In this document: in pieces, positions 1 to 34,346 of the stretch
How the letters are laid out: the number at the start of each line of letters is the position of its first letter
How positions within the stretch are numbered: the stretch's first letter is position 1
Assembly: GCA_016778305.1 (NCBI GenBank)
Contig: JADHPT010000015.1
Coordinates: 1 to 34,346, forward strand
Origin: Candidatus Poseidonia sp.
GTDB lineage: Archaea; Thermoplasmatota; Poseidoniia; Poseidoniales; Poseidoniaceae
Reading direction: 5' to 3'
Length of the DNA stretch: 34,346 nucleotides
The notes under the pieces: model-generated
Databases searched by the model: none
Told to the model about the DNA's origin: nothing
Seen by the model: only the letters and a program-made list of their open reading frames with translations
Program-made: the position numbers and the translations under genes

Positions 1-76
1 TGGTGGGCTCGGCCGGAATTGAACCGGCGATCTTCGCCATGTGAAGGCGACGTCATAACCCCTAGACCACGAGCCC
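1..76 (-). tRNA. tRNA-Val (anticodon CAC)
   Basis: Read on the minus strand, the acceptor stem pairs GGGCTCG (76-70) with CGAGCCC (11-5), followed by discriminator A and an encoded CCA (3-1) at the very window edge. The anticodon stem TCGCC/GGCGA encloses the seven-base loop TTCACAT, giving anticodon CAC for GTG valine codons. The T arm contains GGTTCAATTCC. No intron is seen. A TATA-like box lies about 30 bp upstream, just past the stop of the radical SAM gene. Confidence 0.95.
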
Positions 77-103
77 CTAGGTAAATCGCCGACCCGCCGT
101 TGA

Positions 104-113
104 GGTTTAAGCC
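104..113 (-). promoter_or_regulatory. TATA-like box of tRNA-Val
   Basis: On the minus strand GGCTTAAACC lies 28-37 bp upstream of the first tRNA base, the usual place for an archaeal TATA box. It falls in the 46-bp gap after the radical SAM gene, so the tRNA can be transcribed on its own. Confidence 0.45.
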
Positions 114-122
114 ATCCTGTGT

Positions 123-1205
123 TCATCTGTGGTCGTTGAGATGGACCAAACCAACCTCAAGTCGCTCATGGGTTGGATGGACCTCAACCAGCATGACTGG
201 CACATTGAGATGGGGGGCGAGATCCTCTGCTAGAGACAGTGGCAATTCGATGCGCTGCGATGCACCATCATAGCGCATCCATCCGTCAGAAATACTGAGC
301 GTGGACTTGAGTTCTGCCAAATCATCGCTGGCATCCGCAAGTGGAGTAGGTATAGCACCAAACAGAATGGTATCGTCATCACTGAGAACCTCATAAGGAC
401 GTAAGGTTGCCTGGCCACGTCGTTTGAACCGATTTCGCAGTTGTCCAGCGTCTTTGTATTTGGCCGTGCAAAATTTGAGATGATAGGGTTGATCGTTGGC
501 TGCTTCTTTCAGTCGCAGGGCAAGTTCTGCAGAGCCTTCGGCAGCAGCCGTAATACCTCCACTCAAATTGAAGCCCCGTACGTCCATATTTTCTTGGTTC
601 CCGACCGTGATCTCCAATTCATTGAGATTGAGGAAGGAAACTGGTACGGTGGCCAATTCATCAAGAAGCAAAAACAATTCCTTTTCTTTATCCGGCTCAC
701 ATGGTAATTCGACACCAACTGTGATACCGTGCTTCGCACATTCTTCCATCGTTTTGCGGTATTTTTTGGTTGTTCCGTCAAGTAAATGAAAGCGTATTTC
801 ATCAAGCCCTGCTGCAGCAAAGTCCTCAGCCCGTGCAGGATCAAAAGGAATCGACGTGTAGACGTGAATGTGATGCTCTTCGCCAAAAGCTGCCTTGAGT
901 TGAACCACTGCCTCAAGGGTTTTCTCCAAGTCCAGCATAGGGTCACCTCCGGTAATTCCGGTCCCTGTGGCTTTCATGGCATGCCCCTCTTCAATCACCT
1001 CATCCCATGATGTACAGCGCCGCTCGTTGGCAAACATGTCAGGCGTTTCTCTGCGGTTTTCAGAAAGCGGACAATAATCACATCCCCAGTGACATTTCCC
1101 AGTTACAAAGAGCACCAATTTACTGCCGTGCTGGCACTGAATGCATCCTTCAGCTTCGCCTTCTTCTGCCGGGAGTACCTCAGTAGCCATTGGCAAACGC
1201 AACAT
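123..1205 (-). CDS. Radical SAM protein, COG2108-like
   Basis: A 360-residue radical SAM enzyme. The cluster motif CxxxCxxC is C38-H-W-G-C42-D-Y-C45, which would bind the [4Fe-4S] cluster that cleaves S-adenosylmethionine. The GGDP segment near residue 87 matches the SAM-binding glycine motif. An extra CxxC pair (C21, C24) precedes the motif, as in archaeal COG2108 proteins, described as related to pyruvate formate-lyase activating enzyme and of unknown substrate. The ATG at 1205 overlaps the pdxT stop by one base (TGATG), so the two are probably translationally coupled. The family assignment is from motif recognition; the reaction is not predictable here. Confidence 0.8.
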   Translation of the reverse strand: MLRLPMATEVLPAEEGEAEGCIQCQHGSKLVLFVTGKCHWGCDYCPLSENRRETPDMFANERRCTSWDEVIEEGHAMKATGTGITGGDPMLDLEKTLEAVVQLKAAFGEEHHIHVYTSIPFDPARAEDFAAAGLDEIRFHLLDGTTKKYRKTMEECAKHGITVGVELPCEPDKEKELFLLLDELATVPVSFLNLNELEITVGNQENMDVRGFNLSGGITAAAEGSAELALRLKEAANDQPYHLKFCTAKYKDAGQLRNRFKRRGQATLRPYEVLSDDDTILFGAIPTPLADASDDLAELKSTLSISDGWMRYDGASQRIELPLSLAEDLAPHLNVPVMLVEVHPTHERLEVGLVHLNDHR

Positions 1206-1900
1206 CAGACTGCCTCCTTTTGTTGCTTGGCTTGGTTGAGGAGCCAGCGATGAAAGCGTCGGTCAAGGGTCAGCTCTGGATGAAAGGTGAGGCCTAATTT
1301 GCTACCGTCTTGAACCCCGACGACCTCATCGCCCAAACGGGCGGCAACGGTGCAAGAAACGCTTGAATTATCAAAGCGGGGAGCACGAATAAAGACGCCA
1401 GGAAAGCCCTCCGCCAAGCTATCGGCCCCTAAGGACTGGACTTCGAGGGGCTGATGTTGAAATCTGTCGGGACCGATGGAGGCGATTCGTTTGTAGTCGG
1501 CTTGAGGTGTTTCAATTACAACATCAACCACGCCCTCAAAGGATTGGCGTTGACGCCCCCAGGCATTCCGAGCAATTTTTGCGCCGACATAGGGTTTGCG
1601 AGCGGCACCTGGTGAAGCGAGAAGAATGGCCCCTGCACAGGTTCCGAGAACGGGCTTGTGAGGGTACGCGTCCATCCAATCGAAGAGCGCACTAAGCATG
1701 GATTCATACCGACTCGCAATCCGCATCGTGGTGGATTCCCCGCCAGGAAGGATCATGGCATCAAGATCTGCAGTCACATGATCTGCTCGACGGCATTCCA
1801 CGGTTTCAAGATCAAAACCTAATTCCGCAGCAGCACCGCGAAGAGCTTCAGCATGCTCATGACGAGCACCTTGGAGCATCGCAATACCCACACGGAGCAT
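1205..1900 (-). CDS. pdxT: PdxT, glutaminase subunit of pyridoxal 5'-phosphate synthase
   Basis: A class I glutamine amidotransferase that releases ammonia from glutamine for PdxS, which makes pyridoxal phosphate from ribose 5-phosphate and glyceraldehyde 3-phosphate. Family motifs are LPGGEST near residue 51, the nucleophile elbow GTCAG with Cys88, NAWGRQ with SFE near residues 112-121, and FHPE with His207 and Glu209 completing the triad. Length 231 is slightly above the usual 190-200. PdxS is not in the window, so the subunits are encoded apart. The start ATG at 1900 faces the divergent aminotransferase gene; a weak TATA-like CTATGA (1923-1928, plus strand) sits 22 nt upstream. Product is certain on motifs. 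Confidence 0.93.
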   Translation of the reverse strand: MLRVGIAMLQGARHEHAEALRGAAAELGFDLETVECRRADHVTADLDAMILPGGESTTMRIASRYESMLSALFDWMDAYPHKPVLGTCAGAILLASPGAARKPYVGAKIARNAWGRQRQSFEGVVDVVIETPQADYKRIASIGPDRFQHQPLEVQSLGADSLAEGFPGVFIRAPRFDNSSVSCTVAARLGDEVVGVQDGSKLGLTFHPELTLDRRFHRWLLNQAKQQKEAV

Positions 1901-2004
1901 GTTGACCGCTCTCGGCCCTTCCCTATGAGTTCAGCGCATTGCGACGGCTCATTTTGAGGGTGTGGAGGGGTGTGTTTCAAAAACCGCCGTGCCAAGGGAT
2001 ATGC

Positions 2005-3189
2005 ATGGCCTACAGTGGCGACTGCTTCCTTGTCCCCGGACCCGTGCGCATGAACGATGCCTGTCTCCAAGCGATGGCTACGCCGGTCATGACGGCCCGG
2101 GGCCCAGAATTTCGCAAGGTGATGGCTGAACTGAATTCTGGACTTCGTTACGCATTCAACTTGTCACCTTCTTCTCCTGAGATGAAAACTCAGTCGTGGA
2201 CTGGAGAAGACGGTTACAAAGTCGTGGTTGTTACGGGGAGCGGAACTGCCGCCATGGAGATGGTCATCGCAAACCGCTTTCGTCAAAACGACCTGGTGCT
2301 CGTGCCGACCAACGGAAAGTTTGGTGAACGTGTAGCTCACATTTGTGAACAATTTTGCAATGTGAAACACATCAAGTACGAGTGGGGGCGGTCGTTTGAC
2401 CTCTATGAATTGGAACAACAACTCGAGCGTGGTTGCTATGAAGCCCTTCTTATCTGCCACAATGAAACGAGTACTGGAATTGCCCAGGATGCAGCAGCCA
2501 TCGCTGAGATGTGTGAGCGTCATAATGTCTCCTTCATTCTTGACGGCATCACCTCAGTTGGCGGCATGCCAGTCCATCCTGCTGAATGGAAGGCTGAAGC
2601 GGTTGTTATGGGCGCTCAGAAATGTACTGCAGGGCCTTCTGGAATTGCTGCGATAGCCGTCAATGAGCATTGCGTAGAGCGGATGAAAGCAATACATTTG
2701 CAAAATGACACCAATCCGCGCTATTACTTTGACATGATCGCCGCTCTTAAGAAAGGGGACGACGACCAGACTCCGTGGACACCTGCGATCAACCTCGCCA
2801 TGGGATGGTCAGCAGCACTCAACACTCTCAAGAAAGAAACCAACGAGGTTCGATGGGAACGCTGCAAGCGCATGGCATCGGGCGTTCGTTCGTTGTTCAC
2901 AGAATTGGGCTTCATGCTCCTCGCAGACTCTGGCCAACAAAGTGATACGGTTACGGCCATTATGTATCCTGAAGGCATCAACGATGAATGGCGAAGTGCG
3001 CTCAAGGACAAGTACGATACGCAGGTCATTGGAGCGCAGGACCACCTCAAGGGATTTATGTTCAGAGTGGGCTCGATGGGTGAAACACCCGTTGAAGAGA
3101 TGATTGAAGGATGCAAGCGAATGATCGCCTGTTTCAATGACTTTGGAATGAACCTTCCAGATGTCGACGTTGAATCCCATTTCATGTGA
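2005..3189 (+). CDS. Class V aminotransferase, alanine/serine-glyoxylate aminotransferase-like
   Basis: A fold-type I, PLP-dependent class V aminotransferase of about 394 residues. The PLP lysine lies in GAQKCTAGPSG (Lys206 counted from this start), and the cofactor-binding aspartate in the DGITSVGG motif. GSGTAAME near residue 79 fits the phosphate-binding segment. It resembles alanine-glyoxylate or serine-glyoxylate aminotransferases, but phosphoserine and other substrates occur in the class, so the substrate is open. The reading frame is open back to 1939; the ATG at 2005 is preferred because the N-terminus then begins right before the conserved FLVPGPV segment, an AAGGGA stretch precedes it, and an AT-rich box (1976-1983) lies about 21 nt upstream. 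nadM follows after 9 bp. Confidence 0.85.
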   Translation: MAYSGDCFLVPGPVRMNDACLQAMATPVMTARGPEFRKVMAELNSGLRYAFNLSPSSPEMKTQSWTGEDGYKVVVVTGSGTAAMEMVIANRFRQNDLVLVPTNGKFGERVAHICEQFCNVKHIKYEWGRSFDLYELEQQLERGCYEALLICHNETSTGIAQDAAAIAEMCERHNVSFILDGITSVGGMPVHPAEWKAEAVVMGAQKCTAGPSGIAAIAVNEHCVERMKAIHLQNDTNPRYYFDMIAALKKGDDDQTPWTPAINLAMGWSAALNTLKKETNEVRWERCKRMASGVRSLFTELGFMLLADSGQQSDTVTAIMYPEGINDEWRSALKDKYDTQVIGAQDHLKGFMFRVGSMGETPVEEMIEGCKRMIACFNDFGMNLPDVDVESHFM

Positions 3190-3198
3190 GGCTGAACG

Positions 3199-3747
3199 AT
3201 GGTACGCTGCATTGTGTTGGGCCGCTTCCAACCATTTCACATGGGCCATGCACGTCTTGTTGAAGCGGCGATTAAGCATGCACAAGGCGATGAAGTGGTT
3301 GTAGCGATTGGCTCCGCTCAAGCCGAATGGGAAGCACGTAACCCGTGGACATTCGACGAGCGTTGCGAGATGGTACAAGCCTGGGCTACAGAACATCAGC
3401 ACGCCGTTACCGTTGTTGGAATTGATGATATCAACGATGCTCCAAACTGGGTTGAACACGCAACAGAAACCCACGGAGAGGGCGTATTGGTTACCTCAGA
3501 CGGACCTACCGCTGAATTGTATCAGGCCAGTCATTGGACCATTCATCATGTTGATCTTCACGAACGAGAAACCTTCGAAGGATGGCGAGTTCGTCAATCC
3601 ATACGGATGCTATCCACTGTGATGGACGATGACGCCACGCGTGAAGTTCTCAAGCAGAGTATTCCCTCAGCTGTGATCGAATGGTTGGTTGAGCACGATG
3701 CCATCTTCCGTTGCTCAACCTTTGACACGGGCGTTCACGCTGGCTGA
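3199..3747 (+). CDS. nadM: Archaeal-type nicotinamide-nucleotide adenylyltransferase
   Basis: Makes NAD+ from nicotinamide mononucleotide and ATP. The nucleotidyltransferase signature GRFQPFHMGH at residues 8-17 carries the (H/T)xGH motif (His14, His17). The second ATP-binding segment is GWRVRQSIR in the C-terminal third. Length 182 matches archaeal NadM (about 170-185). It follows the class V aminotransferase by 9 bp with a GAGG ribosome site before ATG. The stop codon TGA (3745-3747) abuts the grpE stop codon on the other strand with no gap. Confidence 0.93.
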   Translation: MVRCIVLGRFQPFHMGHARLVEAAIKHAQGDEVVVAIGSAQAEWEARNPWTFDERCEMVQAWATEHQHAVTVVGIDDINDAPNWVEHATETHGEGVLVTSDGPTAELYQASHWTIHHVDLHERETFEGWRVRQSIRMLSTVMDDDATREVLKQSIPSAVIEWLVEHDAIFRCSTFDTGVHAG

Positions 3748-4314
3748 TTATTCAGACGCAACGACGACACGGGCGACTGTGACCACTTTGGATTTGTACA
3801 TGTATCCCTCTTCGAGCACATCTACGACGGTTCCGGCGGCGTAATGTTCAGAGGGGGGAATCATGGTAATCGCTTCCATTTTAGCAGGGTCAAATACCTG
3901 CCCTTTGGCTTCGATGGCAATCACACCGTCGGCTTGCAACTCATGCCATAATTTGTTACGAAGCAGTCGAAGACCTTGCGCAACGGGACTCTCATCATCG
4001 CTTTCGATACCGGTGAGAGCACGATCAACATCACCCAAAATGGTGAGCATTCGTCGGGCGAGCCCCATAGCCCCGTATTGAATTACTTCCGCCTTTTCAG
4101 CCATCATTCGCTTTCTGATGTTTTGGATTTCAGCATCCCTGTATGCGATCTCTTTTTCGGCACGTTCTGCACGTTCAAGTGCTACTTCAAGGGGATCTCG
4201 TTCTTCTTCAACTGGCGCTTCGATACCCTCACCTGAGGCCTCGTCAGGGGCATCTTCAACGACAGGAGGTGCGGTCTCTTCCACAGGCTCGTCAGCAGGT
4301 ATCTCTTCCGTCAT
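3748..4314 (-). CDS. grpE: GrpE, nucleotide exchange factor of DnaK
   Basis: Cochaperone that releases ADP from DnaK (Hsp70). Residues 1-38 are a very acidic, probably disordered N-terminus; residues 40-80 form a charged coiled coil; the C-terminal beta domain contains the family motif with VFDPAKMEAI and ends with a GYMYKSKVVTVARV segment. Length 188 is typical. GrpE is bacterial in origin and found only in archaea that acquired the DnaK system. DnaK and DnaJ are not in the window. A TATA-like box (4337-4346) lies 22 nt upstream, so the gene probably has its own leaderless transcript; an unrecognised gene lies 42 bp upstream on the same strand. Confidence 0.93.
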   Translation of the reverse strand: MTEEIPADEPVEETAPPVVEDAPDEASGEGIEAPVEEERDPLEVALERAERAEKEIAYRDAEIQNIRKRMMAEKAEVIQYGAMGLARRMLTILGDVDRALTGIESDDESPVAQGLRLLRNKLWHELQADGVIAIEAKGQVFDPAKMEAITMIPPSEHYAAGTVVDVLEEGYMYKSKVVTVARVVVASE

Positions 4315-4336
4315 CGTTCCTACGGTTCGGTAGGTT

Positions 4337-4346
4337 GATTTTGAAC
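4337..4346 (-). promoter_or_regulatory. TATA-like box upstream of grpE
   Basis: Minus-strand GTTCAAAATC ends 22 nt before the grpE ATG. The same spacing is seen before several other genes here, consistent with leaderless archaeal transcription. Confidence 0.4.
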
Positions 4347-4356
4347 CCCTCGCTTC

Positions 4357-5037
4357 TCAAGGATGAAGACGAGCCGAAAGATTCCATTCTCCATGACCCC
4401 ATTTTGAAGCCTCAAGATGTTCTCGTCCGATGATCAAAATCAGGTCGTCGTCACCTTCAGCACGGTTGACCGTATAGACCAAGGATTTGGACGCCCTTGT
4501 ATGTGCCTCAAAGGTTGGAACGATTTTGGGGTCTTCGAATTCCTCAATCGTCTCGCCCAATTCAACACGACGCTGCATCCAATTCATCACGACACGCTGT
4601 GAAAATTCATCCTCGGACAGCCCACGCAAGCGTTGTGAAACTTCACTCCACAGCGATGCAGTATACAATTCATGGATGTCGGTCGCTTCCCTGCCAATGG
4701 CTTCTTCGAGGTAAAGAAAGGCACGGCCCTCCCAAACTTCCCAAAAACCTGGACTCGCCCATTTCATGAGATGAAGCAACCCCTCTTCTCCATTATTGCA
4801 CCTTGCGAGCACATCCAAAACAGGTCCGTTATCATCCCCTTCGTTTTGATCCATCCAATCCAACCATTCTGCCTCAGCATCAATGGCAAAGGTGACGCTA
4901 AGACGGCTGTCTTGGACGGGGCGCAAGTCACGTAGACTGCCTGCTTCCATGTGGGTTCTCAATTCCCCCCACGAAAGACCGAGAAGACGGTCAAGGGTCG
5001 GAGCGTGGACGAGAAGCCCTACCATTTCCAAGCCCAT
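4357..5037 (-). CDS. Hypothetical protein upstream of grpE
   Basis: Not recognised. From the ATG at 5037 it encodes about 226 residues: soluble, mixed alpha/beta in appearance, rich in Trp, Glu and Asp, with no membrane segment, signal peptide or Cys-pair motif. The frame is open to a TTG at 5136, only 2 bp from the divergent cyclophilin start, so the longer form would leave no promoter room; the internal ATG is preferred but not proven. It sits 42 bp upstream of grpE on the same strand. A stress-response role is only a guess from position. Codon use looks like that of its neighbours, so a real gene is likely. Confidence 0.6.
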   Translation of the reverse strand: MGLEMVGLLVHAPTLDRLLGLSWGELRTHMEAGSLRDLRPVQDSRLSVTFAIDAEAEWLDWMDQNEGDDNGPVLDVLARCNNGEEGLLHLMKWASPGFWEVWEGRAFLYLEEAIGREATDIHELYTASLWSEVSQRLRGLSEDEFSQRVVMNWMQRRVELGETIEEFEDPKIVPTFEAHTRASKSLVYTVNRAEGDDDLILIIGREHLEASKWGHGEWNLSARLHP

Positions 5038-5138
5038 GGTGCAGGGCAAGGACAGGTCCCGTTTGAGGGCATCGTTCCCAAAAGAAGGTTTAGAATGCCG
5101 TAAAAAAGAATAAGTGAGGTGACTGGAGTGGTCCAACC

Positions 5139-6680
5139 ATGCGAATACTTGTTATTCATCTCATCATTCTTGGTTTTTTACTGACTCCGATGACATCTCA
5201 TGCTCAGATATCAGGTGCTGCTGTATCCATGGAATGTGATGACACATTGGCCCCAGAAGACCCTTTGGCTGGTGGAAATGACACCTTCATGTGCACGGTA
5301 TCCAACCCTACGGCTTACATTGAAAAAATAGCCATCCAAATTTCCAGTGATGGATTGGCCTCTAGCGCACCAAGTGAACTTTATGTTGATGCAGGCCAAG
5401 AAGAATCCTTCAATGTCACGATAGGGTGGATTCCTAGCATGTATAACGAGATACGCACGATTGCAGTGTCCGCTTCGGTCCAGGAATTAAACAACATGCC
5501 ACCTCCAAATACTGCGTCATCTCAGACCAACACTGAATTTAACTTGACGCTAAACTACACACAGCAGGGATGCCACACTGAAGGTCTGCTCGAACCGTCG
5601 CACATTCAATTTGAATTGGGCGACAATCTTGGAAACATCACATTTGAACTCAACTATTCTGAAAGCCCCATCAATGCCGCAAACTTTGCAATGCTCTCGA
5701 TGATGGGATGTTACGACAACACGACCTTTCACAGAGTCATTGATGGATTTATGATCCAAGCAGGCGATTTCACAAACGGCGACGGGACCGGCGGCCATGC
5801 TGGCATCTGGCAAGGATATTGCAATGGACAGCCAAGCAACGACTCGTCCTGTAGTGGAGCTGGAGAAAGTGCGTGGACCATTCCCGATGAAGTCAATACG
5901 AACCTCACACATCAACCTTGTATGCTGTCAATGGCCAAGACAAGTGCTCCAAATACAGGAGGAAGTCAATTCTTTGTTGTACCTACCGACAGCACTCCCG
6001 ATTGGCTTGATGGCGTTCACACCGTATTTGGAGAAGTCATCATTGGTTGTGACATCGTCACAGCCATCTCGGAGACTGCAACTGGAGAAGGTGACCGACC
6101 TATGGTGGATATCGTCATCCAACGAGCATTTGCCGTTGCCGCACCGAATTGGGATTCCGATGGGGATGATATTGCCAACGATGATGACAATTGCCCCGAA
6201 ATCGCAAATTCAAACCAAAGCGATGTTGACAATGATACCATTGGGGATGCATGCGATGATGACTTGGATGGAGATGGAGTCGGCAACGAACAGGACTCGT
6301 TTCCAAATGATGCAAATGAATCTTCTGACTTTGATAACGACGGACTTGGAGACAATACCGATGCTGACGATGACGGTGATGGGATGAACGATACTGACGA
6401 TGCTTTCCCGTACAACCAAAACGAAACAACCGATACAGACGGAGACGGAATCGGTGACAACACGGATGCTGATGATGATGGAGATGGTGTGGCGGACCTA
6501 ACCGACAATTGCCCGTATATCGCAAATACTGACCAGGCTGACGCCGATGGTGATGGCATCGGTACGGCATGTGATAGTTCTGAGGAAGAAAGCGAAAATC
6601 CGAGTGTCCCCTTTCTTTCGGTTTGGATGACAATGGTTGCAATGATGGTGGCTGTTCGTATCACCCAACACGATGAATGA
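5139..6680 (+). CDS. Secreted cyclophilin-type peptidyl-prolyl isomerase with TSP3 calcium-binding repeats
   Basis: An exported protein of 513 residues. Residues 1-22 are a signal peptide (hydrophobic core VIHLIILGFLLTP, cleavage probable after SHA). Residues 25-145 form an immunoglobulin/CARDB-like beta region. Residues 153-330 are a cyclophilin domain: FHRVIDGFMIQAGDF starting at Phe197 holds the catalytic Arg199, followed by PNTGGSQFF and a Trp in PDWLDGVHTVFGE at the cyclosporin-binding position. Residues 339-479 are aspartate-rich thrombospondin type-3 repeats (DxDxDG) that should bind calcium. A short hydrophobic C-terminal segment follows a PSVPFL motif. It probably folds proteins outside the cell membrane. 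The order cyclophilin then TSP3 then tail is unusual. A TATA-like GAATAAG (5108-5114) lies 24 nt upstream. Confidence 0.88.
   Translation: MRILVIHLIILGFLLTPMTSHAQISGAAVSMECDDTLAPEDPLAGGNDTFMCTVSNPTAYIEKIAIQISSDGLASSAPSELYVDAGQEESFNVTIGWIPSMYNEIRTIAVSASVQELNNMPPPNTASSQTNTEFNLTLNYTQQGCHTEGLLEPSHIQFELGDNLGNITFELNYSESPINAANFAMLSMMGCYDNTTFHRVIDGFMIQAGDFTNGDGTGGHAGIWQGYCNGQPSNDSSCSGAGESAWTIPDEVNTNLTHQPCMLSMAKTSAPNTGGSQFFVVPTDSTPDWLDGVHTVFGEVIIGCDIVTAISETATGEGDRPMVDIVIQRAFAVAAPNWDSDGDDIANDDDNCPEIANSNQSDVDNDTIGDACDDDLDGDGVGNEQDSFPNDANESSDFDNDGLGDNTDADDDGDGMNDTDDAFPYNQNETTDTDGDGIGDNTDADDDGDGVADLTDNCPYIANTDQADADGDGIGTACDSSEEESENPSVPFLSVWMTMVAMMVAVRITQHDE
6153..6575 (+). repeat. TSP3 repeat-coding region
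   Basis: DNA encoding Asp-rich repeats inside the cyclophilin gene. Two near-copies of a unit coding GDNTDADDDGDG occur around 6350-6385 and 6458-6492 and differ mostly at third codon positions, suggesting old duplication under protein-level selection. Confidence 0.75.
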
Positions 6681-6740
6681 GAGTTGATTGAAAGCGGTTT
6701 TCGTAAGAGCCTTCAAGAACGACGTGCCAAACCCCGATGC

Positions 6741-6746
6741 AGGAGG
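6741..6746 (+). promoter_or_regulatory. Shine-Dalgarno site AGGAGG deciding the DRG start
   Basis: A perfect AGGAGG lies 7 nt before TTG at 6754. It supports that TTG rather than the upstream TTG at 6688 as the start of the GTPase gene. Confidence 0.6.
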
Positions 6747-6753
6747 CATTGGC

Positions 6754-7869
6754 TTGGCTACGATCAAAGAGCAAATCGAATTGATTCGCGCTGAGATCGA
6801 TAAAACCCAGAAAAACAAAGCCACCAACGCTCACATTGGGAAGTTGAAGGCGAAGATCGCCCAACTCAAACTCAAGGAAGAGAAGACGGCTGCTCACTCA
6901 AAAGCAAGTGGTGGAGGCAAAGGCTTCGAAATCCGGAAATCCGGTGATGCAACCGTTGCATTGGTCGGATTCCCTTCCGTGGGTAAATCCACGCTGATAT
7001 CAAAGGTCACGGACGCACACTCCGAAACCGGCGGCTACGCCTTTACGACGCTGACATGTATTCCCGGGGTCATGGAGCACCGCGGAGCTAAAATCCAAAT
7101 TTTAGATTTACCCGGTCTCATCAAAGGTGCGGCGGAAGGAAAGGGAAGAGGGCGCGAAATCCTCAACGTCATTCGCAGCGCCGACATGGTGCTTTACATC
7201 GTTGACCCCTTCCAAGACGGGCATTTTGACGTGCTGCACAGAGAATTGCACAATGCTGGCCTCCGCCTCAACGAGGTCCAACCTCCCGTTTTCATCAAGC
7301 GCACCGAACGGGGTGGTATTGAGGTCAGGAGTACGGTAGAACAGACCCATTTGGAACCTGAAGAAATGGCAGACATCATCCGCTCATTTGGCTACACGTC
7401 TGCCCTCGTCACGCTTCGTGAGGATTCAACGCCTGAACAAATCGTCGACGCTCTGGCAGGAAACCGTGTCTATGAAAAAGCCGTTATTGCGGTCAACAAA
7501 ATCGATATCGCAACCGAGCATGACATCGCTCGTGCTCGCGACGCCCTTCCACAAACCTGGCCCATCATGAATATCTCAGCCTTCAAGGATATCGGCTTGG
7601 ACGAACTCAAGGATTTCATTTACGACAATCTTGGTTTCATGCGGGTCTATCTCAAACCACAAGGCCAAGATGCCGACATGGAAGAGCCACTGATTGTCAA
7701 AGACGACTCTACCGTCCAAAACATCTGCATCAAATTGCATCGGGACTTCGTAAGGAAATTCCGCTTTGCTCGAATACGTGGTCCAAGCGCCAAGTTTGAT
7801 GACCAGCGCGTTGGCCTTGACCACCAACTCAAAGACGGGGATGTCCTCACCATCGTCGTGAAGCGCTGA
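6754..7869 (+). CDS. DRG-family (Rbg) GTPase
   Basis: An OBG/DRG-type translation-associated GTPase. Counting from TTG 6754 (371 residues), an N-terminal helical segment with TQKNKAT at about 18-24 is followed by the P loop GFPSVGKST (72-80), the G3 motif DLPG, an NKID G4 motif and a C-terminal TGS domain ending in GDVLTIVVKR. This matches archaeal DRG proteins in order and length. Family members bind ribosomes and act in translation or growth control. The frame is open to TTG 6688, but the AGGAGG at 6741 and the family's usual N-terminus both point to 6754. It ends 3 bp from the stop of the convergent transporter gene. Confidence 0.9.
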   Translation: MATIKEQIELIRAEIDKTQKNKATNAHIGKLKAKIAQLKLKEEKTAAHSKASGGGKGFEIRKSGDATVALVGFPSVGKSTLISKVTDAHSETGGYAFTTLTCIPGVMEHRGAKIQILDLPGLIKGAAEGKGRGREILNVIRSADMVLYIVDPFQDGHFDVLHRELHNAGLRLNEVQPPVFIKRTERGGIEVRSTVEQTHLEPEEMADIIRSFGYTSALVTLREDSTPEQIVDALAGNRVYEKAVIAVNKIDIATEHDIARARDALPQTWPIMNISAFKDIGLDELKDFIYDNLGFMRVYLKPQGQDADMEEPLIVKDDSTVQNICIKLHRDFVRKFRFARIRGPSAKFDDQRVGLDHQLKDGDVLTIVVKR

Positions 7870-7872
7870 GAC

Positions 7873-10053
7873 TCATTCAAGGATTGCATCAGGCACAAGC
7901 TTCAGAGAATCGACTCCATCACCAGGACCCAGAGTCCGGTCCGTTTCTTCGGGATCGATGGTAAGGGTTGCCAAAATGACCATCGTTTCGAGAAAGGCTG
8001 CAATGTAGAAGATGGTCTGGTAGTCAAAGCGAGCAGCAACGATGGGTGCCAATTGATAGCCGATGATGGCTGAAAGGTTCATCATCGCCATGTAGCCAGT
8101 AAATTGCGTACCGCCAACCTCTGCCCACGTGACACGCATCATCAGTGAATAAGCACAGATGGATACGATGGCCCAAAGGAAGGTGTGAACAACCCACACC
8201 AACATCATGAACCAACCTTCACTCCACATTGAATCCATCATCCCCCACGTCAAGGTCACGAGGGATGCACCCAAGGCAGCAAACATGAGCATGGATTTCC
8301 CACCGAAACGGCGTCCGAGTTCCCCACCTGCCATGGCTCCAAGCATGGTGACAATGAGGATAATACCACCCTTGGTCGCATTGAACTCTTCTTGGGTCCA
8401 GCCCAATTCCTGTAAGAAGAGCAAAGGGAGAATAGGAATCAGAATGAAAGCCAATGAAATGACGAGACTTACTGCAATTCCAAGTTGAGCCGAGCGAACA
8501 GAAAATGCCATTTTGATGTTGTTCAGAATCACCCTGAAATCCCGTTCTTCTTCAGGCCCATCTTCATCCTCCACAACCTCGCCATCCTCCCAAGGGAAGC
8601 GCTTCTCACCTGGGCGTTCACGCATAAATAGCGGCACTAACATGATGACGAGAAGAATCGGAATCTGAATCAAAAAGGCTCCCTTGATGCCAACAATACC
8701 AATGATGGTGCCCAATCCAGCACCCCCGATGACTCCACCAAGGGATTTTGAAGTAAACATGTAACTGTTGACTCGCTCAAATTCATGAGGCTGAAGCACG
8801 TCGACCGCAAGGGCGTCTGTTGATACATCCTGAAGAGCAGTGAAGACATTGTAGACGAAGAACAGTCCACCCAACAAAGAGATATTGTCCGTCAAATTAG
8901 GAATCAGAAGCATGGCTACAAGCAAGGCGATCATGCCGGTTTGGGCGATGAGAATCCAAGGGCGACGGCGACCCAATTCCGGGATTTGGAAACGGTCAAT
9001 GACGGGTCCCCAAAGGAATTTGAACGACCATGGAAGAGTACCGAGGGTCAGTAAATAGGCCAAATCTCCGGCATCTGCTCCTTCAGCAGCGAGGAAGGTC
9101 ACCATGGTAACCGTGATGAATCCCCACGGAACACCTTGAGCGACGTAGAGGGCAGACAGCGTGATGACTCGCGCTCGGTAACTGTCAACCAGCGTATCGC
9201 CGTCGGAACTCGAAATACCTTCAGCAGTCTCCTCTGGTTCATCGAAATTGATGTCCAAATGGAAACGGTTGCGCTGTCGAGTGGCAACATAACCAACAAA
9301 GACGACCATCCCGACAAACCAGGGCAGGAAGATTCCAACACCGATGGCGCCATCACCTACTGCAAGGGAGGAAATTGCTTCGCCATCTTCGCCCAAGATA
9401 CTGAAATCGATCACATGGAGACTGACGGTTGTTTGGACATCTTCTCCTTCGTCAGTATGGGAACAGAATGGGCCTTCAAAGGCACGGGCGTCAACGATGA
9501 CACTTAGGTCATATGTGCCAAGAGCCGTTTGACCGAAAGCCAGTTGAGATTCAATGCCTGCTTTCGTCAATCCCTCAATCGGTCCACTGAGTAAGGAGTG
9601 GTTGTGCCAAGTCAGATTCACATTATGTGATCCTGGATTCTCACCTGATCCACTCAGTGTCCAATCGGCTTTTGCTGCCGTTGCATCAATGATATCGGGT
9701 ACGTTGTCTTCCCCACCCGTACATAATCCGCCGTTGGCTGTCTCGTCTTCTTGTGAGTACGCCAACTCGAAGTAAATACCGACGACGTTTCCACCCGCAT
9801 CATCAATTGCCTGGTTCACCAAACTTGAATCCAAGTTCCATGATACAGGTTCATCATCAGCGTAGTAAGCGCTTTTGGATTCAAGTTCAACCGTTGTCCA
9901 CGTTGATTCGACCAAGTAGGTCCCAACAGCGTCGGTATCTGAGTTGGCATCTCCGATGCACCCAGTTAAGGGAAGAAAAACGACCAGCAGAACGAGGAAA
10001 TGAGCAGGTCGCACAAAAGAAGGGCTGCTGAGGTAGCCTTCAAGATTGTTCAC
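7873..10053 (-). CDS. Lipoprotein-like ectodomain fused to a PAT/AmpG-type MFS transporter
   Basis: A 726-residue membrane protein. Residues 15-31 form a signal peptide ending in the lipobox LTGC (Cys32). Residues 35-225 are a polar beta-rich ectodomain with Cys111 and Cys197. A membrane helix follows at about 233-256, then a charged linker, then a 12-helix major facilitator domain from about 294. Its start, with LYVAQGVPWG, PWSFKFLWGP, a VIDRF motif and GRRRPW, resembles the PAT family (AmpG muropeptide permease and SLC33 acetyl-CoA transporter). Substrate is unknown. GTG 10053 is supported by a TATA-like ATTAAAT inside the sufT stop region, 24 nt upstream; GTG 10014 would also give a clean lipoprotein signal. 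The fusion is not usual for MFS proteins. Confidence 0.82.
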   Translation of the reverse strand: MNNLEGYLSSPSFVRPAHFLVLLVVFLPLTGCIGDANSDTDAVGTYLVESTWTTVELESKSAYYADDEPVSWNLDSSLVNQAIDDAGGNVVGIYFELAYSQEDETANGGLCTGGEDNVPDIIDATAAKADWTLSGSGENPGSHNVNLTWHNHSLLSGPIEGLTKAGIESQLAFGQTALGTYDLSVIVDARAFEGPFCSHTDEGEDVQTTVSLHVIDFSILGEDGEAISSLAVGDGAIGVGIFLPWFVGMVVFVGYVATRQRNRFHLDINFDEPEETAEGISSSDGDTLVDSYRARVITLSALYVAQGVPWGFITVTMVTFLAAEGADAGDLAYLLTLGTLPWSFKFLWGPVIDRFQIPELGRRRPWILIAQTGMIALLVAMLLIPNLTDNISLLGGLFFVYNVFTALQDVSTDALAVDVLQPHEFERVNSYMFTSKSLGGVIGGAGLGTIIGIVGIKGAFLIQIPILLVIMLVPLFMRERPGEKRFPWEDGEVVEDEDGPEEERDFRVILNNIKMAFSVRSAQLGIAVSLVISLAFILIPILPLLFLQELGWTQEEFNATKGGIILIVTMLGAMAGGELGRRFGGKSMLMFAALGASLVTLTWGMMDSMWSEGWFMMLVWVVHTFLWAIVSICAYSLMMRVTWAEVGGTQFTGYMAMMNLSAIIGYQLAPIVAARFDYQTIFYIAAFLETMVILATLTIDPEETDRTLGPGDGVDSLKLVPDAILE

Positions 10054-10077
10054 GATTGCATAGATGCCTTAGCAGGA

Positions 10078-10084
10078 ATTTAAT
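10078..10084 (-). promoter_or_regulatory. TATA-like box of the MFS fusion gene
   Basis: Minus-strand ATTAAAT overlaps the sufT stop codon and ends 24 nt before GTG 10053. It suggests the transporter has its own promoter rather than being read only from the SUF operon. Confidence 0.4.
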
Positions 10085-10403
10085 CCCAGATTCCCATGTC
10101 CATTCTTGCATCTTCGCTGGCGTGGATTTTCGGGTCCCAGCGGGGCGTCCATACCAAATTGATGTGAACTGAATGAAGACCGTCTGTTGAGAGGGCAGCA
10201 CGATGGGCTGCTGCCATTATTTCAGGAGCCGCAGGGCATCCCGGCGAGGTGAGTGTAAGGTCAACTTCAGCATGAAGACCCTCTTCTTTGTCTTCAAAGC
10301 GAACATCATAAACCAGTCCAAGTTCAACGATTGAAAGTTCAAGTTCTGGGTCCTCAACCTCATCAAGTTGCACCATGACCGATTCCTTTGTAGCCATGCT
10401 CAT
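10080..10403 (-). CDS. sufT: SufT / MIP18-family Fe-S assembly protein (DUF59)
   Basis: A 107-residue protein of the MIP18/PaaD/SufT family that helps mature iron-sulfur proteins. The opening VEDPELELSIVELGLVYDV and the LTSPGCPAAPEI segment with its conserved Cys are characteristic. It is the last gene of the SUF operon; its ATG overlaps the sufE stop by four bases (ATGA), so the two are translationally coupled. Confidence 0.9.
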   Translation of the reverse strand: MSMATKESVMVQLDEVEDPELELSIVELGLVYDVRFEDKEEGLHAEVDLTLTSPGCPAAPEIMAAAHRAALSTDGLHSVHINLVWTPRWDPKIHASEDARMDMGIWD

Positions 10404-10816
10404 CCCTCCATGCTCTGTCGAATCTCATTCATGACCTTATCGTACATATTGCGGAAACCGTTTGAACGACTTGGCGTGAGTGTGTTCAGCAATCCCATTT
10501 CTTCAGCAAAGGCAGGGGAAATCAAAACGGCTTGAGCGGGCGTTAACCCGTCAAGGGCGATGGTCAAAATACCCATGAGACCTTGGACCATTCGAGCATC
10601 AGCAGCCGAGAGGAATTGTATGCGTCCATCCTCCATCAAAACGCTGACATGAGCTTCAGACTGACAACCACGGACCCGTGTTTGTTCGCTCCAATCATTC
10701 GCTGGCAACTCAATGACCTCATCGGCCAATTCAAAGAGCATCTCAAGGCGTTCCCGCTTATCGTGAACCGCTTGAAACTCTTCAACCAATTCTTGAAGAG
10801 CCTCGGGATAGGTCAT
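10400..10816 (-). CDS. sufE: SufE, sulfur acceptor for cysteine desulfurase
   Basis: Takes persulfide sulfur from SufS and passes it to the SufBCD scaffold. The family signature with the active cysteine is VRGCQSEAHV, Cys51. Length 138 is typical of SufE, and the absence of the three zinc-binding Cys of SufU distinguishes the two. The gene overlaps sufS and sufT by four bases at each side. SufE is uncommon in archaea, which usually carry only sufB, sufC and sometimes sufD. Confidence 0.92.
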   Translation of the reverse strand: MTYPEALQELVEEFQAVHDKRERLEMLFELADEVIELPANDWSEQTRVRGCQSEAHVSVLMEDGRIQFLSAADARMVQGLMGILTIALDGLTPAQAVLISPAFAEEMGLLNTLTPSRSNGFRNMYDKVMNEIRQSMEG

Positions 10817-12006
10817 GCAAATTTCTCCACAATTTCGCGGATCTCGGCCATCAAGCCTTCTGCTTCTTCACGTGTATTGTATACGTAAAAAGAGGCCCGA
10901 ACTGTTCCTGAAATGCCCAAACGGTTGAGCAGAGGTTGGGCGCAATGATGGCCCGTGCGGACTGCGAAGCCTCGTGCATCGAGAAGATGTGCCATGTCCT
11001 CACTGTTGATGGTTGGATGCAAAAAGGAGACAACTGCAGCGTCATCTGCCTCGTGGCGACCGTACACCTGCATGCCGAGATCTCGCAGAGACTGAGCAAC
11101 CCAAGAAGCGATGGCGATGAGGCGGTCGTGTTCCGCATCCAAGTCAAAGGATTCCATCCATTCCAGGGCTGCCGTCCAACCGATCGCTTCAGCGATTCGG
11201 GGTGTTCCAGCTTCGAATTTATGTTCGTTCGTTTGGTAGGTTGACCCTTCGGTAGTGACCGTTTCAATCATGTCGCCACCGCCCATGAACGGCTGCATGG
11301 ACTCAAAGGTGGATGATTCTACAAGAAGGGCGCCAATACCGGTCGGACCGCACATCTTGTGAGCGGAAAAGGCCATGAAATCAGCACCAAAGGCCTCGAA
11401 ATCAATGGTGGAATGGGGCACGCCTTGTGCGGCATCGATGAGAACTTTTGCCCCCGCTTGGTGGGAAAGACGTATGATCTCCTCGAGCGGGTTACGTACA
11501 CCCAGAACATTGGATGTATGAACAACACAAACGAGGGCAGCACCGTCCAGAGCGTGCTCAAAGGCGTCCATATCGAGGGTGAAATGTTGCGTGACAGGAA
11601 CATAGCGTAATTCAACCCCCCGTTCTTCTGCCAACATCTGCCACGGCACGATGTCCGAATGGTGTTCCATTTCGGTGAGTACGACGGCATCGCCTTTGTT
11701 CAGATTGGCCCTGCCCCATGCATGAGCTACGAGATTGATGGCTTCGGTGGTGCCGCTCGTGATGATGACTTTTGATGCATTGAACCGTTGCTTGAGTTTT
11801 GTTCTGCAGGATTCGTAACCTTCCGTTGCTTCACCGGCCAGCGTATGGACTGAGCGGTGAACATTGGCGTTGGATTTGGAATAATAGTCGTTCATAGCAT
11901 CAAGAACGACCTGAGGCTTTTGAGTGGTGGCTGCGTTGTCAAGATAGACCAGCGGGTAGCCGTTCACCTTGCGTTGAAGAATTGGAAATTGATCACGTAA
12001 ACTCAT
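10813..12006 (-). CDS. sufS: SufS, group II cysteine desulfurase
   Basis: PLP enzyme that converts cysteine to alanine and forms an enzyme persulfide. The PLP lysine is Lys217 in SAHKMCGPTG; the active cysteine is Cys355 in RTGHHCAQP, the group II (SufS) form. N-terminal VYLDNAATTQKP and TSGTTEAINLV match the family; length 397 is standard. The gene starts 4 bp after sufD and overlaps sufE by four bases, consistent with a SufS-SufE complex made together. Confidence 0.95.
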   Translation of the reverse strand: MSLRDQFPILQRKVNGYPLVYLDNAATTQKPQVVLDAMNDYYSKSNANVHRSVHTLAGEATEGYESCRTKLKQRFNASKVIITSGTTEAINLVAHAWGRANLNKGDAVVLTEMEHHSDIVPWQMLAEERGVELRYVPVTQHFTLDMDAFEHALDGAALVCVVHTSNVLGVRNPLEEIIRLSHQAGAKVLIDAAQGVPHSTIDFEAFGADFMAFSAHKMCGPTGIGALLVESSTFESMQPFMGGGDMIETVTTEGSTYQTNEHKFEAGTPRIAEAIGWTAALEWMESFDLDAEHDRLIAIASWVAQSLRDLGMQVYGRHEADDAAVVSFLHPTINSEDMAHLLDARGFAVRTGHHCAQPLLNRLGISGTVRASFYVYNTREEAEGLMAEIREIVEKFA

Positions 12007-12010
12007 GACA

Positions 12011-13051
12011 TCACCGCTTTAGTTCGCATTCTAAGTGCACTGTGAGGCGGGTTCTCATCTCATTGATGAGCGCTTCTTGCTTGAGGTTGGAAAACCCGTC
12101 CTGCATGAAGCCTTCAATCAACAAGGCGATGGCCTCCTCGGGGGTAAGTCCACGGCTCATCAAATAGTGGAGTTGGTCACGATCGACGGGAGCACTGGCT
12201 GCACCGTGAGCTGCGGCCACCTCATCAGCGAGTACTTCCAATTCAGGAATTGCTTCTGCTCTGGCTTTCTCCGAAAGAAGGAGGTTCTTGAAAACTTGAC
12301 CTGCATCGCAGTGATTAGCATGCTCAGCGATCGTAAGCAATCCCGTTGAGATTGAGTGGCTTTGATCGTCACAGGCAGCGTGGATGTGCAGGGAAGAATC
12401 CGTATGAGGGACGAGGTGGTGGATCTCAATGTGATGGTCGACGTGCCGCTGTTGGTGGCCGTGAATGGAAATCGCTTGAGTTAGATTGCTACCAGGTGCC
12501 GTAAAGACGGTACGAACGTCACTTTTACAACGAAAACCTCCGATTGAAAGAGAGGCTAATTCGAGGGAGGCATCTCGTCCAATGGACCAGTTTTCACAGT
12601 GCAATAATTTGCTATTGGTCGACAATTCGTTGACCAGCCCAACGGCGCACTGGACATTTGCTCCAACTTCGCCTGTGAGATGGAGGCCTGCCCAGTCGGC
12701 TTCGCCTGCAAGATGAATCAGTACGGTGACATTGTGCTTCATCACAAGGTGAAGATGGCCGACTGCAACATGACCTGAGGCCATCGCTTGTACGTGGACA
12801 ACGGCATGTTCGCCAGAAGCCTCAAGGGTCAGGGCAGAGCCGCCCAACTCGCTCAAGAAGACGCGGCCAATGTCCTCGTCGGTAAGGACTCGCGGCGCTC
12901 CTTGGTGAAGGGTTCCACCTTCGAGGACCTTCCATTGAACGGGGTGGGCATCAGGAACTTGGTCAACGGAGGACGGGTGGATACGCGCCCATGGAGTGTA
13001 GCGCCACAGATGTTGAGCACGAGAAGGTACGGCCATATCGGCATACTTCAT
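12011..13051 (-). CDS. sufD: SufD, Fe-S scaffold subunit
   Basis: A 346-residue SufB/SufD family protein. The beta-helix core and the C-terminal segment [19 protein letters not shown] with [11 protein letters not shown] are typical, and the LFKNLLL-type stretch near residue 245 matches the family. It pairs with SufB and SufC in the SufBC2D scaffold that assembles [4Fe-4S] clusters. It overlaps sufB by four bases. It is assigned SufD rather than SufB because it is shorter and lies next to a clear SufB. Confidence 0.92.
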
Positions 13052-14454
13052 CCAATCGAACCCTCCATTTCCAATTCCAGAAGTTTGTTGAGTTCCACGG
13101 CGTATTCCATCGGAAGTTCACGAGTAAAGGGTTCAAAGAAACCATTGACGATGAGACCCATTGCTTCTTCTTCGGAGAAACCACGGCTCATGAGGTAAAA
13201 GAGCTGGTCGCCAGAGACCTTTGACACACTGGCTTCGTGCTCAAGGTCCGCCGTGGAGTTACCAACTTCCATGGTCGGATAGGTGTCGGATCGTGACTCG
13301 CTATCGAGCATCAATGCGTCGCACACGATCTTTGATCGGCATCCGTGGGCTTTGGGAGTCACTTGAAGCATGCCACGGTACGAGGAGCGTCCGCCGTTCT
13401 TAGAAATTGACTTTGAAATGATATTGGAGGTGGTATTGGGTGCGAGGTGGTGGACTTTGGCACCAGCATCTTGGTGTTGTCCTTTCCCTGCATAGGCTAC
13501 GGAAATCACCTCAGCGTGGGCGCCTTCACCCTTGAGCAATACAGAAGGATATTTCATGGTCAATTTTGAACCGATGTTCCCGTCAACCCATTCGATGGTA
13601 GCATTCTCGTGAGCGACGCCTCGCTTGGTGACCAGATTGAAGACATTTGCAGACCAGTTCTGGATGGTTGAATAGCGGATTTTCGCTCCCTTCATGGCGA
13701 TCAATTCAACCACCGCTGAGTGAAGAGAATCCGTAGAGTATGTTGGCGCAGTACAACCTTCAACATAGTGGATGCTGCTGTCTTCGTCCGCGATGATGAG
13801 GGTGCGCTCAAATTGTCCCATGTTCTTTGCATTGATTCTGAAATAGGCCTGAACGGGCATGGTCACGTGAATGCCTTTTGGCACGTAGATGAAGGAGCCA
13901 CCTGACCAAACAGCGGTGTTGAGTGCTGAAAATTTATTGTCGGTGTGCGGAACGACGGTGCCAAAATATTTCTTGACGATTTCTGGATGGGTTTTCAATC
14001 CGCTGTCCATGTCCAAGAAGAGGACGCCTTGGGATTCGAGATCTTCGCGGATGGAGTGATAGACGGCTTCTGATTCGTACTGTGCGGTCACACCGCCCAA
14101 CCATTTTTGTTCAGCCTCTGGAATGCCGAGGCGGTTGAAGGTATTCTTGATGTCCTCAGGAACGTCGTCCCAATCGTTTTCGGTTGCGTTCGAGGATCGC
14201 AAGAAGTAGGTGACATTGTCGAAATTGATCTCGTGGAGTGAGCCACAATTTCCCCAGTCGGGCATGTCACGTTCCATGAAGTGGTGATAGGCTTTCACAC
14301 GGATTTCAGTCATCCATTCGGGCTCATTTTTGAGTTCTGAGATATCTCTGACAACCTGTTCGGAGAGGCCTTTGTCAAAGCGAATTGTTGAATGTTCAGG
14401 GTCGTGGAAACCGAATTCATAGTCTCCAACTGCTTCTCGTGCGTCATCAGTCAT
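13048..14454 (-). CDS. sufB: SufB, Fe-S scaffold subunit
   Basis: A 468-residue SufB. Diagnostic segments are the N-terminal [19 protein letters not shown], the [12 protein letters not shown] region, [19 protein letters not shown], the [17 protein letters not shown] motif with a conserved Cys, the [10 protein letters not shown] segment and the C-terminal [16 protein letters not shown]. SufB builds clusters with SufC and SufD. It overlaps both sufC and sufD by four bases. Confidence 0.96.
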
Positions 14455-15215
14455 GCGTTCCTCTCCGGAGTAGTCTCGAGCCAGTCATAGCCCTGATCTT
14501 CGAGTTTGAGTGCCAATTCAGGTCCACCAGATTTAATGATGCTACCGTCGATCATCACGTGAACGAAATCAGGAGAAACGTGGTCGAGTAGGCGTTGGTA
14601 GTGGGTGATGATGAGGCATCCTGCGGAGGGGGCGACTTGGTTGATCCCCTTGGCGACAATGCGCAAGGCATCAATGTCCAGTCCAGAATCGGTTTCGTCG
14701 AGGAGGGCGAGTTGAGGTTTCAGCAAAAGCATCTGAAGAATTTCCAATCGCTTTTTCTCACCGCCACTAAATCCGTCGTTGACGTAGCGTGAAAGAACTC
14801 CTTTTTGCATCTCAAGAGCATCCATTGCTGCGTTCAATTCTTTTCTGAAGGCTCGCCCTTTCAGGGGCTCTTCACGGACCGATTGAACCGATTTCTTGAG
14901 AAAGGTCCCAACTTGGACGCCAGGAATCACTGCAGGATATTGGAAGGAGAGGAAGATACCTGCTCGGGCACGCTCAAAGACGCTCAACTCTTCCAAGGCC
15001 TGACCCTTGAAGTAGATGGAACCCTTGGTTATTTCATAGGCAGGGTGACCCATGATGACGCTTGCGAGCGTTGATTTTCCCGCTCCATTACGCCCCATGA
15101 TGACATGGACTTCTCCACGATTGATGGTCAGATCCATCCCGTTGAGAATTGGCGTACCGTCCACGCTTACGTGGAGGTTTTCAATCCGTAGGATTTCTTC
15201 GGACATGGTCATCAC
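14451..15215 (-). CDS. sufC: SufC, ABC-type ATPase of the SUF scaffold
   Basis: Cytosolic ABC ATPase that drives SufBCD. Walker A is GRNGAGKST (residues 41-49), the signature is FSGGEKKR, Walker B ends in [11 protein letters not shown]. Three starts are possible: GTG 15215, ATG 15212 and ATG 15206. The TATA-like box at 15238-15245 lies 22 nt from GTG 15215, the spacing seen elsewhere in this window. It is the first gene of the sufCBDSET operon; the divergent gene at 15344 encodes a NifU-like protein. Confidence 0.95.
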
Positions 15216-15237
15216 TATTCTTGCGTCACGTCACTCC

Positions 15238-15245
15238 TTTATGAA
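15238..15245 (-). promoter_or_regulatory. TATA-like box of the SUF operon
   Basis: Minus-strand TTCATAAA lies 22 nt before GTG 15215 in the 128-bp divergent region between sufC and the NifU-like gene. No clear operator palindrome is visible in the remainder of this gap. Confidence 0.4.
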
Positions 15246-15343
15246 TAGATGTAGTTGACAGCAGCAAACCAAGTCACGAAGTTGCGACCAGAACCAGAGG
15301 GAAACCATACGAGGATTCAAGGCGGTCAACCCGAGGCAAGGCC

Positions 15344-15814
15344 ATGGACGATGACTTGGTTGCCGCCTATGCTGCCGAAGCAAAGGCTGCCATGGAAGCA
15401 GAAGCAAACCGACGAATTGCTGAAACTACCGATGAACAAGAAGAAGAACGACTTCGCAACATGTCGCTGAGAGAACTCGTGGATTCCGAATATTTCGTCC
15501 CCGCCCTCCTTGCCCGTCTCGGGGCCGTCCGTGCTGCACTTGACGGTCATGGCGGCGGCATTGCAGTGAGTCGATGTGATCTCGATGAAGCATTGGACAT
15601 CGTTCTTGATTTGACGGGAGCGTGTCTCTCCTGTGGTGCGGCACCGGGGACGCTTGAAGGCGTTAAGACCGATTTAGAAAACGACGACGAAATTGAGCGC
15701 ATCCGCTTCTCATCTGCCCTTTTGGACACCTTTGACGACCTCGGGCGTGAATTCATTCTTGCGCACGGAGCGGTTGAATTTGTTGATATTCCATCAGATT
15801 CTAACGGGCAATGA
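15344..15814 (+). CDS. NifU C-terminal-like Fe-S scaffold protein
   Basis: A 156-residue protein. Residues 1-40 are a charged helical region; residues about 52-115 match the NifU C-terminal (Nfu) domain, with LLARLGAVRAAL and GGGI leading to the CxxC motif C94-L-S-C97 in LTGACLSC. Such domains hold a transient [4Fe-4S] cluster and pass it to target proteins. Its place divergent from the SUF operon supports a carrier role. The usual family form is CxGCP; here Pro is replaced by Gly. ATG 15344 is preceded by an AGGCAAGG ribosome site. Confidence 0.8.
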   Translation: MDDDLVAAYAAEAKAAMEAEANRRIAETTDEQEEERLRNMSLRELVDSEYFVPALLARLGAVRAALDGHGGGIAVSRCDLDEALDIVLDLTGACLSCGAAPGTLEGVKTDLENDDEIERIRFSSALLDTFDDLGREFILAHGAVEFVDIPSDSNGQ

Positions 15815-15851
15815 GCCGAGCCTTTGAAAGCCCACATGGTGAGGGTTCAGC

Positions 15852-18095
15852 ATGGTCGCATGGCAAGACGGGCAACGCACTGACCCCGCTGCGTGTCGTG
15901 AACAAGATCGAGGGAAATTCGAAATCACCCACCGTGACGGTCGGGCTCGGCTCGGTCGACTTCATACCAACCACGGAGTCCTCGAAACACCCGCTCTTCT
16001 ACCAGTCGTCAATCCGAACATTCGCACCATTGAACCACGTGTCATGTGGGATAAATATGGCATCGGCGCCCTCATCACGAATTCCTACATCATTTGGAAG
16101 CATGACGATTTGAAAGAAAAGGCCACCAAGGACGGCGTGCATTCGCTCCTGAACTACCCGGGAGTGGTCATGACGGATTCTGGGACCTTCCAGTCCTACA
16201 TGTACGGAGATGTCGAAGTCGGTGTTGATGAAATCGTTGATTTCCAACGAAAGATTGGAGTTGACGTCGCTACCATGCTGGATGTATTTTCACGACCTGA
16301 CATGAAACTTGCCGAGGTTGAACATGCCGTTCGAGAAACCGATGCACGGGCCTCTGCAAGTCTGAAAGCTGCTCAGGACACCATGCTCAACGGCCCTATC
16401 CAAGGAGGCATTCATCGCTCCCTGCGCCAGATCTCTGCTCAACTCATGGCACAACACGATTTTGCTGTCCATCCAATCGGAGGTATCGTTCCGGTCATGG
16501 AACAGCATCGGTACAAGGATTACGCGAAAATCATGATGGCTACGCTCCCCTTGCTTCCCCCGAACCGCCCCGTACACATGTTTGGCTGCGGCCACCCGAT
16601 GCTCTTTCCGATGTCAATTGCTCTTGGCGCTGACCTCTTTGATTCCGCAGCCTATGCCCTATTTGCCCGCGACGGTCGTCTTCTCACTCCATGGGGCACT
16701 GTTCGTATTGCTGAACTCGTGGACTGGCCGATGTTGATGCCGTGCGTGGCTCAACTCACGCCAGCAGACGTGCGAGCCATGCCTGCCCTTGAGCAAGAGA
16801 ACTTACTTGCCCATTACAACTTGGAAATGACGCTGGCCGAACTCGCACGTTGCAAACAAGCCGTCCGTGACGGTACCATTTGGCAACTTGCAGAGCAACG
16901 AAGTCATCATCATCCTGCCCTGAGAGAAGCCTTCCTCTGGCTAACGACCCCTCCGGCAATGCAGCGCGGTGTGCGACCTGATTTATTCTACACGGACCGG
17001 GATGCAGCGCGAGACACTGATGGTGACCAGGGCATGTGGGAAGATGCTTGGGATTGGGTCGTTTGGAGTCAGCAAACTCCACGCAGCGGTGGTGTGCTTT
17101 GGGGTGGAGACGATACGTTTGTGAGGCCTCACATCCAGAAGGCACGACTGTTGCTGCACAACCGTTGGAAACCCCTCGAATCCCGTCGTAAGGCCGTTAT
17201 CTTCCATGGCATTCGCGGGCCCTTCCGTGAACGGCTCTCAGAAGTTCTTGTTTGGCTCAAGCATCACTTGGATGAAGTCCAAGTGCTGATCCTGACACCC
17301 GTTGGCCTCGTACCAATCTCTCTTGAAGATTTGAATCCCTTCGCTCACATTGACGCCCCCTCATGGGTGCTCCAACATCGCCCAGAAGGGCTTTGGATAC
17401 AGCGGGAGCTGGAACATTTGGGGCTCCATGAATGCACGTTCGCCACTGTTAACGTCGCCAGCGATGGAATGAAATTGAGGTTGGAAGAAGCCCTCCAGCA
17501 ACTTGAAATCACCACTCTCGACGTACACAGTACCGTTACGCGAGAGGATGTCGAAACAGCTCGCCACCAATTGCGTATTGATCAAGCGGTTGACAAGCAA
17601 ATGGTGTTGCTGAATCTGGGGCGTTCACAGGCAGAACAGGTGATTGATGGTTGCAGCTTTGTAGTGAATCGTGAGGGCCGTGTCAAAAATGTCAACGGCG
17701 TTGCAGGTCTGCATCTTCTTAGCCCACGCTTGAGGGACGGCGGAGTATCACTCACGAACCATGGTGCTCAACGTATTCTTGATTTGCGAACAGAATCGTT
17801 GCCTACCTCCCTCCCCGATACGGTTTGGTGGGGAAGCGCTAGCAAAGGACCCGCCGTCGTGGTCGTCAGTGCAGACGCCGAACCCTTTGTACGAAAAGGC
17901 AGGAATGTATTCCACGGATTTGTGCTTGCGTGTGACGGATGGCTCGCTCCTGGGGAAGCCTGCCTTATCACGAATGAAAAAGGCACACTCCTCGGACATG
18001 GACTCGCACAATGTACGGCCACAGAGATGGCTGTATTCGCCAAAGGTATCGCAGTAAAAACCCGAGGTGGAGTCGGATCTCCAACCGAGGAATAA
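15852..18095 (+). CDS. tgtA: Archaeosine tRNA-guanine transglycosylase (TgtA), zinc ligands apparently missing
   Basis: Swaps guanine-15 of tRNA for preQ0 on the way to archaeosine. Residues 20-360 are the TGT barrel: VMTDSGTFQ with Asp109 and DLFDSAAYAL with Asp264 carry the two catalytic aspartates. Residues about 365-520 include a DUF5591-like region (ILTPVGLVP), and residues about 670-740 are a PUA RNA-binding domain. Length 747 exceeds the roughly 580 of the Pyrococcus enzyme. The zinc motif CxCxxC is reduced to one cysteine (Cys298, PCVAQLTP), and the zinc histidine aligns with Tyr322. ATG 15852 follows a GAGG site. Confidence 0.9.
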   Translation: MVAWQDGQRTDPAACREQDRGKFEITHRDGRARLGRLHTNHGVLETPALLPVVNPNIRTIEPRVMWDKYGIGALITNSYIIWKHDDLKEKATKDGVHSLLNYPGVVMTDSGTFQSYMYGDVEVGVDEIVDFQRKIGVDVATMLDVFSRPDMKLAEVEHAVRETDARASASLKAAQDTMLNGPIQGGIHRSLRQISAQLMAQHDFAVHPIGGIVPVMEQHRYKDYAKIMMATLPLLPPNRPVHMFGCGHPMLFPMSIALGADLFDSAAYALFARDGRLLTPWGTVRIAELVDWPMLMPCVAQLTPADVRAMPALEQENLLAHYNLEMTLAELARCKQAVRDGTIWQLAEQRSHHHPALREAFLWLTTPPAMQRGVRPDLFYTDRDAARDTDGDQGMWEDAWDWVVWSQQTPRSGGVLWGGDDTFVRPHIQKARLLLHNRWKPLESRRKAVIFHGIRGPFRERLSEVLVWLKHHLDEVQVLILTPVGLVPISLEDLNPFAHIDAPSWVLQHRPEGLWIQRELEHLGLHECTFATVNVASDGMKLRLEEALQQLEITTLDVHSTVTREDVETARHQLRIDQAVDKQMVLLNLGRSQAEQVIDGCSFVVNREGRVKNVNGVAGLHLLSPRLRDGGVSLTNHGAQRILDLRTESLPTSLPDTVWWGSASKGPAVVVVSADAEPFVRKGRNVFHGFVLACDGWLAPGEACLITNEKGTLLGHGLAQCTATEMAVFAKGIAVKTRGGVGSPTEE

Positions 18096-18162
18096 CCTCA
18101 CAGTCACTCAAGCAACAAAAGCCTTCATGGGTCGTCGGACATCACCCTTGCTCGTGGTGCCT

Positions 18163-19173
18163 ATGGAGAATGACCTCATCATTCAAACCAAGGCGTTGAC
18201 AAAATCCTATGGGCCACACATGGCTCTCGAGGATTTGAACCTCAGCGTACCTCGGGGAGCCACTGGATTATTGGGCCAAAACGGCGCAGGCAAGTCCACC
18301 TTCCTGAAGACCATTCTCGGCCTTATTCAGGCCACCTCTGGAGAAGGCACGGTTTTGGGATACGATATCAAAACCCAAGGTGTTGAAATTCGTCAACGGA
18401 TTGGCTATATGCCGGAATACGACGCTCTCAATCCTGGCATGGACGCCATTCATCAGGTGAGATATTCTGGTGAATTGCTCGGAATGAATCCCGTCGTAGC
18501 CATGAGTCGAGCCCATGAGGCCCTGCAATTTGTGGGCATAGGCGAACAACGATATCGAGACATTGGTAGTTTTTCCACCGGAATGAAACAAGCCACGAAG
18601 TTGGCTTGTGCTATCATCCACGACCCAGCCCTGGTGATCGCCGATGAACCTTCGAATGGATTGGACGTGAAAACCAGAGAATTTATGATTTCAACACTCA
18701 ACACCATGGTCAACGACGGGCAACGTTCAGTGTTGATGGCAAGTCACCTCATGGACGACGTTGAGCGAGTTTGTGAAAACATCGTTTTGCTTCACAAAGG
18801 AAGACTTGCTGCTCAAGGGAAAATTCAGGACCTGAAGGCAATTGACAGGGAAATCGAAATCCATGTATGGGGCGGTGCCACTCCTCTCGAACAACGCATG
18901 AAAGACAGCGGACTCAAAGTACGACGTGAGGGGCGTGTCATGCGAATCGCTCACACCCAAGAAGATACCACGCATCTCATCCTTCAAGCAGCGAGCGAGG
19001 TCGGTGCGCAGATTCGACAAATGCATGAATACGAAGCATCACTTGAAGACCTCTTCCTTGCCATTATGGACAACCTTGGCTATGCCGTCAAATCAAGTGA
19101 AGACCTGCTTCGAGGCAAGACAGAGGCTCGCAGGGTGGACGCACCTGAATCACTGGGAGGGAGTGGAGCGTGA
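18163..19173 (+). CDS. ABC transporter ATP-binding protein (first pair)
   Basis: ATPase of an ABC-2 type exporter, DrrA/CcmA-like. From ATG 18163 it has 336 residues: Walker A GQNGAGKST (38-46), signature FSTGMKQ, Walker B LVIADEPSNGLD, and a C-terminal regulatory extension. The frame is open upstream to 18067 inside the TGT gene; 18163 is chosen because the protein then begins in the usual family manner a few residues before TKSYG. ATG 18127 is possible. The gene ends in a GTGA overlap with the permease gene, so both are coupled. Cargo is unknown. Confidence 0.9.
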   Translation: MENDLIIQTKALTKSYGPHMALEDLNLSVPRGATGLLGQNGAGKSTFLKTILGLIQATSGEGTVLGYDIKTQGVEIRQRIGYMPEYDALNPGMDAIHQVRYSGELLGMNPVVAMSRAHEALQFVGIGEQRYRDIGSFSTGMKQATKLACAIIHDPALVIADEPSNGLDVKTREFMISTLNTMVNDGQRSVLMASHLMDDVERVCENIVLLHKGRLAAQGKIQDLKAIDREIEIHVWGGATPLEQRMKDSGLKVRREGRVMRIAHTQEDTTHLILQAASEVGAQIRQMHEYEASLEDLFLAIMDNLGYAVKSSEDLLRGKTEARRVDAPESLGGSGA

Positions 19174-20186
19174 GTGATTCCGAAGAACTCACTCCCGACG
19201 CACCCGTCACCGGGCAGGCAAGGATGGATGTTGCATGGGGGGCAAATACAGGTGACGAGCAGGACGCCTCAACGAATGTAGCTTCAACTGCCAAAAGCGG
19301 TGAGATTTTTGAGCAAGAATATACTCGATGGAACGGTACGCTCAACCCACGCTGGATGCGTAATTGGTCGATTCTGCGTCATCATCTTCTCGGAATTTTC
19401 AAGAAGGGACATCGCCCCTGGTCGATGCCAACTCGGATTTTCATTTTGATCGCATTCTTAGCCTCACTTGGCGATGCTGCCATGACGTTACTTGCGAGTT
19501 TGATCGGAAGTGCAGAAGTCCATTCATGGTTCGGTGTCAACCGAGATAACCTCTACGGACACGTTCTCGGATTTTTCCCTCGCAACGTGCTTTGGTATCC
19601 CATTGTAGCGGCACTCTTGGTTGGTGGTGTGATCTCAGAAGACCGCCATCACGGCACTTCTGCGCTTTACTTCTCAAGACCTGTATCGAGGTTTGACTAC
19701 ATCGGTATGAAGTATCTCTCCGTCGTCATGATTCAATCCTTGGTCGTATTGTTGACGTACTTCATCTATTTCCTGGCAGAAATCTTGGCCTTCGGACGCG
19801 GTTGGTCTTGGATGATCGATGTCTTCCCGATGTTTTTAGCTGGACTCATAGCGGGAATGATTCTTATTGTCACATATACCAGTCTCGGGCTGAGCCTATC
19901 GAGCGTATCACGAGGGCGATTTTTTCCCGGTATTGGTCTGCTTGCCATCGTTTTTGGCAGCAAGACACTTGCGAGTATTGTCAAGAATTTATTTGAACGA
20001 GAAATCCTCTACCTGCTCTCTCCCTACGACTGTGTTGCCCATGTAGGCCAAGCCATCATTGGAACCCAGCCCACATACGACCAATATCCTTGGACCTATT
20101 CGCTGGTTTCACTTGTCGCCATGAACGCTGCAGCATTGTACATTTTAGCAACCCGTGTCTCTTCGATGGAGGTGACCCGTGAATGA
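19170..20186 (+). CDS. ABC-2 type permease (first pair)
   Basis: A 338-residue membrane protein with about six helices: near residues 85-108, 138-155, 170-195, 210-235, 245-265 and 310-330. The segment VGGVISEDRHHGTSALYFSRPVSR is the ABC-2 permease coupling region. An unusually long polar cytoplasmic N-terminus of about 75 residues precedes the first helix. GTG 19170 overlaps the ATPase stop (GTGA) with a strong GGAGGGAG site upstream. It should form the membrane channel for the ATPase at 18163. Confidence 0.85.
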   Translation: MSDSEELTPDAPVTGQARMDVAWGANTGDEQDASTNVASTAKSGEIFEQEYTRWNGTLNPRWMRNWSILRHHLLGIFKKGHRPWSMPTRIFILIAFLASLGDAAMTLLASLIGSAEVHSWFGVNRDNLYGHVLGFFPRNVLWYPIVAALLVGGVISEDRHHGTSALYFSRPVSRFDYIGMKYLSVVMIQSLVVLLTYFIYFLAEILAFGRGWSWMIDVFPMFLAGLIAGMILIVTYTSLGLSLSSVSRGRFFPGIGLLAIVFGSKTLASIVKNLFEREILYLLSPYDCVAHVGQAIIGTQPTYDQYPWTYSLVSLVAMNAAALYILATRVSSMEVTRE

Positions 20187-21172
20187 TTCCAGATGTCTCC
20201 CAACAAGGGGCCTCTGCCCATACTCCCCCGCCAGCAAATCCACAGGCACCGGTCGTGTATTTCCAAGGAGTTTCCAAAACCTACGGCAGAATTCATGCCT
20301 TGAGCAATATCACGCTCGGCCTCTCTGGAGGCGTCACCGGCATATTGGGCATGAATGGGGCGGGGAAATCCACGCTGTTCAAACTCCTCATGGGCAAATT
20401 GCGCCCGTCCTCAGGTGAGGTCAAACTCTTCGGCGTTAATCCGTGGAAAAATCCAGCCCCCTATGCACGTGTTGGTTTCGTACCCGAGCATGAAAAAATG
20501 CATGATTGGATGACGGCTTTAGATTTTGTAAGCACCTTTGCACGCCTTCACGGTATGACCAGAGATGAAGCCACCGACGAAGCGATGCGGGTCTTGGAAT
20601 TCGTAGGCCTTGGCGAAGTAGCCAACAAGGAAATCGGACGCTTTTCGAAAGGTATGCGGCAGCGAACCAAGATTGCACATGCTTTGGTTAACGATCCTGA
20701 CTTGATTATTCTTGATGAACCCCTGCAGGGATGTGACCCCCTAGCGAGGACCACGATCATGAACGTCATACGCGAGTTGGGAAAGATGGGCAGAACTGTA
20801 CTCGTAAGCAGCCACATTTTGAGTGAGATTGAACGCATTACAGAGCAAATCATCATCCTTCACCACGGTAAGTTGGTGGCCCTGGGCAATCTTCATGCCA
20901 TCCGAGAACGACTGGATCAGATACCTCACACCATCCGATTGGTGGGTACGGACGCTCGAGCACTTGCAAAGGATATCCTCGGACACCCTGCGGTCTACGG
21001 CTTGAGTTTCCCAAACGATCACGAATTGCTCATTCAAACCTATCACTTTGGAGAATTGCATGCAGAACTGCCAGGTCTTATTGTGAATAATGGCCATGAT
21101 GTCTCTGAAATTGACAATCCTGATGATGATTTAGAATCCCTCTTGAATTACCTCACCGGAGGGAGTTCATGA
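20183..21172 (+). CDS. ABC transporter ATP-binding protein (second pair)
   Basis: A 329-residue ABC ATPase: Walker A GMNGAGKST (56-64), signature FSKGMRQ, Walker B LIILDEP followed by LQGCD rather than NGLD in the D loop. The first 25 residues are Pro/Ala-rich and probably flexible. ATG 20183 overlaps the permease stop (ATGA). It pairs with the permease at 21169. It is a paralogue of the ATPase at 18163, so the two pairs probably arose by duplication; whether they form one mixed transporter or two is open. Confidence 0.9.
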   Translation: MIPDVSQQGASAHTPPPANPQAPVVYFQGVSKTYGRIHALSNITLGLSGGVTGILGMNGAGKSTLFKLLMGKLRPSSGEVKLFGVNPWKNPAPYARVGFVPEHEKMHDWMTALDFVSTFARLHGMTRDEATDEAMRVLEFVGLGEVANKEIGRFSKGMRQRTKIAHALVNDPDLIILDEPLQGCDPLARTTIMNVIRELGKMGRTVLVSSHILSEIERITEQIIILHHGKLVALGNLHAIRERLDQIPHTIRLVGTDARALAKDILGHPAVYGLSFPNDHELLIQTYHFGELHAELPGLIVNNGHDVSEIDNPDDDLESLLNYLTGGSS

Positions 21173-22473
21173 GCCGCGACAATTCCTCCTTCAGCCTCTG
21201 GAAGGGCGTGGACAGGAAGGCAATGGCGGTCGCTGAGTTCACCATGAAACAGCAACGAAAGCGGCTTTCTACCTGGGTCATCTTTGGCGTTGGTTTTGCA
21301 GCCATGGCCATATTGACCATGTTTTACATCGATGGGATGGTTCGTGATTATGATCCAATCGATAACGATGGAGATTCCATTGACACCGACGGTGACGGCT
21401 ACCCGAACGGTCAAGAAATCGTTTACGGGACTGACATCTACAATGAGAATTCACACCCGGGTTTGCTCAATCCTTCAGTTGAACCCGATGACCCCAGTTT
21501 GTGGATTGATGAAGACGACTTTGATTGGGACGCTTTGGAAGCCGGAAGTCACGGCTATGATGACGACGGAGACTGCCGCACAGATGCACGAACTGACTCT
21601 CAGAAAGACAGCAATAACAACGGCATTCCTTGTGATGTACGCATGGTCAATGCCCTGTATGGCGACGGGATTGCCATTGAAGGTGATACCAATGTTGACG
21701 AAGACCCCGACGATGCAGCATATGCTCGAGAATCCATTCACCGAGCATCCATATTGGCCTTGGGTAAATTTGGATTCGTCTTCTTGATCGGGATTTTTGT
21801 GCCACTCTTCATGGCGACGGGTTTAATCCGTAACGAGATGACCTCTGGAACCATGCATTTCATGCTCGCAAAACCAATTGCACGTACCGAAGTCTTCCTC
21901 TACAGGATGCTTGGCTTCCTCGCTCTTGCCTGGCCCTATGTTACCGTTCTGCTTCTTCTTGAAGTCATCGTGTTCGGATTGGCTGGTCCAAGTGAAGGTT
22001 TCTTCCGACTGCAAGACCTCGGCGTTTGGTTCTCAATTTGGTTGGCTGCTCTACTGGCAATACTTGTCTATGGCATGCTGTTTTGCATGCTTGGAGTGAT
22101 GTGGAAACACGGCATCATTCTCTCGCTTCCTTTTGCCGCATGGGAATTGGGAATGATCCTCACGACCCTTGGTGCTCCAGATGCATCCATCCTCAGATTC
22201 TCAGTGATTGGTTGGGCGATGAACATCGTCGATGCTGGAGCAGCATTGACGTGGACGGACACACCATTGATGATCGAAATGGGCATGTGGTTTGACAGCG
22301 GAGCGAGTGAATCACTTCAAGGTGCGGAAGCCTTGCAAATCTTTGCTTCGACGCCTGGTCTTGGCTTGGGAGCGCTCGCTACCATCGTGGTGTCTGTCAT
22401 CGTCCTCCTGTTCCAAGCAGCCTCATGTTGGTTCCTCGGCGGAGTTCTGTTCAAATCCAAAGAAATTGAGTGA
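21169..22473 (+). CDS. ABC-2 type permease with TSP3-like calcium-binding ectodomain (second pair)
   Basis: A 434-residue permease. Helix 1 is at about 34-54. An acidic loop of about 140 residues follows before helix 2 (about 195-216). Within it, residues 64-95 contain IDTDGDGYPNGQEIVYGTD, a bacterial-type TSP3 calcium-binding repeat, and residues 129-156 a second acidic stretch with Cys136 and Cys155 that could form a disulfide. The remaining protein holds the ABC-2 core (TGLIRNEMTSGTMHFMLAKPIAR) and four to five more helices. By the ABC-2 topology the loop lies outside the cell. ATG 21169 overlaps the ATPase stop (ATGA). Confidence 0.87.
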   Translation: MSRDNSSFSLWKGVDRKAMAVAEFTMKQQRKRLSTWVIFGVGFAAMAILTMFYIDGMVRDYDPIDNDGDSIDTDGDGYPNGQEIVYGTDIYNENSHPGLLNPSVEPDDPSLWIDEDDFDWDALEAGSHGYDDDGDCRTDARTDSQKDSNNNGIPCDVRMVNALYGDGIAIEGDTNVDEDPDDAAYARESIHRASILALGKFGFVFLIGIFVPLFMATGLIRNEMTSGTMHFMLAKPIARTEVFLYRMLGFLALAWPYVTVLLLLEVIVFGLAGPSEGFFRLQDLGVWFSIWLAALLAILVYGMLFCMLGVMWKHGIILSLPFAAWELGMILTTLGAPDASILRFSVIGWAMNIVDAGAALTWTDTPLMIEMGMWFDSGASESLQGAEALQIFASTPGLGLGALATIVVSVIVLLFQAASCWFLGGVLFKSKEIE

Positions 22474-22482
22474 GGTGAGTTC

Positions 22483-23688
22483 ATGCCGCAACCAACCATT
22501 CCTCCTGCCTTTATCGGTGATTTCTCTACGATGTGGAAACTCGCAATCCGCCCACCTTTGTGGCACATGACCTGGGATTGGTGGTGGTGGCTGGTCATGC
22601 TGGATGATGACGAAGAACGTCCTTGGGGTCAACAACTCATGGTTTTGTGGTCGACCAAAGATAATGACCGCGTTGAAGTCAGCGGAACACCGTGGCTACC
22701 ACGTGGAAGACCGGGTGTTGATGATGACAAAGCCATGATTCTTGATGGCATGGTGTGTGCGTGGTGGTTTGACGGAACAACGATGCACGAGCCCTACATC
22801 AAGAGAAAGAGCAACATGATTGTCATGGATGACCTTCACCCGCAATGGCCAAACAAGGGAAAGGGGCAGGGAGGTGGGGCCGTTGCTCCGTTGCTTGACG
22901 ATGACCTCTCCATGGGCTTGGCCAGCGACCTGTCACATTTTTGGCTCAATCTGAAAGGCGACTCAGATGCCGTGCGGGCTGGAGCACCCCAACACATGCA
23001 GCTTGAGTTGACCCCTTGGAACCCAGCCATGTCAATCGCTCGTCCGTCCAATGCAACCTATGCAGCAAACATGGGCTACGATATTCTGCGTGTTCACGGG
23101 ACAAAGGTGAAAGGAATCATTGATGAAAAAGAGGTAACTGGAACGGCATATTTCCAGAAGGTATGTGTTCAAGCCCCTTCGCCACCTTGGTATTGGGGCG
23201 TGCTTCATTTCGAGGATGGCACCTATATGGATTGGTTTCTCCCACACCTCTCACCAACGATGACCTCACGAAACCCTCGCCCGTGGAAGCGACGCGATAT
23301 CCAACATATCGCCCTCTCTCAAGGAGGACTTTTTCACGATGCAAAACATCAACGAACCGAAAAGTTTGCTCGTGTAACCGTCATCAAAGAGGCTTCGTCA
23401 CGTCGAGAGGGACAGCACGGACAGACACCTGGCGCTCCACTTCCGAGATTTAACGTACACATGTGGAACGGGAGAACGAGCATCAAACTGGTTGTGGAAG
23501 CTGTTGAACGGGCACATTGGCATTTTGATCAACCTACGCGCGGCGGTCTTTGGTCACACCTGACCTACAACGAATACCCGTTGGAGGTCGTGCGCCTCGA
23601 AATCAAGGACGAACACGGTCTGCGAACTCGCACAGATTACGGGTGGGCCAGAGGGAATGCCGAACACGCTTGGGGCATACTCCATTGA
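22483..23688 (+). CDS. Possible CrtC/AttH lipocalin-like protein
   Basis: A 401-residue protein without signal peptide or membrane helix. The N-terminal WDWWWWLVMLDDDEERPWGQ resembles the WWY...L.D..G..YG.Q opening of CrtC/AttH (hydroxyneurosporene synthase-like) lipocalin domains, and the middle segment with KVKGIIDEKEVTG and a later WYWGVLHFEDGTYMDWF resembles the second strand set of that fold. This is a weak motif match; function is unknown. It lies 9 bp after the second ABC permease with a GAGGTGAG ribosome site, so it is probably read with the exporter and may handle its lipid-like substrate. Confidence 0.55.
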   Translation: MPQPTIPPAFIGDFSTMWKLAIRPPLWHMTWDWWWWLVMLDDDEERPWGQQLMVLWSTKDNDRVEVSGTPWLPRGRPGVDDDKAMILDGMVCAWWFDGTTMHEPYIKRKSNMIVMDDLHPQWPNKGKGQGGGAVAPLLDDDLSMGLASDLSHFWLNLKGDSDAVRAGAPQHMQLELTPWNPAMSIARPSNATYAANMGYDILRVHGTKVKGIIDEKEVTGTAYFQKVCVQAPSPPWYWGVLHFEDGTYMDWFLPHLSPTMTSRNPRPWKRRDIQHIALSQGGLFHDAKHQRTEKFARVTVIKEASSRREGQHGQTPGAPLPRFNVHMWNGRTSIKLVVEAVERAHWHFDQPTRGGLWSHLTYNEYPLEVVRLEIKDEHGLRTRTDYGWARGNAEHAWGILH

Positions 23689-23756
23689 AAATATGCCCAA
23701 AAACGGGGCAAGGTATTTGATTCACATCACCCACCACCATACCAAGAGGCCTTGTA

Positions 23757-24785
23757 ATGTCGGAAGAAAACCAAGAAACGGAAGTCAAAGAAACCTTGAC
23801 AGAAGAATCTGTTCAAGCGTCTCAAACCGAGTCGCTCAAGAAGAAATACCGCTTGATCACGGGTGAAAGTGTCTTACCGAACGGAGAAGCAAAGCCCAGT
23901 ACCTTGGCCTTCATCGGTATGTATATACTCGGCCTGATTGTTTTTGGCGTGCATTTCCTCTTCGGGAACGGCGTCAATGCCTCCGATGATGCATCGATGC
24001 CCTTGAGAATTGTCAGCAGCCTCATCGCTCTTACCGGTAGCGAGTCGGTCCCTATCGGCTTCGTACTCGTGATGGGATTCATTACATGGGCCAATCGCAT
24101 GATGAATGTATCAACATCTGGCCGTTGGGTCACCATCGCTCTTTTGGTCATCACATTCATGCCCGTTCTCATTCAGATCGACGATATGTTGGGTTACATT
24201 CTGAGCCTCTTCAGCGACGGAGACGTAGGAGATTTCATTCCCTTTGGCTATGATTACATCATCTTTGGAGCAATCTTTACTCTCCTCTTCTGGGGTGCTA
24301 CGTGGAAATATCAACGCAGTTTTTCATATGCAGTGACCACCAATGCAGTCATTTTCCAGCACAGTTTCTTGCTCTCAAGGTCACACCGAAGAATCCTGTT
24401 TGACCGTATCTCCGAAGTGATGGTTGAACGTACACCCATGGGTACCATGCTCGGCTATGCTACGGTGACGATCATGACCGATTCAGGCGTCGGCTTGGTC
24501 GATGAGACTGTGGGGGTTAACGCAGGCGGAAACATGCCCGGTACATCTGATAAATCGGAAGATTCTACCGCAACCAAAGTCCGCAAGGGCTTCCTTCGTT
24601 CCTTCTTTGCATTCCTGTCCTATCAGCGAACCTCACGTCGTGTTGACCCCGACCCAAAGCACTGCTTTTACAAAATTAGGAAGTGGGAAAGCACCAAGCT
24701 TATGTTGAATGAAATGCATAAAAAACACTCCTCGTCCAACCTGCTTGAAGACCTCAAAGAAGCCATCTCTTCTGACGAGAAGTGA
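23757..24785 (+). CDS. Membrane protein with bacterial PH-like domain (bPH2)
   Basis: A 342-residue protein with a polar N-terminus (1-45), about four membrane helices (near 49-70, 98-114, 124-140 and 165-183), then a bPH2/YdbS-like domain at about 188-241 (SYAVTTNAVIFQ ... RRILFDRISEVMVER). The C-terminus after 245 is charged and carries a basic helix near the end. Such proteins are often membrane-organising accessory factors; no reaction is known. It follows the lipocalin-like gene by 68 bp with an AGAGG site before ATG, and overlaps the frame of the next gene only if that gene uses its far upstream GTG. Confidence 0.75.
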   Translation: MSEENQETEVKETLTEESVQASQTESLKKKYRLITGESVLPNGEAKPSTLAFIGMYILGLIVFGVHFLFGNGVNASDDASMPLRIVSSLIALTGSESVPIGFVLVMGFITWANRMMNVSTSGRWVTIALLVITFMPVLIQIDDMLGYILSLFSDGDVGDFIPFGYDYIIFGAIFTLLFWGATWKYQRSFSYAVTTNAVIFQHSFLLSRSHRRILFDRISEVMVERTPMGTMLGYATVTIMTDSGVGLVDETVGVNAGGNMPGTSDKSEDSTATKVRKGFLRSFFAFLSYQRTSRRVDPDPKHCFYKIRKWESTKLMLNEMHKKHSSSNLLEDLKEAISSDEK

Positions 24786-24856
24786 TTACTCGGGGAAAAA
24801 TGCCTGTGGGAGCCTTGAAAAGCCCCATCCACCACGCCGTATTGGAGATGCACATC

Positions 24857-25375
24857 ATGAGTGAAGAATTGCTTGCAACACCGATTGAATTGTTTAGAAA
24901 CGGCGACCTTGACGGAGCCATGACCGACCTTGACTCAAAAATCGCTAGTAACGGCGATGTTGCACAACTCCATCACATGTGGGCAGAGTTTGCAAACATG
25001 AAGAACATGGAAGCACAAGACGATGTGATACCCGGTCGAAAAATCATGAACGCCTACAAGAAAGCCATGGAACTCGATGAAGAAAACATGGAATACATCG
25101 CAGACTTTGCATCCTTTGCACTTGAATGTCGCCGCATTCCGGTTGCAGTCAAAGAATTCCAACGCTATGCTCGTCGCCTGGAATTGGAAGATATTCCGGT
25201 TGATGAGGTCCTGTTCACAGCAAGTCGAAACTTGGTTGATGCCATTGAAGTGATGGACCCAAGCCGAAAGAGCCCAATGATTCAACCTTGGTTAAAGCAG
25301 GCACTCGAATGGGCTGTTGGCGCTCTTGGCTACACCTCAGAAGAGGCCGTTGCCACCTTGAATTCCGATGACTGA
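24857..25375 (+). CDS. Helical TPR-like hypothetical protein
   Basis: About 172 residues, almost wholly helical, acidic, with no membrane segment. Repeated helix pairs such as ELFRNGDLDGAMTDLDSKI and IMNAYKKAMELDEENMEYI resemble tetratricopeptide repeats, so a protein-binding role is plausible. The frame extends upstream to GTG 24782, which overlaps the previous stop; ATG 24857 is preferred because GGAG (24844-24847) precedes it at a good distance. It sits between the membrane PH protein and truA, 12 bp before the latter. Confidence 0.65.
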   Translation: MSEELLATPIELFRNGDLDGAMTDLDSKIASNGDVAQLHHMWAEFANMKNMEAQDDVIPGRKIMNAYKKAMELDEENMEYIADFASFALECRRIPVAVKEFQRYARRLELEDIPVDEVLFTASRNLVDAIEVMDPSRKSPMIQPWLKQALEWAVGALGYTSEEAVATLNSDD

Positions 25376-25387
25376 GGAGAGGAGAAG

Positions 25388-26305
25388 GTGGTCGACACCG
25401 TTCGCCTTTTTTTCCGAGTTGGCTACCTCGGAGATGGATTTCACGGAAGTCAAATTCAACCTGATGTGAAAACAGTTCAGGGAGAACTCATTCGGGTATT
25501 TCGCTCGTTGAAGTGGCTATCAAAAGAAGATGGAGAACACTATTTGGTACTCTCGAGCCGTACCGATGCAGGAGTTCACGTCCGTGTCAACGGAGGTATT
25601 GTGGATATTTCGGCTGACCTCTGGGCAGCCCTTACTCCTCGTAAGATCATCAGAGCAGTTGACGACCGTTTGGATCCAAACATTGCCCTTCTCACTGTGG
25701 ATGAAGTCGAACGTGATTACAATCCAAGAATGGCGCTTCATCGAGTTTACAGGTACCGCCTTGAAGGCATGGAATTTTGGTGTGAACCTGACTACCAAGA
25801 ATTCGCATCGTGGTTGAAACTCTTCGTTGGGACCTATGATGCTCGTAATTTTGCTCGACTGGAGGAAGGGAAAAATCCCATGCGCACCATCATCAGTGCG
25901 TCACCTTGGTTTGAAAATGGACGGTTGGTAGGCTTTGAAATCATTGGAGAAGCCTTCCTTTGGAATCAAGTCAGAAGAGTTGCGAATGCTTTGTTCCAAT
26001 TGGCAACCGGTGAATTAACTGCTGGAGAGATTCAATCTGCGATTGAGCAGCCACTCATACCGGTTGATTTTGGTGTTGCTCCATCTCAATGGCTGATTTT
26101 GTGGGGGGTTGAGTGGGAGGATTTCCCACTTCCTCAAAGCACACACGCTCCTGTATTTTCGCCACCTCCACAGGGTCGTTCTGCCGAGCGAACAAAGATG
26201 GGAAGATGGCAACAGGCAGCTCAACATGAAATGAAAACAATGCTCTACAATGAATGGGCTGAGATCGGCACACTCGAAGACGCTTACCACGCCAACTCAA
26301 AGTGA
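25388..26305 (+). CDS. truA: tRNA pseudouridine synthase TruA
   Basis: Makes pseudouridine in the anticodon arm of tRNAs (positions 38-40 in characterised enzymes). The family opening VGYLGDGFHGSQ and the active motif SSRTDAGVHV with catalytic Asp60 are clear; EAFLWNQVRR in the second half matches the conserved C-terminal lobe. Length 305 is somewhat longer than the bacterial enzyme because of a basic tail after about 260. GTG 25388 follows a GAGGAGAGGAGAAG ribosome site. The 3' end overlaps the ribK end by 9 bp on the other strand. Confidence 0.92.
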   Translation: MVDTVRLFFRVGYLGDGFHGSQIQPDVKTVQGELIRVFRSLKWLSKEDGEHYLVLSSRTDAGVHVRVNGGIVDISADLWAALTPRKIIRAVDDRLDPNIALLTVDEVERDYNPRMALHRVYRYRLEGMEFWCEPDYQEFASWLKLFVGTYDARNFARLEEGKNPMRTIISASPWFENGRLVGFEIIGEAFLWNQVRRVANALFQLATGELTAGEIQSAIEQPLIPVDFGVAPSQWLILWGVEWEDFPLPQSTHAPVFSPPPQGRSAERTKMGRWQQAAQHEMKTMLYNEWAEIGTLEDAYHANSK

Positions 26306-26761
26306 GAGTGTCACAAGGTCGCCGTCTTTGAGGTCAAAGTGTTCTCTCAAGAACGCAATGGAGATGACCTCAATGACATCAACATGCCGTGTCAAATCAG
26401 GAATTAAGAGTGCGCATTCAATTGATTCACCTTTGGACGTGATGTGCCCCTTGAAGGCAGATGCTCCACCGAAGGACACGCCATCGCGAAGGAAACCTCT
26501 GATGCGGATGAGAGGATAATCGCTCACGTCGTGACCTTTTGCAAGATTCCTAGCCTCATCGGGAGCGTCCAATGTATCGATACCTGCTTTTTGGCGAAGG
26601 GCTATGTATTGGCTCAACATTTCCGCCTCAATTGTAATATTGAGTGTACCGGGCCATGCTTTCTGGCCGAGAACAGATTGGAATTGGTCTTGGTAGTGTG
26701 GTTGAGCCATGAAAACGTGGGCGCGGCCGAGGCCACTGCTTACCGCTCCTGAGAGGTCCAT
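26297..26761 (-). CDS. ribK: CTP-dependent riboflavin kinase, archaeal type (DUF120)
   Basis: Phosphorylates riboflavin to FMN using CTP. The family signature is the opening LSGAVSSGLGRAHVF, the PGTLNITIE motif and the C-terminal LKDGDLVTLSL of a RIFT-like barrel. Length 154 fits stand-alone RibK; no winged-helix domain is fused. A TATA-like TTATT box (26784-26788) lies 22 nt upstream of ATG 26761. It converges with truA with a 9-bp overlap. Confidence 0.92.
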   Translation of the reverse strand: MDLSGAVSSGLGRAHVFMAQPHYQDQFQSVLGQKAWPGTLNITIEAEMLSQYIALRQKAGIDTLDAPDEARNLAKGHDVSDYPLIRIRGFLRDGVSFGGASAFKGHITSKGESIECALLIPDLTRHVDVIEVISIAFLREHFDLKDGDLVTLSL

Positions 26762-26783
26762 GCTCCGTCCCTGACAATCTTCC

Positions 26784-26788
26784 TTATT
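26784..26788 (-). promoter_or_regulatory. TATA-like box of ribK
   Basis: Minus-strand AATAA core (within TCAATAAGG) ends 22 nt before the ribK ATG, inside the 84-bp divergent gap shared with the gene at 26846. Confidence 0.35.
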
Positions 26789-26818
26789 GAGGGTGCGTTC
26801 TCAACCATTTCAATCGTT

Positions 26819-26824
26819 GATAAG
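26819..26824 (+). promoter_or_regulatory. TATA-like box of the gene at 26846
   Basis: GATAAG ends 21 nt before ATG 26846, matching the spacing seen at 31647 and 32847. The gene has no Shine-Dalgarno sequence, which fits a leaderless transcript. Confidence 0.4.
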
Positions 26825-26845
26825 GACTCATCGGATATTCAAGCC

Positions 26846-27328
26846 ATGACCGGAGATGAACATGAAGAGAACGAACCGAGCAACGAACCAGAAACTGGGA
26901 AAGAATCCATGCCCTCTCCGACCGAAGAGGAACTCTTTGGAAGCGACATCGAAACATTTCTTATGGCATTAAATCAATTTAGTCTTCTCGCTGACCGTTT
27001 GGAATGGCCCGAAGGCATGCCACTCGACGAGGACATGAATCTCACGTTCAGCGCCTTCAAAATCTATTGGCGACAGCGTATTCGCCAGCGAAAACAGACC
27101 GAACACTATGAATTCAGCAGAGAAGGAGAGAATTCAACGGATACCCCGCCCGATATGAGCGACTTCAAACGGTTCTTCCGTTCACGATTCAGATTTCAGA
27201 TGGGGCCTGAAAATGACGTGGAAGATGAAACCATCTTCATCGACCCTGGTGAACATCAACCGGAGGAAGATCCGAGCAGTGATGCTGCTCAACAACGAGA
27301 GCGAGATTTTCAAGAGAAGTGGGAATGA
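26846..27328 (+). CDS. Small acidic hypothetical protein
   Basis: Not recognised. 160 residues: a Glu/Asn/Pro-rich N-terminus (1-35), a central helical region with many Arg and aromatic residues (about 45-120) and a very acidic tail. No membrane segment or cysteine motif. The charge layout, with a basic middle between acidic ends, could suit nucleic-acid or protein contact, but nothing specific can be said. It is divergent from ribK and its stop is 2 bp from the convergent YbjQ-type gene. Confidence 0.6.
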   Translation: MTGDEHEENEPSNEPETGKESMPSPTEEELFGSDIETFLMALNQFSLLADRLEWPEGMPLDEDMNLTFSAFKIYWRQRIRQRKQTEHYEFSREGENSTDTPPDMSDFKRFFRSRFRFQMGPENDVEDETIFIDPGEHQPEEDPSSDAAQQRERDFQEKWE

Positions 27329-27330
27329 CT

Positions 27331-27816
27331 TCAACGGATGCCCGTGGCGAATGCAAGGAACTCTACCGAGGCTTGCTTGCTCTTCTGAGTTTTAGCAAAG
27401 GAGACGACGGAGGTTTCAATCCGAATGTTGACAATCGATGTACATCCGCGCTCCGCTGCTTGTTGCTTAAGACGCAACAAGGCTTCTCTCCTTCCGAAAT
27501 CAAGAACGACATCGTAAGAATGAAGACGCCCTCCAAAAATGCTCTTGAGCCACATGAAGAACATCTGACCCATTGATGGACCAACGCAAAGGCTGACGTG
27601 AAGCAGCGTCGAATATTCCGCACCGATCATTGATACTTTTTTTGAAGTTGTCACAGACATTTTGTCATCAAGAATGCTTCCGAGAATCTTCTCATTCTCC
27701 ATGAGTTTTGAGGCAATACCCGCTTGGTACCAGCGGCCGAGAGCCCAGGACCATAAGGGAAGAAGTGCAAATATGCCTGAAACGGCATATATCACAATCG
27801 AGACGGCATTTGACAT
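27331..27816 (-). CDS. YbjQ-family protein with N-terminal membrane helix
   Basis: 161 residues. A membrane helix lies at about 5-27, then a linker, then a YbjQ/DUF74 domain at about 85-160 with GGRLHSYDVVL and REALLRLKQQAAERG followed by TSIVNIRIET. YbjQ proteins form pentamers; their role is uncertain, often annotated as heavy-metal-binding. It follows a second YbjQ gene by 9 bp, so the two form a small operon of a soluble and a membrane-anchored paralogue that may assemble together. Confidence 0.75.
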   Translation of the reverse strand: MSNAVSIVIYAVSGIFALLPLWSWALGRWYQAGIASKLMENEKILGSILDDKMSVTTSKKVSMIGAEYSTLLHVSLCVGPSMGQMFFMWLKSIFGGRLHSYDVVLDFGRREALLRLKQQAAERGCTSIVNIRIETSVVSFAKTQKSKQASVEFLAFATGIR

Positions 27817-27825
27817 GAAGATACC

Positions 27826-28161
27826 TCACTCGACGACAACTGCAGTTCCGTAGCAAAACAATTCAGAGGCACCAGCAGCAACGTTGGATGTTGCAAAACG
27901 TACGTTGACAATTGCATTAGCTCCCCGTGCATGAGCATCCATCATCATGCGTTGAATGGCTTCGTTACGGGATTCATTCAATAATTCTGTATAGGCTTTT
28001 AATTCGCCACCAACGATGTTCTTGAGGCCGGCAAAAAAATCCTTCCCTATGTGCTTTGCCCGCACGGTGGAACCCGTGACGAGTCCGAGAGAACTGACGA
28101 CATTTTTGCCTGGGATTGACTCAACATTTGACATCAAAAGCGATATGACTTGACCTTCCAT
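27826..28161 (-). CDS. YbjQ-family protein (soluble)
   Basis: About 111 residues and full-length for the YbjQ/DUF74 family: SSLGLVTGSTVRA near the start, then IVGGELKAYTELL, REAI-like helix and RGANAIVNVRF. Start ATG 28161 is preferred over the TTG at 28167; an internal ATG at 28134 is also possible. A TATA-like stretch (28186-28192) lies about 24 nt upstream in the 53-bp gap after pheS, so the pair may have its own promoter. Confidence 0.8.
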   Translation of the reverse strand: MEGQVISLLMSNVESIPGKNVVSSLGLVTGSTVRAKHIGKDFFAGLKNIVGGELKAYTELLNESRNEAIQRMMMDAHARGANAIVNVRFATSNVAAGASELFCYGTAVVVE

Positions 28162-28220
28162 GACCAATAATGAGGAATTGTTCTACTTAACTCTATTGTG
28201 CGGTTATCAGCGCTCATATG

Positions 28221-29708
28221 TCAGAGAATAGGTTGTTTTCTCAACCATTCAAGGTCTGAAATGTAGAGTTGGCGGATGTCATCAAGCCCGAGTACGAGCA
28301 TCGCCAATCGCTCAAGCCCCATCCCCCATGCGAGAACGGGAGATGCGATGCCGAGCGGTTCTGTGACCTCGGGTCGGAAGATTCCTGCTCCTCCCAACTC
28401 AAGCCACTTCCCGCGCCACTTGACTTCAATTTCCAAACTTGGCTCTGTATAGGGAAAATAAGCAGGCCGGACTCTTACTTCGGGAAGGCCCATCTTGGCA
28501 TAGAAGGTTTTGAGGGTTGTCACAAGCATTTGCAAGTTCGCTCCTTCCTCCATGATGATGCCCTCAATCTGGTGGAACTCTGGAAGGTGAGTACGATCAA
28601 TCGCTTCTTTGCGGAAGACACGGTCAACAGAAAAGACCCGACATGCATCGAGTGGATGGCGTGCTAGATACTGAATTGTATTGACGGTTGTGTGGGTACG
28701 AAGTAAAGGACGCTGTGCTGTTTCGTGAGAGAAGGAACCGCCCCAGCCCGTCGAGCCTGTGTCACCACCGTGCTCATGGATGGCTTTCCATGTATCCATG
28801 ACATCTGAGGGCAACTCAATCGATGCGGGTTCATTGAGATAGAAGGTATCCTGCATCTCCCGGGCGGGATGGTCTTGAGGTATGAAGAGGGCGTCCATGT
28901 TCCAACCTGCCGATTGAACATAATCATCAACGAGTTCTGAAAAACCCATCTCGAGAAAGACAGAACGTATTCGTTCGATGAGAGCTTGCATCGGGTGACT
29001 GCGCCCGGTTCGGGGAGTACTGGCATCAAGCGTGACGTCAAATGCCCTGAACTCTGCTTCCTTCCATGCATCCGTTTGCAATAATTCTGGTGTGATTTCA
29101 CTGACGACTAAGGTCTCTTTCAAGGCATCTTGAGGTACACGAGTACCTTCTGAGGTGATGGACCAAGTTCGACGAATTGAGTCAACGATGGTGATGAGGT
29201 TCTTTCGTTGTTTGAAATGGTTGAGCATTGACTCATCGACCCCGTTGAGATCACAGGGAAGCGAGCCGAGAAACTTTGACCGTAACTTGAGTTCAGCACG
29301 GACAGCAGCCTCATCTGTTGCCTGCAAAACACCTCCATCGAGGACAACACCGAGTTGCTTGAGGAGACCAACCCCCGGGCCTGCTTCATGGCGTTCGAAG
29401 TCCCCCTGCAATGCTTGCATGGAAGGCTTTTCTTGAGCGAGCATCCAGTTCCACAATCGTTGCTCAAGAAGCATGTTTTCAACAGCCTTCGTCCCCTCAA
29501 CATCAAGGCGCACTTCGCTGGTAACGATTTCGCTGACCTCTACAAATCCGTGATTTTCCAATCCATGGCCTGCTCCCACTGCAACGGCTTGGTCCGTCCA
29601 ACCGCAGGCATGGAGCACCTCTTCAAGGGCCCATGTGGACTTAGAAGGTTCACTCTGCATCTTGAGCAACATCCGTCGCTCAGGATTCAAGAGGTTTGGT
29701 GCATCCAT
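28221..29708 (-). CDS. pheS: Phenylalanyl-tRNA synthetase alpha subunit
   Basis: Class II synthetase subunit that attaches Phe to tRNA-Phe with PheT. The N-terminal winged-helix region covers about residues 1-165; motif 2 is VFRKEAIDRTHLPEFHQIEG, and motif 3 is GMGLERLAMLVLGLDDIR near the C-terminus. The long N-terminus and 495 length fit the archaeal/eukaryotic form. PheT is not adjacent, so the subunits are encoded separately. ATG 29708 has a GGAGG site about 5 nt upstream. Confidence 0.95.
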   Translation of the reverse strand: MDAPNLLNPERRMLLKMQSEPSKSTWALEEVLHACGWTDQAVAVGAGHGLENHGFVEVSEIVTSEVRLDVEGTKAVENMLLEQRLWNWMLAQEKPSMQALQGDFERHEAGPGVGLLKQLGVVLDGGVLQATDEAAVRAELKLRSKFLGSLPCDLNGVDESMLNHFKQRKNLITIVDSIRRTWSITSEGTRVPQDALKETLVVSEITPELLQTDAWKEAEFRAFDVTLDASTPRTGRSHPMQALIERIRSVFLEMGFSELVDDYVQSAGWNMDALFIPQDHPAREMQDTFYLNEPASIELPSDVMDTWKAIHEHGGDTGSTGWGGSFSHETAQRPLLRTHTTVNTIQYLARHPLDACRVFSVDRVFRKEAIDRTHLPEFHQIEGIIMEEGANLQMLVTTLKTFYAKMGLPEVRVRPAYFPYTEPSLEIEVKWRGKWLELGGAGIFRPEVTEPLGIASPVLAWGMGLERLAMLVLGLDDIRQLYISDLEWLRKQPIL

Positions 29709-29769
29709 GCACCCTCCAGCCTTGCACCTGCTTTGAAATCACCGTTGTCATTGACCGAGAAATGCCAGT

Positions 29770-30153
29770 TCATTCTTCTTCCCAAAGAAGGCGGTCACAG
29801 TTCGAGCAAGTGTATCGAGAAGGTTTCCTGCCCTCTCGGACTTCAACGTGACCGCATGGGCCACAAAGAATTGAGGATGAGACGGGTTCATCGAGGGTCA
29901 CATCAACTCGAAACATGACCCGTCCAGCATCGGGGAGTGGTTCTCCATCTGGCTGCCACGCAGCGACGGCTTCGGGAGAAAGGCCTACTTGCCGACTCAT
30001 ACTCATCCCTGTAATAAAGAAAACAATACCGAACATACCGATGGTAACGGCAAATGAACCGAGATTTGCAACGGATAAAAAAGCCCCGAAAACGATGCAT
30101 ACAAATCCAGTGATCAGGAAATTTTCACGGCTCAGTCGAGACATCACCATCAC
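29770..30153 (-). CDS. Small membrane protein with C-terminal zinc ribbon
   Basis: About 127 residues: two membrane helices (about 12-29 and 33-52), a polar linker, and a C-terminal zinc ribbon with CGPCGH and, 15 residues later, CSNC. The protein probably faces the cytosol with the ribbon. Function unknown. GTG 30153 overlaps the aminotransferase stop (GTGA); ATG 30150 or 30144 are alternatives. pheS follows after 61 bp. Confidence 0.7.
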   Translation of the reverse strand: MMVMSRLSRENFLITGFVCIVFGAFLSVANLGSFAVTIGMFGIVFFITGMSMSRQVGLSPEAVAAWQPDGEPLPDAGRVMFRVDVTLDEPVSSSILCGPCGHVEVREGRKPSRYTCSNCDRLLWEEE

Positions 30154-31436
30154 CCTTGGGCTTTCGCTAGTGCCTCAGCAACTCGTTCAATGAATTCGGT
30201 GGGTATAGCGCACAAACCAATACGGACTCCACCCGAAAGCGGGACGAGATAGACGTGCTGATCAGCGCATGCATTGGCAATTTCTTCAGGGTTTTCGCAT
30301 TCATACCATGCAAAAAATCCATCATGGCTCGGATTTACCTGAACGTCAAGATTGTCACATGCCTGTAAAAAACGAGTTCGACGAACGTTGAGCAACTCAG
30401 CAAGTCGGTCTCGCTCATGTGACCAAGCAGCCCCGCCTTCTTCATGACTGTGCATTTCACTGAGCACGTATTGTGGCACACGGGGCGCTGCAGACCATGT
30501 TTGACGCCCGGTGACGCCCATGACGTCATTCAGGCGGGAAAGACTGCTTTCGTCTGGATGAAGGCAAACCAAAGCACCCGTCCTCATGCCGTATATCGTA
30601 TGGGATTTGGAGAGTGAAATCGCAAAGCAAATGAGAAGGTTTTCTGGCCAAGGCAGGCCATCATCCAGCGCCTCAGCGATTGTCTCTGCCCAGCCGTGTG
30701 GTTCTTCTGCGTAGAGGTGGTAGGCTGCATCGAGAAGAAGTGTATGTCCAACGTGTTCATTGCGAACTGCTGATTCCACAAAACTGGTCAGCAGAGCATG
30801 ACGGCTTTCAGCAGGCATGCTCAGTCCTGTGGGATTGTGAGCTGGGTCGTTCAGCCAGGTCGTAACGGTGGTCTGTGTTGTTGCAAGGCGTTCAACTTCA
30901 CGTTCAAAGGAAGACCGATCGAAATAAGGAGTGCCGAAGTCTCCTTCTTCAGGGAGCAATGGATAGGTCGCAATGTTGAGGCCACAACCTGCGAGAAAAC
31001 CCGCATACGGCCCCCAATGCCGATCTCTGAGAAGAACTGCTTCGCCTCGCTCGGTGAAATTTGAGGCGGCCAGGTAAAGTGCTCCAGAACCACCTGGTGT
31101 TGCGGTTGCAATCGTGCCCAAGCCCATTCCCTCTAAGCGTCCACGCGTATCTCCTAACGCCAATGATATCGCCAAATCCAAAAACTTCGGTAGGCCTTTT
31201 AGCGGAGCATAGGCCGAAAACTCGGCTGCTGGTGCTTGCCGTAATGCTTGGTCGACCACCTGATTAATGGCCAAATCACCCGAATCCTCAAGCAGGGCCC
31301 CGATGGTCCCATTCACCGCACTTGCTCCAGCCGCTGCCGCCGATTGATAGCGCGCTAACCAGCTAAAGATGGTGTCATTGCCGGTTTTCCGTTGCCCGTG
31401 CGAGGCGAGGTACTGCATTGCCTCCTCGGTGCGCAT
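30150..31436 (-). CDS. Class I/II aminotransferase, aromatic/aspartate-like
   Basis: PLP-dependent fold-type I aminotransferase of about 428 residues. PLP lysine is Lys277 in SLSKSHTIYGMRTG; NDPAHNPTG and the DAAYHLYAEE segment supply the other cofactor contacts. It has the NGTIGALLEDSG opening of a subgroup seen in bacterial genomes. The substrate is unknown; an aromatic or acidic amino acid is the usual guess. ATG 31436 is chosen because GGAG lies 5 nt upstream and the frame further upstream (to 31505) looks non-conserved and basic. Confidence 0.85.
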   Translation of the reverse strand: MRTEEAMQYLASHGQRKTGNDTIFSWLARYQSAAAAGASAVNGTIGALLEDSGDLAINQVVDQALRQAPAAEFSAYAPLKGLPKFLDLAISLALGDTRGRLEGMGLGTIATATPGGSGALYLAASNFTERGEAVLLRDRHWGPYAGFLAGCGLNIATYPLLPEEGDFGTPYFDRSSFEREVERLATTQTTVTTWLNDPAHNPTGLSMPAESRHALLTSFVESAVRNEHVGHTLLLDAAYHLYAEEPHGWAETIAEALDDGLPWPENLLICFAISLSKSHTIYGMRTGALVCLHPDESSLSRLNDVMGVTGRQTWSAAPRVPQYVLSEMHSHEEGGAAWSHERDRLAELLNVRRTRFLQACDNLDVQVNPSHDGFFAWYECENPEEIANACADQHVYLVPLSGGVRIGLCAIPTEFIERVAEALAKAQG

Positions 31437-31515
31437 GGACACTCCAATGGCTCTGTGTTCTTTGTTTTGCCCATGTCGGTTTTTCCTACATATCATCCGC
31501 TTCATTCATCAAGGG

Positions 31516-31530
31516 GTGGCGCTACGCCAC
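31516..31530 (+). repeat. Inverted repeat GTGGCG-CTA-CGCCAC before tRNA-Thr
   Basis: A perfect six-base, GC-rich inverted repeat with a three-base loop, ending 7 bp before the tRNA. It could be a leader hairpin, a protein-binding site, or the 3' edge of the divergent aminotransferase promoter region. Confidence 0.6.
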
Positions 31531-31537
31531 AACCGAG

Positions 31538-31614
31538 GCCAACGTAGCACAGTCTGGTAGTGCGTCTGATTTGTAATCAGACGGTCGGGGGTTCGAGTCC
31601 CTCCGTTGGCTCCA
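31538..31614 (+). tRNA. tRNA-Thr (anticodon TGT)
   Basis: Acceptor stem GCCAACG (31538-31544) pairs with CGTTGGC (31604-31610), then T and an encoded CCA. The anticodon stem TCTGA/TCAGA encloses loop TTTGTAA, giving anticodon TGT for ACA threonine codons. The T arm has GGTTCGAGTCC. No intron. Confidence 0.97.
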
Positions 31615-31617
31615 ATC

Positions 31618-31633
31618 TACCGTATAGACGGTA
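31618..31633 (+). repeat. Inverted repeat TACCGT-ATAG-ACGGTA after tRNA-Thr
   Basis: A perfect six-base stem with a four-base loop, beginning 3 bp after the tRNA CCA and followed by a run of A. It could form a trailer hairpin on the pre-tRNA. On the minus strand the hairpin has T residues before it, not after, so it is not a normal intrinsic terminator in that direction. Confidence 0.55.
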
Positions 31634-31645
31634 AAAACACCCATT

Positions 31646-31653
31646 GATATAGT
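31646..31653 (+). promoter_or_regulatory. TATA-like box of the gene at 31674
   Basis: GATATAGT ends 20 nt before ATG 31674. The same core ATATAG is found before the gene at 32875 with nearly identical spacing. Confidence 0.5.
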
Positions 31654-31673
31654 CAAAGTTGGACACACCCATC

Positions 31674-31904
31674 ATGGTGGAATGCAATATCGATGCTCGT
31701 GGAAAGGCAGCCCGCCTCCTTGGCGGTGTCTCAGCAATCCTTGCTGCAAGCATTTTTGCCATCTTGTTGGCCACCAACTCGATCTCCATTGACTTTGGCT
31801 GGTATGCCATAGCAGGCGCTTACTTCGGAGGCGCCTTTGCGATTTTTGAAGCACGAGCAGGTTGGTGCGTCGTCCGCGCCATGGGAATCAAAACCCCCCT
31901 GTGA
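31674..31904 (+). CDS. DUF2892-like small membrane protein
   Basis: A 76-residue protein with two membrane helices (about 14-34 and 42-60). The ending RAGWCVVRAMGIKT matches the GxCxxYxxLGIxT ending of DUF2892/YgaP-type membrane proteins, with the Cys kept. Function unknown. The frame extends to TTG 31659, but ATG 31674 fits the TATA-like box 20 nt upstream as a leaderless start. Its stop overlaps GTG 31901 of folD. Confidence 0.65.
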   Translation: MVECNIDARGKAARLLGGVSAILAASIFAILLATNSISIDFGWYAIAGAYFGGAFAIFEARAGWCVVRAMGIKTPL

Positions 31905-32836
31905 AAGGACTTGAGGCCAAGGCGAACGCTCAAGAAGCCGCCTGTGTTGGCCTTTATGTGACTGCACAACGGCTTGACGGGCGAGCGTGCGCTGAAGAGG
32001 TAGAGCGTCAACTTTCCAATCGCATTGCGGCACTCAAAGAACGAGGTCTTACGCCTCATCTTGCCGTCGTCATCGTAGGCAACGACCCTGCCTCACACGT
32101 CTATGTCAAATCGAAAGTAAAGACATGCGAACGACTTGGCATCAAATCCACCCATCTCGAGTTGGATGCATCAATTGATGAAGATACGTTGCGAAATCAC
32201 ATTTTGTCGATGAACCAGCAGGAAGATTTGCATGGAATTCTGGTGCAGTCCCCGCTCCCAAAGCACATGGATGAAGAGGCGCTTACCGATCTCATCCACC
32301 CGTCAAAAGACGTGGATGGATTCCATCCTGAAAATCTGGGTCGTCTCGTTCAAGGCCGCCTCGATGGCATGCTACCCTGCACCCCAAGCGGTGTCATGAG
32401 AATGCTCACTTGGGCCAATATTCCTCTCAAAGGGAAGCGAGCGATTGTTTTGGGCCGATCACGTATCGTTGGCATGCCCGCTGCCCTCCTCATGGCTGCG
32501 CGTGGAGCGGATGCAACGGTTACCGTCGCCCATTCTAAAACCGAATCGATCAAAGAATTATGCGCTCAAGCAGATGTCATCATCGCAGCCGTGGGTAGAG
32601 CCGACATGGTACAGCCGGACTGGGTCAAGCCGGGTGCAGTCGTTGTTGATGTTGGCATCAACCGTGTTGACGATGATTCCCGTGAACGTGGCTGGCGCCT
32701 CGCAGGTGACGTTCATCCCGATGTTGGCGAAGTCGCAAGCTGGCTTTCACCGGTTCCCGGCGGCGTGGGCCCAATGACCATTGCCATGCTCATGGAAAAC
32801 ACGGTCCGAGCTGCTGAATTGGCCGCTCAAGCGTAG
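31901..32836 (+). CDS. folD: FolD, methylene-THF dehydrogenase/cyclohydrolase
   Basis: Bifunctional enzyme linking 5,10-methylene- and 10-formyl-tetrahydrofolate, supplying one-carbon units. Motifs are YVKSKVKTCERLGI with the catalytic Lys, GILVQSPLPKHM, the cofactor loop GRSRIVGMPAALLM, and the C-terminal PVPGGVGPMTIAMLMENT. Family homology starts at TAQRLDGRA, so GTG 31958 would give the canonical length of about 292; GTG 31901 is listed because it makes a GTGA overlap with the preceding gene and the extra codons look coding. The choice between them is uncertain. Confidence 0.93.
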   Translation: MKGLEAKANAQEAACVGLYVTAQRLDGRACAEEVERQLSNRIAALKERGLTPHLAVVIVGNDPASHVYVKSKVKTCERLGIKSTHLELDASIDEDTLRNHILSMNQQEDLHGILVQSPLPKHMDEEALTDLIHPSKDVDGFHPENLGRLVQGRLDGMLPCTPSGVMRMLTWANIPLKGKRAIVLGRSRIVGMPAALLMAARGADATVTVAHSKTESIKELCAQADVIIAAVGRADMVQPDWVKPGAVVVDVGINRVDDDSRERGWRLAGDVHPDVGEVASWLSPVPGGVGPMTIAMLMENTVRAAELAAQA

Positions 32837-32845
32837 AGGCGAATC

Positions 32846-32853
32846 AATATAGC
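32846..32853 (+). promoter_or_regulatory. TATA-like box of the gene at 32875
   Basis: AATATAGC ends 21 nt before GTG 32875, in the 38-bp gap after folD. Spacing suggests a leaderless transcript. Confidence 0.5.
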
Positions 32854-32874
32854 ATCGAACGACTACCTCAATGC

Positions 32875-33765
32875 GTGGCCACCGACCCTCGCGCACCCCG
32901 TCTCGCAGCCGCAACGACCTTGGTGGCTGCCGGTTTGCTTTTGGCGACGGGTGTGAATCTGTATTTTGAACAGGTGGGTGAACCCGGTGTCACCGTTGAA
33001 GAAATTGGTGCAATCGCGTCAGTACTCCTCCTCTTGATCATCGCTCGCTTTGCTAATGTCGAACGGAATATTCCTGAACTTGGCCACTCTGCTAACTACC
33101 GAGGGCCCGAAGATTTGGACCAACTCACCACGGTAGCCACCACTTCGCTCCAACAGGAAGAAGTGAACCCTACAACTGCCAATATCCTCACCTCAATTCT
33201 CGGTCAACACGACCAAAGCAACACAGCAGATGTGAGTTCAGCCATGAATACACTTTCGAGTGGTGCATTTGGTGAAGCGGTGAATAAGACGATGAAAGAG
33301 AGTTGGGAACAAAGCGAATCGACCATGAATAAACGACAGGCTGTCCAAGCGGATGAGGTTACGGGTCAAACCCTTCAACGAGTTCATGTTGAGCCGGTCC
33401 CTCTTCCGGGTCAAGAAAATAGTAAACCGGTGGACCCACGAACCATCCCAGGACTTGAACCCGACAGAGTCTTTGTAACGGAGGGCGCCGAGAGTGTCCC
33501 TCTCCCAGACCCATCTCTAACCCCTCCCCCTATATCCGAAACCACCTCCTTACCAAACGCTGCGATTCCAAACCTTGAGCTCCCTGAACTGCCAGAGGTT
33601 TCCAAAGTACCCTCGGAACATACAGACACGCCTCTGCAAGCATTACCTACCGTTCCTGAATTCGAACTCCCCGATTTGGACGACCTGTTTTTGGACGAGG
33701 ACAAAGCTACCCAGGCACCTACAACCGTGACACCAGACCTTCCAAATCTTGATGACTTGTTTTGA
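32875..33765 (+). CDS. Membrane-anchored protein with long Pro/acidic tail
   Basis: Not recognised. 296 residues: two membrane helices (about 9-28 and 44-62) and then a long polar, low-complexity tail rich in Pro, Thr, Glu and Leu. The tail ends in two copies of a short motif, LPDLDDLF and LPNLDDLF (the latter the C-terminus), after ELPELPEV. Such a tail looks like a tethered set of binding motifs for a partner protein. GTG 32875 is supported by the TATA-like box 21 nt upstream. A PHP-domain gene starts 21 bp later. Confidence 0.65.
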   Translation: MATDPRAPRLAAATTLVAAGLLLATGVNLYFEQVGEPGVTVEEIGAIASVLLLLIIARFANVERNIPELGHSANYRGPEDLDQLTTVATTSLQQEEVNPTTANILTSILGQHDQSNTADVSSAMNTLSSGAFGEAVNKTMKESWEQSESTMNKRQAVQADEVTGQTLQRVHVEPVPLPGQENSKPVDPRTIPGLEPDRVFVTEGAESVPLPDPSLTPPPISETTSLPNAAIPNLELPELPEVSKVPSEHTDTPLQALPTVPEFELPDLDDLFLDEDKATQAPTTVTPDLPNLDDLF

Positions 33766-33786
33766 TGGAATGGTTGAAAGAGGTTC

Positions 33787-34346
33787 ATGAGCGAGGTTGA
33801 AATGATGTGGACACAGCGTTTTGACTTGCACTCCCACTCGACCAATAGTGACGGCCAGCATGAGGTTGATGACGTTGCAGAAATGATGGAAGAACAAGGT
33901 GTCTCCGTTTGGGCACTCACCGACCACGATACCACCAGTGGGTGGAAACAAGCAGCCATTGCTGCCGCATCACGTGGCATTCAATTTATTCCCGGTGTAG
34001 AGATTACATGCACACCAGCTCACCCTCCAATGCCAGAGGTACTCAAAGCCCGAGGCCAAGAACGTGCGTCATCTTCATGGCATTTGCTGGCCTATTTCCC
34101 AAGGCATCACCCTGCTGTTAGCGAAACGGCCGTTGATGCCTTCAAACAATGGCTCATGCCTCGACAACTCGGTCGGGAACCGAGAATGCGACTGATGTGC
34201 GCTCGGCTCGAAGCCTTGGGCATGCCCGTCAACATCGACGATGTACTGGCTCGAGCCGATGGGTCAGTCGGCCGACCTCATCTCGCTGAGGAGATGGTCA
34301 AACTCGGCTATGTTGAATCAAAACACGAGGCCTTTGAGCGATGGCT
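33787..34346 (+). CDS. PHP-domain phosphoesterase, TrpH/YciV-like (3' end outside window)
   Basis: 186 codons are visible before the window ends. FDLHSHSTNSDG near residues 12-23 (His15, His17, Asp22), ALTDHDTTSG, and GVEITC are metal-binding motifs of PHP phosphoesterases such as RNase AM (TrpH/YciV). After GVEITC there is an insertion with PAHPPMPEVL before the LLAYF strand, longer than usual. GRPHLAEEMV near residue 160 matches the conserved RPH motif. ATG 33787 follows an AGAGG site. It probably hydrolyses a nucleotide or RNA end, but the class also contains other phosphatases. Confidence 0.85.
   Translation, partial: MSEVEMMWTQRFDLHSHSTNSDGQHEVDDVAEMMEEQGVSVWALTDHDTTSGWKQAAIAAASRGIQFIPGVEITCTPAHPPMPEVLKARGQERASSSWHLLAYFPRHHPAVSETAVDAFKQWLMPRQLGREPRMRLMCARLEALGMPVNIDDVLARADGSVGRPHLAEEMVKLGYVESKHEAFERW

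Follow-up and report, generated by a model that had tools for sequence, protein, structure and literature searches.

Gene organization and conservation of the cassette

The window, a stretch of 34,346 nucleotides of Candidatus Poseidonia sp. (contig JADHPT010000015.1), contains a tight run of five genes on the forward strand in the order ATPase–permease–ATPase–permease–p401. The first gene, atp1 (18067..19173), encodes an ABC ATPase (PF00005, 1.1e-25) whose true start probably lies downstream of 18067. It is followed by prm1 (19170..20186), encoding an ABC-2 permease without an ectodomain (PF13346, 4e-10; PF12679, 7.2e-7), and atp2 (20183..21172), encoding a second ABC ATPase (PF00005, 2e-27). 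The fourth gene, prm2 (21169..22473), encodes a second permease, of 434 aa, which bears the ectodomain described below. PF12679 (ABC2_membrane_2) matched prm2 with 44.4 bits against a cut-off of 27.2 (1.7e-11) and, with the adjoining ATPase gene, this identifies the protein as an ABC-2 permease. Neighbours among these four genes overlap by 4 bases, and the ATPases and permeases are encoded by four separate ORFs with no fused chain. A gap of 9 bases separates prm2 from the fifth gene, p401 (22483..23688), which encodes a soluble-looking, all-beta protein predicted to have an AttH/CrtC double-lipocalin fold.

The synteny of the cassette was assessed in 107 loci (L031–L057 and L059–L138; L057 and L129 seem to be one contig), and each gene was scored only where the locus extended far enough on its side. 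On this basis, atp1 was kept in 93 of 93 loci, prm1 in 95 of 95, atp2 in 102 of 102 and p401 in 97 of 97. A gene encoding a bPH_2 membrane protein (23757..24785, forward strand; PF03703, 4.3e-8) was kept in 81 of 89 loci and is probably a looser neighbour, outside the system. Directly upstream of the cassette, at 15852–18095, lies a gene that we take to be tgt-like, which was kept in 91 of 92 loci.

The closest named relatives, from records titled Candidatus Poseidoniales, Euryarchaeota UBA256 and Poseidonia sp., were 91–95% identical. A prm2 match was present in 57 of 59 genomes sampled from the window's genus, family and order, a set that contains the window's own genome, and was missing from two (G013 and G042); G002 held a C-terminal fragment. 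In a class-level sample, prm2 was matched in 260 of 292 genomes: 258 of the 271 Poseidoniales and, with weak scores (E 4e-6 and 6e-6), two of the 21 genomes of a different order within the class. In a phylum-level sample, matches were found in 89 of 292 genomes, including 77 of the 81 Poseidoniales, and the 12 matches outside the order were confined to residues 179–356, the membrane core. In this same sample, p401 was present in 79 of the 81 Poseidoniales and in 10 further genomes from elsewhere in the phylum. The ectodomain core was present in every complete Poseidoniales copy of prm2 that we read. An assembly artefact as the origin of the insert was rejected, as the same motifs recurred across many independent assemblies. 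According to one account (PMC6461757), the Poseidoniales outnumber all other planktonic archaea in surface waters and have no cultured members. Kept by nearly all sampled members, the cassette is a candidate for an order-specific envelope or lipid function.

One record titled Gammaproteobacteria (L100; PAEL01000113.1) holds a typical Poseidoniaceae-like locus, with 55% identity and the same gene order. The record is probably mislabelled or contaminated.

The ectodomain of prm2

The initial annotation had described extra residues between helices 1 and 2 of the permease, a canonical TSP3 repeat within them and a second acidic stretch with two Cys, and all three were borne out. The interval concerned, 21328–21745, corresponds to prm2 residues 54–193. 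An AlphaFold2 model of prm2, built with 76 sequences (mean pLDDT 76.8, pTM 0.76), has helices at residues 33–58 and 182–215, and the loop between them comprises ∼135 Asp-rich residues, among them a single TSP3 repeat and a segment with two Cys. Based on these helices and on conservation, the ectodomain was delimited to residues 59–194 (21343..21750, forward strand). Its blocks were modelled with pLDDT values of 59–83, that is, with moderate confidence only.

To describe the conservation of the loop, 23 of 190 loci were left out (truncated, containing X or without a usable frame, and also the full-length L021 and L076), which gave 167 aligned loci and 124 distinct rows. The loop of L021, outside the alignment, shows the same core. 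Sixteen core residues were invariant in 124 of 124 rows, and they fall in three blocks. Core loop 1 is made of two halves: DNDGD (21361..21375), with invariant D65, D67 and D69, and IDEDD (21505..21519), with invariant E115 and D116. Core loop 2 (DDDGDC...KDSNNNGIPCD, 21559..21636), within a two-Cys stretch reading GYDDDGDC...NNNGIPCDV, holds invariant D131, G134, D135, C136 and C155, and the two Cys presumably form a disulfide. The third conserved segment, DTNVDEDP...E..HR (21685..21744), leads into helix 2 and contributes D173, V176, E178, P180, E188 and H191. D147 and N149 were kept in 123 rows and D179 in 123 plus one X; R192 was Arg in only 93 of the 124 rows. In comparisons with three relatives of 91–94% identity, dN/dS (NG86) was 0.038–0.053 for the loop versus 0.026–0.035 for the rest of prm2, with high dS (0.8–1.6) and with two more distant relatives saturated or near-saturated. 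Both the loop and the rest of prm2 are under strong constraint.

Residues 59–185 contain 37 Asp and Glu but only 5 Lys and Arg, versus 3 and 8, respectively, in residues 1–32. The number of Cys in the loop was even in all 124 rows: two in 105, four in 16 and six in three. Because this distribution of charge, the even Cys count and the occurrence of the same module in a secreted-looking M14 peptidase (see below) point in one direction, the ectodomain probably faces outside. The same three observations led us to reject a loop inside the cell, and they support the outward-facing, TSP3-bearing ectodomain that had been proposed for this ABC-2 permease. Judging from its sequence, the ectodomain is very probably calcium-binding and is probably stiffened by calcium and one disulfide.

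Pfam had no match in TSP3-free cores of 94 and 97 aa. Against solved structures, the ectodomain sequence had no match at E ≤ 10, and a second search gave six chance-level matches (E ≥ 0.11). In most of the copies of family f2 that we examined (L036–L038 and L041–L056), an extra, beta-rich-looking piece of ∼110 residues is nested beside the TSP3 repeat. GNHTW or GNKTW is often found in this piece, which as a rule adds at least two Cys; two samples of it had no Pfam match.

A dispensable TSP3 repeat

The TSP3 repeat spans residues 72–89 (21382..21435, forward strand). In whole prm2, DTDGDGYPNGQEIVYGTD fell slightly short as a match to the TSP3_bac family (PF18884), at 23.5 bits for a cut-off of 25; within the cut-out loop, the same match scored 25.6 bits, above the cut-off, which places the repeat in the family. 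A bare Dx[DN]xDG motif means little here because it occurred in 31,756 of 200,000 composition-preserving shuffles of the Asp-rich loop. By comparison, the full DxDxDG...GQE...GT signature occurred in none of 200,000. For the repeat and the ectodomain alike, conservation is stronger evidence than motif statistics: D72, D74, D76, G77, Y78, Q82 and E83 were kept in 104 of 104 TSP3-bearing copies.

The presence of the repeat was mapped on a quick-search tree of the membrane core with SH-aLRT support, rooted at the midpoint only. The 79 rows of this tree, left once redundant ones had been removed, divide into 59 that have TSP3 and 20 that do not. The presence of the repeat required four changes, all forced by starred branches. 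The TSP3-free rows belong to genera g3 (six rows) and g17 (two) of family f1 and to genus g10 (12) of family f2. In these 20 rows, the ectodomain has 94–106 residues and core loop 1 runs uninterrupted as DxDxDGxx(D/N)ED. Since the TSP3-positive rows are widely spread, the simpler reading is that these absences stem from about four separate losses. Thus, in parts of three genera the repeat is missing while the transporter and the core loops remain; p401 was retained as well in G038, G054, G071, G095 and G115, the five such genomes in the phylum sample. The repeat as the functional heart of the domain was accordingly rejected.

These data bear on the idea, put forward in the initial annotation, that calcium gates or is sensed by an exporter, its binding to the TSP3 repeat opening or closing export. 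The full retention of the calcium-ligand positions wherever the repeat is present speaks for it, and the domain could be coupled to a gate through E188 and H191, which are invariant and lie where helix 2 begins. However, about four changes in the tree removed the repeat and left the transporter intact, and such a domain is absent from the transporter in another order of the class. Moreover, calcium in seawater is high, about 10 mM, and nearly constant. Because the sites would stay filled under these conditions, sensing is less likely than a structural role, and we consider gating by calcium very unlikely.

Core loop 2 was also considered as a eukaryote-type TSP3 Cys repeat, to which it bears a resemblance; this assignment was not adopted, Pfam having no such match there. 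In all, the window's own genome has 25 TSP3 matches, prm2 included. Four of its contigs (C3, C22, C26 and C33 of G000) carry large frames of 582–2977 aa with several TSP3_bac repeats each, which are probably surface proteins. Like other proteins of PF18884, prm2 holds all calcium-ligand positions in its repeat; unlike them, it has a single copy that is dispensable, is nested in another calcium-type loop and sits in a transporter.

The repeats in large frames elsewhere in the genome, and the reading of Poseidoniales 'thrombospondin genes' as adhesion genes in one study (PMC6461757), would fit an ectodomain that serves in surface attachment or as an S-layer or glycan anchor, with an adhesive TSP3 repeat and a transporter acting only as membrane anchor. 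This function is improbable for a domain so short (∼135 residues, or 94–106 without TSP3) with one repeat only. In addition, the ectodomain is fixed to a conserved cassette, and conservation within the domain falls on the core rather than on the TSP3 repeat.

The same module in an M14 carboxypeptidase

We searched 194 genomes of the phylum with an ectodomain profile (alignment A4, eight rows). The profile matched prm2 in 46 of the 48 Poseidoniales genomes; 25 of them also gave a match to a second frame, of 340–1066 aa and mostly 720–810 aa. Outside the order, it gave one weak match, to a different protein (G062, E 2.6e-4). As Asp-rich sequence inflates the scores of this profile, weight was placed on the order of Cys and Asp rather than on the E-value alone.

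Five of the 25 second frames were examined. All five contain an HHAREW motif. Hydrophobic stretches occur at both the N and the C terminus in four of them; L243, the remaining one, has an X near its start. According to Pfam, which was run on two of the frames, they are M14 peptidases (Peptidase_M14, PF00246; 1.2e-32 and 5.4e-32). The peptidase looks secreted and membrane-anchored. In the window's own genome, the second module-bearing frame lies on another contig (G000:C19, E 6.7e-5). This frame (L240:4100-6526, reverse strand) encodes an M14 zinc carboxypeptidase that has a hydrophobic segment at either terminus and bears the calcium/Cys module.

The module common to the two proteins reads DNDGDGxxDED, D(D/N)DGDC...DxNGDGxxC and VDED, with both Cys aligned. 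In the carboxypeptidase, it is inserted in the peptidase, and none of the five frames examined has a TSP3 repeat. In a hand-chosen set of seven sequences, three TSP3-free permease loops versus four peptidase inserts, both Cys were invariant, as were 25 columns in all. The presence of the same core in an M14 carboxypeptidase supports an extracellular calcium-binding module. The best explanation, in which we place about even confidence, is that the ectodomain is a portable Poseidoniales module made of Asp loop 1, Cys-paired Asp loop 2 and the VDEDP segment.

Relation of the permease and p401 to known systems

Foldseek searches with the prm2 model ranked NosDFY chains first (7o0y_D: E 6.1e-3, prob 1.00, TM 0.36/0.56), followed by ABCG25 and, further down, ABCG2; no match had E ≤ 0.001. 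The prm2 profile had no match to solved structures at E ≤ 1, and NCBIfam had none for prm2 or p401 at 0.1. By their length, the matched NosDFY chains are presumably NosY, with which prm2 would share the permease fold and the ABC-2 core. NosY works with a separate NosD protein and is not known to have such an ectodomain. The Poseidoniales cassette differs from NosDFY in having two different permeases, two ATPases and p401.

In ABCA lipid transporters, which are of a related type, a large extracellular domain is reported to lie exactly between TM1 and TM2; the two halves of these transporters are fused into one chain, and each contributes domains that form a tunnel (PMC13161189). The predicted position of the prm2 ectodomain matches that in ABCA1 and ABCA4. 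By contrast, the Poseidoniales system consists of four chains with one small Asp-rich domain, and searches against solved structures gave no sequence relation between ABCA and this domain.

The fifth protein, p401, has neither a hydrophobic stretch nor a signal. It was more conserved than prm2, with a mean column identity of 75% versus 66% (74 and 76 rows, respectively). Its AlphaFold2 model is all-beta (pLDDT 89.5). In Foldseek, this model matched AttH NE1406 (2ich, 5.6e-8), Fsa2 (1.9e-7) and kievitone hydratase (1.5e-6), with Phm7 and 25-phosphosteroid lyase also among the top matches. On the predicted model, p401 has the double lipocalin-like barrel fold of AttH/CrtC. TM-scores to the top folds were only 0.42–0.55, with an rmsd of about 8–9, and p401 may have the same fold with other barrel angles. 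The likeness to the AttH/CrtC double lipocalins is not matched at the level of Pfam: no AttH/CrtC match was found in p401, in 74 Poseidoniales members or in eight relatives from outside the order. Pfam gave only weak, unrelated matches for p401, and a profile search against solved structures gave one match, at E 2.

Fsa2, Phm7, kievitone hydratase and 25-phosphosteroid lyase act on hydrophobic compounds; we know of no established function for AttH. The available account of the AttH-type protein NE1406 describes a two-barrel layout, links its family to ABC transporters by genome context and proposes a role in lipid transport (PMC2954199). For p401, its fold and its synteny inside one order provide the putative link to lipid transport. 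In 14 loci from outside the order (L191–L204; several contigs end near p401), p401 relatives were not beside these ABC genes and had no consistent partner.

The ranking of NosDFY chains as nearest solved folds, taken as NosY, raises the alternative that the ABC pair moves no substrate of its own and instead exerts mechanical work, in the maturation or assembly of a surface protein, on an extracellular partner bound to the ectodomain. Nevertheless, no NosD beta-helix partner was found among the cassette genes, that is, the ATPases, the permeases and p401, and no gene for an extracellular partner is linked to them. p401 itself is predicted to be lipocalin-like rather than a beta-helix and is without a hydrophobic stretch. 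We therefore regard a NosDFY-like machine as unlikely.

Proposed function of the cassette

The reading that we prefer, and to which we give an even chance of being correct, is that the cassette encodes a heteromeric ABC-2 transporter that moves a hydrophobic compound and has an outer domain stabilised by calcium and a disulfide, with p401 binding or modifying hydrophobic compounds inside the cell. The transporter would be NosY/ABCG/ABCA-like, with two ATPases and two permeases, one of which bears the outer domain. A hydrophobic compound is suggested as the substrate because of the kinship to ABCG/ABCA-type folds and the AttH-like partner. Inside, p401 would probably bind or modify this compound, such as a lipid, an isoprenoid or a quinone-like molecule, and feed it to the pump.

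Outside, calcium and one disulfide would hold the small domain rigid, with the TSP3 repeat, and in many copies the f2 piece, nested in its first loop. Situated at the entrance to helix 2, the domain would most likely be an exit-side platform or cap, or else a docking face for a surface component. Calcium would let the ectodomain fold once outside and stay folded, rather than act as a signal. A structural role of this kind has precedents in one account of Dx[DN]xDG sites, according to which calcium at such sites stabilises proteins, the sites are biased to surface and secreted proteins, and a calcium-binding insertion holding one is needed for the folding of an archaeal subtilisin (PMC3123361). 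For the Poseidoniales system, the data establish the genes with their order, conservation and pattern of presence and absence, the indicators of topology and, by prediction, the fold class of p401; from these, we infer calcium binding, the disulfide, assembly of the complex, the substrate, the direction of transport and the platform role.

No such permease was found described in the literature searched (open-licence papers; titles and abstract starts). The parts are of known kinds; what is new to us is the way in which they are combined, the retention of this combination across the order and the swap-site pattern presented below.

The helix 1–2 loop in other Thermoplasmatota

The prm1 profile had a match in eight of nine genomes tried from f3, in another order of the class. 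The eight loci carry the run atp1–prm1–atp2–permease with gaps: atp1 went undetected in L230, and L231 breaks off beyond permease 1. Seven of the eight have a permease 2, which is a distant homologue of prm2 (hhalign probability 97.4%; hmmsearch E 6e-10 to 2e-4 in six). Its helix 1–2 loop, delimited by hydropathy, has about 26–37 residues. A DEDGD string in the loop of L224 was judged to be chance, as it was absent from the other five loops examined. No p401 was found in the eight loci or in the six f3 genomes of the phylum sample; the gene following permease 2 has a DnaJ-like start in seven of seven. Accordingly, the Poseidoniales have the ectodomain as well as p401, and the f3 cassettes have neither. 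Absence of the insert from close relatives with intact transporters, which the initial annotation named as an observation that would refute its reading, holds for this other order but not within the Poseidoniales, among the complete copies examined.

Elsewhere in the Thermoplasmatota, the same loop holds other domains. Permease 2 of L228 (4037-5566) has two CARDB stretches there (3.9e-23), and permease 1 of L206 (3915-5594) has NPCBM_assoc/NEW3 (8.5e-7). Inserts to which Pfam gave no name occupy the helix 1–2 loop in permease 1 of L227 (3865-5757; ∼400 residues) and in a permease-2-like protein of L205 (6848-9034; ∼370 residues). Like prm2, these four proteins have an extended loop, here of 270–400 residues, and f3, L206 and L228 have the ATPase–permease–ATPase–permease order of the Poseidoniales cassette; in L227, a second ATPase was not seen. 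They differ in that their domains are Ig-like or unassigned and sometimes on permease 1, with no adjoining p401. The statement that this loop is normally very short in ABC-2 permeases therefore applies to some of them, but not to ABCA or to several Thermoplasmatota homologues, which carry large domains.

As f3 is without the ectodomain and other Thermoplasmatota have CARDB or NEW3 at this position, the helix 1–2 loop of these ABC-2 permeases is, by sequence comparison, a swap site. A broader and more tentative extension of our proposal, which we think less likely to be right than wrong, is that the loop is an evolutionary socket. In it, the calcium/disulfide module, inserted by the Poseidoniales ancestor and joined by an AttH-like carrier encoded alongside, would have given rise to a new, order-defining machine for a lipid-like compound. 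The lipocalin inside would hand the compound through the pump to a calcium-folded cap outside. Calcium is nanomolar inside the cell and millimolar in seawater, and this difference across the membrane would give the ectodomain one-way folding. Related ABC-2 cassettes without an ectodomain, with the calcium module, with the TSP3 repeat in addition, or with Ig-like domains in the same loop constitute a natural experiment, and comparing them lets the function of the loop be tested.
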